Origin: Acidobacteriaceae bacterium KBS 83
GTDB taxonomy: Bacteria > Acidobacteriota > Terriglobia > Terriglobales > Acidobacteriaceae
DNA length: 64,000 nucleotides
Assembly (NCBI GenBank): GCA_000381585.1
Contig: KB906742.1
Span: 62,001-126,000, forward strand
Direction of reading: 5' to 3'
Shown here: positions 1 through 64,000 of the stretch, in pieces
How positions within the stretch are numbered: the first letter of the stretch is position 1
Layout: each line of letters starts with the position of its first letter
Program-made: the position numbers and the translations under genes
Notes under the pieces: generated by a model
Seen by the model: only the letters and a program-made list of their open reading frames with translations
The model's database searches: none
Told to the model about the DNA's origin: nothing

Positions 1-299
1 TAAATCCAAGCTGAATCGTGATCGGACCGCGAAAAAGCCGGTTGAAGCCGGCCTTCGTGAAGGTGATCTGATAGCGCCCCGTCACGATCGACGAGGTGTC
101 ATACAAGCCATCGTTATTCGTGACGTAGTCCTTGGCCACCCCGGTATCTGCGTTCTACACCATAACGGTGACGTCGGGGATCAATGCGCCCATCGGGTCG
201 GTCACGGTGCCTCGGATGTCGCCTGCATTGGTGCTCTGCGCGAACGCAGGACAGACAACACGGCGAAAAGACATAGCCCCAAAGGCTGGCCTTTCTCAT
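1..299 (-). pseudogene. TonB-dependent receptor, N-terminal relic
   Basis: Reading leftward from ATG at 299, a signal-peptide-like start (MRKASLWGYVF) is followed in another frame by QSTNAGDIRGTVTDPMGA and then a carboxypeptidase-regulatory-like beta domain ending TKAGFNRLFRGPITI at the window edge. This is the N-terminal signature of the large TonB-dependent receptors common in Acidobacteriota. The signal peptide needs two single-base insertions to read through, and an in-frame TAG stop lies at 155-157. The gene is therefore broken at least three times and also runs off the window. Its original role would have been outer-membrane uptake of a large ligand, unknown here. Confidence 0.75.
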
Positions 300-552
300 G
301 AATGCCTCCACAACTGGTGACACTTGGGACGCTCGATTGCCGTCCCACTTCACCAAATCCGCTGCGGTAGGCCCTTCACGTCTCCAGCGCTGAATCACGT
401 GTTTATTCAAACGTTGAATTCAGGCATGTACTGTTCCATCAGAAAGAAGGCCAGTAAAGCGAAAAATGGGCGATGCGCCCCCCCGGGCCGCGCTCTCCCC
501 GGCAGGGCCGCTTGACTCGGCGCGATAGCTAGCCGAAACTGTGACACTCCAT

Positions 553-557
553 AGGAG
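553..557 (+). promoter_or_regulatory. Ribosome binding site deciding the start of the glycosidase-like gene
   Basis: AGGAG lies four bases before ATG 562. It favours that codon over the in-frame GTG at 541, which has no comparable signal upstream. Confidence 0.6.
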
Positions 558-561
558 TTGC

Positions 562-2796
562 ATGCATTGGTCCGCCAGTCGTCTCAATAGGATCGCTCTC
601 GCCAAGAATGAATTGGGAGCGACGAAGCGATTTACATTTGCCTTTGTCCCCTTGCTGCTAAGCGGCCTGCTGCAGACGGTCAGTGCCGAAGCGCAGACGG
701 TCCACATCGACGCAACCCCAAGCCACGTTGCAAACACATTCAGTCCGCTGCAAGCCTTTGGCAGCACCGTGGATCGGATTCCCAGCAACACGACCGACAC
801 TTTCTTCAGGCCCGACCAGATACAACAGATTCTCGAAGCAGGCTGGGGTCCGGTCAGCTATCGCCAGAATACCGAGCTATTTGTTCAGGCCTGGCATTGG
901 AATCCGAAGGGAACCTGGAGCGACCGCTCCGATAAGGGCTATTTCACAGGGGATGCAACACCTGCAAAAGAGATGATTCGCCATTCCTACGGGTACTCTT
1001 TGCCGCATCGCGGGGTCACGCGCAACTCCGGATCCGAGTTCGATGGGTATTCGAGGCTGGATGATGGAGACCTCAATACTTACTGGAAGAGCAATCCATA
1101 CCTGACCAAAGCATTCACCGGCGAGGATGACAATCTCCACCCGCAGTGGATTGTGATTCGGCTGCAAGCCAAAGAAATCGTGACGGCCATTCGTGTTGCC
1201 TGGGCTGAGCCGTATGCTCGCAGTTACCGAGTGCAATATTGGCTGGGAAAAGACGATCCGATGGATGGTCCCGATGCCGGCGCGTGGAGGGATTTTGCAT
1301 CCGGAAACGTCTCTTCCGGAAAGGGAGGAACCGAGACACTTCAGCTTTCTCCCTCGCCTGTCGCTACTCAGTACGTGCGCGTGCTGATGAGCGAGTCCTC
1401 CAACACGTGCGATACCCATGGCAAAGCTGACGCTCGAAACTGCGTCGGATACGCAATCAAGGAGGTATATCTCGGAACGCAGAGTCATGGCGAATTCCAT
1501 GACGTGCTGCATCACACACCCGGCCAGGATCAGACCTTCACCTTCAGCTCATCCATAGATCCCTGGCATCAACCGTCCGACCTCTACGTTATCCCGGATC
1601 GCATGGAATCGGGCGATCAGGTCGGCTTCGACCTGTTCTTTACCAGCGGCATCACGCGTGGATTGCCGGCGATGGTTCCAGTGGCCATGCTCTATGGCAC
1701 GCCGGATGACGCAGCAGCAGAGATTACATATTTGAAGAAGCGCGGATATGCCATCTCGCGCATCGAAATGGGCGAGGAGCCGGATGGTCAGTACATGGGA
1801 CCGGAAGACTACGCTGCCCTGTACTTACAGTGGGCCACCGCCCTGCATCGGGTTGATCCCACCCTTCAACTCGGCGGGCCCGTCTTTGAAGGAGTAAGCG
1901 AAGACATCAAGTTCTGGCCGGACGCGAACGGCGAAACTTCATGGTTCAAACGTTTCCTCAGCTACCTCCAGGCGCACGGCCGCCTTTCGGACCTGTCGTT
2001 TATGTCCTATGAGCACTATCCCTACTACGACGGAACTTGCCAGGGGCCCTGGAGCAATCTCTACAAGGAACCCGAGATCCTGACGCACATCATGCAGGTT
2101 TGGCGTGACGATGGGTTGCCGCCCAATGTTCCAATGATTGATTCCGAAACGAATGCCCCGGGCGCGGATGCCGCCGTGGACGTTTTCGGAGCTCTGTGGT
2201 TAGGCGAAACTTTTCCGGCGTTTCTTACAGCGGGAGGAAAAGGCTCCTTCTACCATACTGCGTTGCCTTACTCCACACCTCATCCTGCCTGTGACAACAG
2301 TTGGGGAACATATCACATGTTCACAACTGACCATAACTACGTCATCAAGCAACGCACCTCCCAGTTTTTTGCTGCGCAAATGCTGACACAGGAATGGGCT
2401 GAGCCAAAAGACGAGGAACACCGCCTCTTCAAGGCGGCGAGCGACATCAAGGATGCGGAGGGACACGTCCTTGTGACGGCATATGCCGTGCTCCGGCCGG
2501 ATCGCCAGTGGGCGCTCATGCTGATCAACAAGGACTACGACAACTCCCACGCGGTGAGGATCACGTTTCACGATGACGACGCCCACGCAGACAGTTCTTT
2601 TGTCGGGCCGGTTGAGAGGATCACGTTCGGCAAGGACCAGTACAAATGGCATTCGGCGCTGAGAGATGGCTACCCCGATCCGGATGGTCCTGCCGCCCGC
2701 TCCACCCTACCCGGTGGAACGGACCGCTACATACTGCCGGCAGCGTCCATGACTGTACTACGCGGCCGGATAGGAGCCACGTCGCAATCGAATTGA
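562..2796 (+). CDS. Secreted glycosidase-like protein with discoidin domain
   Basis: A 744-residue protein with an N-terminal signal peptide ending near VSAEAQ. The central part contains an F5/8 type C (discoidin) sugar-binding domain (roughly residues 150-300, with YSRLDDGDLNTYWKSN). The C-terminal half resembles a clan GH-A (beta/alpha)8 barrel: RIEMGEEPDGQYMGPEDY fits the acid/base strand of GH39-type enzymes and MIDSETNAPG could carry the nucleophile Glu. It probably acts on plant or microbial polysaccharide outside the cytoplasm; substrate and GH family are not assignable by eye. The start is chosen by the AGGAG just upstream. It is intact although both neighbours are pseudogenes. Confidence 0.7.
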   Translation: MHWSASRLNRIALAKNELGATKRFTFAFVPLLLSGLLQTVSAEAQTVHIDATPSHVANTFSPLQAFGSTVDRIPSNTTDTFFRPDQIQQILEAGWGPVSYRQNTELFVQAWHWNPKGTWSDRSDKGYFTGDATPAKEMIRHSYGYSLPHRGVTRNSGSEFDGYSRLDDGDLNTYWKSNPYLTKAFTGEDDNLHPQWIVIRLQAKEIVTAIRVAWAEPYARSYRVQYWLGKDDPMDGPDAGAWRDFASGNVSSGKGGTETLQLSPSPVATQYVRVLMSESSNTCDTHGKADARNCVGYAIKEVYLGTQSHGEFHDVLHHTPGQDQTFTFSSSIDPWHQPSDLYVIPDRMESGDQVGFDLFFTSGITRGLPAMVPVAMLYGTPDDAAAEITYLKKRGYAISRIEMGEEPDGQYMGPEDYAALYLQWATALHRVDPTLQLGGPVFEGVSEDIKFWPDANGETSWFKRFLSYLQAHGRLSDLSFMSYEHYPYYDGTCQGPWSNLYKEPEILTHIMQVWRDDGLPPNVPMIDSETNAPGADAAVDVFGALWLGETFPAFLTAGGKGSFYHTALPYSTPHPACDNSWGTYHMFTTDHNYVIKQRTSQFFAAQMLTQEWAEPKDEEHRLFKAASDIKDAEGHVLVTAYAVLRPDRQWALMLINKDYDNSHAVRITFHDDDAHADSSFVGPVERITFGKDQYKWHSALRDGYPDPDGPAARSTLPGGTDRYILPAASMTVLRGRIGATSQSN

Positions 2797-2799
2797 GGT

Positions 2800-3677
2800 T
2801 GCTGTTTCTCCGAGCCGGCGGAGCATGCGACCGGTGTTATCCGGTAGGCGATTCTGAACCGCGGCGCGGCTCGTCTTATCGCTGCGACGGCCGCATCGCA
2901 AAAGGAGTTTCTCTAGGATCTCAAGGAGGGTCTCCCCCGAGCGCATGGTGAATCCCAGCCACTGCTCAAGATCGGACACGCGCGCAAATGCGAAGGGGTC
3001 ATGATTCGTGATCTGTATCAGGTCATGATCGGTCGAGAAGATGCAGCCACGGCATGAGAACCGCGCAGATATCCTCCGCTGGTTCCATCGCAATGAAACT
3101 CTCGGATGTACACGGGATGCAAGGGAATTCCCGAATTCTAATGCCACTCCAGAACATCTCGCAGGCATCCCGAAGATCGGGAGCCAATTGAAGGCCTGGT
3201 GTGCGCGGGTTGTCAGCGAATTGCTCACCGACCACGGCTGCAATTGCGCGCGGGATCGGGATTCCTCTGCAGCGAATTCCCATGCAATTGATGACAACCT
3301 TGTATCCCAGTGAGCGAATGAATCGCTCACTGGGTCCACACTTCAGGTCTGACGTGCATTGCCGGTATTGAACCGATGGAAATCTCCCACGTCGGTCGAC
3401 CATTTCCAGATACGTCTTGTTGGATTCCGCACCACACTCAACGAGACAGGATGAGCGAGAGACTCACACCGAATTCGGACCCAGCCCTCCGTGGAGATCG
3501 GAGTCTGATGCTCGAACCCGCATCAGCGAGAACACAGTAGATTGGACAATTCGGGTAATTCCCTCTGCAGCACTCCGAGCATTCGCATCGAGTCTTTTCC
3601 ACCGGAGTGGCTCACCACGAGCGCAACACCGCCAGAATTCTCCCACGCTAGTTTTGCGAACTCAGCTAATCCAGCGA
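2800..3677 (-). pseudogene. PAPS reductase-family (PP-loop) protein, multiply frameshifted
   Basis: Reading leftward from about 3677 (AGGAGG just upstream), the PP-loop signature VVSHSGGKDSMRMLGVLQ is clear. In changing frames it is followed by FEHQTPISTEGW, MVDRRGRFPSVQYRQCTSDL, LGYKVVINCMGIR, AEESRSRAQLQPWSVS and RGCIFSTDHDLIQI...GFTMRSG. These blocks occur in order in PF01507 proteins of phages, plasmids and islands, which use ATP to activate a substrate and are related to CysH and DndC. At least three frameshifts separate them, so no functional product is expected. It converges on the upstream glycosidase-like gene. The true 3' end is uncertain. Confidence 0.8.
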
Positions 3678-3997
3678 TCATTTCCATCCCTCCTCTTCAT
3701 TCCGTCATCCGTTGCAAATAGAAAAAGCGCCCGACATGAGCGCCTTGAACTCTTCGGGCAATCTGTTCCAATCCAGCTTTTCTCCCAAAATTCCCACCTA
3801 ATTCACAATCCATATAGGGATAGTCAGAATGCAACTGACTGGTGTAGAGAGACTTAGAAAGGGGACAAAATGGTCAATGTGAGACAACGCTATAGACAAT
3901 ACAGGCGCTATCTAAGCTATTCCTATGGTCAAAGAGGGTTCACTCGGGATGAATCTTAAGACGGCTGTAGGCAATAGAGGGGCTATAGAACGTCTAT
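3678..3997. other. Gene-free stretch with two similar AT-richer blocks
   Basis: No gene is recognised. Two related blocks lie at 3888-3912 and 3963-3988; both contain GCTATAG/GCTGTAG, a CAATA core and a second GCTAT. They may be a duplicated regulatory or replication-associated site, but two copies are too few to call iterons. Confidence 0.3.
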
Positions 3998-4807
3998 CTA
4001 TGCGGAAAGTGTTTGTTCAGTCTGATCATCCTGGCTGGCTATCAGCAACTCTTCAAGAACTCCCCAAGAATTCCCCTGGGAGCCGGGGACGAGCACCCGC
4101 ATCTTGATTCCTTCGCGATGAAAGTGAGAGATGAGACCGAACACAACTTGGGTCTGATGAGCACATAATTCCTGGGCGAGCAGGAACATCAATTCCTGGT
4201 TTGTGGAAAGGTACAGCACAAAGGAAGAACGGAGATCTTCGTCAATCATCTTCCTGATCTCCCGGAATCGGGCGGCGGACTTTGCAGTCCGCTCATACTC
4301 CAACCCGAATGACCGCGGACCTTTTGCCGTGTCTACCGTCACCTGCGCGTCGTAGTCCTTCGTCGTCTCACCGTAGAAGGCAAGATTCTCTGACAGGACC
4401 TGCAATTCATTCTTCCAATTCTTCAGCCTTCCAGATTTAAGAAGTGTGAGACGGATGTCGTTGATCTCCGTCATGTGGAGGACCTCAGAGTCGCGAATCA
4501 CATTCCGGCTGAACGAGCCGAGGAACAGGAGACTGTAGCCCTTGAATTCAAGAAGTCCGAGGCCTTCATGGGTGATTGCGTAGACCGGGCATCCCAGTGT
4601 CTTCGTCTGCTTCAGTTGCTCGATAAACCCATTCCGCTCAAGGCGTCGAATCCGCCAGTAGGCATTGTTCCGGTTCGTTTCGATATTCAGAATCGGCAGC
4701 AAGCAATGCAACTGCTGCAGCGTGATGGCCCGAGAATCTCTGATCAGAAGCAGCAGAGGGATATCCCTTGATTCGTTGATAGAGATAGCGCCCTTTCTAT
4801 AGCGCAT
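3998..4807 (-). CDS. Replication-relaxation family protein
   Basis: A 269-residue protein resembling the Replic_Relax family (PF13814) of plasmids and integrative elements. It has an N-terminal winged helix (IPLLLLIRDSRAITLQQLHCL, then NNAYWRIRRLERNGFIEQL) ending YAITHEGLGLLEF. The region HMTEINDIRLTL is followed by a nuclease-like fold segment FGLEYERTAKSAARF. Members are found near conjugation genes and are thought to help origin processing; here this is inference. The start at 4807 is chosen because GGAGG lies seven bases upstream; it overlaps the preceding gene's stop by 11 bases, suggesting coupling. It is intact inside a decayed neighbourhood. Confidence 0.7.
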   Translation of the reverse strand: MRYRKGAISINESRDIPLLLLIRDSRAITLQQLHCLLPILNIETNRNNAYWRIRRLERNGFIEQLKQTKTLGCPVYAITHEGLGLLEFKGYSLLFLGSFSRNVIRDSEVLHMTEINDIRLTLLKSGRLKNWKNELQVLSENLAFYGETTKDYDAQVTVDTAKGPRSFGLEYERTAKSAARFREIRKMIDEDLRSSFVLYLSTNQELMFLLAQELCAHQTQVVFGLISHFHREGIKMRVLVPGSQGNSWGVLEELLIASQDDQTEQTLSA

Positions 4808-5355
4808 TCGCGACCTCCGCGGAATGAAGTTCAAGCTTTCCTGTCGCCGGCGAGATCTGCCAACGTCCCCTGTCCGTCTGCACCCAATGTCCCGATTGCA
4901 TCAGCAGCATGGCCTCGTACCGGTCCTGCTGTTTGCTGACTGCAATCGGCTGAAGCCCCGGAGATCTCCAATTCTTTCGGAATTCGATCGCGCCGTGCGT
5001 GTCTGGGTGCAAGGTTACGAGATACGCATCTGGGGCCTGACCTGTCCCGGGGAATTCGATGAGGAGCTGGACCTTGCCGTCATAAAGCCGGGGTGGCGCG
5101 GCCTGGAAGGTCTTGCCCGAGATGCGATCGACGAACTCCGGAATCGAAGCCGCTGGCCCGGTTGAACCGGATCATGCCGGGGTAGATTTGGCGATTGCGT
5201 AACCTGCGGCCGTACATCAGTCCGGTCGTATTGAAATACGCTGGCTTGCGCCGGAAACAGTAGGGATCTTCGATGTTCTTCGAATGCATGCCCCACCAGT
5301 GATGGTCAATGCACCGCCGTTTGGAACAGTTCGGTAGTTCTCGAAATGTACCCAT
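4797..5355 (-). pseudogene. Unidentified island protein, frameshifted
   Basis: The 5' part reads HHWWGMHSKNIEDPYCFRRK ... YPGMIRFNRASGFDS. A frameshift near 5135 then switches to EFVDRISGKTFQAAPPRLYD ... QLLIEFPGTGQAPDAYLVTL and on to the stop at 4797. Across the shift the protein would be about 180 residues. I do not recognise the family. Its stop overlaps the start of the replication-relaxation gene, so the two were probably cotranscribed and the protein may belong to the same replication or transfer module. The true N-terminus is unclear. Confidence 0.5.
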
Positions 5356-5453
5356 TTCGGTAACTTACCGACGGAATGAACGTCGAGCAGCGAACTTACT
5401 CAAACCCCGTTTTTCAGGCACTTCGTTATGCATGCTGGCTCCCCCAGCGATGG

Positions 5454-5475
5454 GTTTCTTCCGTATTGCCGACTA
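5454..5475 (+). repeat. Island palindromic repeat, right half only
   Basis: Contains CTTCCGTATTGCCGACTA, matching the right arm of the island repeat (fullest copies at 9198, 15363, 19389). The left arm is not present nearby. Confidence 0.5.
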
Positions 5476-5560
5476 CATGCCCGGAACTCGGAAATTAGGA
5501 TCAATGCAACGCCTCAATGATGCTTTTGCCTGTTCGCAACGACGAACATTGAATCGTAGA

Positions 5561-6105
5561 ATGCTGGCTGTGAACTCATTCTCCAAACTCATTCGATTCG
5601 CGATTGCCAGTGCGGTACTGGTATGTGCACGTTATGGATTTGCTCAGGGCGTTCCCTGCTCCGAAGCGAAACCTGACTATTACAGCACGACCCCGACCGG
5701 GCGAAGCATCTGTCAATCAGTCGCGAAGCTAACGGCACCTTCGAGCAGTCTAAGAAGATTACTTCGCAGTTGGGGCCAAATAGCTGGTTCGTCACCGTTG
5801 ACCCTGTTTATACGAACACACCCCCTTGGAACACGACAGTCTTCGTTGGCCGCGTGGGCAACGATAAGCCGCTCCCACAAATCACAGTGCTCGACCACGG
5901 AAACACGCTCAATGTGAAGTGGGTCACTGACCGTTTGCTCCACATAAACGTCTGGTGGGGGCGTTTCGGGATGAGCGACTGGATCATTGACGTTAATCGG
6001 GGAGCAGTCGTATATGACGAGTTACTCAACTTTTACAAACAATATAGCTGTGTTTTCTACAAACAATATAGCTGTGTTGATGACACCAAGAAGACCGGGT
6101 CGTAA
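5561..6105 (+). pseudogene. Secreted hypothetical protein with one frameshift
   Basis: The gene begins with a signal peptide (LIRFAIASAVLVCARYGFAQ) and YYSTTPTGRSI. It then continues in another frame as LSISREANGTFEQSKK...LGPNSWFVTVDPV...VFVGRVGNDKPLPQITVLD...LLHINVWWGRFGMSDW. One frameshift near 5705 joins the two parts. The family is not recognised. The C-terminus contains an exact-reading eight-residue duplication (FYKQYSCV twice) caused by a 24-base tandem repeat at 6031-6078. It is probably a periplasmic or exported protein before decay. Confidence 0.55.
6031..6078 (+). repeat. 24-base tandem duplication
   Basis: Two adjacent 24-base units differ by one base (TTTTAC.. versus TTCTAC..) and keep the reading frame, duplicating FYKQYSCV at the end of the hypothetical protein. 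Confidence 0.85.
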
Positions 6106-7027
6106 TCGTTACTGACAAATCGCCAACTCACTCACCGAACAGTGCGGACACAAGACTTTCGAGATTTCTGGATTCTGGGCGGATTACCGGCAATACGGAA
6201 GTTATGCCGAGGGCGGCCTAGGCAGCGCGCCCACGTATAGACACTTTCGCCCCCGGTCAAGCCCTACAAGTTGCGGTGGCTTCCACCATGAGTCGCGGAC
6301 TATCTTCCGCAGCATGGGGTCGTATCCGAGACGCGAGAAGGCCGAACAGAAGGCGCGTGAGCGTGCTGACACGATGCCCGCGCTCGACTGTCCTGTTACG
6401 GATTGCGCACTAGTTGGTATTCAGGTTTTCCAGAACGAAGATTTCATCGAGGAAGGCGGATCGCGTGAATCTGGATTTCCTGCCTTCGAGCACCACCGTC
6501 ACAACGTCGTTCATTGGATTCCCGTTGCGAACACTTGAGAGAGCGTACTTGGTCGATTGTCATGTGGCCCTAGTCACAGCGGCAAAATCCTACCACGGCG
6601 CGATTATTTGGTTGTTACTCGGTGCTACGCCTGAGCAGCTGGCCGACTTCGACAGCAGCCACCGGCGCTGGGGTCAGAGCACCGTCCAGATCACACTTCA
6701 GCCGGGCCGCAAGAATCTGCTGAGGATGGATTACCTCGCTGTTGTGACATGGCTGCGAGGCCAGCGGGCGCAATCTGTGATTGGCTCGTCGCGTAGAATC
6801 TCGCGATGGATCGACACTAGACCGCAGTAGCCTGCTACGAACTCCACGATTACATTACTGACCGGTTGGTGGGCCAGTTCCCAGTCGCTACGCGGGTGAA
6901 TCTGCTGATGGGCTACACCCACATCGCGGTGACACACACGTATTCGATCATCAGGCTGGCTTCGGACAGCTACCTATAACGGGACATTTCAGGCAACGAA
7001 ATAACTGATGGGATGGTCCGTCGCCTC
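6106..7027. other. No recognisable gene; one repeat half
   Basis: Short open frames exist on both strands but none matches a family I know, and none has a convincing start signal. A left repeat arm lies at 6180-6205, and GGGACATTTCAGG near 6982 resembles a word found next to other repeat copies. It is probably degraded sequence. Confidence 0.4.
6180..6205 (+). repeat. Island palindromic repeat, left half
   Basis: GATTACCGGCAATACGGAAG matches the left arm of the island repeat. It is preceded by TTCTGGGCG, as at the 15363 copy. No right arm follows. Confidence 0.65.
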
Positions 7028-7608
7028 TCACCAGTCAGCCCTCTGGATATAAGGGAGTTTCTCTGGGGCCACTGCTGGTATGGCGAGCGAGTCTGGAAAA
7101 TAGACATAAGTGATTCCAACGAAGCAAACCCCGGTAAGCACAAGACCTAATCCATCCATCATTCCAAACCATCTCTTCCAGGCTGGAAGGGCCCCGGATA
7201 ACCGCCAATTCACAGCGATGCGCCATGCTCCCAATATCCCTTGTGGAAACATGTAAAGGCCGTTCGACACAATCTTCCCACCGACCCCGAGGAGTACGAA
7301 GAGAACGACAAAGATAACGGCCCACACACCTGTGGCGAATGCGGCCTTGCCAGCCTTGGTGGAGTTTGGTCTGACAGCGTTCGCAGCCCACAGATCGCGA
7401 AGAGGAGTAAGAGAAACTGAAGAGCAACACCGAAGTCGTGAGTGTTGAACAGCATCCAAATCCTGTCGGATGGAATCCAGGTCACACGCGTCGTCACGGC
7501 AGTCATTAGCAGGCCGAAGGAGGCGATACCGATGACTGCGCTGGCAATTGCCGCCCATCCTGCTTCTCGATAGGAAGGGTCGAGTGCAACTAAGGCGTGT
7601 TGATCCAT
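7028..7608 (-). pseudogene. Multi-pass membrane protein, one frameshift
   Basis: From ATG 7608 the protein reads MDQHALVALDPSYREAGWAA with hydrophobic segments near residues 18-40 and 60-80. After a frameshift near 7370 it continues with two or three further hydrophobic segments (WAVIFVVLFVLLGVGGKIV; LGLVLTGVCFVGITYVYF), ending PYIQRADW. The family is not recognised; size and topology suit a small 5-6 helix inner-membrane protein. A single base change would restore it, so recent inactivation or a sequencing error are both possible. Confidence 0.55.
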
Positions 7609-7870
7609 GCCCGCCAGCCTACGCTTTTCGGCGGGGGCTGTAATTGTTTTTATTTCCTTACCAACAGATCGGCACTCAGCGACACCCGTGAAAACGCTGA
7701 GACCGTAAAGAAGCTGGGGGTCAATGTTGGCCGACGATAGCCTTCGCTTTCAGACTGGTGCGGACTGGTGCCCGCTACTCGGGTTCTGGGCGGTTCGTCA
7801 GCAACCGCACCTTACTCTCCAGCGACCTGACTCCGAGCACGTCCCTAAGTTCGCTCCTAGAGGGTTCCCG

Positions 7871-7980
7871 CAAAACGGGGTTGTCGGTGCCTACGTCTCG
7901 CCGAGTCGCTCAGCGAACGCTGCGGACATAGAAATTTCAGGTTCCGGGTCGTTGGCGGATGACCGGCAATACGGAAGTTT
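7871..7980 (+). repeat. Long direct repeat, copy 1
   Basis: About 110 bases match 15273-15388 with few differences, including CTACGTCTCGCCGAGTCGCT and AGCGAACGCTGCGGACATAG, and lead into a left palindrome arm. The same order in both places shows a duplicated mobile or recombined segment. Confidence 0.85.
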
Positions 7981-8055
7981 CATGGAAACGGGTCGAAATG
8001 TCCGGATTGCCGACAATCCGGAAGTTACCCCGAAGTGCCCGTATCGCCGACATCT
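7957..8055 (+). repeat. Island palindromic repeat, expanded copy
   Basis: The left arm GACCGGCAATACGGAAGT is followed by GAAATGTCCGGATTGCCGAC, another CCGGAAGTTAC and then CCCGTATCGCCGAC, so arms appear more than once. It may be a nested or partly duplicated copy. Confidence 0.65.
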
Positions 8056-8310
8056 ATGTACACGGTCGCCTTGATCGTCAGCGTGCTTGTGATGACCGTT
8101 GTTGGAGTCCTCGAAATGAAATGGAGATAAGTCCAGCCGCCTATTGTTCATGTCAAAGTGAAGCAATATCAAGCGTGTCGATGCACCTGGTAATTAAGTT
8201 GACACTCTAGCATCCGTGCAAAAGCGGCGATACTGGCAGAAACCGTAGGCACCGTTTCAGGACCGGCATATCAACTTGAGATAGCGGCAAGGCTGGCTCG
8301 GACGGCGAAC

Positions 8311-8840
8311 CTACTTGCTAGCATCCACCACGGGAATCATTCCTGCAAGTTGTAAATTGAACACAAGGTCAAGACGGCGATCAATCTGATACCACAGGGC
8401 CGTCTTCTTGGGCGAGACGACCTTCTCAAATATCGGCACATACTTCTCCCGCAGCGCCACCAGCTGCTGGTCAACCCTCGCTGACGTTTTCATGTAGTTC
8501 TCGGCCGTTTGGTCCAACATCTTGTCGTAATTTGCTTCATAGTCTTTAATTAGCGTCCAGCGAGCATCATTTATCTTTATGATCTCCTGGATGTATTGGT
8601 CATAAATTGGCCAGAACTGGGTGGCCTCGTCCGGAGTCAGAGTCAAGTTGGCCGCCAGGACCTGCTTGCGGTGCGCGCGAATGTGTCTTCTCGGACCATC
8701 TGGATGTCCAGGTCTGTAGCGGCTTTGGCGGTCTCGCTTTGGCCACCGGAACTGCTCTGCGCCGCTTGACCAAACATCGGTGCGCTGCAGAGAACTGCAG
8801 AGGCGGCAACAAGTGTTGCGAACACAGTCTTGTTCAGCAT
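8311..8840 (-). pseudogene. Periplasmic hypothetical protein, frameshifted
   Basis: The signal peptide MLNKTVFATLVAASAVLCSA opens the gene at 8840. A frameshift near 8680 joins it to IRAHRKQVLAANLTLTPDEA and TQFWPIYDQYIQEIIKINDA, ending VVDASK. The second half has the helical, charged look and the LTPDEATxFWPxYDxY signature of small secreted proteins frequent in Acidobacteriota, of unknown role. One base separates it from an intact gene of about 175 residues. A fair promoter or RBS (GGAGAAATA) precedes it. Confidence 0.6.
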
Positions 8841-9197
8841 TATTTCTCCTTCAATCTGATCATGTATGAACTCGGAGTTTTGGGCTGCAAACTGAAGGGC
8901 GCTTCCGATCTGGAGCCTGCCATGAGATCCATCTGCAAGCGGAAACGCACACCTTCATAATTCTCATTAACAAATGGTAGGGAATCTTCAGGCTGCTGGA
9001 AAACTGTTAGAAATACCAGTTGAGGCAGTCCAGCCTCTGGAAGAGGTCAAGCAGCACTCGGATGCGCTGCATTTTCAATCTATCCCTGCTCCACGAAATT
9101 GGGGGTAGCACTGGACGAAGGCGGCGACAACTGTGAGATGGCAGGTGATGGTGGGACCAAACATGAGAGGCATGCCTTGCTGCTTGGGTTGTTGGTG

Positions 9198-9255
9198 TAT
9201 TACCGGCAACCCGGAAGTTACGGACTGGAATTTCCGTATTGCCGACAATACGTCC
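9198..9255 (+). repeat. Island palindromic repeat, full copy
   Basis: The left arm ATTACCGGCAACCCGGAAGT, the spacer TACGGACTGGAA and the right arm TTTCCGTATTGCCGACAATA form an imperfect inverted repeat. Confidence 0.8.
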
Positions 9256-9344
9256 ACTTCACAATCAATGAACGCGTTGCCCCGTTGGCGACAACTGAGG
9301 CCTAGTGTTTACGCCAAGCGAAAACACATCTGTTGGCGCCCGAT

Positions 9345-9384
9345 AGAAATGTCAGGGTGTTCCGCTCACTAGAAATGTCAGTGT
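9345..9384 (+). repeat. Paired TAGAAATGTCAG words
   Basis: TAGAAATGTCAGGGT at 9345 and TAGAAATGTCAGTGT at about 9370 are direct repeats. Multiple short repeats of this kind sit at the ends of IS21-type elements; the identification is tentative. Confidence 0.4.
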
Positions 9385-9420
9385 ACTCGACGGAATCAGT
9401 TCGCAGGAAAGAGCTCTGCG

Positions 9421-9471
9421 TCTGTCTGGAAAGTGAACCATCTCGTAGAGATGGGTTGTTTTCCAGACAGA
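9421..9471. repeat. Long imperfect hairpin
   Basis: TCTGTCTGGAA pairs with TTCCAGACAGA at the outer stem and AACCATCTC with GAGATGGGTT at the inner stem, with loop GTA. It lies between IS-like repeats and an ISNCY relic, so it may be a former element end; it could also act as a terminator. Confidence 0.7.
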
Positions 9472-9630
9472 CGGCGCGATAGGGGCCGAGGGAGGCGAGG
9501 TTGAAGGCTTCCTGTTTTGCCGACAACTAAGATGGAAGGGACGGAATGAAGTTGTTATGGATGATCATTTGTTAGTCTTGACCCGACCTGTAAAGGCTGA
9601 ATCGAATAGCATCTCTTAGGGGAAAAACGG

Positions 9631-10099
9631 ATGGAAGACATACCCCTTTTTGGCCGCATCGTGGCCTCGCTAAAAGCTCTGGGCATCATCCTGTGGTTTG
9701 TCTCGGGAATTGCTTTTGGGGCTCATTTCAGGGATGTGTCGGCGTCATTCCTTTTCTTTTTTTGGAGCATGCCATATTTCGCAGCTGGTTGGGTGTTGGC
9801 CGGAATCCCGGTCATTGCGATAGGCAGCCGGGTCTTCAAAATTCCCGTATTTGTGCTTGGGATTTTGGGAGCTGCAGTCGGATTCTTCGTGATCTTATTT
9901 TTTCCATTATTGGACTGGACGATACACCTCCTGCGCCCCGTTGCTGGAGTGAGATATGGTCTTGATCTGCGCTGGTCCTACCTAATCGGGCTGGCCTGGT
10001 TTTTGTGCGTCTCTCGGCGCCGGCGGAATGATCATTTATCGTTGGCTATTTTCTCGCGCGGGAGCTGCAGGGTGGGGAGCTATTCCGCCTCCCGAGTGA
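9631..10099 (+). pseudogene. Small membrane protein, frameshifted near the end
   Basis: MEDIPLFGRIVASLKALGII opens a protein with about five hydrophobic segments. Near 9997 the frame shifts, and the alternate frame continues GFCASLGAGGMIIYRWLFSR and stops at 10099 (AIPPPE). The family is not recognised. The gene ends just before a fragment of the island repeat at 10104. AGGGGAAAAACGG precedes the ATG as a plausible RBS. Confidence 0.5.
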
Positions 10100-10103
10100 C
10101 GGG

Positions 10104-10126
10104 CTATGCGGAAGTTACGGTTTCAG
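10104..10126 (+). repeat. Island palindromic repeat, fragment
   Basis: ATGCGGAAGTTACGG is the inner part of the repeat's left arm and spacer, lying between the end of a membrane-protein relic and an ISNCY relic. Confidence 0.4.
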
Positions 10127-10456
10127 GGCATCGCTGAGCACGAGCAGCGGTGAATTCACTATGCTCCTTCGTTTTTGGTAGCCAGTCTTTTCACTGTTTG
10201 TCATCACCTTGGGTGGATTCCTGAGATCCTGCTGCGCCTTGACCACCGCCAGGGCGTGGCCGAGCCGTTTGTTCTCAACGATGGCCGTGTGGCTGACACG
10301 CTGATCCTTGCTGAAGACACGGTAGGGAAGCAGACGTCCTTTCCATCTGACCTCCAGTGGTCTGTCCGCAAAGTCGTAGAGTTCGACATACTGGCCGCCG
10401 AGGTTCTCCGAAATCTCGCTGCGTTCCAGGATGATCTGCTTAGTGGCTCCCCTCAT
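10115..10456 (-). pseudogene. ISNCY-family transposase, C-terminal relic
   Basis: The fragment reads KQIILERSEISENLGGQYVE, LYDFADRPLEVRWKGRLLPY, then KDQRVSHTAIVENKRLG and ends QKRR..SDALKP. This is the C-terminal region that follows the DDE core in ISNCY transposases. The catalytic domain is missing, so it cannot transpose. The likely IS ends are around 9345-9471 on one side; the other end is not clear. It is antisense to the false upstream extension of the NmrA-like gene. Confidence 0.75.
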
Positions 10457-10564
10457 GTGGAGCTATCGTTCACCATCTTAGTTTGTGAGATGTTTCCGAT
10501 CTGTGAGGAGCGCACTTCCTTAGCTAAATGGCATCTACCTTCGCAGAAGGAAGGGCAGCATCCC

Positions 10565-11419
10565 ATGTCAACGCGTGATTTGATCCTTGTCACAGGAACC
10601 ACAGGAAAGATCGGCTCATGCATAGCAGAGCACCTTGAGCGGCTTGGCGGGAAGGTTCGTTTGCTCGCACGCGATCCGAACAAGCTCTCGGACTTCCCCG
10701 CTGCAGACAAGGTGAAAGGTGATTACGGTGATGTCCAATCCCTCGACCGGGCGTTTACAGGCGTGTTGTCAGCGTTCATCGTGTCTGGATACGCCGAACC
10801 GGGCAAACGCGCGAAATTGCATCGCAATGCGTTCGTTGCTGCGCAGCGAGCGGGGGTGGGTTACCTGGTCTACCTCTCGACACTGGGAGCTTCGCCGGAC
10901 TCTCGCTTTCCGATGTCACGCGATCACTTTGAAAGCGAACAATTCCTGAAGGCAACCGGCGTGCCGCATTCGATTCTACAGGACAGCTTTTATTCGGAAC
11001 TAGCAGTCCAGATGTTCAACGAGGAAGGCGTGATGAAAGGGCCCGGTGGCCAAGGCAAGGTGTCATGGGTTGGGCGAGAAGAAATCGCAGAAGCTGCTGC
11101 AAAGCTACTCGCCCGCGAAGAACCTCTTCTCGGTACATTTCCAATGACTGGCCCGTCGGCTCTCAGCCTGAGCGAGACAGCAGCATTGGTCAGTTCCCTG
11201 AAGCAACGGACGCTCCGCTACGAAGATGAGCCGGTGGGCGCCGCGAAGGAATGGCGCAGCAAACTCGGCGTTCCTGCATGGGAAGTAGACACCTGGGTTG
11301 GCTCCTACGAAGCGATCGCTGCAGGCGAATTTGAAACTATAGATCCTGCTCTCGCGACAATCCTTGGAAGACCGGCCAGCGATCTGAAAACCTACCTCGC
11401 TACTCGCTCCAATCTCTGA
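10565..11419 (+). CDS. NmrA-like NAD(P)-binding protein
   Basis: A 284-residue atypical short-chain dehydrogenase. The glycine-rich Rossmann motif LVTGTTGKIGSCIAEHL lies at residues 8-24, followed by VRLLARDPNKL and the acidic turn KGDYGDVQSLDRAF. LVYLSTLGAS and HFESEQFLKATGVPHSILQD match the NmrA/HSCARG group, which senses or reduces quinone-like substrates with NADPH. The start is ATG 10565, preceded by AGAAGGAAGGGCAG; the frame remains open upstream only because it runs antisense across an ISNCY relic. It is intact and appears monocistronic. Confidence 0.8.
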   Translation: MSTRDLILVTGTTGKIGSCIAEHLERLGGKVRLLARDPNKLSDFPAADKVKGDYGDVQSLDRAFTGVLSAFIVSGYAEPGKRAKLHRNAFVAAQRAGVGYLVYLSTLGASPDSRFPMSRDHFESEQFLKATGVPHSILQDSFYSELAVQMFNEEGVMKGPGGQGKVSWVGREEIAEAAAKLLAREEPLLGTFPMTGPSALSLSETAALVSSLKQRTLRYEDEPVGAAKEWRSKLGVPAWEVDTWVGSYEAIAAGEFETIDPALATILGRPASDLKTYLATRSNL

Positions 11420-11479
11420 CCGGACATTCGACGCGAATCGTCCTAAGATGCAAAGGGGCGCTCGTGAATCGTCTGACCC

Positions 11480-11920
11480 TTGCTGTACCACGGAGGCCGC
11501 CGTAGCGCCACCGCGCCGCTGTCGCAGTACTTCGCCGACATGCTGGATTGGCGGCAGAAGGCGGACTTGCTGGCCACTGCCTGGTACTCGCTGCCGCAGG
11601 CGGAGCGCGCACAGGCCGTGATCTACACGGAAAACTATGGCGACGCGAGCGCAGTGAACGTGTACCGGCCGGATGTGCCGGAGGCCATCAGCGGTCACCA
11701 GAACTACTTTTTCTGGGGACCGCGCACCTATACGGGTAGCGTGATGATCGTGTTTGGCGAAAGCCGCACGACGCTCGAAACCAACTTCGACTCGGTAGTG
11801 GAATTTACACGGGATGCAAATCCGTATTTGGAGCCGTATGAGCGTGGGCCGGTTTTCATCTGCAGAGGCCTCCATGAAAATCTTTAGGCGCTGTGGCCAA
11901 AGGTGAAGAACTGGGAGTAA
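11480..11920 (+). pseudogene. GT39-type glycosyltransferase, C-terminal relic
   Basis: LSQYFADMLDWRQKADLLAT, LPQAERAQAVIYTENYGDAS, EAISGHQNYFFWGPRTYTG and NPYLEPYERGPVFICRGL match the periplasmic C-terminal part of ArnT/PMT-like (GT39) membrane glycosyltransferases common in Acidobacteriota. All membrane helices and the catalytic loop are missing. An in-frame TAG at 11885-11887 is followed by the expected family ending ALWPKVKNWE and TAA at 11918. It is a truncated and nonsense-mutated remnant. Confidence 0.75.
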
Positions 11921-12470
11921 GGTCACGGCGAAGGCGTCCGGCCCGTCTCAACTCACGATTTCAGACCAGCGCACTCATTGGGCTCTATTTGCGCCCGAAA
12001 ATCAGGATCGGTATTGAAAAATGCGCTTTTCGTCACTTGGCCGTGTAGTCGGCTTCTCGGACAAGTGCATTTCCGTTCTAAGTTGGCGATAACAGGGCGA
12101 TGCGCTCATTGACGATAGCCAATCGTCACTTGATCTGAAACGGATAATAGTACGCGGCTTGATCCTGCTCGTGTGTGGTTGAGATGAAGTATTGCTCGGC
12201 GTGAGCATTTCTCAAGTCGAGGTTCGCCGTAATCTGCTGCTGGTTGCCGTTTACCACCGTTGGAGGCAAGGCCCTCAGCGAGGGCACCATTCCCGTTTTG
12301 AACGCGAGTGATTGCGACCAGATATTGGCCGGGAGCGCTATGACGCGGCAACACAATCGTGAGCTTAATCAAGGCGGCTGGCAACGAGACAGATTGCAAT
12401 ACATCGCCCGTCGTCCCAACGTGACCTCGGTCAAGGTGAGCGCTCGCGTTAAGAGCTCTGTGCGGCACGT
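11921..12470. other. Mostly gene-free; possible gene tail on minus strand
   Basis: On the minus strand LPAALIKLTIVLPRHSAPGQ and, in another frame, NGNQQQITANLDLRNAHAEQ ... AAYYYPFQIK (stop at 12126) look like the last part of an exported protein with a frameshift. I cannot name the family. The rest shows no gene. Confidence 0.35.
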
Positions 12471-13076
12471 TTAGGCGAGGGTATCGGTGAGGTAGAGGCG
12501 CATGACCTTCTTGAACTCGGTGACTACGGCTTCCCTATCTTTCAGCGTGGCCTGGCGGTAGACCCCGAGCATGCCTTTGATGATTTCGACGATGACCTGG
12601 GCATTGAGAAAGGCTCGGTCTGCGGACAGGCTGGGTTTGAGGTTCTGGAGTGCGGTGGCGATGGTTCTCCGCAGAGGTTCGCGGGCGGCCTTGGTGCGGG
12701 CGTAGGCGAGGGGCGCACCCAACAGCGGGAGATAGGCGAGGCGGTCGTGCGCGAACTCGAGGATGCCTTCGATGAAAACATCCGCTATGGAGGCCTTGCC
12801 GCGGGCGGGTGGGTGTTGTAGGAGCTTCGCCCAATGCACCTCGGCCTCACGGATGTACTGCGTGATGAGGGCGAGGGCGAGGGTGGGCTTGTCTGGGAAA
12901 TAGTCGTAGAGGGTGCCGATGGAGGCCTGTGCCTGCTCGGCAATGGCGGTCATGGTGACGGCCTCGTAGCCAAGGGTGCCGAAGAGTTGCTCGGCGGCCT
13001 GGAGGAAGCTGGCGCGACGGACCTCGGCCCGGTTCTGTTGCGGACGGCGTCTTGGATTTGCAGAAGTCGAGGGCAC
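12471..13076 (-). CDS. TetR/AcrR-family repressor
   Basis: A 201-residue protein with the TetR helix-turn-helix at the N-terminus (RASFLQAAEQLFGTLGYEAV, TMTAIAEQAQASIGTLYDYF) and a helical ligand-binding C-terminal domain (ADVFIEGILEF.., VIVEIIKGMLGVYR). The only usable start is GTG at 13076, which lies inside a palindromic operator, so binding there would repress its own gene. It is divergent from an isochorismatase-like / MFS pair and is probably their local, drug- or metabolite-responsive repressor. GC content and codon use differ from the decayed genes to the left. Confidence 0.9.
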   Translation of the reverse strand: MPSTSANPRRRPQQNRAEVRRASFLQAAEQLFGTLGYEAVTMTAIAEQAQASIGTLYDYFPDKPTLALALITQYIREAEVHWAKLLQHPPARGKASIADVFIEGILEFAHDRLAYLPLLGAPLAYARTKAAREPLRRTIATALQNLKPSLSADRAFLNAQVIVEIIKGMLGVYRQATLKDREAVVTEFKKVMRLYLTDTLA

Positions 13077-13083
13077 CCTCGTA
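13066..13083. promoter_or_regulatory. Putative TetR operator 1
   Basis: GTCGAGGGCACCCTCGTA is an inverted repeat overlapping the repressor's GTG start. It matches operator 2 with a centre-to-centre distance of 36 bases. Confidence 0.65.
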
Positions 13084-13101
13084 TATTAGAAGGAAAGCGA
13101 A

Positions 13102-13119
13102 GTTGAGGATACCCTCGAC
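13102..13119. promoter_or_regulatory. Putative TetR operator 2
   Basis: GTTGAGGATACCCTCGAC is an inverted repeat 20 bases before the isochorismatase-like gene, in the promoter position. It shares GAGG..ACCCTCG with operator 1. Confidence 0.65.
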
Positions 13120-13139
13120 TTATTACAGGAGAGAACACG

Positions 13140-13709
13140 ATGGCCCTTTCGCTTGATTCGAAAACCGCAGCCCTTGTCCTGATCGATCTGCAGCATGGCA
13201 TTCTGGGCATGCCTGTCCAGCCATATTCCGCCGATGCGGTGGTGAAAGTTTCAAGCAAGATGGCCAAGGCTTTCCGCGAGAAAGATGCCAAGGTTGTCTA
13301 TGTGCGGGTGGATTTGAACAACCTGATGCCGTTGATTGTGGATCGCTCGCGCATGGATCCAAACGCCGGACCGTTCCCCGCGATTGCCTCTGAGCTGGTG
13401 CCTGCGGCTGGGTTTCAGGAGAGTGATCTGCTGATCACGAAGCGCCACTGGAGCGCGTTTGGCCAGACAGAGATGGAGGACACGTTGAAGAAGATGGGCG
13501 TGACGACGATTGTGCTGGGCGGTGTGGCAACCAACTTTGGCGTGGAGTCCACGGCGCGGCATGCGGTGGCCGTCGGCTTTCAGGTGGTGATCGCGGAGGA
13601 TGCGTGCTCCACACTTGAGACTGACGCGCATACGTTTGCGATGGAGAAGATCTTCCCGATGATCGGGCGAGTTGGCTCGAGTCAGGAGATCATCAATGCG
13701 CTCGCCTGA
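13140..13709 (+). CDS. Isochorismatase-like hydrolase
   Basis: A 189-residue protein of the isochorismatase/cysteine-hydrolase fold. The catalytic Asp is in LVLIDLQHGIL (residue about 18) and the Lys in LLITKRHWSAFGQT (about 101). The usual nucleophile-Cys position reads ATNFGVESTAR, with Gly in place of Cys. True isochorismatases (EntB, PhzD) also carry Gly there, so enol-ether hydrolysis is more likely than amidase activity; the substrate is unknown. AGGAGAGAACACG gives a good RBS. It is the first gene of an operon with the MFS transporter (13-base overlap) under the divergent TetR. Confidence 0.85.
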   Translation: MALSLDSKTAALVLIDLQHGILGMPVQPYSADAVVKVSSKMAKAFREKDAKVVYVRVDLNNLMPLIVDRSRMDPNAGPFPAIASELVPAAGFQESDLLITKRHWSAFGQTEMEDTLKKMGVTTIVLGGVATNFGVESTARHAVAVGFQVVIAEDACSTLETDAHTFAMEKIFPMIGRVGSSQEIINALA

Positions 13710-15129
13710 GGTCGCGAGCAGCCGCGGGTCTGTTCGGCAGAATCTCGTGCTGGGGATATGCTGCATGAGCGTGCTACTGATAGCCATGGATGTGACGATC
13801 GTCAACGTGGCGTTGCCAGCGATCCAGCATGATCTGCAAGCGAGTCTTTCGGGACTGCAATGGATTATCGACGCGTATACGCTGGTGATCGCGAGTCTGC
13901 TGATGCTGTCGGGTTCCATGTCCGATCGATTCGGGCGCAGACGGGTGTTTCAGATCGGGCTGACGCTGTTTGTAGCGGGTTCGCTGCTTTGCAGCCTGGC
14001 ACATACTATTGATCAACTCGTTGCTTATCGTGCGCTGCAGGGTCTGGGCGCTTCCATGCTCAATCCGGTCGCGCTCTCCATCGTTGCGAATGTTTTTACT
14101 GAACCCAGGGCGCGGGCGAAGGCGGTGGGTGTGTGGGGCGCGGTGGCGGGGTTGGCACTGGCGCTGGGACCCCTGCTGGGCGGCGCTTTGACGCAGGCAG
14201 TGGGTTGGCGTTCGATCTTCTGGATCAACGTGCCGATTGGGATTGCGGCTGTCATCTTGGCGGCGGTGTATGTGCCGGAGTCGAAGGCCGCGCAGGCGCG
14301 GGCCTTCGATCCGGTGGGACAAGCGCTGGTGTTCGTGGGGCTGACGACGTTAACGTATGCGGTCATTGAAGGGCCGCATGCAGGTTGGAGTTCCTCTCTG
14401 ATCCGTGGGCTGTTTACTGCGGCTGGGGCGGCGTTTGTCGGCTTCCTGCTCTATGAACCGCGGTGCAACGACCCGCTGGTGGACCTGCGGTTCTTTCGCA
14501 GCGTGCCGTTCAGCTGCGCTACGATCCTTGGGTTAAGTGCGTTCTCATCGTTCTCGGCTTTCCTGTTTCTGAATGCGCTTTACCTGCAGCAGGTGCGTGG
14601 GTTCTCAGCGTTCCATACGGGGCTATCCACGCTGCCGCTGGCGCTGGCGATGATGGTGGGTTCTCCCTGGAGCGGGCGATTAGTTGGACGGTATGGTACA
14701 CGGCCATCGCTCTACGCTGCGGGCACATTCTTTTTGCTTAGTACGTTGCTGATGATACAGCTTTCCCGTGGGACCCCTCTGGCTGTGCTGTTGGCGGCTT
14801 ATGCTTTGTTCGGCCTGGGGCTGGGGATGGTGAATCCGGCGATTGCCAACAGTGCGGTTGCGGGGATGCCTCTAGCGCAGGCGGGTGTGGCCGCGGCGAT
14901 CGCTTCTACCGCGCGGCAGGTGGGCGCGGCGCTGGGCGTGGCAATTGCGGGGACGGTGGTGAGCTCGAGCCGTGCCAAGGGATCCAGCTTCACGCTGGCG
15001 ACGCACCCGATCTGGTGGATCATGACGGGATGCGGGGCGATTGTGCTGTTTCTTGGATGGGCGTCTGCGACCGCGTGGGCGCGTGAGAGTGCAGACCTTG
15101 CGACGCCTGAACTCACTGTTGCTGGTTAG
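13696..15129 (+). CDS. MFS drug efflux transporter, DHA2 (14-helix) type
   Basis: A 477-residue major facilitator of the EmrB/QacA group. The first helix carries AMDVTIVNVALPAIQHDL (motif D1), loop 2-3 carries GSMSDRFGRRRVFQIG (motif A), and helix 5 carries GPLLGGALTQAVGWRSIFWI (motif C, typical of antiporters). It is expected to expel a hydrophobic compound in exchange for protons at the inner membrane. The start is ATG 13696 with AGGAG eight bases upstream, overlapping the previous stop. Regulation is probably by the adjacent TetR. Confidence 0.9.
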   Translation: MRSPEVASSRGSVRQNLVLGICCMSVLLIAMDVTIVNVALPAIQHDLQASLSGLQWIIDAYTLVIASLLMLSGSMSDRFGRRRVFQIGLTLFVAGSLLCSLAHTIDQLVAYRALQGLGASMLNPVALSIVANVFTEPRARAKAVGVWGAVAGLALALGPLLGGALTQAVGWRSIFWINVPIGIAAVILAAVYVPESKAAQARAFDPVGQALVFVGLTTLTYAVIEGPHAGWSSSLIRGLFTAAGAAFVGFLLYEPRCNDPLVDLRFFRSVPFSCATILGLSAFSSFSAFLFLNALYLQQVRGFSAFHTGLSTLPLALAMMVGSPWSGRLVGRYGTRPSLYAAGTFFLLSTLLMIQLSRGTPLAVLLAAYALFGLGLGMVNPAIANSAVAGMPLAQAGVAAAIASTARQVGAALGVAIAGTVVSSSRAKGSSFTLATHPIWWIMTGCGAIVLFLGWASATAWARESADLATPELTVAG

Positions 15130-15272
15130 CTAGGTACAAAGTCCCTAACAGCCTCTAAGAGTCTGATTTAGTCCGACTCTCTCATAAACACGCTAGTGTT
15201 CACTGAGTTCTGGTGGGGGACTTTCCACGTGGACAAATAGTCGCGATCTCGGACAAGTGGCTCAGGTAGCTG

Positions 15273-15388
15273 CCGAAAAACGCGGTTGTCGGTATCTACG
15301 TCTCGCCGAGTCGCTCAGCGAACGCTGCGGACATAGACATTTCAGGTTCCGGGTTCTGGGCGGATGACCGGCAATACGGAAGTTACGG
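15273..15388 (+). repeat. Long direct repeat, copy 2
   Basis: Matches 7871-7980 in the same orientation, leading into a full palindromic repeat. The extra bases relative to copy 1 are small indels. Confidence 0.85.
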
Positions 15389-15424
15389 ACTGGAATTTCC
15401 CGATTGCCGACGATACGTCCGCTA
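15363..15424 (+). repeat. Island palindromic repeat, full copy
   Basis: The left arm GATGACCGGCAATACGGAAG, spacer TTACGGACTGGAA and right arm TTTCCCGATTGCCGACGATA form a near-complete inverted repeat. Confidence 0.8.
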
Positions 15425-15465
15425 TGGCGGCCCTGACATCGTTGTTGTCAATAGTCAATGGGAGA

Positions 15466-15753
15466 CTACTTCAGGTCAGTTCCCGGTGATTCATCAAGCA
15501 CCATGTCAACCTGCTTTTCATCCAGATAAATGTTTCCGTCGGCTCCCTGATGGAAGCACAGTGCTTTCGGCGGTTCCGAGAGCGTTCTTGCTTCCATCCA
15601 ATCGGCGATGTAAAAGTCCGCTTCCGGCCCTAATCCTTCTTCTCGATTGGACAAAAATTTGGTGACGACCGCTTTCTGGCTAGTCCCCTTTTCTCCTTGA
15701 ATCGAGAACTCGAATTGGCTGCCGACCTTGATCTCTGATTTCAAGCTCATCAT
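15466..15753 (-). CDS. Small hypothetical protein
   Basis: About 95 residues beginning MMSLKSEIKVGSQFEF. It is predicted soluble and mixed alpha/beta, rich in charged residues, with no signal peptide. GGGAG lies just before the ATG pair at 15753/15750, so the start is uncertain by one codon. I do not recognise the family. It stands alone between repeats and could be a cargo gene of the element. Confidence 0.55.
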   Translation of the reverse strand: MMSLKSEIKVGSQFEFSIQGEKGTSQKAVVTKFLSNREEGLGPEADFYIADWMEARTLSEPPKALCFHQGADGNIYLDEKQVDMVLDESPGTDLK

Positions 15754-16065
15754 TGCTCCCAATTCGCCTCAAACGACCACTCTCTTCGTTGTTCGTTCGC
15801 TTGACGCGTACCATCCGTTAACTGTAAACCTACGGCTCCGCTCCAGGCGTATACGTCCACATTTTGCTAAGGCTTTCATCCCATTGTTCCCCGTTACTCT
15901 GAATCAAGCGTCAGCAGCACGAACACGGCGCATGGCAGATGGAGCACTCGACCTTACTGTGAAGTTGCTAGGACTTGCAAAGCTAGCAGTTTTGAAGCCA
16001 ATTAGAACCAAGGTTCTTTTGCTTTTGCGACAGGCAGACCTTCTGCCGGGAAGTGAAAGCAAACC

Positions 16066-16391
16066 ATGATTCGACTCGAAGAGGCCACAATAATTAAAGC
16101 TCCAATCGAACGTTGTTTCGACCTATCCCGTAGTGTCGAAGTGCATCTGCTTTCTAACGTTCATTCTGGAGAACAAGCGCTAGCGGTCGGAGGTGTAACC
16201 TCAGGCCTCGCCGGCCTGTCTGAAGAGGTCACCTGGCGTGCCAAGCACTTCGGCACGCCGCCTTCGACCGCGCCGTAGCGGCCGGAGCCACGATCATCTG
16301 CCCCATAAGGACCGAACACGCCTGGCGCATAAACCGCGTCCTCGACCCCTTCGGCCACCACTGGGAGATCGGCAAACCGCTCCGCTCTTAA
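16066..16391 (+). pseudogene. SRPBCC N-terminus fused to VOC C-terminus
   Basis: The first part (MIRLEEATIIKAPIERCFDL, GGVTSGLAGLSEEVTWRAKH) is the start of a polyketide-cyclase/START-type SRPBCC protein. At about 16243-16250 the sequence changes, in another frame, to FDRAVAAGATIICPI ... VLDPFGHHWEIGKPLRS, the end of a PhnB-like VOC (glyoxalase fold) protein. No reading frame spans both. The junction looks like a deletion that removed the end of one gene and the start of the next. Neither half would fold into an active protein. Confidence 0.75.
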
Positions 16392-16560
16392 ACCCAAGCC
16401 AAAAGCTTGACAGAAATCACCCGCGAACACAGGGTTATCGAAACTCACCCCCCAAACCCAAGTCCATCAAAGCCACACCTGAGCTCCCAAGTCCAAACCC
16501 AAAGTCTCTTCTTCGAAGACTTTAGGATTTTTCGAAGGAGAGGGGCACCATCCGCACACA

Positions 16561-17832
16561 TCACTGATTCGCCAGATACCGATGCACAAATGTAACAGCC
16601 ATAGCACCCTCACCAACCGCCGAGGCACATCGCTTCACCGAATTATGACGCACATCTCCAGCCGCAAACAGCCCCGGCTGACTCGTCTCCAGATAGTACG
16701 GCGCCCGATCCAGCGGCCATCTCTTATCCGGCGCTTCGTACTGCCGCAGATCAGGTCCGGTCACCAGGTAGCGCTGTTCATCGCAGATAACACCCGCCTC
16801 ATCCGCCCAATGCGTATTGGGCACGCCGCCAAGACACAGAAACAGGTTGGTCGTCTTCACCGTCCGCTTCTCCGCACTCTGGTTGTTGGTTAGCGTGATG
16901 GCCTCCAGCATCGAGTCGCCAAGCAGCTCGGTCACTTCGGTATGCGTCAGCACTTCGATCTTCGGTGACGACTTGATCCTGTCGATCAGGTATTGCGAAA
17001 CCGTCTCCTTCAAACCATCCCCTCGGATAACCATAAAAACCTTCCGCGCAAAGTTTGCGAAGTGCAAAGCAGCTTGTCCGGCGGAGTTGCCACCCCCCAC
17101 CACATACACATCCTCATTCACACAAAGCGAAGCCTCGCTCACCCCCGCGCCATAGTAGACGCCGCTACCATAAAAGCGCTCTTCACTCGGCAGACCCAGC
17201 CTCCGATACTCCACTCCGGTCGCACAGACACCAGCATGCATCACAATCTTCGTGCCATCGGCCAGATAGCCCACCAACTTGCCCGTCTGAAACTCCGCCC
17301 TTACCCCTTCACGCAGAAGCAGAATCTCCGCGCCGAATTTACAAGCCTGGTCGCGAGCTCGCTGCGCCAGATCCGCCCCGCTGACCCCGTCCGGAAACCC
17401 AAGATAGTTTTCAATCCTCGAAGTCGTCCCCGCCTGTCCGCCCACAACCCAGCGCTCGATCAATACTGTCTTCAGCCCCTCCGAAGCCCCATACACCGCG
17501 GCACTCAAGCCCGCCGGCCCGCCGCCAAGAATTGCAAGATCGTACTCCTTCCGCGAAGGGTCGCGGAACCAGCCCAGCTTTTCGATGATCTGGCGAATCG
17601 TCGGGCACTCCAATCGTGTTCCGTCCGGAAGCACGCAAACCGGAAGCCGCCCATCCCTTAAACCGCCTACCTTCGCCTTCTCTCGCGCCTCATCATCCGA
17701 GCTCAATTCAATCCACTCGAACGGCACATCGCTGCGTTGGAGAAAGTCGCGAATCGCATACGCTAACTGGGAACCCCGCGTACCCATCAAACGCGTAGGA
17801 CGTTCTGAAGTTTGTGCGTCAACCTGAGTCAT
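16561..17832 (-). CDS. Thioredoxin-reductase-like flavoprotein with N-terminal Trx/Grx-like domain
   Basis: A 423-residue protein. Residues 1-95 form a glutaredoxin-like domain lacking a CxxC motif (GSQLAYAIRDFLQRSDVPFE, RLPVCVLPDGTRL). Residues 100-423 match the thioredoxin-reductase fold: FAD site LAILGGGPAGLSAAVYGASE, NADPH site VYVVGGGNSAGQAALHFA and C-terminal FAD loop GLFAAGDVRHN. The redox-active CxxC pair of thioredoxin reductase is replaced (SGVYYGAGVSEASLC), so it must pass electrons differently, as ferredoxin/flavin-type reductase relatives do. ATG 17832 follows AGGAGG by eight bases. It is monocistronic and intact within the island. Confidence 0.8.
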   Translation of the reverse strand: MTQVDAQTSERPTRLMGTRGSQLAYAIRDFLQRSDVPFEWIELSSDDEAREKAKVGGLRDGRLPVCVLPDGTRLECPTIRQIIEKLGWFRDPSRKEYDLAILGGGPAGLSAAVYGASEGLKTVLIERWVVGGQAGTTSRIENYLGFPDGVSGADLAQRARDQACKFGAEILLLREGVRAEFQTGKLVGYLADGTKIVMHAGVCATGVEYRRLGLPSEERFYGSGVYYGAGVSEASLCVNEDVYVVGGGNSAGQAALHFANFARKVFMVIRGDGLKETVSQYLIDRIKSSPKIEVLTHTEVTELLGDSMLEAITLTNNQSAEKRTVKTTNLFLCLGGVPNTHWADEAGVICDEQRYLVTGPDLRQYEAPDKRWPLDRAPYYLETSQPGLFAAGDVRHNSVKRCASAVGEGAMAVTFVHRYLANQ

Positions 17833-18050
17833 CACGTCATCCTCCTGAAAACGCCTTAGCGATTGATCTTCTGACACCTCTGATGCAAGCGCCGCTTATT
17901 CCGACTCCAGAAGGGAGTGCAGGACCATCCGTCCACAACGTCTGGAGGGGCATGGGAGTCGTCGAGGACAAACATACACTGTTTCTTTGACGTGCCTCTT
18001 CTTTATGGCCGACGGTATCAGTCTCCACACAGCAGCACGCACTTTTTTGC

Positions 18051-18872
18051 ATGACCCAACATGCTGACTGGATTGGGAAATACATCCATGTGAAGCCAGC
18101 AGCAGGAAACTATCTCAGTCCGGGATGGACCTACTCGCAGGAGCAATGCAACATCTTTCCCCGGTTCAGGCTTGCTGAGGCAGTCCTGATCCGACGGTTC
18201 GTGCCCGACGAGGATACCTCTCTCGATGACGCGCTGCGAGTCGCGCAGGAAGCTGGTGAAGTCGCGTATTCCGCGCTTTCCGCCGAACTGGCCTCGCTTG
18301 AGAACGGAGCCGTTGCACTCAATGCGCTTCGAGATCAGCTGGGCAGTTATTCGTCGTTTGTGTTGCAGGCCGCTCGACAACCGAACATCCATGTCGATCC
18401 CCTGCCATATAGGAGAGTCCTCTCAGGTGCCGAGTCCGATGAACTGTGGCAGATGCTGTCAGAGCAATGGCAGATTCGCGGCCCCGGCTATGGCTGGTTC
18501 CCATTAAGCGATGACCCTGCCCCGAAAGGCGCACTAACGTTCCATGAAGAGCTTTGGGAGGCTAGGGATGGGGGAGAACTCCTGCGGGACTTCCTGGCGG
18601 CAGAGCACATTGACAGATGTTTCCTGCTACGCGAATTAGGTCCGCCGAACTACGAACTTGATGCCGTGTTGGTGAACTTCACTTATGACGGCAGCGAGAA
18701 ATTTCTGTTTGCAGGACGTGATTGGGTTCTGTACAGCTCTCATGAGTCTTCGCTGACCCAAGCCGGACGGTTGGCAGCGTTTTTCCGTGAGACATGGCCT
18801 GATGCCGATCAGCTATCGTATGGCGGACCTTTTCACACGCCCGACCTGCGGGAGACGTGGTCTACGCAGTGA
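18051..18872 (+). CDS. Hypothetical protein
   Basis: A 273-residue predicted soluble protein, rich in acidic and aromatic residues, starting MTQHADWIGKYIHVKPAAGN. It has no signal peptide or membrane segment and the family is not recognised. The even codon use and uninterrupted length argue that it is real. The stop lies 16 bases before a palindromic repeat, so the gene may be cargo next to an insertion. No clear Shine-Dalgarno sequence precedes the ATG. Confidence 0.6.
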   Translation: MTQHADWIGKYIHVKPAAGNYLSPGWTYSQEQCNIFPRFRLAEAVLIRRFVPDEDTSLDDALRVAQEAGEVAYSALSAELASLENGAVALNALRDQLGSYSSFVLQAARQPNIHVDPLPYRRVLSGAESDELWQMLSEQWQIRGPGYGWFPLSDDPAPKGALTFHEELWEARDGGELLRDFLAAEHIDRCFLLRELGPPNYELDAVLVNFTYDGSEKFLFAGRDWVLYSSHESSLTQAGRLAAFFRETWPDADQLSYGGPFHTPDLRETWSTQ

Positions 18873-18887
18873 TTGCCTGTCAGGAAC

Positions 18888-18950
18888 GTATTACCGGCAA
18901 TACGGACAGAACTGGCCTGGCTGGTGCGCTACTTCCGTATTGCCGACCAT
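18888..18950 (+). repeat. Island palindromic repeat, full copy with altered spacer
   Basis: The arms ATTACCGGCAATACGGA and TACTTCCGTATTGCCGAC are nearly perfect inverted repeats, but the spacer is longer and different from the TACGGACTGGAA type. Confidence 0.8.
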
Positions 18951-19156
18951 CCTGGAGTTATCGCATGGTAGCGAGAAACGCAAGCGAATCGAATCTCTTG
19001 CTAGGCCATTGGAACGAACCAGATGCAATATGCCGAAGGGCCAACCCAATGAAGTTCCCGCACCGCTGCAATTGTTGCAGTCTCCCACAGTGCACAGGAC
19101 ATCCAAAGAGATTGCTGTCCTGCTAGGGAATTGCGGGATGGAAGGCGGGTAGCACA

Positions 19157-19363
19157 ATGATGGAACGGAAGCTTACTGTCACGGAGATTATGCTCATCGC
19201 TGGAACCCGGGTCACGCTAGGCATCGGGATCGGCCTTTTGCTTTCCACTAAGCTGAACAAGGACCAATGCAGAGCCGCGGGATGGGCTCTGGCACTGGTT
19301 GGAGGCCTTACTACGATTCCGCTGGCATTAGGGGTGATCGGCAAAAAGCCTAGCGATGCTTAA
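19157..19363 (+). CDS. Small two-helix membrane protein
   Basis: A 68-residue protein with two glycine-rich hydrophobic segments (AGTRVTLGIGIGLLLS and GWALALVGGLTTIPLALGVI) separated by TKLNKDQCRA. This hairpin topology is common in small conserved bacterial membrane proteins of unknown role. The ATG pair at 19157/19160 follows GGCGGGTAGCACA. It stands alone between repeats. Confidence 0.6.
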   Translation: MMERKLTVTEIMLIAGTRVTLGIGIGLLLSTKLNKDQCRAAGWALALVGGLTTIPLALGVIGKKPSDA

Positions 19364-19388
19364 AGAACTCCGCGGCTACTACTTTGAC

Positions 19389-19442
19389 GTATTACCGGCA
19401 ATCCGGAAGTTACGGACTGAAATGTCCGTATTGCCGACTAAA
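19389..19442 (+). repeat. Island palindromic repeat, full copy, truncating a gene
   Basis: The arms ATTACCGGCAATCCGGAAGT and AAATGTCCGTATTGCCGACT flank spacer TACGGACTG. The right side abuts the point where a CaiB/BaiF gene loses homology. Confidence 0.85.
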
Positions 19443-19603
19443 CTCCACCAGGGTGGACCCCATCCGCGCGATTGATCGCCGGATCGTTTGCGCTCAACCT
19501 TGATGACGTCCGCACCAAGATCACCAAGCAGCATCGCGCAGTAGGGACCTGCCAATGCCTCCGTCAATTCGACCACGCGAACCGAGTTCAGTGCGGATTT
19601 CAT
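19443..19603 (-). pseudogene. CaiB/BaiF CoA-transferase, N-terminal relic
   Basis: The fragment MKSALNSVRVVELTEALAGP, YCAMLLGDLGADVIKVER and SGDQSRGWGPPW is the start of a family III CoA-transferase. Family resemblance stops exactly where the palindromic repeat begins; translation then runs through the repeat to a stop at 19379. About 85 percent of the usual 380-400 residues are missing, including the catalytic Asp. It is a gene cut off by a repeat-associated rearrangement. Confidence 0.8.
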
Positions 19604-19958
19604 GGCATGGTCATCAGATCACACTTCTTCAGCCCATAGCTACATCGCTCCAACTCGCTGCTACTTCCGGAGCCTTGGATCGGGATCGAAGCCGACTCGG
19701 CAAGCGCCCAGGTAGGACAAGCTTCATTGTTGACGAGTGACCGGCAATACGGAAGTAATCCCGAAATGCCTGTGAAGTCCGGTTATCGGTAAGTTCGATT
19801 CTCAACTGACGAACAAGACGATGTACTCATTGAGCGTAAATGAGAACCTCTGCCGTTGGCGCTGTCCCGTCCAGATGCGTGCTCTGAGTGGCAGCAATTC
19901 CGAGCATTCCGCGGGTCTCTTCCAGCAAAGCGGGAGGCCCTCCCAGGTTCTCCATCGC
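19604..19958. other. Gene-free stretch with a repeat copy
   Basis: No gene is recognised. A diverged palindrome copy lies at 19737-19793, and the sequence upstream of the tandem repeats is unremarkable. Confidence 0.4.
19737..19793 (+). repeat. Island palindromic repeat, diverged copy
   Basis: The left arm GTGACCGGCAATACGGAAGT is good, while the right arm (GTCCGGTTATCGGTA) is degenerate. Confidence 0.6.
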
Positions 19959-20101
19959 ATCTCGTCAGACCCTGCGAGACTCTGGGAACCACTGCATCTC
20001 GTCAGACCCTTCGAGACTCTGGGAACCACTGCATCTCGTCACACCCTTCGAGACTCTGGCAGCCGCGACATCTCGTCAGACCCTTCGAGACTCTGGGAAC
20101 C
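19959..20101 (+). repeat. Four tandem repeats of about 37 bases
   Basis: The unit CATCTCGTCAGACCCTTCGA followed by GACTCTGGGAACCACTG starts at 19959, 19996, 20033 and 20068. Units 1 and 2 differ by one base, unit 3 is slightly shorter and changed at its end, and unit 4 is incomplete. There are no spacers, so this is a tandem array rather than a CRISPR. Confidence 0.9.
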
Positions 20102-20142
20102 GTACACCGTACCGACCGAAGAGGGGCTTTTGGGTGATGTTT

Positions 20143-20196
20143 TTGAGCATAGAAAAAGGCTCCGGTCACTGGACCGGAGCCTTTTTCTATGCTCAA
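20143..20196. terminator. Perfect 25-bp hairpin, bidirectional terminator
   Basis: TTGAGCATAGAAAAAGGCTC plus CGGTC is followed by loop ACTG and the exact reverse complement. The stem places a GC-rich core before T/A tracts on both strands, suiting termination of the trbI-like gene from the right and of anything reading in from the left. It ends six bases before the trbI-like stop codon. Confidence 0.9.
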
Positions 20197-20201
20197 TCCT
20201 G

Positions 20202-21455
20202 CTAAGGAGCCGCGGATGCTCTCGCAACCTTCGCTGACTCTTTCGCATGCTGCGTCCACACCACATAGATCTTCGTGTTCGCGGGCACCGACACAGTTAG
20301 ACGAGACCCGGAGTTCAACTGCATTAGTTGCGAATCTCCCGCCATACCGATGTTGTCGGCTGCACGTTCGCGGATCATATCGCTCTCGGAATACGCCCCA
20401 TTCACGTTGGTGCCGACCAGCATGGCAGCAGTGGAGGCAATTCCTGACATCGATCGAAGTAGAAAGTTCCGACCGTTGTGTTTGCCGTAAACGTCTCCCT
20501 TGATCGGTCCCATATCGAGACTCGTCCCCATCGCTTCCATCTTCTCCCGCGATCCATCGAGAAGATCGATCTCGTTGAAGTCAACCCCGACATTCCCTTG
20601 TGCATCCGCTTGGGCCAGCCTGCCATAGATGCGAGCTCCCGCCGGCACGAGCACCTGATCTCCGATCGCATGCGTGTTCTCGACCACTGCGACCACTGGC
20701 GCATGGATGTCGCTGGATATCTGGGTCTCAAGTCTCGCCTCGATCCGCGTTCCTTCCTTAAGCCGCAATGCGGGAGCGTTGTCCTCCGGACTCCCATCCG
20801 CATGACCGTTGGAAGACTGCTGCGGGGCCCGGACGTAGACCATGGAAGCCTCCTTCAGGGCATTCGCCGCCTGCTGTGCAGCGGCAGTATTCTGCGGCTG
20901 TTGCGGACTTCCATAGGGAGCGGGATCCTCCCATTTCTGCTGTGTGTCCTTGAATGCCGGTACGGAGTTCAGCGACTTCCCTCCCCCGGTCGAGCCCGTC
21001 TGAACCATCGATGTTCGGTTGTAGTCCGGCTTCCTGGTACGCGCGATGTCCGACGCATTGATAGGATCGCCCTCTTGATCGTTATTCTTGGGCAGCACGG
21101 GATCCATCATGGGAGTTGAACTGCCCGGCTGACTCTTCGTCGTCGTGTTCTGCTGTTGTTTCTTTTCAGCGACTGGATGCTTCTTTACCGGCTTGCTTTG
21201 AAACTGGCTGAAGACAAAGAAGGCAACCGCGAGCACCAGGCCGCCCGCCAACAGGCCAAGCTTCTTTTGATCGATGCCCTCCTTGCCTGTGAGATTGTCG
21301 CGTGTCGCAAACTCCTGGATCCGTGCGGTGGCCGGATTTTCCGGTAACTTCGTGGGGGCTGCAGCCCCTGGCGTGGTCGCCGGCGTCTCGATTACGACTA
21401 CCGGCTCATCATCCAGGTTGATCGGGGCTGTGTGATTGGAACTTTCGATGCTCAT
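20202..21455 (-). CDS. trbI: TrbI/VirB10-like conjugal transfer protein
   Basis: A 417-residue protein with a cytoplasmic Pro-rich N-terminus, one membrane helix (LGLLAGGLVLAVAFFVF, residues about 66-84), a long Gln/Pro/Thr-rich periplasmic linker and a C-terminal beta-barrel domain. The barrel carries RLKEGTRIEARLETQISSD, QVLVPAGARIYGRLAQADAQ and SRLTVSVPANTKIYVVW, typical of TrbI/VirB10, the scaffold spanning both membranes in type IV secretion. ATG 21455 with GAAGGAAGG upstream is preferred over the earlier in-frame codon at 21494. It lies directly after another transfer-like gene. No other complete T4SS genes are in the window, so the system is a remnant. Confidence 0.85.
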   Translation of the reverse strand: MSIESSNHTAPINLDDEPVVVIETPATTPGAAAPTKLPENPATARIQEFATRDNLTGKEGIDQKKLGLLAGGLVLAVAFFVFSQFQSKPVKKHPVAEKKQQQNTTTKSQPGSSTPMMDPVLPKNNDQEGDPINASDIARTRKPDYNRTSMVQTGSTGGGKSLNSVPAFKDTQQKWEDPAPYGSPQQPQNTAAAQQAANALKEASMVYVRAPQQSSNGHADGSPEDNAPALRLKEGTRIEARLETQISSDIHAPVVAVVENTHAIGDQVLVPAGARIYGRLAQADAQGNVGVDFNEIDLLDGSREKMEAMGTSLDMGPIKGDVYGKHNGRNFLLRSMSGIASTAAMLVGTNVNGAYSESDMIRERAADNIGMAGDSQLMQLNSGSRLTVSVPANTKIYVVWTQHAKESAKVARASAAP

Positions 21456-21474
21456 GCGAGCCAACCTTCCTTCT

Positions 21475-22260
21475 CTACCGGGTGTCGCCGGCAACGGGTG
21501 GGGTGAACGGGAGACGAATCAGAACCGGCCGGTCTACCTTGTCGACCTGCGCGATCTGAAGAAACAATTTTTCAGAGGACTGCTTGTAATTGGGCCGATC
21601 GAACACCACGACTCCATCCGCCCTGGCCCCCGGTTCCAGCCGTGTCGTGCTTAAACGAAAGTCGCGGATTTCCAGTTGGTCCGCGGTGATATTGGCGCCC
21701 TTCTTCTTTTTTCGCTTCTTCTGCTGACTCTGACCGGATATCTGTATTTGCGGCGGTACGATTTCGACTGCGTGATCCGTGGGGATCAGCACCGGATAGC
21801 AGACAGCTACCTGGTTCTCCCACTGCCGCACATCCCCGAGCGATGTCTCGATCTGCTTGTTCTCCCACTTGCTCCAGTCCGGCGTGTTGATCCGCTGCTG
21901 CTGCTGGTACTCCAGCTCCAATGCAGAAGGCGGAACTCCTTCCGAAGGCGCAGAGCGATTCGGACGAGTCACGGCAGCGCGTGCTGGGGATACGGACATA
22001 TCGGGATTGGTGCTGCCCGGTTCAGGCGTGACTTCACTCACCAGAAAGCTCTGCGCCGGTTTGTAGTCCAGCAGGAAATCGACCCGCGTCGCTCCGCCTG
22101 CGGGTCCGTCGTTGATCAACTCAAGCGAAACATGCTGCCCGGAACGGGTGGAGATCAGTAGATTCGATTGCGATGGTTCGGGCTTGATAGTCGCCTGGAC
22201 CGCGCAATGGATGACCGCAAACCGGCGCTCGGAAGCACAGGAGGTGTCACAATCCGGTGG
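21475..22260 (-). pseudogene. Transfer-region protein, 5' end lost at the integrase
   Basis: The continuous frame from about 22260 (ERRFAVIHCAVQATIKPEPS, SNLLISTRSGQHVSLELIND) to the stop at 21475 has no start codon before it runs into the 3' end of the integrase gene. The C-terminal part (LEIRDFRLSTTRLEPGARAD, FDRPNYKQSSEKLFLQIAQV) and its position before trbI suggest a VirB9/TrbG-like or other periplasmic transfer component; the family call is weak. An internal ATG at 22119 could still give a 214-residue product. The missing 5' end is probably due to a deletion at the island edge. Confidence 0.55.
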
Positions 22261-23459
22261 ACAGAATTCTCGACGCGTCCCCGGGCGACTGCGAGCACTT
22301 CCGCCTGTTCACGCTCAATGAGTTCCTTTGCCCTCTGCAGAGCTCTTTGTTGGATATGCACGTAGTCGAGCGAAGTTTCCCGGTCCATGTGCCCGAGTTG
22401 CGCCATCATGACCTCTAAGGGAACACCCGCCTCGGCACCGTGTGTTCTGAAGGTGTGGCGTAGGTCGTGGAAGCGGAAGCCTTTCATCTGGGAGGCTGCC
22501 ATTAGCTTGCGCCAGGACTTCACCCAGCTGACCATCGGCTGTGTTGGATCCCATTTCTGCGTCGTTTTTTTCGACCAATGCCGCGACTTGCGCAGGTTGA
22601 GAGGCAGCAAATAGTGTTCCGGCTCGGTAGCTCCGAGTTGCCGCGCCCGATAAAAGAGTTCGCGCAGTCCCCATTCTGCAAGGGCCATCAAGCGGGGTTC
22701 CCTCTCCTGTCGGTTCTTTGCGATTTCATGACGGACCCGGACACTGCCATCTGCGAGACGAATAACGCTGAGCCGCAGATGTTTGATCTCCCAGCTGCGG
22801 CACCCGCTGCCAGCGGCCACGGCGGCGCAGTACATCGCCAGCTTCCAGTATTCATTCTCATGGGCTTTGGCGATCATCTTCATGAGCTGTTCCTTGGTCG
22901 CTGCCCTGCCGACACGGCTCTTTCTCTCGCTGAGGGCCCGATAGCATTCCGCAATCTCTCCTTTCCAGCAGCCCGCGTACCGCATCACGCCGCGCAACAG
23001 CTGCAGTTCATAATTGACAGTGCGAGCGGTCACAGCCTTCTTCATGGTCGGGCTGATCTGTTTGCGGCGCTCCTGTTGATATTCGCGGATGAGTTCGAGG
23101 TCGACCGCGCGTAGCAGCGTCGTCTTACCCATCGCTTTTTCGATATTGCGAAACATGCGTCTTTCCCGTGAAATCGTGGCGGGCGCACTGTTGGCTGCCT
23201 TCCAACCAAAATAGAGATCGGCCACTTTCGCCAGCGGTAGCTGGCTTCGGTCCTCCGACTGCAGCCTCCGCTGCTCGATCCCCTCCTTCTGCTCGCGCAG
23301 AAAGCGGAGTTTGAAGGCCATGGCTTCGGCTGGATCTGCGGTGCCGGTGGACTGCTGATGCAGACGCTTGCGACCGTCACGCCAGCTGAAACAGATGTGT
23401 GGAGATCTCGGGTCCCAACGAAGACCGCGGGGTAATTTCGATCGTTTCGGGCATCTCAT
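22155..23459 (-). CDS. Tyrosine recombinase / island integrase
   Basis: A 434-residue phage-type integrase with an N-terminal arm and SAM-like domain (LYFGWKAANSAPATISRERR) and a catalytic domain. The domain has the first Arg in SGCRSWEIKHL, the HxxR box in FRFHDLRHTFRTHG, GH in MAQLGHMDRETSLD and the nucleophile Tyr in LDYVHI. The extra 50 residues after the active site (VENSVHRIVTPPVLPSAG...) overlap a broken transfer gene and may be read-through of a fused end. It starts about 200 bases from the 3' end of tRNA-Gln on the same strand, the usual position for an integrase using that tRNA as attachment site. Confidence 0.9.
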   Translation of the reverse strand: MRCPKRSKLPRGLRWDPRSPHICFSWRDGRKRLHQQSTGTADPAEAMAFKLRFLREQKEGIEQRRLQSEDRSQLPLAKVADLYFGWKAANSAPATISRERRMFRNIEKAMGKTTLLRAVDLELIREYQQERRKQISPTMKKAVTARTVNYELQLLRGVMRYAGCWKGEIAECYRALSERKSRVGRAATKEQLMKMIAKAHENEYWKLAMYCAAVAAGSGCRSWEIKHLRLSVIRLADGSVRVRHEIAKNRQEREPRLMALAEWGLRELFYRARQLGATEPEHYLLPLNLRKSRHWSKKTTQKWDPTQPMVSWVKSWRKLMAASQMKGFRFHDLRHTFRTHGAEAGVPLEVMMAQLGHMDRETSLDYVHIQQRALQRAKELIEREQAEVLAVARGRVENSVHRIVTPPVLPSAGLRSSIARSRRLSSPNHRNRIY

Positions 23460-23662
23460 GGCGAGTGCTGTTTTGCTACAGAGAGAGCACTCGGTCAAGC
23501 GCCGGGTTCGAGCGTCGTGCGTAACCCCAGAGGAATAGAAGCGCCTCCGCTTTTGCCAGGAGTTTCGCGGAGATTGCTGTAAATGCCCGCAAATTCCCGA
23601 ATCAAAAGTTACGACAGCAGTCTTTTCGAGGAATGGAGCAGAGGTAAGCCTTGTGTTTTGTT

Positions 23663-23736
23663 TGGTTGCCCCCCAGGGATTCGAACCCCGATATGCTGAT
23701 CCAGAGTCAGCTGTCCTACCATTGAACGAGGGGGCA
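23663..23736 (-). tRNA. tRNA-Gln(CTG)
   Basis: The cloverleaf is complete: acceptor TGCCCCC / GGGGGCA with discriminator A and encoded CCA, anticodon arm GCTGA-CTCTGGA-TCAGC giving anticodon CTG, and T arm CGGGG-TTCGAAT-CCCTG. Its 3' end faces the integrase gene and is the likely attachment site. Confidence 0.95.
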
Positions 23737-23892
23737 ATGCGGATTGGAGCACGCCGCAGAACGTGCCTTCTTGATGATAAGTGGAGGCGATCACGCGGTC
23801 AATCCTTCGTATGTGTTGCGCCTTTTGTTACAGCTTGTCAAGGCCTTCAGGCGTGTGTGAAAGGTCACTTCCATTTACAATCACCATCAGGC

Positions 23893-24315
23893 GTGGAGAT
23901 TCTTCTCAATTGCGTGTGGCTGATCCTCGGCCTGTCGCTCATCTCGGCGTGGTCGATGCTCGCCTGGCATACGCGCGCATGCGAGTCCGAGGGAATGTTG
24001 CCTTCGCGCCGGCTGCAGTTCACCGCACTTCTGCTACTGGTGATCCTGCTCTTCCCGGTCATCTCGCTCACCGACGATATCGCGAGGTGCACAGCCCCGC
24101 GTGATGCCGAGCGCGCGCTTCGCCTTCACGATCTGCTTGACGGCACGCAGCCAACTGCAGCCCTTCTGCCTTCGGCAATGGCCTGGATGGATGCATTGTC
24201 GGTTGTGCTTCGGAGTGGGCCCAGCCGCCCGGTAGAGCAGGACGCGAAGCTGACAGCGCTGCTTCAAGGGACGCGGCTGCCGATCGACTCGCGTCCTCCG
24301 CCCGCCTCGCTCTAG
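23893..24315 (+). CDS. Small membrane protein upstream of metal efflux operon
   Basis: About 140 residues from GTG 23893: VEILLNCVWLILGLSLISAW opens a first membrane helix, LQFTALLLLVILLFPVISLT forms a second, and a hydrophilic tail (DDIARCTAPRDAERALRLHD...) with Cys and Asp/His residues follows. Related short two-helix proteins are often found before TolC/RND metal efflux genes in Acidobacteriota; a role in metal sensing or trafficking is only inference. It lies 60 bases before the TolC-like gene in the same direction and could be the operon leader. Confidence 0.65.
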   Translation: MEILLNCVWLILGLSLISAWSMLAWHTRACESEGMLPSRRLQFTALLLLVILLFPVISLTDDIARCTAPRDAERALRLHDLLDGTQPTAALLPSAMAWMDALSVVLRSGPSRPVEQDAKLTALLQGTRLPIDSRPPPASL

Positions 24316-24378
24316 CCAGATCGCACTCAGCGCGGTCCATGTCCGACCGCATCTTCACTCAATTTGATACGGGCTCCG

Positions 24379-25734
24379 ATGATACGGGCTCCGGCTCCGC
24401 GAGCAGTCATCCGCGGCAATGAAACTTCATTCGAGGTGCATTTGTTCCAAGCTCAATCGAGACCCCTGCTCGTATTTCAGCGGGCACGCGGGAACCTCTC
24501 CCTGGTAAGACGCTGGGGTCCAATCTTGCTGCTGCTTACTGCCGGCACTTGCACCGCGCAGACTCCTGCTCCGCTGTCCATGCAGCAGGCGGTCGATCTT
24601 GCCCGCATGCAAAACCCGGCCCTGCTTTCAGCGAATGCCCATGTGACTGCGACCAAAGAGTCCGAGATCACTGCGGGACTTCGTGCAAATCCGAACTTTA
24701 CCGCGAGCGGTTCCGACGTATCGCTCCCTGCCAGCTCGAACAATCCGTACTTCTACTCCGCGAATGTATCGCGGCTCTTCGAACGGGGACAGAAACGCCG
24801 CTGGCGACTTGATGTCGCCCACTCCACCACGGACGTGACGCGCAGCCAGTACGCCGACCAGGAGCGGCAGGTTGTGCTTGCGGTAAGAACCGCGTTCACG
24901 CAGATGCTCGCGGCGAAGGGTGCCTTGAACCTGGCAAAACAGAATGCAGACGACTATCGGAAGACGATCGATCTGAGCCGAGAACGGCTACGGGTCGGCG
25001 ACATCAGCGCGACTGATTTCAAGCGGCTGGATCTGCAACTGGCGCAGTTCGAATCGGACTACGACAACGCGCATACCAACCTGATACAGGCCTCAGATCA
25101 ATTGCAGACGCTACTGGGCTACGACCGTCCTCATCCGGGCTTTGACATCACCGGGTCGCTCGATCCTCCCGCTATCGGCACCACGCTGCCCGATGCCGAG
25201 CAAAAAGCTCTCGCGGCACGTCCTGACTATCTGGCGGCGCAACAAGCGGTGCGGGTGGCGGACGCCAACGTGAAGCTTGCGAACGCAGAGGGCACGACGG
25301 ACCCTACGATCGGGGGCGAGTACGATCGCGCCGGGACAGAGAACTCCGCCGGCTTCCAGATTGGCATTCCTTTGCGCATCTTCGATCGCAATCAGGGTGA
25401 GAAGGCACGCACGAAGTACGAGGCCCAGTCCAGCCGTTTCGCGGAGACGGCCGCACTCAACCAGGTGGTCTCCGATGTGGACCAGGCGTGGGCCGCGTAT
25501 GAAGATGCCCTCTCGCTCGCGCGCCGCTACAACGGCCACTACCTGCAAGAGGCACACGAAGTGCGCGACAACCTGGAGTACAGCTATCGCCACGGCGGGA
25601 CCACACTTCTGGATTATCTGAGTGCCTTGCAGGATTACCGGCAAGTGAACCTGGACGCGTTGAACGCGAACATGCAGGTGTGGCTCAGCATTCACCAGGT
25701 GAGCTTTGCCGCCGCTACGGAGATCGTTCCATGA
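24379..25734 (+). CDS. TolC/CzcC-family outer membrane efflux protein
   Basis: A 451-residue outer-membrane channel subunit. After a signal-like segment (WGPILLLLTAGTCTAQ) come the two TolC repeats: MQQAVDLARMQNPALLSANA, RERLRVGDISATDFKRLDLQ and, in the second, ARPDYLAAQQAVRVADANVK and EVRDNLEYSYRHGGTTLLDY. It should form the trimeric tunnel for the RND pump encoded downstream. The start is uncertain because GATACGGGCTCC is repeated at 24367-24396; ATG 24379 is chosen over TTG 24364. It overlaps the next gene by ATGA. Confidence 0.85.
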   Translation: MIRAPAPRAVIRGNETSFEVHLFQAQSRPLLVFQRARGNLSLVRRWGPILLLLTAGTCTAQTPAPLSMQQAVDLARMQNPALLSANAHVTATKESEITAGLRANPNFTASGSDVSLPASSNNPYFYSANVSRLFERGQKRRWRLDVAHSTTDVTRSQYADQERQVVLAVRTAFTQMLAAKGALNLAKQNADDYRKTIDLSRERLRVGDISATDFKRLDLQLAQFESDYDNAHTNLIQASDQLQTLLGYDRPHPGFDITGSLDPPAIGTTLPDAEQKALAARPDYLAAQQAVRVADANVKLANAEGTTDPTIGGEYDRAGTENSAGFQIGIPLRIFDRNQGEKARTKYEAQSSRFAETAALNQVVSDVDQAWAAYEDALSLARRYNGHYLQEAHEVRDNLEYSYRHGGTTLLDYLSALQDYRQVNLDALNANMQVWLSIHQVSFAAATEIVP

Positions 25735-26822
25735 GAGCTTTGCAAGTCTGTTCCCTTCTATTTACTGCCTCAGCAGTGCTCCTTTTCAGCGGCTGCGAGA
25801 ACCACAAGCCTGCCGAAGCTTCCGATACGCCGGCTCCTCAATACCGCGTACTGGATACGGTAGTTGCGCACATGCAGCCGGTGCATGACCAGCTCACACT
25901 TGCGGCGCGCCTTCAGGCGAACCCCACGACCGTGGTGCACATCTACCCGCCGATCAGCGGACGCGTGCTGGCTCTGAAAGTTCTCCCCGGTCAGGAGGTC
26001 GCCAAGGGACAGGTGGTCGGCATGCTGCAGAGCACCGACCTGCAGCAGGCGAGGTCGGACTATGAAAAGGCGCGGATTGAGGCGGCGCGCGCCGACCTGC
26101 AGTTGAATCGCGCCAAGGACCTGCTGCAGCACGAGGTGATGGCGCAGAAAGACTACGACGATCTCGCGGCCGTCGATCAGGCGGCTCATGCCGAGCTTGC
26201 GCGCACGCTCCAGACGCTGCGCATCCTTGGATACAAGGAGACAGACACGTCGGACCTAGTGGCCATCCGATCTCCCATTGCGGGGGTCGTGCTGGACGTA
26301 AACACAGCCAGCGGCGAACTGCAGCGCTCGCTCGACAACGCAACGTCAATCGCAACGATTGCCAACATCAGCGACGTCTGGGTCCTTGCCGATCTGTATC
26401 CGCGCGATGTCCAGGCTGTGCGGCGGGGCCAGCCGGTTGAGGTGCGGGTCAGCGGCTATCCCGATGCAACCTTTCACGGGGTGGTTGACAACATCTCTGA
26501 CGCGGTCGATCCGCAGACTCTCACCCTCAAGGTGCGTGTGGTTTTACCCAATGCGCGTCACCGGCTTAAACCGCAGATGTATGCCACTGTGGCGGTTACT
26601 AATAAGAACCGCAATGCCATCGTGGTACCGGCGACCGCGGTCATCCGGGACGGAGTGAGCACCTACGTCTACATACAGACAGGCGAAAACAAGTACGTTC
26701 GCCGCGATGTGCTCGTGGGTGAAGCCCACGATGCCACGGTAGAGATCACGGGCGGCCTGAACGAGGGCGATCGCGTGATCAGCACGGGGGCAGAACTTCT
26801 CCGCGGATCGGGGTCGGAGTAG
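25731..26822 (+). CDS. RND periplasmic adaptor lipoprotein, CzcB/CusB type
   Basis: A 363-residue membrane-fusion protein with a lipobox (VLLFSGC) for anchoring in the inner membrane. The biotinyl-lipoyl-like halves are IYPPISGRVLALKVLPGQEV and IRSPIAGVVLDVNTASGELQ; between them lies a coiled-coil hairpin (DYEKARIEAARADLQLNRAK). A beta-barrel domain with NRNAIVVPATAVIRDG follows. It connects the RND pump to the outer-membrane channel. ATG 25731 overlaps the channel gene's stop (ATGA), and the stop is two bases before the pump gene, so the three are one operon. Confidence 0.9.
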   Translation: MRALQVCSLLFTASAVLLFSGCENHKPAEASDTPAPQYRVLDTVVAHMQPVHDQLTLAARLQANPTTVVHIYPPISGRVLALKVLPGQEVAKGQVVGMLQSTDLQQARSDYEKARIEAARADLQLNRAKDLLQHEVMAQKDYDDLAAVDQAAHAELARTLQTLRILGYKETDTSDLVAIRSPIAGVVLDVNTASGELQRSLDNATSIATIANISDVWVLADLYPRDVQAVRRGQPVEVRVSGYPDATFHGVVDNISDAVDPQTLTLKVRVVLPNARHRLKPQMYATVAVTNKNRNAIVVPATAVIRDGVSTYVYIQTGENKYVRRDVLVGEAHDATVEITGGLNEGDRVISTGAELLRGSGSE

Positions 26823-26824
26823 CC

Positions 26825-29800
26825 ATGCAGGGATTCACGCGCGCTCTGCTGCAGTACCGCACGATCGTTCTGATTCTGCTCCTGGTCGCGCTGGCGGCCG
26901 GTGGCTTTGCGTTCTCGCAGCTGGATATCGAGGCATATCCGGATCCATCGCCGCCGATGGTCGAATTCATCACCCAGAACGCGGCGTGGTCCGCGGAGGA
27001 GATGGAGCAGCAGGTCACGATTCCTGTAGAAACTGTGCTGAATGGCACGCCGAAGCTTACTGAAATCCGCTCGATCAGCATTTTCGGACTCAGCGATGTC
27101 AAGCTGTACTTCGACTTCAGCTCAAGCTATTTCGTCGACCGGCAGGAGGCGCTTAATCGCCTGGAGTCGCTTTCTCTGCCGAATAATCTTCAACCGCAGC
27201 TGTCGCCGGAGTCTCCGGTGGGGGAGATTTACCGGTATCAACTTATCGGTCCCAGTTACAGTCTGAACGAGCTGAAGGCGGAGCAGGACTGGTTTGTTGT
27301 CCGGCAAATCAAGTCGGTACCCGGCATCATTGATGTCGCCACCTTCGGTGGAACTACGCGGCAGTACCAGGCGCAGATCGATCCCAATCGCCTGCTGGCC
27401 ATGGACACGACCATGACGCAGGTGGTCAATGCCATTCAGAACAGCAATGCCAACGCCGGCGGCAACTACCTGACGATGGGCAGTCAAAGTGTGAACGTGC
27501 GCGGCATCGGGCTGCTGAAATCGTTAAGCGACATGAACAATATCGTCGTGGCGGAACATAGCGGCACCCCGATTCTGATGCGCGATGTAGCCACGGTAAA
27601 AGAAGGGCATCTGCCGCGACTGGGAAAAGTAGGCTTTAACGAGAATCCGGACATCGTGGAAGGCATTGTGCTGCTGCAGAAGGGCGAGCAGTCCCTGCCC
27701 GCCTTGAAGGCGATGCGCAAGAAGATCGCCGAGCTCAATTCCGGCAACCTGCTGCCGCCCGGCATGCAGATCAAGACCATCTACGATCGCAGCAGGCTGG
27801 TGAACCGGACGACGGAGACGGTGCAGCACATTGTGCTTATGGGGATGATCCTCGTCACCATCGTCCTGTTCGTCACGCTGGGCGATGTGCGCATCACCAC
27901 CATCGCGGCGCTCACTATTCCCTTCGCGCTGCTCTTTGCTTTCAGCCTGATGGTCCTGGAGGGCAGCTCAGCCAATCTGATTTCCATCGGGGCGATCGAT
28001 TTCGGCATTCTGGTGGATGCGTCGATCATCATTCTTGAAAACATCTACAGGAAGCTGAGCCGCCGCCGCCAGGGAGAGACACTGTCGGACGTGATCGTGG
28101 CCGGGGTGGCTGACGGCTCGCGGCCGGTTATTTTCTCCACGGTCATCATCCTGGTCTCTTTCATTCCGCTTTTCACCATGCAGGGAGTGCCAGGGAAGAT
28201 CTTTGCGCCGATGTCTCAGGCGTATGGTTTTGCGCTTATTGGCGCGCTGCTGTATGCGTTTCTCTTTGCGCCGGTACTTTGCTTCCTCTCCTCGCCGAAA
28301 CAGGTTTCTGGTAAGGAGACCTGGCTTGTTGGCAACCTGCGCAGGCTGTATGAAAGGACCCTGCAGGTCGCGCTGAAGCGGTCACTGTTGGTCTGGATCG
28401 TCGCGGGCATATTGCTTGCCGGAGCGGCGTTTGCCTTCACGCAAATTGGCGGCGAGTTCATGCCAGCGCTCGAGGAGGGCAATCTTTGGATCCGCGCGAC
28501 GATGCAGCAGGATATGGCCTTCCCGCAATCCACGGAGATTGCCGACCAGCTTCGCAGCGTGTTGCGCAGCTTTCCGGAAGTGACGCAGTGCCTGTCGCAA
28601 ATGGGACGGCCCGATGACGGAACGGACGTGAGCACCTTCAACAACATTGAACTGCTTGCCGATTTGAAGCCTGCGGGTGAGTGGCGGCCGGAGTTCCATG
28701 GCAGAAAGGAAGAACTGATCGCCGCGATCCACAAGAAGTTCCAACGATATCCCGGCATCGATTTCAACTTTTCGCAGAACATCCAGGACAACGTAGAGGA
28801 GGCGATGTCCGGCGTGAAGGGCGAAAACTCGCTCAAGCTTTTCGGCGACGATTTTGACACCCTCACCAACACCGCAGACAAGATCTACCAGCTCATGACC
28901 CATGTTCGGGGGGTAACGGATGTGGGCGTGTTCAACGTCGGTGGCCAGCCGAGCCTGCTCATCTCCATCAATCGCGGGGAAGCTGCACGTTATGGAATTG
29001 CCGCGGCAGACATCAACAATGCAGTGCAGGCGGCCGTGGGCGGGGCTGCTGTGACACAGATCATCGAAGGCGAACGCCGTTTCGATTTCGCCGTTCGGTT
29101 CAGTCCAGAGTTCCGTGATACGCCGGAGGCAATCCGCAAGATCCTGTTACCGACGCCGGACGGCAACCAGATCCCGCTTGGCAATGTGGCCAATGTCACA
29201 CTGCACAACGGCGCATTCATGATCTATCGCGAAGGGGGACGGCGATACATCCCGATCAAATTCAGCGTGCGTGGCCGCGATCTGCAGAGCACGATCGTAG
29301 AGCTGAAGAACGTGCTCTCTCGCCAGGTAAAACTGCCGGCCGGCTACACCTATACCTGGGCCGGCGAGTATGACAGCCTGCAGAAAGAGCTTCATCGTCT
29401 CGCATTCATCGTTCCAATCTCGCTGCTGATCGTGCTCCTGCTTCTCTATCTGCTTTTCCAGTCCTTTCGAGATGCGCTGATTGTGCTCGCGACACTTCCC
29501 TTTGGCGCAATCGGAGGCATCTTTACTCTGGGACTTACCCACACATCTTTCAGCATCTCGGCTGCGGTCGGCTTTACTTCGCTGCTTGGCCTCAACACGT
29601 TGTGCACCGTCGTTTTCCTGACCGGCCTGCGCCATCAGCAACATGATCATGGACGCGAGCGTGGCGTCTTTATGGGAGCCATCGATGAGATGCGGCCGAT
29701 CGTGATGGCCTGCATGGCAGCGGGTCTCGGGTTGCTTCCCGCGGCAATCGCCTCAGGGATCGGTTCGCAGACGCAGAAGCCACTCGCGCGTGTCGTGGTC

Positions 29801-30043
29801 GGTGGCACGGTCACGACGGTATTCGCTGTTCTTTTTCTGGTACCGCTTATGGCACGCAAGTGGGCGCCGATGGATCGCAACCCGGATCGTGGGGATGGGG
29901 AAGACGGCGGCGGCGATGAGCCGAACGACGGGAGCCCGCCCAGCCCCCTCGAGTTGGGAAAGCTACTCCTCACGCAGCACTTCAAGCGGCCGCTGCCCGA
30001 GGATGCGGATACTGGCGAGCCACCCAGTGAGAACAGCCAATAG
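26825..30043 (+). CDS. Heavy-metal efflux RND pump, CzcA/CusA family
   Basis: A 1072-residue inner-membrane pump with 12 predicted helices and two large periplasmic loops (after helix 1 and helix 7). The fourth helix carries ISIGAIDFGILVDASIIILE, the proton-relay region typical of the HME branch. ATIPV-like motifs (EQQVTIPVETVLNGTPKLTE) and LVPLMARKW near the end also fit. It exports metal ions such as Cu(I), Zn or Co from the periplasm or cytoplasm in exchange for protons; the metal cannot be read from sequence by eye. It is the third gene of the efflux operon. Its last 81 bases overlap the 3' end of the convergent permease gene. Confidence 0.88.
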   Translation: MQGFTRALLQYRTIVLILLLVALAAGGFAFSQLDIEAYPDPSPPMVEFITQNAAWSAEEMEQQVTIPVETVLNGTPKLTEIRSISIFGLSDVKLYFDFSSSYFVDRQEALNRLESLSLPNNLQPQLSPESPVGEIYRYQLIGPSYSLNELKAEQDWFVVRQIKSVPGIIDVATFGGTTRQYQAQIDPNRLLAMDTTMTQVVNAIQNSNANAGGNYLTMGSQSVNVRGIGLLKSLSDMNNIVVAEHSGTPILMRDVATVKEGHLPRLGKVGFNENPDIVEGIVLLQKGEQSLPALKAMRKKIAELNSGNLLPPGMQIKTIYDRSRLVNRTTETVQHIVLMGMILVTIVLFVTLGDVRITTIAALTIPFALLFAFSLMVLEGSSANLISIGAIDFGILVDASIIILENIYRKLSRRRQGETLSDVIVAGVADGSRPVIFSTVIILVSFIPLFTMQGVPGKIFAPMSQAYGFALIGALLYAFLFAPVLCFLSSPKQVSGKETWLVGNLRRLYERTLQVALKRSLLVWIVAGILLAGAAFAFTQIGGEFMPALEEGNLWIRATMQQDMAFPQSTEIADQLRSVLRSFPEVTQCLSQMGRPDDGTDVSTFNNIELLADLKPAGEWRPEFHGRKEELIAAIHKKFQRYPGIDFNFSQNIQDNVEEAMSGVKGENSLKLFGDDFDTLTNTADKIYQLMTHVRGVTDVGVFNVGGQPSLLISINRGEAARYGIAAADINNAVQAAVGGAAVTQIIEGERRFDFAVRFSPEFRDTPEAIRKILLPTPDGNQIPLGNVANVTLHNGAFMIYREGGRRYIPIKFSVRGRDLQSTIVELKNVLSRQVKLPAGYTYTWAGEYDSLQKELHRLAFIVPISLLIVLLLLYLLFQSFRDALIVLATLPFGAIGGIFTLGLTHTSFSISAAVGFTSLLGLNTLCTVVFLTGLRHQQHDHGRERGVFMGAIDEMRPIVMACMAAGLGLLPAAIASGIGSQTQKPLARVVVGGTVTTVFAVLFLVPLMARKWAPMDRNPDRGDGEDGGGDEPNDGSPPSPLELGKLLLTQHFKRPLPEDADTGEPPSENSQ

Positions 30044-32533
30044 CGCCGTGCCCACTGCAGCCGCCGCGGCAGCCACCCACTGCAACCGATACGGAACCTC
30101 GAGCCGGTGCAGGAGGATGAAGGTGAGGATGTTGGCGAAGATCACTCCGACGCATCCTGCCAGCAGCCCCAGCACGGTGAATTCCACCCCGAAGACCGCG
30201 GCGATGCGGGGGCGGCGCGCTCCGAGTGTCTTTAAAACAACCACCTCGCGGATACGACGGAAGCGGGTGCTGGCCACGCTGGACGCGAGGATCACCAACC
30301 CGGCGAGGATGGAGAACGCTGCAAGAAACCGGACAATCATCGTGACCTGGTGGACCACTCCGGCTACCGTGTCCAGCAGGTCGGCAATGTTAATGACGGT
30401 CACAGTGGGATAGGCGGCGAACAGCGCACGCTGCATCTGCGGGATCTGCGGAGCGTCCACATGGACAGCGCCATACCAAACCACCGGCAGATGAGCGAGG
30501 GACTGCTGCGATAGAACGAATTCGCTGCGCCCGAAGACATGCTGGCCATCATTCTCGTACAGCGCGGCCACGGTCACTGGAATGCGGCGTTCCTGCACTG
30601 TAAAGACCATGGTCGAACCGACCGTAACGTGCATTCGCTTCGCAAGGCCTTCTCTGACGGCCACCTTGCCCTTGGCTCCGGGAGTCCACCATGTGCCTGA
30701 ATGGACTTTCATACCCGCTGGAACTGTGTCAGACCAGGTGAGACTGACGGATTGCAGCAGATGACGCGGAACTTTCTGCTGCTTCAGCTCATCGCCGGAT
30801 TTTCCGTTTACTTCGTTCAATCGTCCTGCCACCAGTGGCAGCCGCTCCATGGCGCCATGCACTCCGGCTTGCTTTGCGATCAATGAAGAGACGCCATCGA
30901 GTTCATCCGTCGCGATGTCGATGAGGAAGATATTTGGGAGACCCTTGCCGAGCGTCTCCTGCAGATCCCGGAGAACGGCATTCTGCATGAGGAACACCGT
31001 GAGGATGAGCATGATGCCGGCGCCCAGGGATATGAGGACGGCGGTGGACTGGTTGCCAGGCCGATAGAGGTTCGAGAGGCCATGGCGTACGAATGAAGGC
31101 AAGCTGAGTCGCGTACGTGTGAGCGCCGTTCGCAGCAGGCGCAGCAGCGTTCGCGCCAAAAGCGTAATGAACAGGAGCAGCGTAACCAACGCCGCGGTAA
31201 ACCACGCTGCGACGGTGAGCGAACTGGTGAGTCCTGCGGCAATACCGGCGAGTGCAAGCAGGATGATCACTGTCGTGACCCACTGCATGCGCCGCCGCTG
31301 CCATCGTTCGGTTAGTGTCATCTCGGACGGAGCTTCCACCTGGCGCCGCAACACCAGGCTCGGCTTCACGCGGCGGATGTCGAGCAGCGGCGGCAAGCAG
31401 AAGAGCAAGGTCGTGAGCATGCCCGTACCCAGTCCGGCAAGACCCGCGCGCATTGGGAGGCGAAGTGTCGGCTCGATCGGCAGCAGCTTTGCCGCCAGCA
31501 ATGGGATCGTCCATTCCACACCGAAGCCGGCAACAACGCCTACGAGACCGCCGACTAATCCGAGAAGTAGCGTCTGGAGAAGATAGATACGCAGAATGTC
31601 TGAAGAGCGTGCCCCGATCGACTTCATGGTCGCAAGGATGTCCATCCGCTGTTCGAGATGTGCGCGCATCGACATCGCGACGCCGATGGCACCGAGCACC
31701 ATCGCAACCAGGCAGATGAGACTCAACATGCTACTAGCGCGATCCAGGCCCTGCGTCAGGGCTGGGTTGGCTTCCCGGAAGTCCGTCACCTGCGCCTCTG
31801 GAAGGATCTTCTCTACCTGGGCGCGAAGCCCCTTCACATCGGATGCGTCTGGGTTGAGACGCATCAGGAAACGCTCACCTGCGCGGCTGCCCGGCTGCAG
31901 AAGTCCGCTGGCTGCCAGGCCCTGTTGCGTAATCAAAACTCGCGGTCCGATGCCCATGCTGGAATTCATGCGATCCGGCTCGCGCTCGACAACGCCAGCG
32001 ATGCGGAAGCTGCTGTTCCCCACCTTGAGAGAATCGCCGACTTGCGCACGCAGCCGGATCAGCAAATCCTCGCCTACCAGCACAGTCTGCGGCATCAGTT
32101 CCGTGCGAAGCGTGCCGGCGGGACGGAGCTTGTATGCGCCGTAAAAGGGGTACCGTGAAGGGTCGACCGCCTTCAGCGAAACCAGCAGAGGAATCGGATC
32201 CGATGGGGTTGAAGCCATTGATACCATTTCGGTGACCTGGGTGCGCTCGACCCCATGGAGCGCATTCAGCCCTGCAATCTCCTTTGCGGAGGGCTGACGG
32301 AACATGCGGGCCGAAACATCGGCGGCCAGGATGGTGCGCGCCTGTCCCGTCAGGGTCTTCTGGAAGGATTCGGTGAAGCCGCGGACACCGGTCAGCGCGG
32401 CGACGCCAATCGCCACCGAGACGACGACGAATAGAAACTTCGCCGGCGCCGCCTGGAATTCGCGCCACGCAATGCGCAGGGCAGCACTCCAGCTGAGAGC
32501 CCGTGGCCGGACGCTGCTGGTCTCAAGAGTCAC
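29963..32533 (-). CDS. ybbP: ABC transporter permease, YbbP-like (FtsX family)
   Basis: An 856-residue permease with two FtsX-type transmembrane units and extracytoplasmic MacB-core-like domains. The first helix is KFLFVVVSVAIGVAALTGVR; helix clusters occur near residues 270-420 and again near the C-terminus (ILAGLVILASSVASTRFRRI, then VVVLKTLGARRPRIAAVFGV). The LKTLGA and MKSIGARSSDI coupling loops are typical. With YbbA it forms an exporter of unknown substrate, possibly a lipid or lipoprotein. The GTG start at 32533 overlaps the ATPase stop by 11 bases. The 3' end overlaps the RND gene antisense. Confidence 0.88.
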   Translation of the reverse strand: MTLETSSVRPRALSWSAALRIAWREFQAAPAKFLFVVVSVAIGVAALTGVRGFTESFQKTLTGQARTILAADVSARMFRQPSAKEIAGLNALHGVERTQVTEMVSMASTPSDPIPLLVSLKAVDPSRYPFYGAYKLRPAGTLRTELMPQTVLVGEDLLIRLRAQVGDSLKVGNSSFRIAGVVEREPDRMNSSMGIGPRVLITQQGLAASGLLQPGSRAGERFLMRLNPDASDVKGLRAQVEKILPEAQVTDFREANPALTQGLDRASSMLSLICLVAMVLGAIGVAMSMRAHLEQRMDILATMKSIGARSSDILRIYLLQTLLLGLVGGLVGVVAGFGVEWTIPLLAAKLLPIEPTLRLPMRAGLAGLGTGMLTTLLFCLPPLLDIRRVKPSLVLRRQVEAPSEMTLTERWQRRRMQWVTTVIILLALAGIAAGLTSSLTVAAWFTAALVTLLLFITLLARTLLRLLRTALTRTRLSLPSFVRHGLSNLYRPGNQSTAVLISLGAGIMLILTVFLMQNAVLRDLQETLGKGLPNIFLIDIATDELDGVSSLIAKQAGVHGAMERLPLVAGRLNEVNGKSGDELKQQKVPRHLLQSVSLTWSDTVPAGMKVHSGTWWTPGAKGKVAVREGLAKRMHVTVGSTMVFTVQERRIPVTVAALYENDGQHVFGRSEFVLSQQSLAHLPVVWYGAVHVDAPQIPQMQRALFAAYPTVTVINIADLLDTVAGVVHQVTMIVRFLAAFSILAGLVILASSVASTRFRRIREVVVLKTLGARRPRIAAVFGVEFTVLGLLAGCVGVIFANILTFILLHRLEVPYRLQWVAAAAAAVGTALLAVLTGWLASIRILGQRPLEVLREE

Positions 32534-33245
32534 AGTTGGCCTCCGTGACTGCCATCGGTGTTGCAGTCGCTGTGTCTTTAATGACGAGGCCGTCATGCAA
32601 GATGATGCGACGTTCCGCACGTTCAGAGACCTGCGGATCGTGCGTCACCATCACCAAGGTTGTGCGGCTCTCCCTATGACGTCGCAATAATAGCTCGAGC
32701 ACATGCTCGCCATTGTGTGAGTCCAGATTGCCGGTAGGCTCGTCCGCGAGCACAATGGGCGGTTCCAGCATGAAGGCGCGAGCCAGAGCCACGCGCTGCT
32801 GCTCACCGCCGGAGAGTTGGACCGGATAGTGATGCAGGCGATCTGCGAGGCCCACGCTGTCCAGTAGTTCCGTGGCGCGGGCACGGCCCTCGCCCGTCCG
32901 GTGGGAAGATCCGTTCAGCTCAAATGGCAGCAGGACGTTCTCTAGCGCGGTGAGCATCGGGATGAGTTGGTAGGACTGGAAGACGAAGCCGAGCTTCCTT
33001 CCGCGAATCTCTGCCAGCTCATCTTCGTTGAGATGTGAGATCGGCGTTCCGTCCAGGATCACCTCTCCCTCAGTTGGGGCATCCAGGCCAGCCAGCAGGC
33101 CGAGCAGCGTGCTCTTGCCGCTGCCCGACGGACCCATGATCGCGGCAAACTGTCCTTGCGGAATAGTCAGGTCGATGCCGCGCAGAATCTCCACCAGGTT
33201 GGTGCCATTATGAATTGACTTCTTCAAGCCCTGCACTTCGATCAT
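32523..33245 (-). CDS. ybbA: ABC transporter ATPase, YbbA/LolD-like
   Basis: A 240-residue nucleotide-binding subunit with Walker [10 protein letters not shown] (residues about 38-46), Q-loop [15 protein letters not shown], signature [14 protein letters not shown], Walker [14 protein letters not shown] and switch His in VMVTHDP. It powers the adjoining FtsX-type permease. It is divergent from tesA with about 60 bases between, matching the tesA / ybbA-ybbP arrangement of Escherichia coli. Confidence 0.92.
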
Positions 33246-33307
33246 GCTGCCCCTTCATGCTGCGCGACTTCATCGAGCGGTCTACGCGCTGCTAGATTGA
33301 ACGTGTG

Positions 33308-34006
33308 ATGTATTCTTGCGGTTCCCGCCTGCAACTCGCGCTTGTCGTCGCTTTGAGTATTGGCGCTATCGGCTGCAACAAAAATCCTGCTCCGCCTCCT
33401 GAGGCGCCCCCTGCTTCGCCAGTTGCAGTGACAAAGCCGGCGGCCCGCGACGATCGGCCGGTCATTGTCGCTTTCGGGGACAGCCTTACTGCAGGGTACG
33501 GCACCGATGCGGGTAACAGTTATCCCGATTTTCTGGAACGCGATCTGAATGCAAAAGGGTTTCACTACCACGTTGTCAACGCTGGGATCAGCGGCAACAC
33601 GACGAAGGATGGCGTCGAACGGCTGGATGAGGTAGTTGCCCTGAAGCCGGCTATCGTCATTGTCGCTTTCGGCGGCAATGACGGTCTCCGCGGACTGCCG
33701 ATCGACAGCACGCGTAAGAACCTCGACCAGATCGTCTTTACACTGGAAGGCGCGAGGACCAAGGTGGTCCTCGGCGGCATCACTCTGCCGCCGAACTACG
33801 GCCCGGATTACATCCACCAGTTCAATGAGACGTATGCTTTGCTGGCCAGGAAATATCATGTGCCACTGCTTCCCTTCCTGCTTCAGGGCGTTTACGGGAC
33901 GGAAGGCAGCATGCAGGCCGATGGAATTCATGCGACCGCGCAGGGCAACCAGCAGGTGGCGCGGAACCTGTTGCCGCTGATCACACCGCTGCTGCATAAG
34001 CAATAG
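33308..34006 (+). CDS. tesA: GDSL-type arylesterase / lysophospholipase, TesA-like lipoprotein
   Basis: A 232-residue SGNH hydrolase. The N-terminus is a lipoprotein signal (LVVALSIGAIGC) followed by a Pro/Ala linker. Block I AFGDSLTAGYGTD carries the nucleophile Ser, Gly/Asn oxyanion residues lie in NAGISGNTTKDG and AFGGNDGLRG, and block V DGIHATAQGNQ carries the Asp-His pair. It hydrolyses acyl esters or thioesters at the periplasmic face of a membrane. The position divergent to ybbA-ybbP is a conserved gene order that supports the assignment. It converges on truB with three bases between. Confidence 0.92.
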   Translation: MYSCGSRLQLALVVALSIGAIGCNKNPAPPPEAPPASPVAVTKPAARDDRPVIVAFGDSLTAGYGTDAGNSYPDFLERDLNAKGFHYHVVNAGISGNTTKDGVERLDEVVALKPAIVIVAFGGNDGLRGLPIDSTRKNLDQIVFTLEGARTKVVLGGITLPPNYGPDYIHQFNETYALLARKYHVPLLPFLLQGVYGTEGSMQADGIHATAQGNQQVARNLLPLITPLLHKQ

Positions 34007-34009
34007 ACC

Positions 34010-34885
34010 TCAGCCGATGACTACGATGGGCTGAAACAGCGTGCCTGCGATGCGCTGCGCTATGCCGATGAGCTCGTGACGATTCGCGAACACTTTGACG
34101 TGCGAAGCCGCAGAAAAGTCTGCAAGGTTGCACAAGGCGCCGTTCCGCATTCGCCCGGCGGACTGTGCGTCTGCTGTCGTCGAAGGAAAATCCGGCAACA
34201 ACGTGCGCGGGTGAGGCAGGTACCGCTCGACGTCGCCTGCCTCTACCAGCGTTGCCAAGTCTTCCAGGGAGAGCGCCGCGTCGGCCTGAAATGGTCCAGC
34301 AGCAACACGTCGCAGCGATGCCAGATGCGCGCCGCAGCCCAGCCTCTGTCCGAGATCATGTGCCAGAGAGCGAATGTATCCGCCAGCAGAGACGGTGGCG
34401 CGAAATTCGGCAGTGTCCCCATCGAGAGACGTAATGGTGAAGTCATGAACGACGATACGGACTGGCGCGAGCTCGATCGTCTCTCCTGCCCGCGTAAGCG
34501 AATATGCCGCGCGTCCTTTGATCTTCTTTGCGCTGTACGCAGGCGGCGTTTGTAGCAGTTCACCATTGAAAGCTGCCGCGTGCCGTTTTAGCTCTTCTCC
34601 ATCGAGCGATACAGGCGTGTGCGGTCCAACGCCCTCCCCTTCGGCATCGTATGTGGTGGTGGCCTGACCAAAGCGGATGCTGCCGGTGTAGGCCTTCTCC
34701 ATCCTGCCGAAAAACTGCGCCAGGCGCGTGTACCGCCCCAGCAACAGCGGTAGCACGCCGGTTGCCATCGGGTCGAGCGTACCCAGATGCCCGATGGAGC
34801 GCTCGCCGAGGATGCGCCGCGTACGCGCAACGACGTCATGCGAGGTGATGCCCGCCGGCTTGTCGAGGATAAGCAGGCCGTTCAC
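34010..34885 (-). CDS. truB: tRNA pseudouridine-55 synthase
   Basis: A 291-residue protein with the TruB N-terminal NGLLILDKPAGITSHDVVA and the catalytic Asp38 in GHLGTLDPMATGVLPLLLGR. The thumb-loop region (KAYTGSIRFGQATTTYDAEG) and a PUA-like C-terminal part follow. It converts U55 to pseudouridine in the T loop of tRNAs. It lies 23 bases after folE on the same strand and is probably the last gene of the pterin operon. Confidence 0.95.
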   Translation of the reverse strand: MNGLLILDKPAGITSHDVVARTRRILGERSIGHLGTLDPMATGVLPLLLGRYTRLAQFFGRMEKAYTGSIRFGQATTTYDAEGEGVGPHTPVSLDGEELKRHAAAFNGELLQTPPAYSAKKIKGRAAYSLTRAGETIELAPVRIVVHDFTITSLDGDTAEFRATVSAGGYIRSLAHDLGQRLGCGAHLASLRRVAAGPFQADAALSLEDLATLVEAGDVERYLPHPRTLLPDFPSTTADAQSAGRMRNGALCNLADFSAASHVKVFANRHELIGIAQRIAGTLFQPIVVIG

Positions 34886-34908
34886 TTCCCCACTATAACG
34901 GTCCGTCG

Positions 34909-35589
34909 CTAGAAGGAGTTGCGGCCGTTGTCGCGCACTAACGAAAGGAACTCGGCACGGGTCTTGTCTTCAAGGAAGACACCCGACATTGCGGAGGTCA
35001 CGGTCGACGAGTTTTGCTTTTCGACTCCCCGCATCATCATGCAGAGATGACGCGCCTCGCATACGACACCAACTCCCTGCGGCGCGATCGCCTCCTGCAG
35101 CGCATTCGCAATCTCGCGGGTCATGCGTTCCTGCACCTGCAGCCGCCGCGCAAACACATCGACCAGTCGGGGTAGCTTGCTCAGTCCGACAACTTTGCCC
35201 TGAGGAATGTAGGCGATATGCACCTTGCCGAAGAACGGCAGCATGTGATGCTCGCATAGTGAGTACATCTCGATGTCCTTCACCATTACCATCTCGTCGT
35301 AATCCACATCGAAGAGAGCGGCACGCAGAATCTCCTGCGGATCCTGCCGGTATCCCTGGGTCAGAAAGGTCATCGCCTTTTCCATACGCTCAGGCGTCTT
35401 CAGCAGTCCATCGCGCGTCGGGTCCCCATCGAACCGGGCCAGCAACTCCCCATAAAGCTCCTGCGTCGTGTACTGCTCCAATCCGTTCGCCGCAGCACCA
35501 TTGTTTGCGGGCATCCTGTTCACCGCGACATTATGAATCGTCTGGATCGTCGCACCCGCGTGCGCTTCCGCATTTTTGTTCTTAGTCAC
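34909..35589 (-). CDS. folE: GTP cyclohydrolase I
   Basis: A 226-residue type IA enzyme converting GTP to dihydroneopterin triphosphate, the entry step to folate, tetrahydropterin and queuosine. The zinc and active-site motifs are [20 protein letters not shown] and [20 protein letters not shown]. The first 45 residues are an unconserved extension. GTG 35589 (GGGGAGG upstream) overlaps the preceding PTPS gene's stop, indicating coupling. The gene neighbours support a pterin or 7-deazaguanine role for the operon. Confidence 0.95.
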
Positions 35590-36001
35590 GCGCCGCCTCC
35601 CCCGCATACTCAAAGAAATTGTTCTCCGTCTCCTCGATCCGTATGCGGTCTAGTTTTCCGGGCGGCAGTTCGCCAGCGAGAAGACGATGAATCGCGCGGC
35701 ACAGATTTTCTGTCGTCGGCACCTCTTGCTGGAAGAGCGGGTCCGTATTGAGATTTGCAAGATGAAACCGCGCCACCACGGAGCCGCCTACCAACTTGTC
35801 CAGATCGACCATATTCATCACCATACCTGTTGCGCGGTCCACCGGGCCACGCACTGAAACCTCGAGCCGGTAGTTATGCCCGTGTCCATAAGGGTTATTG
35901 CATTTCCCGTACACATCGCGATTCTCCTGCACGCTCAAGGCCTCGCAATCCAGCCGGTGCGATGCGCTGAAATGATAGCGGCGGGTGAAGATCACATTCA
36001 T
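35582..36001 (-). CDS. 6-pyruvoyl-tetrahydropterin synthase family protein, copy B
   Basis: A 139-residue T-fold enzyme. The zinc ligands are in [11 protein letters not shown] and [11 protein letters not shown], the catalytic Cys in [11 protein letters not shown], and the C-terminal Glu in [12 protein letters not shown]. It uses dihydroneopterin triphosphate made by FolE to give 6-carboxy- or 6-pyruvoyl-tetrahydropterin. Its ATG overlaps the stop of copy A (ATGA) and its stop overlaps folE. The pair differ around the substrate loop (here [12 protein letters not shown]). Confidence 0.92.
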
Positions 36002-36417
36002 CGCGCGCGCTCCGGGCCCAAGCAATCGGCGTAAAGGTCCGGTGTCTCATAGACGCGAACGCGCTCCAGCCGGGCACCCGGAATCTTGCCATCCAGCCGC
36101 TCCCACGCACTCACCGCGATGTTCTCGACGGTCGGCACGCGGTCGCGAAACTCCGGGATCTCCAGGTTCAAGTGCCGGTGGTCGTATACATCCACGACTT
36201 CGCTGTGCATCACGTCCTTCAACTGCTTAAGGTCGACCACAAAGCCGGTCTGCGGATTCACCTCGCCCGCAACCGTCACTTCCAGGGTGTAGTTATGGCC
36301 GTGTCCATTGCGGTTGGCGCATTTGCCGAATACGCGCTCGTTTTCCGCCGCGCTCCAGGCATCGTTCCAGTAGTAGTGAGCGGCAGAAAACTCCGCCTTT
36401 CGTGTCAACAGGATCAT
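35998..36417 (-). CDS. 6-pyruvoyl-tetrahydropterin synthase family protein, copy A (QueD-like)
   Basis: A 139-residue paralogue of copy B with zinc ligands in AEFSAAHYYW and NGHGHNYTLEV, Cys in RVFGKCANRNG and a catalytic Asp-His in VDVYDHRHLNLEIPEF. QueD makes 6-carboxy-tetrahydropterin for queuosine, while PTPS makes the tetrahydrobiopterin precursor; both copies keep the core residues, so I cannot say which does which. It is first in the operon, divergent from the TlpA-like gene across 127 bases. Confidence 0.92.
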   Translation of the reverse strand: MILLTRKAEFSAAHYYWNDAWSAAENERVFGKCANRNGHGHNYTLEVTVAGEVNPQTGFVVDLKQLKDVMHSEVVDVYDHRHLNLEIPEFRDRVPTVENIAVSAWERLDGKIPGARLERVRVYETPDLYADCLGPERAR

Positions 36418-36544
36418 GGGTTTCCGTTATTTCTGGCCTCTCATAGATGGATGTCTGGTCGAGCCTATTGGCTTCAATCGTATGCCCGGGGGTTCCGGCC
36501 TTTCCTGCACCGTCTAATCGCATCGGCGGGCCAGACTCAACGGT

Positions 36545-37039
36545 ATGATGGGCACAGTGAAGCACACCTGTTTCATTCTGGCCGCTCTCCTATTCGTTAC
36601 AGCCGGCTGCGACCGCGGCAGCCACCCCCGGCAAATGGGCCGCGTTGCCCCGGACTTCACAGTAACCGACGGAAACCGCAGCGTCCATCTGGCCGACTAC
36701 CGCGGGAAGATCGTGGTCCTGAATTTCTGGGCAACATGGTGTCTGCCCTGTATTGCTGAGTTGCCTTCGCTCACCGCCATGCAGCAGCAATTGCCGCAGG
36801 TCCAGGTGCTTGCGGTCAGCGTGGATGTGGATCAGGAGGCGTACCGGGATTATCTCGTCCAGCACAAGATCGGCCTGCTCACCATCGATGATCCCGCGCA
36901 TCGCGCTGCGGATCTTTACGGTACGTCCCGCTGGCCGGAGACGTATGTCATCGATCAGCACGGAATCATCCGCCGGAAATTTATCGGCGCGCAGGACTGG
37001 ACCAGCCCTGAGGTCCTGGAATACCTCCGCCGCCTGTAG
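36545..37039 (+). CDS. TlpA-like thioredoxin-fold lipoprotein
   Basis: A 164-residue protein with a lipoprotein signal (ILAALLFVTAGC), so anchored facing the periplasm. A thioredoxin fold has the active site NFWATWCLPCIAELPSL, and RWPETYVIDQHGIIRRKF contains the cis-Pro region. It probably reduces or isomerises disulfides, for example in cytochrome or copper-protein maturation. The start may be 36545 or the next codon (MM). It is followed by an HMA-like protein and MsrB, forming a thiol and metal-related patch. Confidence 0.88.
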   Translation: MMGTVKHTCFILAALLFVTAGCDRGSHPRQMGRVAPDFTVTDGNRSVHLADYRGKIVVLNFWATWCLPCIAELPSLTAMQQQLPQVQVLAVSVDVDQEAYRDYLVQHKIGLLTIDDPAHRAADLYGTSRWPETYVIDQHGIIRRKFIGAQDWTSPEVLEYLRRL

Positions 37040-37164
37040 CTCAGGCCGGGAGCATGGGCGTTCAAAAATGATCTATGATGCCGCTAGAGCGTCGTCAAAA
37101 GCCGGTCTCGCCGTCGCTCCTCAAGTCCAGCGATACATGCCTTTGCAATTGAGGGAAATGCTCG

Positions 37165-37449
37165 ATGACCAATGTCGATGTTCTATTCCGTTATGAGCAG
37201 CAGCCCTCCGAGGCCGCGATGTTCGCGCTGGGCAATCTGAAAGAGGTCTATGGCATCCGCCGCATCGAGATCGATCAGCCGGGCAAAACCATTCGTGTGG
37301 AATATGATGCGACGCGCCTGACGCCGGCAGTAGTGGCGAACTTGCTTCGCCGCGGAGGCATCAGCATCCTTGAAGAGGTGGCCCTGATCGCGCCGCAGAA
37401 TCCGATCGAGCACCCGGACGCCTCGCAGCCCCCCGCGGCTGCCAAGTAG
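37165..37449 (+). CDS. Ferredoxin-fold (HMA-like) small protein
   Basis: A 94-residue protein with the beta-alpha-beta pattern of heavy-metal-associated domains: VDVLFRYEQQPSEAAMFALG, then VYGIRRIEIDQPGKTIRVEY and TPAVVANLLRRGGISI. The CxxC metal site of classical HMA domains is absent, so metal binding is doubtful. The C-terminal tail is Pro/Ala-rich. Its position between TlpA-like and MsrB genes suggests a redox or metal context, but the function is unknown. Confidence 0.7.
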   Translation: MTNVDVLFRYEQQPSEAAMFALGNLKEVYGIRRIEIDQPGKTIRVEYDATRLTPAVVANLLRRGGISILEEVALIAPQNPIEHPDASQPPAAAK

Positions 37450-37548
37450 CGACCGCCTAATCCATTGTGCCTGGGCATTGGACTTGCCAGGGCGTAACCC
37501 ACGCGGGACTTCTGCGTCTTAGACTCGGACACGAGTGGAGCAAACCTT

Positions 37549-38157
37549 ATGTTCGAGTCACAACCATCGAGGGACCCCGGCTCACAGCGCGTGACGCGGC
37601 GCATATTTCTTTCCACCGGGATAGCGGCGGTAGGAGCGGCGCTACTCAGTCTGCGACATCCGCATCACGCGTTGGCTGACGAAGAGCCCTCGCATCCCGG
37701 CGAACCGGTCGTGATCGTGCTCTTTTCAGACGACGGGAAGCGTCTCCGGAAGGTCACGATGCCGAAAGTAGTGAAAAGTACGAGTGAATGGCAGAAGCAG
37801 CTTCCGCCGAACGTTTACGACATTGCCCGCCTTGCAGACACAGAGGTGGCTTATTCCGGCAGCCTGTGGAACCAGCACAAACGCGGTCTCTATCGATGCA
37901 TCTGCTGCGATACGGCACTATTCAACTCAGACACGAAGTTCGAGTCCGGCACGGGTTGGCCGAGCTTCTGGGCACCTATTGCGAAAGAGAACGTCGCCGA
38001 GCAACACGACACCACCCTGGGCATGGTGCGCACCGCCGTAAGCTGCAGGCTCTGCGACGCGCATTTGGGCCATGTGTTTACGGATGGTCCGCACCCTACG
38101 GGGCTTCGTTATTGCATGAACTCCGCGTCGCTTCGCTTCGCTCCCCACTCCGCCTGA
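37549..38157 (+). CDS. msrB: Peptide-methionine (R)-S-oxide reductase, exported
   Basis: A 202-residue protein. Residues 16-43 form a twin-arginine-type signal (VTRRIFLSTGIAAVGAALLS). The MsrB domain has two zinc CxxC pairs (YRCICCDTALF, CRLCDAHLGHVF) with SGTGWPSFW and the catalytic Cys in GLRYCMNSASLRF. It reduces methionine-R-sulfoxide in exported proteins. Tat export implies folding and zinc loading before transport. It converges on the DoxX gene of the buf operon. Confidence 0.93.
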   Translation: MFESQPSRDPGSQRVTRRIFLSTGIAAVGAALLSLRHPHHALADEEPSHPGEPVVIVLFSDDGKRLRKVTMPKVVKSTSEWQKQLPPNVYDIARLADTEVAYSGSLWNQHKRGLYRCICCDTALFNSDTKFESGTGWPSFWAPIAKENVAEQHDTTLGMVRTAVSCRLCDAHLGHVFTDGPHPTGLRYCMNSASLRFAPHSA

Positions 38158-38177
38158 GACAGAGCGAGAAGTCGCGG

Positions 38178-38663
38178 TCAAGCTGCAGTTGACGCGGGCT
38201 CTAGGTCTTTGAGTCTCCGACGCACGAGCCGATCCAGCGCGAAGCATCCAGGACCAAAGATGAGGATAAGCAGCGACGCGAAGAGGAATGTGTAGGGGTC
38301 GGCGTTGTAAAACTTGCCTGGGTCGGAAAAGACGAAGTGCAGGGCCTCCGGGTCGGCGGTGATATAGGCGACGATCATGTCGAACGCCAGCAGCAGGCTG
38401 ATAAAGCGAGACGCCAGGCCGACGATGAGCAGCAAGCCACCGATGAACTCCAGCGACGAAACGAACACGACGTTGGCGCCGGGAAACGGGATATGGAGGC
38501 TCGCAAAGAATTCCGTTGCCTGCGGGATGTGATGCAGCCTGCCCCAGCCGGATTGGGCGAACTGCCAGCCCCAATAGAGCCGCACCAACAGCAGAAATGG
38601 GGACCGCAGAGAGGATGCAGCGCGGCGAAACTGCGCGTAGGCGCTAAGGATGCGCTCTCGCAT
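38178..38663 (-). CDS. DoxX-family membrane protein of the buf operon
   Basis: A 161-residue four-helix protein (LLLVRLYWGWQFAQSGWGRL; ANVVFVSSLEFIGGLLLIVG; SLLLAFDMIVAYITADPE; FLFASLLILIFGPGCFALD). DoxX proteins may accept quinone electrons at the membrane, and one is a regular partner of DUF692/DUF2063 bufferin operons. ATG 38663 lies two bases after the bufC stop, so they are cotranscribed; the upstream in-frame codon at 38720 would overlap bufC by 55 bases and is less likely. Confidence 0.88.
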   Translation of the reverse strand: MRERILSAYAQFRRAASSLRSPFLLLVRLYWGWQFAQSGWGRLHHIPQATEFFASLHIPFPGANVVFVSSLEFIGGLLLIVGLASRFISLLLAFDMIVAYITADPEALHFVFSDPGKFYNADPYTFLFASLLILIFGPGCFALDRLVRRRLKDLEPASTAA

Positions 38664-38665
38664 TC

Positions 38666-39583
38666 TCAGTTGACTCGCTTTCTGGCGGTGCGCCGGGCCG
38701 CTGCAGTCTTGTGGCGGCAAAACCAGCCCAGTTCAGCCCAGTTCGCAAACCACGCCTGCACCCGCGCGGGGCGCTGGTCTTCAGGAAGCGGCGACGATGT
38801 GAAGGCCTGATCTAGGGCCTCGCCGAGAGTGCTTCCCGCGTCGAGCGCTCGCAGGAGCAGGTATTCCTCGCGTTCGAGACGCTTGTAATAGACAGCGTTC
38901 TCGTAACGATGCACTCCTAGGTAGATGTCGCCGCGTTTGAGCGAGGCCGGCAGCCGCCGGCTGCGCAAATGCTTCGCGCTGGTGACAGCGTTGCTGGCCA
39001 CGCCCTGCGATGCCTGCCGGCGATGCACATCGATCACGAAATCGTCGACGGCGTCCAACAGGTGGAGCAGACGCAGATGAGGTTGCAGGGACAACTGTGA
39101 TTCGCCATCGAGCTGGCCGAGATCCGCTATGGTAAGTGCTCGCTCCGTTGCATTGTCGAAGGACTCGATGTATGCCCATTCCAGACGTACGACATCGAGA
39201 GCCAATTCAAGACGCTTCCCTGCGTACTGCGGATGCTCGAGCAGCCATGTTTCGAGGCGAGAGCCGAGGTTGCGCAGCGTGAACGATTGCGATGGGCAAT
39301 CCGTAAGATAGGCGCGGGTCAGTTTTTCAAAGGCCGCCTGCCCAACAACTGCACCGAGCCCTGGAAAGTCCTCCGCGAAGGCCGAGATGATGCGGAACCA
39401 ATACTGGCGATTGTAAATTTCAAGACGCTCAAAGGAGGTGAGCCGGTCGTTGGGCTTGATGAAGGCGGCAGCTTCCGCCATCATCGACCGGCCATTTCGT
39501 GCTTTCTGCTGCATGGTGTCGGTGCGGGTCAGCGGCAGCATAACTGCCTCGGCCATCCTGCGTTGCAGCTCGAGCAGCGTCAT
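38666..39583 (-). CDS. bufC: DUF2063 RiPP partner protein (BufC-type)
   Basis: A 305-residue protein. The N-terminal DUF2063 domain begins MTLLELQRRMAEAVMLPLTR and contains RLTSFERLEIYNRQYWFRII and DFPGLGAVVGQAAFEKLTRA. The C-terminal half resembles the RiPP recognition-like part (LGVHRYENAVYYKRLEREEY). Such proteins bind the precursor and activate the DUF692 enzyme in bufferin and related pathways. It overlaps bufB by ATGA and is followed directly by doxX. The Lys/Arg-rich tail (KTAAARRTARKRVN) is unconserved. Confidence 0.9.
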   Translation of the reverse strand: MTLLELQRRMAEAVMLPLTRTDTMQQKARNGRSMMAEAAAFIKPNDRLTSFERLEIYNRQYWFRIISAFAEDFPGLGAVVGQAAFEKLTRAYLTDCPSQSFTLRNLGSRLETWLLEHPQYAGKRLELALDVVRLEWAYIESFDNATERALTIADLGQLDGESQLSLQPHLRLLHLLDAVDDFVIDVHRRQASQGVASNAVTSAKHLRSRRLPASLKRGDIYLGVHRYENAVYYKRLEREEYLLLRALDAGSTLGEALDQAFTSSPLPEDQRPARVQAWFANWAELGWFCRHKTAAARRTARKRVN

Positions 39584-40476
39584 CGCGTCTCCAGCGGGTG
39601 CTCGCGTACCTTATTCAATGCGCCAGGAGGGAGGTTCGGAACAGTCGCGCGCTTCAGATAACGATTGGCTTTGAGCGCTTCTGCGTGTACCTCGTCGAAA
39701 GAGGGGATGTTATCGTCCCACTCCAAAAGGGTCGCCGTCGGGCCGCAGCGCTCGATGGCACGCGCATAGAGCGACCACACCGGATCGATGACCGGATGAT
39801 CGTGCGTGTCCAGAATGTACTTGCGGTATTTCGAGTGGCCCGCAATATGGATCTGCGCTACGCGCCAGCTGGGAACGCTGTTCACGTAGGTTAACGGATC
39901 GAAGCTGTGGTTTTGCGAGGACACGTAAATGTTGTTGACGTCCAACAGGATGCCGCAGTCCGCCGCTTCGACGACCTCGTTGAGAAACTCCCACTCGGCC
40001 ATCTCGCTCTCGTGGTATTCGGCATAGCTGCTTACGTTTTCGACGACAATGGGAATCTCAAGATAATCCTGCACCTGGCGAATGCGCTTCGCCGTCACTT
40101 TCACTGCCTCCCAGGTGTACGGGATCGGCAGCAGATCATGGGTGTAGCGGCCATCGACGCTGCCCCAGCAGAGATGGTCGGAGAGCCACGGCGTATTGGT
40201 GCGGCGAACCAGCGTCTTCAACCGCTTGAGGTGTTCGCGACTGAGCGGCTGCGCGGAGCCGAAGTACATCGATACCCCGTGCTGCACGACACGGTATTGA
40301 TCGAGTATCTGATCCAGCACCTGCAGTGGACGACCGCCGTCCACCATGTAGTTTTCGGAGATGATCTCGAACCAGTCGACGACCGGCTTCTTTTCGAAGA
40401 TGTGCTGATAGTGCGGAATCCTCAGTCCGATTCCAACACCATATTCCGTGAATCCATTGAAACGATTGGCAGGCAT
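39580..40476 (-). CDS. bufB: DUF692 multinuclear iron oxidase (BufB-type)
   Basis: A 298-residue TIM-barrel enzyme of the MNIO (DUF692) family. Likely metal ligands are visible in QHGVSMYFGSAQPL, WLSDHLCWGSVDG, PIVVENVSSYAEYH, LLDVNNIYVSS and QIHIAGHSKYR, with DTHDHPV near the end. These iron enzymes oxidise cysteines of a partner peptide, making thiooxazoles in bufferins, or other Cys modifications in related pathways. It follows the six-cysteine precursor gene and overlaps bufC. Length and motifs are normal, so activity is expected. Confidence 0.93.
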   Translation of the reverse strand: MPANRFNGFTEYGVGIGLRIPHYQHIFEKKPVVDWFEIISENYMVDGGRPLQVLDQILDQYRVVQHGVSMYFGSAQPLSREHLKRLKTLVRRTNTPWLSDHLCWGSVDGRYTHDLLPIPYTWEAVKVTAKRIRQVQDYLEIPIVVENVSSYAEYHESEMAEWEFLNEVVEAADCGILLDVNNIYVSSQNHSFDPLTYVNSVPSWRVAQIHIAGHSKYRKYILDTHDHPVIDPVWSLYARAIERCGPTATLLEWDDNIPSFDEVHAEALKANRYLKRATVPNLPPGALNKVREHPLETR

Positions 40477-40543
40477 CTGTCCGTTCCCGTCAACGGCACT
40501 CGGTTCAGGTCATGTGCAGCAGACATGATCGATGGGGAAAGTT

Positions 40544-40576
40544 CGCGAGGGCCCCTTCCACGAGGCGGCCCTCGCG
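40544..40576 (-). terminator. Intra-operon hairpin between precursor and bufB
   Basis: CGCGAGGGCC pairs with GGCCCTCGCG around a 13-base loop, starting 11 bases after the precursor stop. No T tract follows, so it is more likely an attenuator or mRNA-stabilising stem that raises precursor over enzyme levels. Confidence 0.6.
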
Positions 40577-40586
40577 CAGGTGAAGC

Positions 40587-40901
40587 TTATGCATCCGGCA
40601 TCTTGGAGCCGTCGGTGGCGCAGCCGCCCTTGCCCTTGCAGCTGTTCTTGCCCTTGCAGCCGTTGTCGCTCGCCTTGCATCCGCCCTGGCCCTTACAGTC
40701 GTTCTTGCCTTTACAGGAATGCTTGCCAGTGTCCTGAAAATTGCTCTTCAGGTGCACAGCGGTGCCGACGTTCGAGTTTGCGCTCACGCTGGCCTGGCCG
40801 TTCGACTGTGCGGCCGGCTGAGCGTTGAGGCGGGCCGAGGTGCCACCGAACAAGCCGGTCACAGCTGCAGTCAGAATGAGAGTCTTGACGCTATTGTTCA
40901 T
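40587..40901 (-). CDS. bufA: Bufferin-like cysteine-rich RiPP precursor
   Basis: A 104-residue precursor. Residues 1-27 are a Sec signal peptide (LILTAAVTGLFGG...LNA). A Ser/Asn/Gln-rich linker to about residue 60 leads to six cysteines at 63, 69, 75, 82, 88 and 94. They lie in two copies of one unit: CKGKNDCKGQGGC and CKGKNSCKGKGGC, joined by KASDNG. This fits the DUF2282/BufA type of periplasmic peptides whose cysteines are oxidised by DUF692 enzymes to chelate copper. RBS AAGGAAGG lies 9 bases before the ATG. A palindrome AACCTCAGGTT lies 35-45 bases upstream and could be a regulatory site. Confidence 0.88.
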   Translation of the reverse strand: MNNSVKTLILTAAVTGLFGGTSARLNAQPAAQSNGQASVSANSNVGTAVHLKSNFQDTGKHSCKGKNDCKGQGGCKASDNGCKGKNSCKGKGGCATDGSKMPDA

Positions 40902-41219
40902 TGCGAGAAACCTTCCTTATTGAGTTCCTCAGATCGTTCAACCTGAGGTTGGGACCATCCGGATTACGTTGTATACCGCGTTTGCGGATTGCAACTCCTT
41001 CACAAAGAACCGAAAGCAACCCGCCAGCGCCCGTCGCCTCTTGAGGAGGTCAACAGCCACCAGCACTCGGTTAGAGTCACCGGGCAGAGGGAGGTTACAG
41101 CGCAACAGTGGCCTTTGCATAGGAAATCCTGCATCTTTTGACAGGATCTACACGTGCCGGAACCGCTCGATGGTGGCCTCGTCACGTAATACGTTGCTCT
41201 GACATTCCGTCGTCCGGGA
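40902..41219. other. Promoter region of the buf operon
   Basis: No gene is recognised. The palindrome AACCTCAGGTT at about 40939-40949 and a TATACA box at about 40971 precede the precursor gene; no convincing -35 element is seen. Confidence 0.35.
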
Positions 41220-42842
41220 TTAATCACTTTGGTTCAGCGACGGTCTCCGGACCTGCAACGACCGGACAAGCTTTATCGAGGCAAGGAGGAGAGCAAGTGT
41301 CACGGCCGCCCAGACGCCATAGAGCACATGCACGGTCCAGAGCGGCGCCTGCCCGATGTGGCGCAGCAGCGAAGGCAGAAAGTTCCACGTCGTAATGTGG
41401 GCGGCGTCCCATGAGTCCTGAAACATCGCGAAGGTGTTAAGGCCCCAGGCGGCACGCTTGTGCAGTGCGAATGCCGCGATGTTCTTGAACCGCAGGAAGA
41501 CCACCCAGGTGGGGTGGCCGAAGGTCTCCATCTGGTAAATCTCGAGCGGAATCCAGAAGGCGAGTGAGGCGCATTGGATCGCGACGCTGATTCCAGTGAC
41601 AGCGAGCCCCAGATACCAGATCGCCCGCGAAAGCACCTTCCGGCATCGCAACAGGAGTGGGATGGCGAGCAGCGTCGAGAACTCCACCGCACTTGAAATA
41701 TAGCGGTCGCCCCAAGCGAAGTCACCGGCCCACCAGTTATATCGCGCGTAGAAGACGATGTAGGCTGCGAGCATGGCGAGCGTCGCCACTGCAAAGGCCC
41801 GCAGCGCGGGCGTAAGCCGCTTCCACAGAAGCACCGTGAGCAGAAGGGCCAAGGGAAACATCGGATCGAAAACAAGGATCGTCTTCTCCGGCATAAAGAA
41901 GGGACCGAGGATGCCGGACTGGAGTCCCCCCTCAAACCAGCCCCGGTTGAATGGAAAATTCGCAGGCAGAGTGGGATCCTGCAGCCTATATTCGCGCGCG
42001 AAATAATGAACATAGGTGTTGGTCAAGGAGCCGAAGCGGATGTATTGGTAGATCCGGTCGATCAGCAGAAAGACTGCGTACACGGGAGCCACCGTCCGAA
42101 AGTAAGTCCAGAGCATGGAACGGCCGGATTGGTGTTCCAGATCGCTGCTGCCGGCGCGACGTGAGAACAGTGCAGCAAGCAGGATGAAACAAGCGGCTCC
42201 GAAAGCATCGAGCGTTGTGGTAAGGCGTGTCAGCAGGTTGAGGCCAAGTGCAGCCGAGCCCCAGAACAAGGCTCGCCGATTCCCGGTAGTGAGCCACTTG
42301 AAGTGCAGCGCGAAACCTGTGATCGTCAACAGCAGGATGTAGTTGTTCTCCTCCATGTTCTGCGCATAGTGCAGATGCGTCGTAGCGCAGAGCAACGCGA
42401 GGACGCCGGCAACAGACTCGCCTTCAGAAAAGCCCAGCAGGTCCAAGAGCCGGAAGGCAGCAAGTGCCGTCAGCACATTGACGAGAATGTTGGTGCTGAA
42501 GCTGACGATGATGCTACGGATGGCAGGATCTTCCCCGCTGGCGACGTACTTGTGCCAAACGGGCAGATGCTCGGCCGCCGAGCCGGCCAGATCGGCCGGC
42601 AGCATCAAAAGCGACTGACCGATCCCATACCAGGCATACAGACGGCCGCCTCGCCCGTGAAGTCCAAACTCCGGGTATTCGTTGGGAAGGACCTGAGGCT
42701 GCCCAGTCCAGAGGGAATGTGTGACCTGCAACCGGTGCATGGTGTCCGACGTACCAAGTTCCCCGGACTGGACAAGGAAGGTGAGAAGGCCGGCAATCAG
42801 AAGCAGGAGGAAGAGGGGGCGAGAGAAGGGCCGTTGCGGCAT
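41220..42842 (-). CDS. Polytopic membrane protein, GT-C glycosyltransferase-like
   Basis: A 540-residue protein with about 11-12 hydrophobic segments. An extracytoplasmic loop after helix 1 contains SDTMHRLQVTHSLWTGQP and EFGLHGRGGRLYAWYGIGQS, an arrangement like GT-C lipid-linked-sugar transferases with an acidic motif in loop 1. A later loop carries FAREYRLQDPTLPANFPFNR. No family can be named with certainty. The ATG at 42842 is preferred to TTG 42887. It is monocistronic, with its 3' end about 320 bases from the buf precursor. Confidence 0.65.
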   Translation of the reverse strand: MPQRPFSRPLFLLLLIAGLLTFLVQSGELGTSDTMHRLQVTHSLWTGQPQVLPNEYPEFGLHGRGGRLYAWYGIGQSLLMLPADLAGSAAEHLPVWHKYVASGEDPAIRSIIVSFSTNILVNVLTALAAFRLLDLLGFSEGESVAGVLALLCATTHLHYAQNMEENNYILLLTITGFALHFKWLTTGNRRALFWGSAALGLNLLTRLTTTLDAFGAACFILLAALFSRRAGSSDLEHQSGRSMLWTYFRTVAPVYAVFLLIDRIYQYIRFGSLTNTYVHYFAREYRLQDPTLPANFPFNRGWFEGGLQSGILGPFFMPEKTILVFDPMFPLALLLTVLLWKRLTPALRAFAVATLAMLAAYIVFYARYNWWAGDFAWGDRYISSAVEFSTLLAIPLLLRCRKVLSRAIWYLGLAVTGISVAIQCASLAFWIPLEIYQMETFGHPTWVVFLRFKNIAAFALHKRAAWGLNTFAMFQDSWDAAHITTWNFLPSLLRHIGQAPLWTVHVLYGVWAAVTLALLLASIKLVRSLQVRRPSLNQSD

Positions 42843-42911
42843 CAGTCTGATAGTAAAGGGTTCAGACGTCTGCGACGGGTTCGGCAAATTTTGAGGCTGG
42901 ATGTGAGGTAG

Positions 42912-44058
42912 TTGACCGAATTCGCGCCGGGAGAGATATGTCGGTTGATCTTCATGGACACTGCAAGTCCTCGGCGGTACACTCGCGTCGCCGATGAGAC
43001 TAAGCTCCGCGCGCGCGTTCCGGGAATTGCGGAGTTGCTCTGTGAGTCCCTCCCAGACATCATCGATGAACCATCGCCTCGCGCTGGCGCGAAACTGCTG
43101 CCACTCCTCGCGTTTGTAACTTGTAGCCTTTCACTCTCAGCGCAATTCCCTCATCCGGAGATGCCCCGGGAAGCGCCGGTCGAGCGCCCGCCGGAGGAAC
43201 GCCTCCCACCTGAGTCGTCCAATGGGCATATCAATGGACGTGTCAACCTACCCTCTGAAGAATCGCGGATGCAAGAAATGAGTTCTTTCCGATCCCTAAG
43301 CGGGTGATTTGGGAACGTTCGGCAGACCCCAGTCGTCCCTACGCTGCGTACGAGCTAACTCCCGGGCCGCCGCCACAAAAAGTCAAGCTCGATCGTGACG
43401 CTCTGAAGAACCTCCAGGCGTCCAAAGTCCCCATCGTGTACAGCGGGGACATCCCGCGGGGCGAGGCTTGGCAGGAGTTCATTGCCAAGCAAAGCACGAC
43501 CACGATCATTCACGAGCCCACCTCGGCGAATAAGGATCTCCATTCCATCGCCGAGGCCACCGCGCTCGGCAAACGGCCGCTGTCGCAGAACACAAAGGTC
43601 TTCAATGCCCTGCCCCAGGAGTCGGACCCTGCCGCAAGCCACCAGGAACGCATCCACATGGGCCTCCAGAACACCGGCACGGTTGAGGCCTGGAAGTCTC
43701 TCAATGAGAGCATCCGGCCTGAAGTCGAAGGCTTCGATCATCCGTTCGCCGCCAAGAAAGCAATTCTGGACGAGCTAAGCACCGGCACCTCAGATGTCGT
43801 GCTGATCTATGCCCACTTCGACGGAGAGCGCCTCCATTTGCCATTTCGTCACACAGAATCGTCCGGGCGAGCCGGTCCTTTGGTCCCAGATCATCATCAG
43901 TTCCGTTGGCTTTTCCGATCTGGGTCTTCGCCATCGGCGGTCCGTTTCGATACCTCTCCTGGTATGCGAACAAGCACTGGATCGCCGGCGTGGTCATCAG
44001 CTTCGGCACATTCTTTGCCGCACTGTACAAACCCCGGCAAGCGCCAAATCCACGATAG
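42912..44058 (+). pseudogene. Hypothetical protein broken by frameshifts
   Basis: Three frames follow one another. A signal-like segment (AKLLPLLAFVTCSLSLSAQF) begins the first. The second is ERSADPSRPYAAYELTPGPP ... GTSDVVLIYAHFDGERLHLP. The third, after more shifts, reads FVTQNRPGEPVLWSQIIISS then FPIWVFAIGGPFRYLSWYAN and ends GTFFAALYKPRQAPNPR at 44058. The middle part is soluble and the end has two membrane segments. I do not recognise the family, and the first segment may be a separate gene. It lies immediately before a tRNA-Arg fragment that marks the start of the second accessory zone. Confidence 0.45.
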
Positions 44059-44114
44059 TCCTTGCACGCGCGGGTGGGCGATGCGCTGGAGTGCAGAACA
44101 AGCTGATGATTTTA

Positions 44115-44156
44115 TGGTGCGCCCAGAAGGATTCGAACCTCCGGCCTACTGATTAG
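44115..44156 (-). other. 3' half of tRNA-Arg: attachment-site scar
   Basis: The minus strand reads CTAATCAGTAGG (anticodon loop and stem end), the T arm GGAGG-TTCGAAT-CCTTC and the acceptor TGGGCGC, A, CCA. The 5' half that should pair with it (GCGCCCA, D arm) is absent. A tRNA 3' half of this kind is left at the far end of an element integrated in an intact tRNA, here probably tRNA-Arg(TCT) lying beyond the right edge. Translated, it gives the familiar spurious peptide PEGFEPPAY. Confidence 0.7.
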
Positions 44157-44389
44157 TAGGTAAAGCTAGCTCTTCTGCCCGCCTTTACCCTTTTGTTGAC
44201 TATTCGTCTGTTTTGTTTAAGTTACGGACAAAGCAGCGTATGCCGGAATAGCCCTTAGAAACCCTTCTTTTCCCTCTGGAGCGGGTACAAAAAATGCGCA
44301 CAGATGTTCCGGATCACCTCAATGTGAGTTTTCGAACGATCTTCGCCTTTTATTTGCCATTCCGCATGCTACCGCGCTAGGCTGCCGGA

Positions 44390-44560
44390 ATGCGAGTTCT
44401 CCTTCATCAACGACAGGTCCTGGTCCGTTGCAAAGCTTGTCGAGCCGCTATCCCAAGCCTTGTGCGCGGACGGCCCATGCTCCCTACTGCGGTCCTCTGC
44501 AACGTCTGCGGAGCCAAACGCGCCTACTCGCTGACTCGATTACCATCGCAAAGATGGTGA
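44390..44560 (+). CDS. Small zinc-ribbon protein
   Basis: A 56-residue protein with two CxxC knuckles, RCKACRAA and LCNVCGAKRAY, separated by 20 residues. This should bind one zinc ion. The function is unknown; short zinc ribbons are common on mobile elements and may bind DNA or RNA. It is followed 22 bases later by another small gene in the same direction, suggesting a small cargo operon ending with the SRAP gene. Confidence 0.55.
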   Translation: MRVLLHQRQVLVRCKACRAAIPSLVRGRPMLPTAVLCNVCGAKRAYSLTRLPSQRW

Positions 44561-44582
44561 TTGCGGAGGCGAAAACGCGGCA

Positions 44583-44799
44583 ATGACGAGTCAGCAGATA
44601 GAGGCGGAGGCGTTGCGTATCGTCGAAGAGGTGGCGCAGAAAATCCGATCTCGAACTGACCGAATACCATGACGAAGTTCGTTACCGTGCCGACCATCCA
44701 ACCGGAATGAAGATGCGAGATCACAACGCAATCGTCCGTGGGGCGATGCGTGAGGCCATCCGTCGAGGGATTTTCTGTGCCCGCAGCGTGGTGAGGTGA
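44583..44799 (+). pseudogene. Small hypothetical gene with one frameshift
   Basis: MTSQQIEAEALRIVEEVA is followed, after a frameshift near 44640, by KSDLELTEYHDEVRYRADHP and REAIRRGIFCARSVVR to the stop at 44797. The reconstructed protein of about 70 residues is helical and charged. The family is not recognised. It lies five bases before the SRAP gene. Confidence 0.45.
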
Positions 44800-44804
44800 C
44801 TGCT

Positions 44805-45576
44805 TTGTGCGGAAGGTATGTTAGACGATCAGACAAACAGAGGATCGCTGAGCTCTTCGCGGTGCATGGCCCGTCATGCCGGACTTCGGTCCTAGCTGGA
44901 ACGTCGCGCCGCAGACCTTTCAACCCATTGTCAGGCTGAACCGAGATACGGGAGAACGGGAGATCGTTCTGATGCGGTGGGGCCTGGTTCCTTTCTGGGC
45001 CAAAGATGCGAGCCTCGGTCTCCGCACCATAAATGCGAAGGCCGAAACGATTACGACGGCGCCCGCATTCAGGGAGGCGATCAAATTCCGCCGCTGTCTC
45101 GTTCCTGCGGATGCGTTCTACGAATGGCAGAAGCTGGACCCGAAAAACAAACAGCCTTTCGCGATTGCTATGAAGAACGGCGAGCCGTACGCGCTGGCTG
45201 GCTGTGGGAGATGTGGAAGGATCGTAAGGCTGGTGGAGAGTTGCTGACGTTCACAGTAATCACTACTGACCCGAATGAGGTTGTGCAACCGCTCCACGAG
45301 CGAATGCCTGTCATCATCCCAGAACGCGATTATGACCGCTGGTTGAAGTCTGATCCAGAGCGTCCCCCGATTGACCTGCTTCGTCCTTTCGATGCGGACA
45401 AGATGACAGCGTGGAAAGTGGATAAGGCAGTCGGGAACGTGAAGAACGACAGGCCAGAATTGATCGATCAGATACAACTGAGAGCAGGCTTCGACTGTGA
45501 GGTAAAGGTATTGTGTCCCGATGTTGCAGCCCTTTCCCGCGAAGTGAGCGTTAGGCATCGGTTCCGGAGAAATTAG
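44805..45576 (+). pseudogene. SRAP (YedK/HMCES) protein, two frameshifts
   Basis: The SRAP family crosslinks to abasic sites in single-stranded DNA through Cys2. Here TTG-TGC-GGA-AGG starts the protein (CGRYVRRSDKQRIAELFAVH), with AGGTGA as RBS. A one-base loss near 44873 leads into FGPSWNVAPQTFQPIVRLNR, LMRWGLVPFWAKDASLG and CLVPADAFYEWQKLD (the family's Glu). A second loss near 45200 leads into LWEMWKDRKAGGELLTFTVI and PVIIPERDYDRWL. All catalytic blocks (Cys2, Asn, Glu, His) are present, so it was intact until recently. Confidence 0.85.
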
Positions 45577-45677
45577 GGAGCCGTCGTGACTTTAGATTGA
45601 AGGGGCGACCACGGCTGAGAAAACCCACTAATTGGGAAGAGATTAGTCTCTACACTGACATGGGGGGTGGGACGGAC

Positions 45678-46580
45678 ATGGATGCAGATGACTTGAGGAT
45701 TGTGGAAGCCGTGGCAAGAATCGGCAGCATGAACCGGGCAGCAGCTGAACTGAACATGGTGCAGTCAAATGTCACCTCCCGAATTCGCCTCCTGGAGGAA
45801 GAGCTGGGCGTTCAACTATTTGTCCGACACAGCCGCGGTGTCCAACCGAGCGAAGCAGGTCTGCGCCTGCTCTTCTACGGAGAGCAGATACATGCGCTGT
45901 TCCAGCAAGCCATCACGGCAGTCAAAGAAGATGGATCTCCAAAGGGTACACTGCGTATCGGATTGCTGGGGACCACGGCTGGACTGCGGCTACCCACACT
46001 GGTAGCCCAATACGCGCAGGAATATCCGAGGGTCGAGTTGGGTATCGTAACGGGTACTACGACATCTCTGATTCATCAGGTGGTGGAGCACGAACTGGAT
46101 GGCGCCTTTGTGTCGGGGCCAGTTCACCATCAAGAACTGAGCGAGGAACCCCTATTCGTCGAAGATCTTGTTCTCGTAAGCTCTCTATCCGTACGGACCT
46201 TCGATGATCTCGCCAAAGTTGAAAATCTCAAAGCAATTGTGTTTCGACAAGGTTGTTCTTACCGTCAAAGACTCTCCTCTATCCTCGATGGACTGGGTAT
46301 TCGTCACGTGATGATGGAGTTTGCATCTCTCGATGCAATCGTTACCTGCATCACTGCAGGTGTGGGGATAACGCTGCTACCGAAGGCGCTGGTCGAGAGA
46401 CTCTGGACGGATAAGTCCGTCACTGTGCATGAACTCCCAGTGGATCAGGCACGGGTAGAGACCGTATTTGTCAGACGACATGATTACCATCCGACGAGCG
46501 CACTCAATGCTTTCCTCAGGATGGGTCGTGAGATTTCGGACATTGCGCTCCTCGATCGACAACTGGAAGCTATCAACTAG
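45678..46580 (+). CDS. LysR-family transcriptional regulator
   Basis: A 300-residue regulator. The N-terminal helix-turn-helix (LRIVEAVARIGSMNRAAAEL, VQSNVTSRIRLLEEELGVQL) is followed by RHSRGVQPSEAG and a substrate-binding co-inducer domain (GTLRIGLLGTTAGLRLPTLV, ITAGVGITLLPKALVERL). LysR proteins usually control a neighbouring gene set; here the SDR, RidA, hydrolase and later genes lie downstream in the same direction after 170 bases. ATG 45678 is chosen; ATG 45660 in the same frame is possible. Confidence 0.9.
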   Translation: MDADDLRIVEAVARIGSMNRAAAELNMVQSNVTSRIRLLEEELGVQLFVRHSRGVQPSEAGLRLLFYGEQIHALFQQAITAVKEDGSPKGTLRIGLLGTTAGLRLPTLVAQYAQEYPRVELGIVTGTTTSLIHQVVEHELDGAFVSGPVHHQELSEEPLFVEDLVLVSSLSVRTFDDLAKVENLKAIVFRQGCSYRQRLSSILDGLGIRHVMMEFASLDAIVTCITAGVGITLLPKALVERLWTDKSVTVHELPVDQARVETVFVRRHDYHPTSALNAFLRMGREISDIALLDRQLEAIN

Positions 46581-46751
46581 AACGATAGCGGGTATCAGAA
46601 CAAATCGGGCCTCATAGCCATTTCCTCTCGCATCTCTATTGCAGCTTGAACGCTGCAGATGGCCGTATCAAGATACGGCATCGCCACCATCGAGAAACAG
46701 TTAGATGTTGGCCTCTGCAACGCCGGCAGTATTGATTTCGACAGGAGCATT

Positions 46752-47474
46752 ATGGCAAGCAAAGGAACAGTTATCGTAACGGGTGGCTCACAAGGTATCG
46801 GAGCTGCCGTGGTTGATGCATTTTTAGATCGCGGATATTCCGTCGTCGCAACTTCGCGAAAGATTACCCAGGCTGGACTTAGCGCCTCTCCGAACCTCGC
46901 GCTGGTAGACGGAGACATCGGCCACGCTGCTACGGCTCAAAAAGTGGTCGATACCGCTGTTCACAAGTTCGGCTCGGTCGATGTCGTTGTCAATAATGCC
47001 GGCATCTTCTCGGCGAAACCTTTCACCGACTACAGCGCTGACGACTTCCGCGCTCTCGTCTCCACAAATCTCGAAGGCTACATTTACATCACCCAGTTCG
47101 CGGTCAAGCAGATGCTTGCTCAGAAGTCGGGTGGAAGCGTCGTGGCTATCACGTCATCGCTGGTTGAAAATCCCATCGGTGGTTTGCCGGTGACCGTGCC
47201 CATGATCACGAAGGGCGGCCTTGAGGCCATCACGCGTAGCCTGGCTTCGGAGTATGCAAAGGAACACATCCGCTTCAATGCAGTGGCGCCCGGAATCGTT
47301 GATACTCCTCTTCACAAAGACAACCCGAAGGATTTTCTGAAGACCTTGTCGCCCATGGGCACGATCGCCACTTCAGATGAGATCGCAAACGCAGTTGTCT
47401 ATCTCACAGAGTCGCGCCAGATCACCGGGGAGGTGCTGCACGTGGACGGCGGTGCGCACAACGGCAAATGGTAA
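46752..47474 (+). CDS. Short-chain dehydrogenase/reductase lacking the catalytic Tyr
   Basis: A 240-residue classical SDR with nucleotide motif VTGGSQGIGAAVVDAFL, DGDIGH, NNAGIFSAKPFTD and cofactor motif FNAVAPGIVDTPLHKD. The expected YxxxK pair reads PMITKGGLEAI: Lys remains but Tyr is replaced, while Ser is present in AITSSLVE. Either a subfamily variant chemistry or a non-reductase role is implied. ATG 46752 follows AGGAG by six bases. Its stop overlaps the RidA start, forming an operon. Confidence 0.88.
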   Translation: MASKGTVIVTGGSQGIGAAVVDAFLDRGYSVVATSRKITQAGLSASPNLALVDGDIGHAATAQKVVDTAVHKFGSVDVVVNNAGIFSAKPFTDYSADDFRALVSTNLEGYIYITQFAVKQMLAQKSGGSVVAITSSLVENPIGGLPVTVPMITKGGLEAITRSLASEYAKEHIRFNAVAPGIVDTPLHKDNPKDFLKTLSPMGTIATSDEIANAVVYLTESRQITGEVLHVDGGAHNGKW

Positions 47475-47956
47475 GCCAGGGCAGTTCGCAGCCGGTCAGC
47501 GCGGAGCGCCGGCTGCGGGATCTCGGAATTGTGCTCCCCAACGCTCCCCATCCGCTTGGCGCATACCTCGAATCCGTGCAGTCGGGGAACCTGCTCTTCC
47601 TCAGCGGAATGCTCCCGATCAAGGACGGCAAACCGCAGTATATTGGGCGCCTGGGCAAGGAACTCCATGCAGATGCCGGCCGGGATGCATTACGAACCGC
47701 CACTCTGAACGCTCTTTCCGTTGCGAAAGCCCATCTGGGATCACTGGACCGTGTAACGAGAGTGCTCAGCGTGAAAGTCTATCTGGCAACATACGGAGAC
47801 TTTTACAACCAGCCCATCGTTGGCGATGCCGCATCGGAGCTTCTTCGTGATGTCTTTGGAGAGGACAAGATGTCTGTGCGTTCTGTGTTGGGAGTGGCCG
47901 CTTTGCCTCTCGGTGCACCGGTCGTGCTTGAGGTGGTGTTCGAAGTCGGCAACTAA
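47468..47956 (+). CDS. RidA-family (YjgF/YER057c) protein
   Basis: A 162-residue protein with the RidA pattern LGAYLESVQSGNLLFLSGML, ALNALSVAKAHLGSLDRVTR, KVYLATYGDFYNQPIVGDAA and SVRSVLGVAALPLGAPVVLE. RidA enzymes hydrolyse reactive enamines/imines; this subgroup lacks some of the RidA arginine context, so the substrate is open. It overlaps the SDR stop codon and is followed 16 bases later by an exported hydrolase. Confidence 0.88.
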   Translation: MVSQGSSQPVSAERRLRDLGIVLPNAPHPLGAYLESVQSGNLLFLSGMLPIKDGKPQYIGRLGKELHADAGRDALRTATLNALSVAKAHLGSLDRVTRVLSVKVYLATYGDFYNQPIVGDAASELLRDVFGEDKMSVRSVLGVAALPLGAPVVLEVVFEVGN

Positions 47957-47972
47957 GAAAGCGGGAGTCCAT

Positions 47973-48887
47973 ATGTTCAGGTATGTCGCCACCATCCTTG
48001 TCGGGATCTTGCTGCCGGCGCCCCTCGTGGCGGGAGTCACGCCGTTTCCGGCCAGCTTTCACACGCAAATGGTTCCGGCAAACAGCACCAGCCTCTACGT
48101 CCGAGTCGGCGGCAAGGGGCCGGCCGTGGTGCTGTTGCACGGCTTCGGCTTCACGAGTGATATGTGGGCCCCCTTGGCAATTGTTTTGGCCAAGGACCAT
48201 ACCGTGATCGTCCCTGACCTGCGCGGCATGCGTATGTCCGATCACCCGGATACCAGCTACACCAAGGAGAACCAGGCGGTCAATATCGCCGGCGTCATGG
48301 ATGCACTCAAACTCCAGAAGGCAGGCCTGGTCACACATGACATTGGCAATATGGTCGGCTATGCATTGGCCGCTGAATATCCGGACCGGGTCACGCGGTG
48401 GGTGGTGATCGATGCACCGCTACCCGGAATAGGCGATTGGGACAACATCGTTCGCAGCCCGATGCTGTGGCACTTTGATTTCCGGGGTCCTGACGAGGAG
48501 CGTCTGGTACAGGGCCGAGAGCGCATCTACCTCGATCGCTTCTGGAACGAGTTGTCCGAAGACCCCAAGAGGATCGATGAAGATACGCGGCAGCATTTTG
48601 CTGCCCTGTATGCGCGGCCACATGCGATGCACGATGCCTTCGAGCAATTTGGGGCACTGCGCCAGGACGTCGCCGACAACAAGGCGTTGCTCGCCAAGAG
48701 CGGCAAGATCACCATGCCGGTGTTTGCCGTTGGTGCCGAGAAGTTTTTCGGCAAAAACATGGCCGATCATATGCAATTCGTCGCGAGCAACGTCACCGGC
48801 GCTATCGTGCCCAATTCCGGGCACTGGATCATGGAGGAGAATCCACAGGCCACCATCAAGTTGATCACTGATTTCCTCGCAAAGTAG
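47973..48887 (+). CDS. Exported alpha/beta hydrolase, epoxide-hydrolase-like
   Basis: A 304-residue protein with signal peptide (YVATILVGILLPAPLVAG). The oxyanion region is LLHGFGFTSDMW, the nucleophile elbow GLVTHDIGNMVGYALA carries Asp instead of Ser, and the catalytic His is in NSGHWIMEENP. An Asp nucleophile and the cap domain fit epoxide hydrolases or haloalkane dehalogenases. The mature enzyme should act in the periplasm. AAAGCGGGAGTCCAT contains the RBS for ATG 47973. A strong hairpin follows 28 bases after the stop. Confidence 0.88.
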   Translation: MFRYVATILVGILLPAPLVAGVTPFPASFHTQMVPANSTSLYVRVGGKGPAVVLLHGFGFTSDMWAPLAIVLAKDHTVIVPDLRGMRMSDHPDTSYTKENQAVNIAGVMDALKLQKAGLVTHDIGNMVGYALAAEYPDRVTRWVVIDAPLPGIGDWDNIVRSPMLWHFDFRGPDEERLVQGRERIYLDRFWNELSEDPKRIDEDTRQHFAALYARPHAMHDAFEQFGALRQDVADNKALLAKSGKITMPVFAVGAEKFFGKNMADHMQFVASNVTGAIVPNSGHWIMEENPQATIKLITDFLAK

Positions 48888-48914
48888 GCTCGGGCTTCAG
48901 CCAATCTGACTGGA

Positions 48915-48944
48915 GGGTGCGGTCAAGCTCGCTTGACCGCACCC
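48915..48944. terminator. Perfect 13-bp hairpin after the hydrolase gene
   Basis: GGGTGCGGTCAAG, loop CTCG and its exact complement. It is GC-rich but lacks a following T tract, so it may be a transcript-end stabiliser rather than a full intrinsic terminator. Confidence 0.65.
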
Positions 48945-49076
48945 TACGCCGATGCATCGGCTCAGAGTACATCGCCGCCACGTGACTCGGGGCGTCCGTC
49001 TCTAGTCCTTCACCGTATGAAATTTTTTATTCACCACACTCTGCCGGTTTTGGTCGGCACACGGAGAAAACACTAG

Positions 49077-49538
49077 ATGTCTACTTTCCAACCAAGTAAT
49101 GCAGCAGCTGATTCAACTCAGGAAGTCACAAATGTCGTCTACACCGCCAAGACTCATACTGCAGGCGGCCGGCGCGGCGGCGTCTCTCGCAGTGATGATG
49201 ACCGTCTGGATCTGAAGTTTTCGGCTCCGGGATTTCCAGGAACTGGCACCAATCCGGAGCAGTTGTTTGCCGCTGGCTGGTCGGCCTGTTTCATCAGCGC
49301 GATGGGGGTTGTAGCCAGCAAAATGAAGGTCAAACTACCGGCTGATGTAGCTGTCGATGCCGAAATAGACCTGTGCAATTCTGGCGATGTTTACTTCCTG
49401 CGAGCACGGCTTAACGTCAGCCTGCCCGGCTTGGAGCGCGAAGTCGCCCAGTCTATTGTGGATGCCGCTCATGGCCGGACATGTGCATATTCCAACGCGA
49501 CGCGGGACAACATCGACATCGAAATCAACGTGGTGTAG
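49077..49538 (+). CDS. ohr: Organic hydroperoxide resistance protein (Ohr/OsmC family)
   Basis: A 153-residue protein with the Ohr pattern NVVYTAKTHTAGGRRGGVSR, TNPEQLFAAGWSACFISAMG and VDAAHGRTCAYSNATRDNID. The two cysteines (about 70 and 136) form the peroxidatic pair that reduces organic hydroperoxides, usually with lipoyl-proteins as donor. A gap of 190 bases with its own promoter region separates it from the hydrolase. It fits an electrophile and peroxide defence theme in this gene group. Confidence 0.92.
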   Translation: MSTFQPSNAAADSTQEVTNVVYTAKTHTAGGRRGGVSRSDDDRLDLKFSAPGFPGTGTNPEQLFAAGWSACFISAMGVVASKMKVKLPADVAVDAEIDLCNSGDVYFLRARLNVSLPGLEREVAQSIVDAAHGRTCAYSNATRDNIDIEINVV

Positions 49539-49587
49539 ATCGGCCCAATGATCCGATTGTTTGAGATGGTTAAGGGAGCAACATTTT

Positions 49588-49998
49588 ATGGGTAAGAGAT
49601 TCGCAATACTGGCAATTCGTCTGTTTGTGTCGGTGAACCTTCTCTATGTCGCCATCTTTTTGAAGTTTGCGGGAGCGCCAGGTGCGGTGGCTCTATTTTC
49701 TCTGCTGTCGCAAAGGTTTCACGGGCTCGCATCTCAGTCGATATTTCGGCTAGGGGCAGGGGTGTTCGAGACGGTGGTAGCAATTCTGCTCCTTATACCC
49801 GAAACAGCCACATTGGGAGCGGGATTGACGGTTGTGTGGATGACAGCTGTAATTCTCAGTCACATTTTCGTATTGGGGTATGGCTGGTTCTTTGTGGATG
49901 CTCTCATGGTGATGGTGCTGGCTCTCATTTATCTCTTGCTGACACGCGATCGCTCCCGTTGCGACAAACCCGAGAGTGTGGGGACTAGCGCCGCCTGA
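49588..49998 (+). CDS. DoxX-like four-helix membrane protein
   Basis: A 136-residue protein with four hydrophobic segments (RFAILAIRLFVSVNLLYVAI; GAGVFETVVAILLLIPETA; TVVWMTAVILSHIFVLGYGW; DALMVMVLALIYLLL). The pattern resembles the DoxX-like family. ATG 49588 follows AAGGGAGC by about nine bases. It lies 50 bases after ohr in the same direction and is probably cotranscribed. Confidence 0.75.
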   Translation: MGKRFAILAIRLFVSVNLLYVAIFLKFAGAPGAVALFSLLSQRFHGLASQSIFRLGAGVFETVVAILLLIPETATLGAGLTVVWMTAVILSHIFVLGYGWFFVDALMVMVLALIYLLLTRDRSRCDKPESVGTSAA

Positions 49999-50139
49999 CA
50001 AACGCTCAATAACTCAATAAATAGTCGGGCCAACAGTCGGAAGCGGCGCCACAAGATCCCGATAATAGTGCTCTCAAATTGCAGTACTGGGCGGCAAAAC
50101 TGCGCGAGGATTCGGAAAGAGGTATGGGGTAAAGACAAA

Positions 50140-51279
50140 GTGAATTCGAAATCATGGACGGAAAATCGACTGACCGCGCGTTTGGGGTTGCAGTACCCCA
50201 TAATTCAAGGCCCGCTTGGAGGTTTGTCCTCGCAGCGGCTTACGGCGGCCGTTTCGAACTACGGAGGACTCGGATCGTTCGGCGCTCATGGCCTCAAGCC
50301 AGAGGCGGTCCGCAAAGTCATTCGCGAGATCAAGAGCCTGACCTCAAAACCTTTCGCAATGAATTTGTGGGTCTCGATGGAAGACGAAGGAGCCCTCGCC
50401 TCGACAGAAGAGACATTCCAGCAAAGCCTCGCTCCACTGGCAAAACATATTGAGAGTGTAGGAGGAGCCAACGCTTCCTATCGCCCATACGAACCGATTC
50501 GCTTCGAAGATCAGGTGCAGGTTTTGCTGGAAGAAGGGATTTCCACGTTCAGCTTCATCTATGGCATTCCCTCCAAACAGATCTTGGATGAATTTCGCCG
50601 CCGGGGAGTCGCGCTGATTGGAACGGCAACCACGGTGGACGAAGCAATTGCCTTGGAACACGCGGGCGTGGACGCGATTGCGGCCTCCGGGTTTGAAGCA
50701 GGCGGGCATCGCGGATCCTTCCTTCAGCCGTCCGAAGATTCTCTGACCGGGACTATGGCATTGGTGCCGCAGGTCGTCGATGCCGTGAAACTCCCGGTGA
50801 TTGCCGCGGGCGGTATTGGAGACGCGCGCGGAGTCGTGGCTGCCTTCGCTCTTGGAGCCGACGGCGTGCAGATGGGAACTGTCTTTCTCGCATGCGAGGA
50901 GTCGGGAGCGAATCCGCTTCATCGTCACGCGCTCCTCAGCGGTCAAGCTAAGCAGACTGCTCTTACTCGCGGGTTCACTGGAAGGCTTGCTCGCGGTATC
51001 AAGAACCGTTTGCTCAACGAATTCAACCAAAAGGATACAAAGATTCTGCCTTATCCCCTGCAACGTTCTCTCGTGCGGCACTTAACGATTCCGGCCGAGA
51101 AGGCGGGGCGGCCGGAATTACTTCCTCTCTGGGCGGGACAGAGTGCCAACTTGGCACGGTGCACAGATGTACGCGCTCTACTCGATACGCTGGCAAAGGA
51201 AATTTCTGAGATTGGCGGCGCCGTCCAAAGTTGGAGCGCACATCGTCCGATTCGAGAACGACCAGTCCCCACCGCATGA
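50140..51279 (+). CDS. Nitronate monooxygenase family flavoprotein, altered C-terminus
   Basis: A 379-residue FMN-dependent TIM barrel. Motifs: YPIIQGPLGGLSSQRLTAAV at the start, GFEAGGHRGSFL with the catalytic His, VIAAGGIGDARGVVAAFALG and ADGVQMGTVFLACEES for phosphate binding. Such enzymes oxidise toxic nitronates such as propionate-3-nitronate. The last 15-20 residues (QSWSAHRPIRERPVPTA) are encoded antisense to an SRAP fragment, so the natural C-terminus was replaced at a recombination point. The GTG start at 50140 has a weak RBS. Confidence 0.85.
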   Translation: MNSKSWTENRLTARLGLQYPIIQGPLGGLSSQRLTAAVSNYGGLGSFGAHGLKPEAVRKVIREIKSLTSKPFAMNLWVSMEDEGALASTEETFQQSLAPLAKHIESVGGANASYRPYEPIRFEDQVQVLLEEGISTFSFIYGIPSKQILDEFRRRGVALIGTATTVDEAIALEHAGVDAIAASGFEAGGHRGSFLQPSEDSLTGTMALVPQVVDAVKLPVIAAGGIGDARGVVAAFALGADGVQMGTVFLACEESGANPLHRHALLSGQAKQTALTRGFTGRLARGIKNRLLNEFNQKDTKILPYPLQRSLVRHLTIPAEKAGRPELLPLWAGQSANLARCTDVRALLDTLAKEISEIGGAVQSWSAHRPIRERPVPTA

Positions 51280-51444
51280 GAACAGTTCCCGTTTGCCAGT
51301 GTCCCGATTCAATCGGACAATCGGCTGGAAGGTCTGCGGCGCGACGTTCCATGACGGACCCAGGTCGAGCATCACCGTGCCATGAACTGCAAAGTGCTCA
51401 GCGATCTCCTGCTTATCGGAACGTCGAGCGTAGCGACCGCACAT
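51240..51444 (-). pseudogene. SRAP (YedK) N-terminal relic
   Basis: ATG-TGC opens MCGRYARRSDKQEIAEHFAV, followed by HGTVMLDLGPSWNVAPQTFQ and RLNRDTGKRE. A frameshift in the LMRWGLV block follows, and similarity ends near 51240 where the nitronate monooxygenase C-terminus begins. It is a second, inverted and truncated copy of the SRAP gene at 44805. Confidence 0.85.
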
Positions 51445-51627
51445 AGGTCAAGTGTTCCAGAACGGGGTTCGCCACCACGAATCAACCAAATGGATCAGGG
51501 CGAGAGTGAGGGGACCAATGCCCTTTTGTTCCGGGTCTCAAGCGAGACGACTGGCCATTGCCGGACCCCAAAGGACAAAATCGTTTGAAGAATTTAATTC
51601 AAAGACTAAGGGCGGTGTAATCGATCG

Positions 51628-52146
51628 TCAGGTCTCGTGTGCGCTGGTAAAGCGATAAGATCCCAGCCTTGGCCCCAGGTCAAATGCATCCGCCAACAAA
51701 GCGCTTCCAGTAGTAGGAATGCCGATGAGGATCGCCTTAGGCGGATCTGTCTCTTCAAATGCTCTATCGCTCAACCTCTTCAATACTGCACCAATCCCGT
51801 CTCGCAGGGATGGAGATAGCAAATGGTAGTCGTCTATCACAATGACCGACGGCAAAGGCGTTTCGCCGCGTTGGCACGAATCGAAGAACTGCCTTATCTT
51901 GATCTCTGGATCTGTGTCTCTAGCACTAACGTACGCGTAGTTCGTATTTTTTTGCCAACCGAGTTCTTCGAAAACCTTAAAGACTACGCATGTCTTCCCA
52001 ATACCTGAAGGTCCCTCGATCAATAGATGTTTCCCTGGCTGTTCGATATCCGCTCTAACTTCGCCAAAGTGCCTAGGCTTCACGTAGGTGTACGGCGGGA
52101 GGCCAACGGTTTTGAAGACCTCGGAAAGTTTTTTGCTTTCTGCCAA
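51628..52146 (-). CDS. P-loop ATPase, probably truncated
   Basis: A 172-residue protein beginning MAESKKLSEVFKTVGLPPYT. Walker A is LLIEGPSGIGKTCVVFKVFE, Walker B is PSVIVIDDYHLL, and a sensor-like segment reads KAILIGIPTTGSALLADAFD. Similar ATPase modules usually continue for more than 100 residues and belong to larger NTPases, including some defence proteins; here it stops at ...YRFTSAHET. Whether it is a natural short form or a truncated relic is unclear. Divergent from a zinc-ribbon gene. Confidence 0.55.
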   Translation of the reverse strand: MAESKKLSEVFKTVGLPPYTYVKPRHFGEVRADIEQPGKHLLIEGPSGIGKTCVVFKVFEELGWQKNTNYAYVSARDTDPEIKIRQFFDSCQRGETPLPSVIVIDDYHLLSPSLRDGIGAVLKRLSDRAFEETDPPKAILIGIPTTGSALLADAFDLGPRLGSYRFTSAHET

Positions 52147-52281
52147 AATGCGCTCCTCGATTCAATTCAATATAACGCTCCCAACTCGTCAAGCAAGTGC
52201 CGACCGGCATCAAGGCCTTCTCTTGATTTAGGAAGGCTTCCCTTGCTCCGCACTCAGGCGACGGTGACTCAGGAAGGATTG

Positions 52282-52671
52282 ATGAAGCGCAGAATCGTTG
52301 AGGACTGTGAGGTGGTTACAGAGCGTTCCTCTGATCGATGCCTCGCTGCGGTCTATGCAGCGGGAGGAACCGATCCCTTGTACGGCTACACGTCCTGCAA
52401 CTACGGCGGCGAGCGGCGCTGGCTACTATGCCCCAGGTGTTTCAAGAGGGTCGCGAAGCTATACCGTCCGCCGGATGAGGTGCTCTTCGCGTGCCGCCAA
52501 TGTCACCAACTAACGTACCGAAGTGCTCAGTGCCACGATGCGAAATTGGATCGCCTGCTCAAAGCACCCGCGGAGGTACTTGAGCAGATGATCGCCTCCC
52601 CCAACCACAGCGTGGCCTTGATGGGGATCAAGGCTACATTCATTCGGTTTCGATTGATGGATAAGTACTAA
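52282..52671 (+). CDS. Zinc-ribbon protein of mobile elements
   Basis: A 129-residue protein with a zinc ribbon: [18 protein letters not shown] and [15 protein letters not shown], a pattern frequent in short proteins of plasmids, phages and islands. A helical C-terminal tail follows. GAAGGATTG precedes ATG 52282. The function is unknown; DNA binding is possible. It converges on a methylase relic. Confidence 0.65.
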
Positions 52672-53059
52672 TGCACCCGCTGATCTGAAGCCAGCGCACG
52701 ATGCCTTCCCGCTCTTCGCGGAGAAGCTGCCCGTTGAACGCGGCGACGTTTCCAGGATTTCTTCTTCAGACAAGCCGGCAGGCCAGCCATAGGCGGCAGA
52801 GACGGCGGCGTCCATCTCATCGTGCAGCTCGCGGAGGACCCCGACGAGGCCTGGCATCGTATGTGGCCCGGTCATCGGTGTTCAGTTCCTCGCCGACGCG
52901 AAGCTTTTCGACCACGTTGTACATCTCGGTGAGGGTGAGGTATCGGTGGAGCGACTGCTGCCGCTTCCGGTGTGCGTCCAAGCGCTCGGCGACATCGCGG
53001 ATGGTCTCGTTGCTGGCAGTTTGTGGGGGAAAGCTCTTCGCGAGGCAAGCTTTCCCCAC
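52672..53059 (-). pseudogene. DNA methyltransferase, C-terminal relic
   Basis: [40 protein letters not shown] then, in a second frame, [20 protein letters not shown] and, in a third, [20 protein letters not shown] match in order the helical C-terminus of large class I DNA methyltransferases of restriction or defence systems. Two frameshifts and loss of the whole catalytic domain make it a remnant. Confidence 0.65.
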
Positions 53060-53073
53060 CCGTCTGTGCAGAC

Positions 53074-56000
53074 CTATTTCACCGTCAAGCTCACCGGGGC
53101 ACTGTGAGTGATGTTCCCCAGCTTACCGGTAAACGTCAGAGTGAAAGTGCCATGATTCACCGACTGAGATGCGAGCAAGTTCACCTTAGCCGTTGCCGTA
53201 CCGTTCAACATCAACGAACCGGGAGTGATCGTGCAGGTCGAGTGGGGTGGGCCGCCACTGCACGTCAGGGCAACGTTACCCGTCAGTCCATGCAGAGATG
53301 CCAACGTAACGGTATAGGCGGCGGAGTGACCCGCAGATATGGTCTGCGATTTCGGTGACGCCGAGATGGAGAAGTCTTCCACTGTCAACGTCGCCGACGT
53401 CGTTGTCCCCGTGCCCACAGAGTTGGTGAATACCGCACGGTATCGGTTGCCGTTCTGGGCTGCTGTGGTTGTGAAACTCAACGTCGTCGAGGTCGCCCCG
53501 GCTATGTTATTGAACGCCCCGTTGCCGATGCTCACTTGCCACTGCACAGTCGGAGTCGGCTTGCCCGTCGCCGCTGCCGTGAAGGTTGCTGTCGATCCTG
53601 CGGGCACCGCCTGATTGGAGGGGTTCGCAGTGATCGCAGGTCCAACGTTCACTGTCAGCGTGGCCGGCATGGTTGTCACCGTGCCCACAGAGTTGGTAAA
53701 CACCGCGTGGTACAGGTTGCCGTTGTCGGCGGCTGTGGTGGTGAAACTCAACGTCGTCGAGGTTGCCCCGGCTATGTTATTGAACGCCCCGCCGAAGCTG
53801 CTCACTTGCCACTGCACAGTCGGAGTCGGATTGCCCGTCGCCGCTGCCGTGAAGGTTACGACCAATCCTGCGGTTACCGTTTGGTTGGACGGGTTCGTAG
53901 TGATCGAAGGCGCAACGCCTGTCGCGGTGCCGCTCAGGCCGATGCTCTGCGTGGCGTAGTTGGGCGCGGCCGCATTCAGGTTGTCGTCGGTGAGCACCAG
54001 CGAGCCGGAATTCGGTCCCGATACCTTGGGAGTAAAGTCCACCGCATAGGTGCAGCTTGTACCGTGGGCTAGCGTACCCGCCGCGGAACCTGCGCTCAAC
54101 TGCGGGCACGTTCCGTCCAGCGTGAACCCGCTCGCGATGCTGGGGTTGTCGCCTGCGAGCATCGGAAACGTCAGATCCGCGTTGCCGATGTTTGACACTG
54201 CTACCGTCTGCGGGCTGTCGCTGCTGGTCGAACCCACGTTGGTCGGCGCGAAGCTCAGGCTGGGCGGGTCGGCGTAATCCAGTTTCTTCACCGCATTGTT
54301 GAACGTATCGGCAACGAAGACGTTGCCGCTCCCGTCCACCGCCACGCCAACGGGCTGGCTGAATCCGCTGCCCAGGGTGTTGACCGTGGTGTAGCCGCCC
54401 GCCGCCACAATCTCCTTCACCGCATTGTTGCTGGAATCGGTGACGAAGACGTTGCCGCTCCCGTCCACCACCACGCCAGTGGGGTTGCTGAATCCGCTGC
54501 CCAGGGTGTTGACCGTGGTGTAGCCGCCCGCCGCCACAATCTCCTTCACCGCATTGTTGCTGGTATCGGCGACGAAAACGTTGCCGCTCCCGTCCACCAC
54601 CACGCCAGTGGGGTTGCGGAATCCGCTGCCCAGGGTGTGGACCGTGGTGTAGCCGCCTGCCGCCACAATCTCCTTCACCGCATTGTTGCTGGTATCGGCG
54701 ACGAAGACGTTGCCGCTCCCGTCCACCGCCACGCCTTCGGGGAACTTGAATCCGCTGCCCAGGGGGGGGACGGAGCCGTCCGCGGCCACAATCTCCTTCA
54801 CTGCACTGTTGTTGGCATCGGCGACGAAGACGTTGCCGCTCCCGTCCACCGCCACCCCTCTGGGCTGGCTGAATCCGCTGCCCAGGGTGTGGACGGAGCC
54901 GTCCGCCGCGACAATCTCCTTCACCGCACCGTCGCCGGGAGCGGCGACGAAGACGTTGCCGCTCCCGTCCACCGCCACGCCAAAGGGCAGCAAGAATCCG
55001 CTGCGGGTGCTCTGCACGCTTGGGATATAAGCGCCGGAGGTGTCGATGGTGGCAAAGGTGGCCTGCGGACCCACGCCGGTGCCCTGCACGTAGCCAGTGG
55101 CAAGCAGATTGCCCGACCCGTCCAGAAGCTCAGCGGCGCCATAGCGCGGCCCGGGAGCCGCCGGCTTGAAGGTCACGTTGACCGTGCAGGTTTGCCCTGC
55201 TGTGTAGCTGGTGCCCGCGGAGCAGGTGCCCCCACCGGCATCGGTAAAGTCCAGCCCCTTGGCGCCCTTCGTGAGCACGGCCGTCGAACCCAGCGTGCCA
55301 TCTGTATCAAAGGTGAAGACGAGTGTAAGGGGGGTGGCGCTGGTGCTGCCCACGTTGACGGAACCGAAGTCTCCGCCCGCCGCCACAATCTCCTTTACCG
55401 CATTGTTGAGGGTATCGGCGACGAAGACGTTGCCGCTCCCGTCCACCGCCACGCCACTAGGCTTGTGGAATCCGCTGCCCAGAGTGTTGACGGTGGTGTA
55501 GCCGCCCGCCGCCACAATCTCCTTCACCGCGTCGTTGTTGCCATCGGCGACGAAGACGTTGCCGCTCCCGTCCACCGCCACGCCAAAGGGCGAGCTAAAT
55601 CCGCTGCCCAGGGTGTTGACGGTGGTGTAGCCGCCCGCGGCCACAATCTCCTTCACCGCAGAGTTAAAGGCATCGGCGACGAAGACGTTGCCGCTCCCGT
55701 CCACCGCCACGCCGATGGGCGAGATGAATCCGCTGCCTACCGGGTTCACCGTTGAGTTGGCGTTGACCGTGCCCGGCACGGCCCCGCCCGTGCCCGCCAC
55801 GATCTCCTTCACCGCATTGTTGCCGGGATCGGCGACGAAGACGTTGCCGCTCCCGTCCACCGCCACGCCTTCGGGGGAGCTGAATCCGCTGCCCAGGGTG
55901 TTGACGGTGGTGTAGCCGCCCGCGGCCACAATCTCCTTCACCGCATTGTTGGCGGTATCGCCGACGAAGACGTTGCCGCTCCCGTCCACCGCCACGCCTT

Positions 56001-56292
56001 CGGGGAAGTTGAATCCGCTGCCCAGGGTGTTGACAGTGGTGTAGCCGCCCGCCGCCACAATCTCCTTCACCGCATTGTTGGCGGCATCGGCGACGAAGAC
56101 GTTGCCGCTCCCGTCCACCGCCACCTTAGTGGGGAATCTGAATCCGCTGCCCAGGGTCTTGACCGCGCCGCTGAAATGCGCCGTTTGGGCCAACAGTCCC
56201 TGGGCAAGACCGGCCGAGCAGGCAATCAGGGTGAGAAGGATGGGCAGGAGAGACAGATGGCGAGCAGAAACCAGAGACGGACGGGAAGACAT
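53074..56292 (-). CDS. Giant secreted NHL-repeat protein with Ig-like domains
   Basis: A 1072-residue exported protein (signal LSLLPILLTLIACSAGLAQG). Twelve NHL repeats of about 43 residues (GVAVDGSGNVFVADxxNNAV) come in two blocks of six (about residues 45-310 and 428-690). An ASH/HYDIN-like domain (TCTVNVTFKPAAPGPRYGAA) separates them. A second such domain (FAPTNVGSTSSDSPQTVAVS), two near-identical Ig-like domains (TVTAGLVVTFTAAATGNPTP) and a final beta domain (SISASPKSQTISAGHSAAYT) follow. Each six-repeat block can close one beta-propeller. It is probably an adhesin or carbohydrate/protein-binding surface protein. Confidence 0.88.
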   Translation of the reverse strand: MSSRPSLVSARHLSLLPILLTLIACSAGLAQGLLAQTAHFSGAVKTLGSGFRFPTKVAVDGSGNVFVADAANNAVKEIVAAGGYTTVNTLGSGFNFPEGVAVDGSGNVFVGDTANNAVKEIVAAGGYTTVNTLGSGFSSPEGVAVDGSGNVFVADPGNNAVKEIVAGTGGAVPGTVNANSTVNPVGSGFISPIGVAVDGSGNVFVADAFNSAVKEIVAAGGYTTVNTLGSGFSSPFGVAVDGSGNVFVADGNNDAVKEIVAAGGYTTVNTLGSGFHKPSGVAVDGSGNVFVADTLNNAVKEIVAAGGDFGSVNVGSTSATPLTLVFTFDTDGTLGSTAVLTKGAKGLDFTDAGGGTCSAGTSYTAGQTCTVNVTFKPAAPGPRYGAAELLDGSGNLLATGYVQGTGVGPQATFATIDTSGAYIPSVQSTRSGFLLPFGVAVDGSGNVFVAAPGDGAVKEIVAADGSVHTLGSGFSQPRGVAVDGSGNVFVADANNSAVKEIVAADGSVPPLGSGFKFPEGVAVDGSGNVFVADTSNNAVKEIVAAGGYTTVHTLGSGFRNPTGVVVDGSGNVFVADTSNNAVKEIVAAGGYTTVNTLGSGFSNPTGVVVDGSGNVFVTDSSNNAVKEIVAAGGYTTVNTLGSGFSQPVGVAVDGSGNVFVADTFNNAVKKLDYADPPSLSFAPTNVGSTSSDSPQTVAVSNIGNADLTFPMLAGDNPSIASGFTLDGTCPQLSAGSAAGTLAHGTSCTYAVDFTPKVSGPNSGSLVLTDDNLNAAAPNYATQSIGLSGTATGVAPSITTNPSNQTVTAGLVVTFTAAATGNPTPTVQWQVSSFGGAFNNIAGATSTTLSFTTTAADNGNLYHAVFTNSVGTVTTMPATLTVNVGPAITANPSNQAVPAGSTATFTAAATGKPTPTVQWQVSIGNGAFNNIAGATSTTLSFTTTAAQNGNRYRAVFTNSVGTGTTTSATLTVEDFSISASPKSQTISAGHSAAYTVTLASLHGLTGNVALTCSGGPPHSTCTITPGSLMLNGTATAKVNLLASQSVNHGTFTLTFTGKLGNITHSAPVSLTVK

Positions 56293-56902
56293 GCGGCGGT
56301 GACCTCGATGCGCAAATCGCGCAGTGCATGGTTAGGCAAGGCAGAAGACATGGCTTCCGCCAGACGGCAAAACTACAGCTAGAGATTTCAACTCTCGCGG
56401 GGAAAGGAGCGACAGCAGCAAAGAGATGAAGAGTGACCGGGCCCTGAGGAAAAACGCTTCGCTGCCGGGGAGGCAGGGGGGCGGAAGAGCCGAAGGAGCA
56501 ACTTTGAAAGAGTGCTCCAGAACCTAGCGAAACCTAGAACCTATCTCATAAATCGACTCCAGCCGGCTTGCTCGCTACGCCGGCACACACGCTAGGCGTC
56601 CATCGTTTCATTGAGTCCACCTCAAATTGAATTCCAGCAAAATGCGATCAGAGCTACGGCCGGGCCCGCAATTCAAGGGGATGTTTTTGGAGGAGATGTT
56701 TTTGGAGGAGATGTTTCCTGTTTCTCCGGCCTTTGTTACAGCCTGCTAAGGAGGTTCGCCAACAAAGCGGAGACTAATTGCATGCAAATTCCGTGCTAAC
56801 CGCTAACCCCTGCAATCCTTATGACTTGGGTCACCACAGGAGTTACTGAGCCGGTGGACTGCTCGGTCTGCTAAGCTACTTCTCTTCCCCAGTACGTGGG
56901 TA
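56293..56902. other. Long divergent intergenic region
   Basis: It separates the NHL gene from the CadC-like regulator. No gene is recognised. A 15-base direct repeat occurs about 2.6 times at 56678-56716. The region should hold both promoters. Confidence 0.5.
56678..56716 (+). repeat. 15-base tandem repeat with SD-like cores
   Basis: GATGTTTTTGGAGGA is repeated so that GGAGGAGATG occurs twice. It could encode a tiny MFLEEMFLEEM leader peptide or simply be a slippage product. Confidence 0.6.
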
Positions 56903-59359
56903 ATGAGTATGCAAGATGGCCGCATAGGCCCTGACAAAGTACGATTTGCCGACTTTGAAGTGGACTTTCGAACGGGCGAGTTGCGTCGCCGCGGCGTTCT
57001 GATCCCGATTCAAGCAAAGCCGCTGACGGTACTTGCGACCATACTGGAGCGACCGGGCGAACTGGTCTCACGGGAAGATCTTTACCGGGCGCTCTGGCCG
57101 GGGGAGGATACGTTCGTCGACTATGACAAGAACCTAGGCGTTGCCGTAACGAAACTTCGGGAGATTCTCCAAGATTCTGCCCTCAGGCCACGTTATATCG
57201 AGACCATTCCCCGGCGTGGTTATCGATTCGTGGGCAGCCTTAAACCTTACTCGGTAGCCGGTACTCATCCCGCGATCCCGGAGCCGACTACAGCACAACC
57301 GTCCTCGCGGAGCGAAGCGCCATCGGTTTCCGCGCGGGTTTCACCGGACGCCTCATCTGCTGACTTTACCCCTGACACAGCGATGGAATTTGACGGCGCA
57401 AAGACGAGGAGGCGTCGACTAGCGCGCCGCTTGTGGGTGGTCGCAATCGTAGTCCCAGTTGCCATCGTTGCCGGGTTCTATATTCCTTCAAGATTTCAAC
57501 GCGGGCTCATCGCACCTCCGGCACACCGTCTGGCCGAGAAGGACACCATCGTTCTCGCCGATTTTGCGAACAGCACGAGCGATGCAATCTTCGACGACAC
57601 GCTGAAGACGGCGCTCCACGTCTCCCTGCGGCAATCGCCTTTCCTGAATGTGCTCTCCGACGGCCAAGTCGCGAAGACCTTGCAACTGATGACCCGTCCG
57701 GCCAACACGAAACTCACGCCCGAAGTAGCCCGCGAACTTTGCCAGCGGGCGAATAGCAAAGCCTACCTTGCGGGATCGATTGGCAGCCTGGGCAGCGAAT
57801 ATGTGCTGGGATTGAAGGCGGTGAATTGCCAGAGCGGAGACACGCTGGCCGAGGAGCAGGTGACGGCGGCGTCGAAGGAGAAGGTGCTGGACGCGCTGGG
57901 CGAGGCGGCATCGAAGCTGCGCGGCCAACTGGGCGAATCGCTGGCGACAGTGCAGAAGTTTGATGTTCCGCTGGCAGAGGCCACCACGTCATCGCTCGCA
58001 GCTCTGAAAGCGTACAGCCTTCTCCAGCCTGAGCGGGCCATCCAGCTTGATCCGAATTTCGCCATGGGATACCTGGCAGTGGGCGCCAATTGGAATATAA
58101 GCGAGGGCCGCCGGCGGGCCGCCGAGTACATTACCAAAGCATTCCAATTGCGGGAGCATGCGAGCGAACGGGAGAGGCTGGCGATCACCGCCGTCTACTA
58201 TTCATCGGTAACCGGAGAACTGGATAAATCGGCCCAGACGTTTCAGGAGGAGATTAAGAGCTACCCGCGGGATGGACCATACGATGCTTTGGGCGGGGTG
58301 TACGCCCAACAGGGGCAGTATGAGAAAGCCGCTGAGATCACTCGCCAATCGATGGCCCTCGCAGCGGGTAATATATTTTCCTACTCGTACTCTAATTTCG
58401 CCACCTATGCTCTTGCCTTGCAGCGCTTCGACGAGGCGCGGCATATCATCCACGAGGCGCGGGCGCGAAAAATGGATGACAGGATAGCCCACAATGCTCT
58501 CTACGCTCTTGCCTTCCTCGGGGCGGACTCCACGGCGATGGCGGAACAGCAACAGTGGTTTGGGAGCAAGCCCGGATATGAGAACTTTGGGCTCGCACTC
58601 GCGTCTGACACCGAGGCGTACGCTGGGCATCTTGGCCAGGCGCGGGAACTCACCAAGCGGACGGTGGCCTCTGCTATACGCGCTGACTACAGGGAAAGCG
58701 GGGCGATATGGCAGGAGAACGCTGCTTTGCGCGAAGCTGCCTACGGCAACGCTGTGGAAGCCCGGGCGTCAGCAGCGAAGGCTTTAAAACTTGCTCCCGG
58801 CAGTCAGGGAGCCGAGGCCGAAGCAGCGCTTGCGTTTGCCCTGGCGGGCGACACTGCGCGAGCCGAGTCCCTGGCACAAGACTTAGAGAAACGCTACCCG
58901 CTGGACACGCAGACGCAGTCGCTTTGGCTGCCTACGATTCAGGCGCAATTGGCACTGGACCGAAGGAATTCGACTCTCGCCCTGAATACTCTGCAAGCTG
59001 CTTCATCGATCGAGTTGGGGCAGATTATGTTCCTCATCAACACTTCATGCCTATATCCGGTGTATGTACGCGGAGAGGCCTACCTGGCAGCCGGACAGGG
59101 CGGTGCTGCCGCCTCCGAGTTTCAGAAGATTCTCGACCATGGCGGCATCGTTTGGAACTGCTGGACGGGAGCGTTGGCGCATCTGGGCGTGGCACGTGCC
59201 AATGCCCTGCAGACGCAAACCTCTCAGGGAGCGGATGCCAAACTCGCCCGCACTCGCGCCCGCGTCGCCTACAAAGATTTCCTCACCCTCTGGAAAGACG
59301 CCGACCCCGACATCCCTGTTCTGCGGCAGGCTAAAGCCGAGTATGCGAAGTTGCAGTGA
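56903..59359 (+). CDS. CadC-like membrane regulator with TPR sensor region
   Basis: An 818-residue protein. Residues 10-112 are an OmpR/PhoB-type winged helix (FADFEVDFRTGELRRRGVLI, REDLYRALWPGEDTFVDYDK, YIETIPRRGYRFVG). A Pro/Ser-rich linker leads to one membrane helix (VVAIVVPVAIVAGFYIPSRF, about 178-197). The rest is extracytoplasmic: a FlgO-like segment (TIVLADFANSTSDAIFDDTL) and about ten TPR-like repeats. Such one-component regulators sense an external signal and bind DNA from the membrane; they are numerous in Acidobacteriota. The target is unknown; the divergent NHL gene is a candidate. Confidence 0.88.
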   Translation: MSMQDGRIGPDKVRFADFEVDFRTGELRRRGVLIPIQAKPLTVLATILERPGELVSREDLYRALWPGEDTFVDYDKNLGVAVTKLREILQDSALRPRYIETIPRRGYRFVGSLKPYSVAGTHPAIPEPTTAQPSSRSEAPSVSARVSPDASSADFTPDTAMEFDGAKTRRRRLARRLWVVAIVVPVAIVAGFYIPSRFQRGLIAPPAHRLAEKDTIVLADFANSTSDAIFDDTLKTALHVSLRQSPFLNVLSDGQVAKTLQLMTRPANTKLTPEVARELCQRANSKAYLAGSIGSLGSEYVLGLKAVNCQSGDTLAEEQVTAASKEKVLDALGEAASKLRGQLGESLATVQKFDVPLAEATTSSLAALKAYSLLQPERAIQLDPNFAMGYLAVGANWNISEGRRRAAEYITKAFQLREHASERERLAITAVYYSSVTGELDKSAQTFQEEIKSYPRDGPYDALGGVYAQQGQYEKAAEITRQSMALAAGNIFSYSYSNFATYALALQRFDEARHIIHEARARKMDDRIAHNALYALAFLGADSTAMAEQQQWFGSKPGYENFGLALASDTEAYAGHLGQARELTKRTVASAIRADYRESGAIWQENAALREAAYGNAVEARASAAKALKLAPGSQGAEAEAALAFALAGDTARAESLAQDLEKRYPLDTQTQSLWLPTIQAQLALDRRNSTLALNTLQAASSIELGQIMFLINTSCLYPVYVRGEAYLAAGQGGAAASEFQKILDHGGIVWNCWTGALAHLGVARANALQTQTSQGADAKLARTRARVAYKDFLTLWKDADPDIPVLRQAKAEYAKLQ

Positions 59360-59529
59360 TTCCGGCACTCAACCTGAAAGCATCAGGCATTCAAGGCGCA
59401 TGGATATTGGACAATTAGTCCACCCAAAGCCGGCAAGTGAGTTTAGCCGCGCTCTGGATCCGCGCTCGTAATGTCGAAACAATTTGCGCGGACGGATATA
59501 TAGGACGGTAGCGTCCTGTGGGTTGCCAG

Positions 59530-60111
59530 TTACCGCGCTACCTGCAACCACTGCGGACGGTAGAGATAGTTATTCTGCACCGGCGCTACGGGCGCCTCGG
59601 TCTTGCCCGGGTACGCGCCCAGCCGCTTGAAGGTGATGTCGATGGCTTTCACGAGGTCGGCGTCGTCGATGGGCTTGGGCCGATCGAGGGACTCGGTAAA
59701 CTCCTGGCTGTAGACGGGAACGATCTTCGTCCCGCCCTGCGGCCCGATCACCGTCTCGAAGGTGATGCCCTTGTCGTACACCTTGCCCGTCATCTGAGTC
59801 AGCATCTCGCCGCGATTGTGGCGCCGCGTCTCGATCAACTCGGCGAGCCGCGACTCCGCTTTCTCCAGTGTCAAGATCAGCGCCTCAGCAGAACGCTCGG
59901 CCGCCTTCTCCTGTATCTCTTCGAGCCTGTTCGTGATGTGTTTCTACACGTCGGCGCGCTTCATCAACTTGCTCGCAGCGTCAGCCGGCCGCGTGGTATC
60001 CGGCCACGTCGCACGGTATGCCTGCGTCTGGTTGCCGTGGATGCAGTAGTGCTCGCAGTATTGCAGTTCTTGCCTGGTGAGCGGCTTGGCCGCCTTCTTA
60101 CTTTTCGTCAT
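59530..60111 (-). pseudogene. Phage terminase small subunit with an amber stop
   Basis: From ATG 60111 the protein reads MTKSKKAAKPLTRQELQYCE, YCIHGNQTQAYRATWPD and ADAASKLMKRADV, the helix-turn-helix start of a terminase small subunit. TAG at 59944-59946 then interrupts the frame, which continues without other defect (KHITNRLEEIQEKAAERSAE ... YLYRPQWLQVAR) to 59530. The intact product, about 193 residues, would recognise phage pac/cos DNA. No other phage structural genes are nearby, so it is a prophage remnant. Divergent from the recombinase relic. Confidence 0.8.
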
Positions 60112-60160
60112 CGTCGCCCCTGTGCGCCGGTGAGCGCGATCCCGCGCGATCTTGCGACAT

Positions 60161-60756
60161 ATGGATTCTGCGGCGCGGCGGAACACGATGGATCACTCGT
60201 CGGAGTTACGGAGAATCAGTTCGGGCAGTTGCGGCAATTCGCTGCTACTCAGGGCTGGACAATCGTGCATGAGTATAGAGACCACGCCAGCGGTAAGAGC
60301 AGCAAGCGCCCGCAGTTCGAGGCGATGTTCGAGGCCGCCAGCCGTCGCGAGTTCGACGTGCTGCTGTTCTGGAGTCTGGATCGCCTCAGCCGCGAAGGAA
60401 CGGTCGAAACGCTGAACCATCTGCAACGGCTGACGAGCTATCGAGTTCACTGGCGTAGCTTCACAGAGCAATATCTGGACTCAACTGGCATCTTCCGTGA
60501 GTCCGTCATCGGCATCCTTGCCGCCGTCGCGAAGCAGGAGCGGGTCAGAATCAGCGAGCGCGTACAGGCAGGGCTGGCCCGCGCACGGAAACAGGGACGC
60601 ATCGGAGGGCGACCGAAGGCTGAGGACGATCACAAGCTATTCCAGGCTGTGCAACGGTTGAGAGCCGCTGGCAAGAGCATCCGCCAGATCGCGGCTGAAA
60701 CCGACATCAGTACCAATACCGTGCTTAAGCTCTTGCGAGCAGCAGAAGCCGCCTGA
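60161..60756 (+). pseudogene. Serine recombinase (resolvase family), damaged N-terminus
   Basis: The main frame from about 60215 reads NQFGQLRQFAATQGWTIVHE, SRREFDVLLFWSLDRLSREG, FTEQYLDSTGIFRESVIGIL, AVAKQERVRISERVQAGLAR and a C-terminal helix-turn-helix (KSIRQIAAETDISTNTVLKL). The N-terminus must be read in another frame (SAARRNTMDHSSE), where the usual YxRVST motif with the nucleophile Ser appears as ARRNT. Both the frameshift near 60212 and loss of the Ser imply inactivity. Confidence 0.75.
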
Positions 60757-60858
60757 ATCTCCCAAGTGGTGTGCTGGGCGGACTTCTCATCCCATACGGC
60801 CCAAGCCCGCGCTATTCCCATGCTGGCAACCAACGCGGCGCCCCACCTCCCTCTTCGC

Positions 60859-61119
60859 GGCGTTGCTCAGCCGGCCATCAAATGCCGTGATCCGGAATAC
60901 CTTCGCATCATCTACGGACCGGAGTACCTACTGACCGGGAATCTTGAACGTCTGAAATCGCGAGCGGTAGGCGCAAAGAGGTCGCTTGCCAGCCGAGAGT
61001 TTGCGCTCGGCGTCTAGGCGCTCTAGCGTTTTGTTTTCAAAGAGCCATTGCGCAGAACGCATGAGTGCGTCTTCGGAGTGTTAGCTCTGGAAAGCGAACC
61101 GATCGATCCGAGACTATAG
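60859..61119 (+). pseudogene. Pnkp RNA-repair ligase, C-terminal relic with two amber stops
   Basis: GVAQPAIKCRDPEYLRIIYG, PEYLLTGNLERLKSRAVGAK and RSLASREFALGV are followed by TAG (61015-61017), AL, TAG (61024-61026), RFVFKEPLRRTHECVFGVLA and LESEPIDPRL, ending at 61119. This is the end of the ligase domain of bacterial polynucleotide kinase-phosphatase (Pnkp), where the family has Glu at both TAG positions as I recall it. The kinase, phosphatase and catalytic ligase parts are missing. Confidence 0.75.
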
Positions 61120-61224
61120 AATGTGATCGCGTGCTCTTTGCATCCGGTTTCCTCGCTTACCGGAAATGCGAGAAGCACTGGGGCCAAATAGTGATCGATT
61201 ACTAAAATTTCACTCGAGGCATCC

Positions 61225-61905
61225 ATGAAAGCAAATCGACCTTTTCTGGCACACTTGTTGTTTCTCCTATGTCTAGCCGTGGTCTCCCATGCTGTGCCCG
61301 CTCAAGAACCCGCCACAGTACAAAAGCCCCACGTCCTTAGTTTCACAAAAGACATGACAATTTATGTAAGTGACTTTGAGCTGGACGCGGAGGACGTTCA
61401 AGTCGATCAGGGATCGGCAGTAGCCCAAAGACGGCCGGGAGTTTTGGAAAGACCGCAGAAAAAGGAGCAGCAGAATCCCGAGGCTCAGAAGAAGAAGCTC
61501 GTTGACACCCTGTCACAAAGTATCGTCAGCGATCTTCAGAAGGCAGGTTACAAAGCACAGAGATTGGGGCCTGGCGACGCGAAGCCTGCGGTTGGTGCGT
61601 GGGTGCATGGGGTGTTCACACAGGCTGATGAGGGAAATCGGCTTCACCGTGCGGTCATCGGCTTCGGATCTGGTCAGGCGACGATGCAATTGTTCGTGAC
61701 ACTAACCGATCTTGCGAACCCTCAAAAACCGCTCTACGAAGCATCTGAAAATGGCAAGAGCAAAGACAAACCCGGTGCTGCCATCAGCATGAATCCTTAT
61801 GTGGCCGCCGCTAAATTCGTCATGGAAAAGAATGCGTCGGAAAAAGTAATCAAAAGCACTGCTGCCACAATTTCAAAGGACGTTGTCTTCCATTTGTCAC
61901 AATAG
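61225..61905 (+). CDS. DUF4410-domain exported protein
   Basis: A 226-residue protein with signal peptide (LLFLLCLAVVSHAVPAQ). It continues with MTIYVSDFELDAEDVQVDQG, a charged linker and the DUF4410 core (LVDTLSQSIVSDLQKAGYKA, RAVIGFGSGQATMQLFVTLT, NPYVAAAKFVMEKNASEKVI). Such proteins are periplasmic or outer-membrane lipoprotein-like with an ABC-type beta fold; the role is unknown. The start follows a weak purine run. It stands alone. Confidence 0.8.
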   Translation: MKANRPFLAHLLFLLCLAVVSHAVPAQEPATVQKPHVLSFTKDMTIYVSDFELDAEDVQVDQGSAVAQRRPGVLERPQKKEQQNPEAQKKKLVDTLSQSIVSDLQKAGYKAQRLGPGDAKPAVGAWVHGVFTQADEGNRLHRAVIGFGSGQATMQLFVTLTDLANPQKPLYEASENGKSKDKPGAAISMNPYVAAAKFVMEKNASEKVIKSTAATISKDVVFHLSQ

Positions 61906-62131
61906 TGACGATTCACGATGGGCTGAACAGACGGGAGTCCCTCCTTGGCCTCAACGCAATATTCAGCGTCGCATGACCATCCGTCATAGTGCAGCGCTGG
62001 TATCCGCTGCCCTTTCCTGAAGTCCGTACCGTTCGGCTACCCTCCAGAAGTCCTTGCCACATTGGGCGCTGGCTAGTACATCACGAAAGGCGCATGACCT
62101 AGAGAGTTGAGGGAAAGATCGAAGGCTGACT

Positions 62132-62821
62132 ATGTCTGAAGTAGTGGCGCTCATGAAAAAACTCAAACCGAGATTCTTCGAAGGGCTCACTCCCTCCGAA
62201 GTCGCCTCAATCGTCTCGCCAGCAACCAAGCGGCGATTCCCGGCACATTCCGTGATGGCGCATGAGGGACATCCTGCCGACCGTTTATTTCTGATGATTC
62301 ATGGACGCGCACGTGGCTTCTGCATGACACCACGGGGCGGGAAAGTCCCGGTTCTCTGGTTTCCTCCCGGCGAAGTCTTCGGAACGGCGGCATTGCTGCC
62401 GGGGTCCGTTGAATATCTTGTGAGCACCGAAGCCCTGATCAACAGCACTGCGTTGGTATGGGATCGCGCCACAATCAAATCTCTCAGCGCTCAATTTCCA
62501 CGGCTGGTCGAGAACACGCTACTCATTGCGTTTGACTATTTCGTGCTGTACAGGTCTCTCCACGTTGCTGCGACCTATCAGACCGCGCGCCAACGGCTTG
62601 CGCTGGTGCTGGGAAACCTCGCCGCCGGATTGGGACAGCGAGTTGCGGACGGCGTCGAACTCAATATCAAAAATGAAGAACTCGCCAACGAGGCGAACAT
62701 CACCATCTTCACGGCGAGCCGTCTCCTGAGCGAGTGGCAGCGCAAGGGCATTCTGACGAAGAGCCACGGAAAGGTTGTGGTGCGGTCACCGGAAGACCTG
62801 ATGCTGCTAAGCGGCGACTGA
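62132..62821 (+). CDS. Crp/Fnr-family transcriptional regulator
   Basis: A 229-residue protein. The N-terminal cyclic-nucleotide-binding-like domain has HSVMAHEGHPADRLFLMIHG and VLWFPPGEVFGTAALLPGSV. A dimerisation helix and a winged helix-turn-helix (IKNEELANEANITIFTASRL, LSEWQRKGILTKSHGKVVVR) follow. The Arg/Ser pair that binds cAMP phosphate is not evident, so the ligand may differ. No iron-sulfur cysteine cluster is present. Monocistronic; target unknown. Confidence 0.88.
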   Translation: MSEVVALMKKLKPRFFEGLTPSEVASIVSPATKRRFPAHSVMAHEGHPADRLFLMIHGRARGFCMTPRGGKVPVLWFPPGEVFGTAALLPGSVEYLVSTEALINSTALVWDRATIKSLSAQFPRLVENTLLIAFDYFVLYRSLHVAATYQTARQRLALVLGNLAAGLGQRVADGVELNIKNEELANEANITIFTASRLLSEWQRKGILTKSHGKVVVRSPEDLMLLSGD

Positions 62822-62977
62822 TCCCCGACCCTCTCCCTCTTCGCCGATACACGGCGTCTCAACATTGCTCATGAGCAATGATTCAATCGACATTAAGTGT
62901 CATTCTCAAAAAGCAATCAGTTCAGCACCGCCAACGATGGCCGTACATGAACGTTGCCTGAAAGAGGACTCTAAAAG

Positions 62978-63388
62978 TTGGCATCGCTATGTATTTTGGT
63001 TGTGGATGACTCACGGGCTTGGCGACGATCTGTTTGCTCAATTCTGCAAAAATATCGGGATCCAGTAGTTATTTGCGAAAGTTCGGACGGCATGGAAGCC
63101 ATACGGAAGAGTGCAGAATTGCAGCCTGATCTGGTTTTGCTGGACATCAATCTTCCCAGTCTTAACGGCCTGGAAGCTGCTCGCCAAATCCGCAGATTTG
63201 CACCACGTTCAAGGATTCTTTTTTTGACCTCATATGATTGGCCGGAACTGTCGCACGAAGCGAGGGATATTGGTGCACTGGGCTTTGTAGTGAAATCGGA
63301 AGCGGCACGCGACCTCTTGCCCGCCATCAGCACTGTCCTGCGCGACGAGCCGTTTTTCAGTAGACCCGATGACCCTGCGAAGGTTTGA
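62978..63388 (+). CDS. Stand-alone receiver-domain response regulator
   Basis: A 136-residue protein consisting only of a CheY-like receiver: acidic pair in CILVVDDSRAWRRSV, phosphoacceptor Asp in PDLVLLDINLPSLNG, Thr in ILFLTSYDWPEL and Lys in GALGFVVKSEAARDLL. The start appears to be TTG 62978 with GAGG nine to ten bases upstream; no ATG lies before the first conserved motif. It resembles the receiver half of NarL-type regulators without the HTH. Partner kinase unknown. Confidence 0.82.
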   Translation: MASLCILVVDDSRAWRRSVCSILQKYRDPVVICESSDGMEAIRKSAELQPDLVLLDINLPSLNGLEAARQIRRFAPRSRILFLTSYDWPELSHEARDIGALGFVVKSEAARDLLPAISTVLRDEPFFSRPDDPAKV

Positions 63389-63719
63389 GGATCACTGTCT
63401 CGCCACAGCTAGCAGGACGCCGACCACGGATACAGGAGACGTGAAGATCGCCATCGACCGCGATTGCGGCCTCCGGCACTAGCGCGACCAGACTACTGTC
63501 GCACCGAGGACAAGCGAATTGGTTCATAGGGTGTTCTATGTCCGCTTATAGTCAGCCCATCGCCCCAAGTAGAGGGCCTGTGAATTGTGGAAATTCGGCA
63601 CGACCCGTCACGAGTGTTTCCTGATTGATACAAATTGGAGGTGACCGAAGATTGCTCGTCCTTCTTGTCACTGCGGTGGTACACAATATTTTCGGCCTCC
63701 CCCCAAAAAATGAGGCTCC
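63389..63719. other. Gene-free stretch
   Basis: No gene or clear repeat is recognised; it should contain the promoter of the zinc-ribbon membrane protein at 63720. Confidence 0.5.
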
Positions 63720-64000
63720 ATGAACCTCGACTGCTCTGCCTGCGGCGCACCGCTCCACACCCGAGCGAAGTTCTGCCCCGCCTGCGCCCTTCCACCAACT
63801 GCCGTCGCCATGCCCACACCCGCAGCGCGTAAGCGGCAGGTGTCCATCCCGGCCATCGTGCTCTGCTGCATCGGCATCGTGTGGGTTGTCGCCTATGCCT
63901 CGTACCGCTACGAGTCCGCCAAGGCGAAGCGGATTGCCGACGGATTCAACGCGATGCAGGCCGCCGCCGTCGCGGACGACGCTTCGCCAGGCGGCATCAA
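63720..64000 (+). CDS. Zinc-ribbon plus one-helix membrane protein, cut by window edge
   Basis: The readable 93 residues begin MNLDCSACGAPLHTRAKFCP and ACALPP, a double CxxC zinc ribbon of the type found at the start of many bacterial membrane proteins. A basic stretch (AARKRQV) precedes one membrane helix (SIPAIVLCCIGIVWVVAYAS). The part after it is expected outside or in the periplasm and continues beyond the window. Function unknown. Confidence 0.7.
   Translation, partial: MNLDCSACGAPLHTRAKFCPACALPPTAVAMPTPAARKRQVSIPAIVLCCIGIVWVVAYASYRYESAKAKRIADGFNAMQAAAVADDASPGGI

Follow-up and report, generated by a model that had tools for sequence, protein, structure and literature searches.

A Buf2-like bufferin-type operon with a two-unit cysteine precursor in Acidobacteriaceae bacterium KBS 83

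Experiments on bufferin-type peptides have mostly been carried out in Pseudomonadota. A four-gene cluster in Acidobacteriaceae bacterium KBS 83, predicted from its sequence to be a bufferin-type operon with an internally duplicated precursor, raises the question of whether an acidobacterium encodes such a peptide and how far its precursor departs from the known plan. Within the window, here the whole 64,000-nucleotide stretch of contig KB906742.1 that was analyzed (positions 62,001 to 126,000), a check of open reading frames and profiles identified the genes in the order precursor-MNIO-DUF2063-DoxX, all on the minus strand, together with the following features:

41071..41099, minus strand: promoter-like element TGTAACC-N17-TCTAA, with -35 at 41099-41093 and -10 at 41075-41071 (motif search)
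40587..40901, minus strand: bufA-like precursor, 104 aa, with a Sec-type N-terminus and six Cys (ORF; NF050166 match; dN/dS)
40821..40901, minus strand: putative signal peptide, residues 1-27, ending ...RLNA before Q (judged by eye from the sequence)
40620..40715, minus strand: Cys core C63-C94, two CKGxNxCKGxGGC units (pattern kept in 55 six-Cys Terriglobales precursors)
40544..40576, minus strand: stem-loop in the bufA-bufB gap, 13 bp, -27 kcal/mol (folding; counterparts in most relatives)
39580..40476, minus strand: bufB, MNIO (DUF692) maturase, 298 aa (PF05114, NF050167, 3bww)
38666..39583, minus strand: bufC, DUF2063 partner with an RRE-like domain, 305 aa (PF09836; AlphaFold2 model)
38178..38720, minus strand: DoxX/HvfX-like membrane protein, probable ATG start at 38663 (PF07681, NF050144)

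The ORFs and Pfam matches bore out the predicted layout, namely a secreted-type precursor of 104 residues whose six cysteines fall in two copies of one unit (CKGKNDCKGQGGC / CKGKNSCKGKGGC), followed on the same strand by DUF692, DUF2063 and DoxX genes. The cysteines lie at residues 63/69/75/82/88/94 (spacing 6,6,7,6,6). The gene ends, described as overlapping or touching, do overlap between bufB and bufC, the sole such pair (4 nt), whereas bufA and bufB are separated by a 110-nt gap that contains the stem-loop, and the DoxX gene probably starts at ATG 38663, 2 nt past the bufC stop. The genome holds a single MNIO gene. Flanking MsrB, TlpA, HMA and glycosyltransferase genes were rejected as cluster members, being conserved in the same-genus genome only. 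Beside the operon, positions 36545-37449 (+) encode a thioredoxin-fold protein of the TlpA/ResA-like kind, along with a small protein whose HMA-like match is weak, again seen in the same genus only.

The precursor is Cys-rich and basic, with lysine following five of its cysteines and alanine following C94. Its match to the BufA2 model NF050166 (32.2 bits, E 9e-8) does not reach the cut-off of 60 bits, and the Pfam profile search gave no match to PF10048 (DUF2282); a DUF7640 match below cut-off was set aside. Buf1 (DUF2282) precursors such as that of Caulobacter (PMC3511200) are marked by a PF10048 match and four Cys, in contrast to the six Cys and missing DUF2282 match observed here. The features that mark Buf2, a signal peptide (putative and judged by eye in this case), six conserved Cys and adjoining MNIO and DUF2063 genes, are all present. 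Comparison with a same-genus genome (L327) gave dN 0.029 against dS 0.337 for bufA (dN/dS about 0.09), indicating that it is a real coding gene.

BufA2-model matches were found in 63 of 249 Terriglobales genomes, none of the 249 above cut-off, and 60 of these loci were fetched for neighborhood comparison. The precursor adjoins a BufB homologue in every one (60/60), so that a product without homologues beside DUF692 genes, the outcome that would have spoken against the original prediction, was not encountered. BufC is present in 58 of the 60, the remaining two lying at contig ends, and DoxX lies within the fetched stretch in 53. Alignment of the acidobacterial homologues confirmed conservation of the Cys core, with KH(S/A)CKGxNxCKGxGGCKxxDNGCKGKNSCKGKGGCxT near-invariant across the 55 six-Cys Terriglobales precursors; the linker that joins this core to the signal peptide is variable. 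Six other Terriglobales loci carry fewer cysteines, either five (L079 and L082, C4 lost) or four (L083 and L085-L087, C3 and C4 lost); the middle precursor cysteines are therefore dispensable, and these relatives offer natural variants for probing which Cys matter. In one locus (L048, G217), two tandem bufA-like precursors (3764-4063 and 5145-5438) stand ahead of one MNIO, and a Verrucomicrobiales locus (L130) likewise has two precursors.

The BufB product matched PF05114 with 368 bits, NF050167 (BufB) with 357.9 bits, over the curated cut-off of 310, and the structure 3bww (E 7.5e-50). It reads EWDD where 3bww has ERDF, placing Asp directly after the E-W-D motif, as in 106 of 114 two-unit systems; this substitution to Asp is reported as a signature of Cys-Lys MNIOs (PMC12668002). 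A quick maximum-likelihood tree of 107 BufB sequences, with SH-aLRT support and without bootstrap, grouped the window BufB with Terriglobia, Verrucomicrobiota and Melainabacteria systems on a long stem (SH-aLRT 100). Nearly all members of this clade have two-unit precursors or derivatives thereof, and it is separate from both the canonical clade and the four-unit branches, the latter also holding other Acidobacteriota; precursor type (canonical, two-unit or four-unit) thus tracks MNIO clade. The BufC product scored 52.7 bits against PF09836 (cut-off 27.2) and fell under the HvfC cut-off. In a fold comparison with the PDB, its AlphaFold2 model, built from 35 homologues (pLDDT 91.7), came closest to one of the chains in the TglHI complex (E 2.5e-5), and TbiB1 and PqqD, both RRE proteins, matched less well; the predicted order of DUF2063 followed by an RRE-type domain fits a DUF2063-RRE (PME type 1) partner. 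DoxX matched PF07681 (63.9 bits, cut-off 23.6) and, under its cut-off of 80, NF050144 (HvfX; 52.8 bits).

The doubling had been read as giving a "doubled chelator" in this acidobacterial version, but it is not distinctive of the organism: given that two-unit precursors recur in the order (63/249 genomes) and in other phyla, the "duplication" is the ordinary plan of the branch. The one-unit CKGxNxCKGxGGC DNA pattern matched at least 120 stretches, counts that are not frequencies, and among the matches listed are Acidobacteriota, Verrucomicrobiota, Planctomycetota, Myxococcota, Melainabacteria, Fibrobacterota and others, with precursors of two units (6 Cys), four (12 Cys) and six (18 Cys). The difference from canonical BufA2, represented by plasmid members and members from other Acidobacteriota, lies in the position of C6. 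Spacing from C1 to C5 is similar; in canonical BufA2 the last CKGxG is directly followed by an aromatic residue, with C6 about a dozen residues further on, in a TxxxC segment, whereas in the window precursor C6 sits at +6 (CKGKGGC) and the two halves are near-perfect copies. Among Buf2 precursors, 90% have six conserved Cys and the rest twelve (PMC12452194). The locus shares with Buf2 (BufA2-BufB-BufC; NF050166, NF050167; PMC12452194) its gene order, Sec-type N-terminus, six Cys, Cys-Lys-Gly context, a BufB over the equivalog cut-off and a cluster without a sigma gene; it differs in a precursor under the BufA2 cut-off, and is best filed as a Buf2-like variant, not as a BufA2 equivalog. The four-unit (12-Cys) precursors of Planctomycetota, Vicinamibacteria and others also place the CKGxNxCKGxGGC unit beside an MNIO, but have twice the units, and their MNIOs fall on other tree branches. 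Lys-Cys captophorins (fontiphorin, oxazolin/HvfA; PMC12668002) likewise combine an MNIO and PME1 (DUF2063-RRE) with a repeated Cys motif and DoxX/HvfX, but their repeats read EGKCG and their selectivity site is Phe, where the window has Cys-Lys repeats and Asp.

A tblastn search of the precursor against plasmids returned no match, probably owing to the low-complexity filter, and none was found in the viral contigs searched. Three loci (L114, L140 and L194) encode CKGSNxCKGEGGCGF-motif proteins of up to about 690 aa with no obvious signal peptide, and those of L114 and L140 adjoin MNIO and DUF2063 genes; all three are possibly protein-sized MNIO substrates or enzymes. A short exported CNGCKGC-repeat peptide is encoded in Legionella rubrilucens (L138, 5134-5424, minus strand), with no MNIO detected in that stretch.

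Motif discovery upstream of 56 bufA genes yielded CTGTAACCTTT (log-likelihood 215 vs 35 in shuffled sequence). The pattern [CT]TGT[AT]ACC occurs in 33 of 57 bufA upstream regions against a shuffled mean of 0.9, with a second element, TCTAA or ACTCxTA, downstream at a nearly fixed distance. The window's TGTAACC-N17-TCTAA (41099-41071) is kept in the same-genus genome and, within its own genome of 6.25 Mb, has no second exact match. Across 200 family genomes, 27 exact matches were found, fewer than with the reversed-pattern control; the pattern is therefore not enriched genome-wide, and it is the positions of the matches that carry the argument. Exact matches stand upstream of bufA at six loci, the window included, and also precede six lone doxX genes, one Oxidored_molyb (MsrP/YedY-like) gene, one ECF sigma gene and one thioredoxin-like gene. 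The lone doxX genes (L245, L248, L251, L263, L267 and L269) are preceded by TGTAACC-N17-TCTAACG, the same element as at bufA. The element was not seen in Verrucomicrobiota (0/24), and scans for sigma-70 promoters and classical terminators found no more than about chance. Upstream of the exported MsrB gene (37549-38157), a GTAACC-N17-TCTTA site lies at 37493-37521 (+), 28 nt away; its GTAACC and CGTC parts are kept in L327, and 1.6 such matches are expected by chance in the window.

The genome that contains the window also has an ECF sigma gene preceded, at a distance of 6 nt, by a site with two mismatches; on the strength of these sequence comparisons, its product is a candidate regulator of the buf operon. 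Its closest orthologues (at least 67% identity) all occur in buf-operon genomes (12/12; Fisher p 3e-8, relatedness ignored), and most orthologues with a parsable start carry the same element near it. More distant orthologues are also found in genomes without buf, and absences in this search weigh little because 11 candidates per genome were scored. Caulobacter sigF, which recognizes GTAACC-N16-CGAA, controls DUF2282-DUF692-DUF2063, DoxX and YedY genes (PMC3511200). The likeness lies in the GTAACC-type -35 and in doxX and MsrP/YedY genes sharing the promoter; the difference lies in the -10, TCTAA here versus CGAA, and in NrsF anti-sigma, for which this genome gave no real match. A conserved stress-type promoter, apparently common to other stress genes, is the less expected part of the locus. 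In the relatives, the bufA-bufB gap contains a stem-loop rich in GC (medians of 13 bp and z -3.1, with 40/55 below -2), conserved in position in most of them and unrelated in sequence between genera; that of the window is individually weak (z -1.9). Its likely role would be to terminate part of the transcripts or to protect the 3' end of bufA.

Collectively, the BufB equivalog score, BufA2-model similarity, modeled DUF2063 and RRE-like partner, DoxX and 60/60 linkage uphold the prediction of a bufferin-type operon, the precursor score under the BufA2 cut-off being the point against; the core Cys conserved while the linker varies and the promoter common to doxX and MsrP-like genes are further supports. 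We consider it probable that this is a Buf2-like (Cys-Lys type) bufferin/captophorin operon, with periplasmic Cu(I) buffering as its predicted role. By analogy with characterized relatives, the RRE-like domain of BufC would hold BufA during modification, and the iron enzyme BufB would oxidize cysteines, which mostly stand in Cys-Lys-Gly context, yielding 5-thiooxazoles; the modified peptide would be exported by Sec, bind Cu(I) in the periplasm and protect the cell against copper or related stress, with DoxX as a putative accessory envelope protein. Transcription may proceed from the ECF-sigma-type promoter through a sigma factor whose gene lies elsewhere, while the stem-loop that follows bufA may let precursor mRNA exceed enzyme mRNA. 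5-Thiooxazole is present in characterized MNIO-PME1 products, which generally bind Cu (PMC12668002), and under copper stress bufferins act in the periplasm (PMC12452194). The plasmid relatives in P. putida and P. mandelii have as neighbors either an oxidase for copper resistance or a MerR regulator together with a metal P-type ATPase. Against the copper-buffer reading count the lack of a clear copper gene in the immediate operon neighborhood, the flanking genes, which are kept in the same-genus genome and not outside the genus, and a related conserved Microbulbifer cluster that is not induced by copper (PMC12538549).

An alternative scenario, to which we give somewhat less than even weight, is that the cysteines are modified and the peptide is meant for a stress or metal other than copper (gold, chromate, mercury, or reactive species of sulfur or chlorine). 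MerC-Buf2 fusions (PMC12452194), gold-induced GIG operons (PMC5413113), sigF genes under chromium (PMC3511200), the promoter element before relatives' doxX, MsrP-like and thioredoxin-like genes, and the MsrB and TlpA-like genes adjoining the operon would all be consistent with this; however, characterized 5-thiooxazole peptides generally bind copper (PMC12668002, PMC12538549). Whether the operon's enzyme modifies no more than some of the cysteines is evenly balanced: modification may be limited to a subset, such as those in CKG context, with the others in a disulfide or as metal-binding thiols, in line with the outer Cys of Buf1 forming a disulfide (PMC12452194), with C94 being followed by Ala where the other five precede Lys, and with the relatives lacking middle Cys. 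Since C1 and C6 sit in repeat context here, unlike in canonical BufA2, a Buf1-like pairing need not hold. That the precursor is an unmodified metallothionein-like or disulfide peptide, with the MNIO acting elsewhere, is very improbable; its Cys-rich, basic composition and the published Buf2 precursors without MNIO linkage (PMC12452194) would agree with this, but the MNIO linkage in all 60 loci and the tracking of MNIO clade by precursor type argue against it.

The bufferin-type operon is thus real and ordinary for its lineage, with the promoter and stem-loop as its points of interest. We tentatively propose, at rather less than even confidence, that Terriglobia and Verrucomicrobiota hold a separate, repeat-built captophorin branch whose cysteines all fall within one and the same repeat and could each become a thiooxazole. 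In Terriglobia, under this proposal, an autoregulated ECF sigma may activate the system in trans, and its regulon, consisting of the buf operon, doxX and an MsrP-like gene, would parallel that of Caulobacter sigF, though sigma, -10 element and precursor differ. The two-unit precursor provides a simple substrate for how an MNIO works along repeats, and the promoter motif makes bufferin regulation in soil Acidobacteriota directly testable, including whether two distant phyla both have the same stress set of buf, doxX and MsrP under the control of an ECF sigma.
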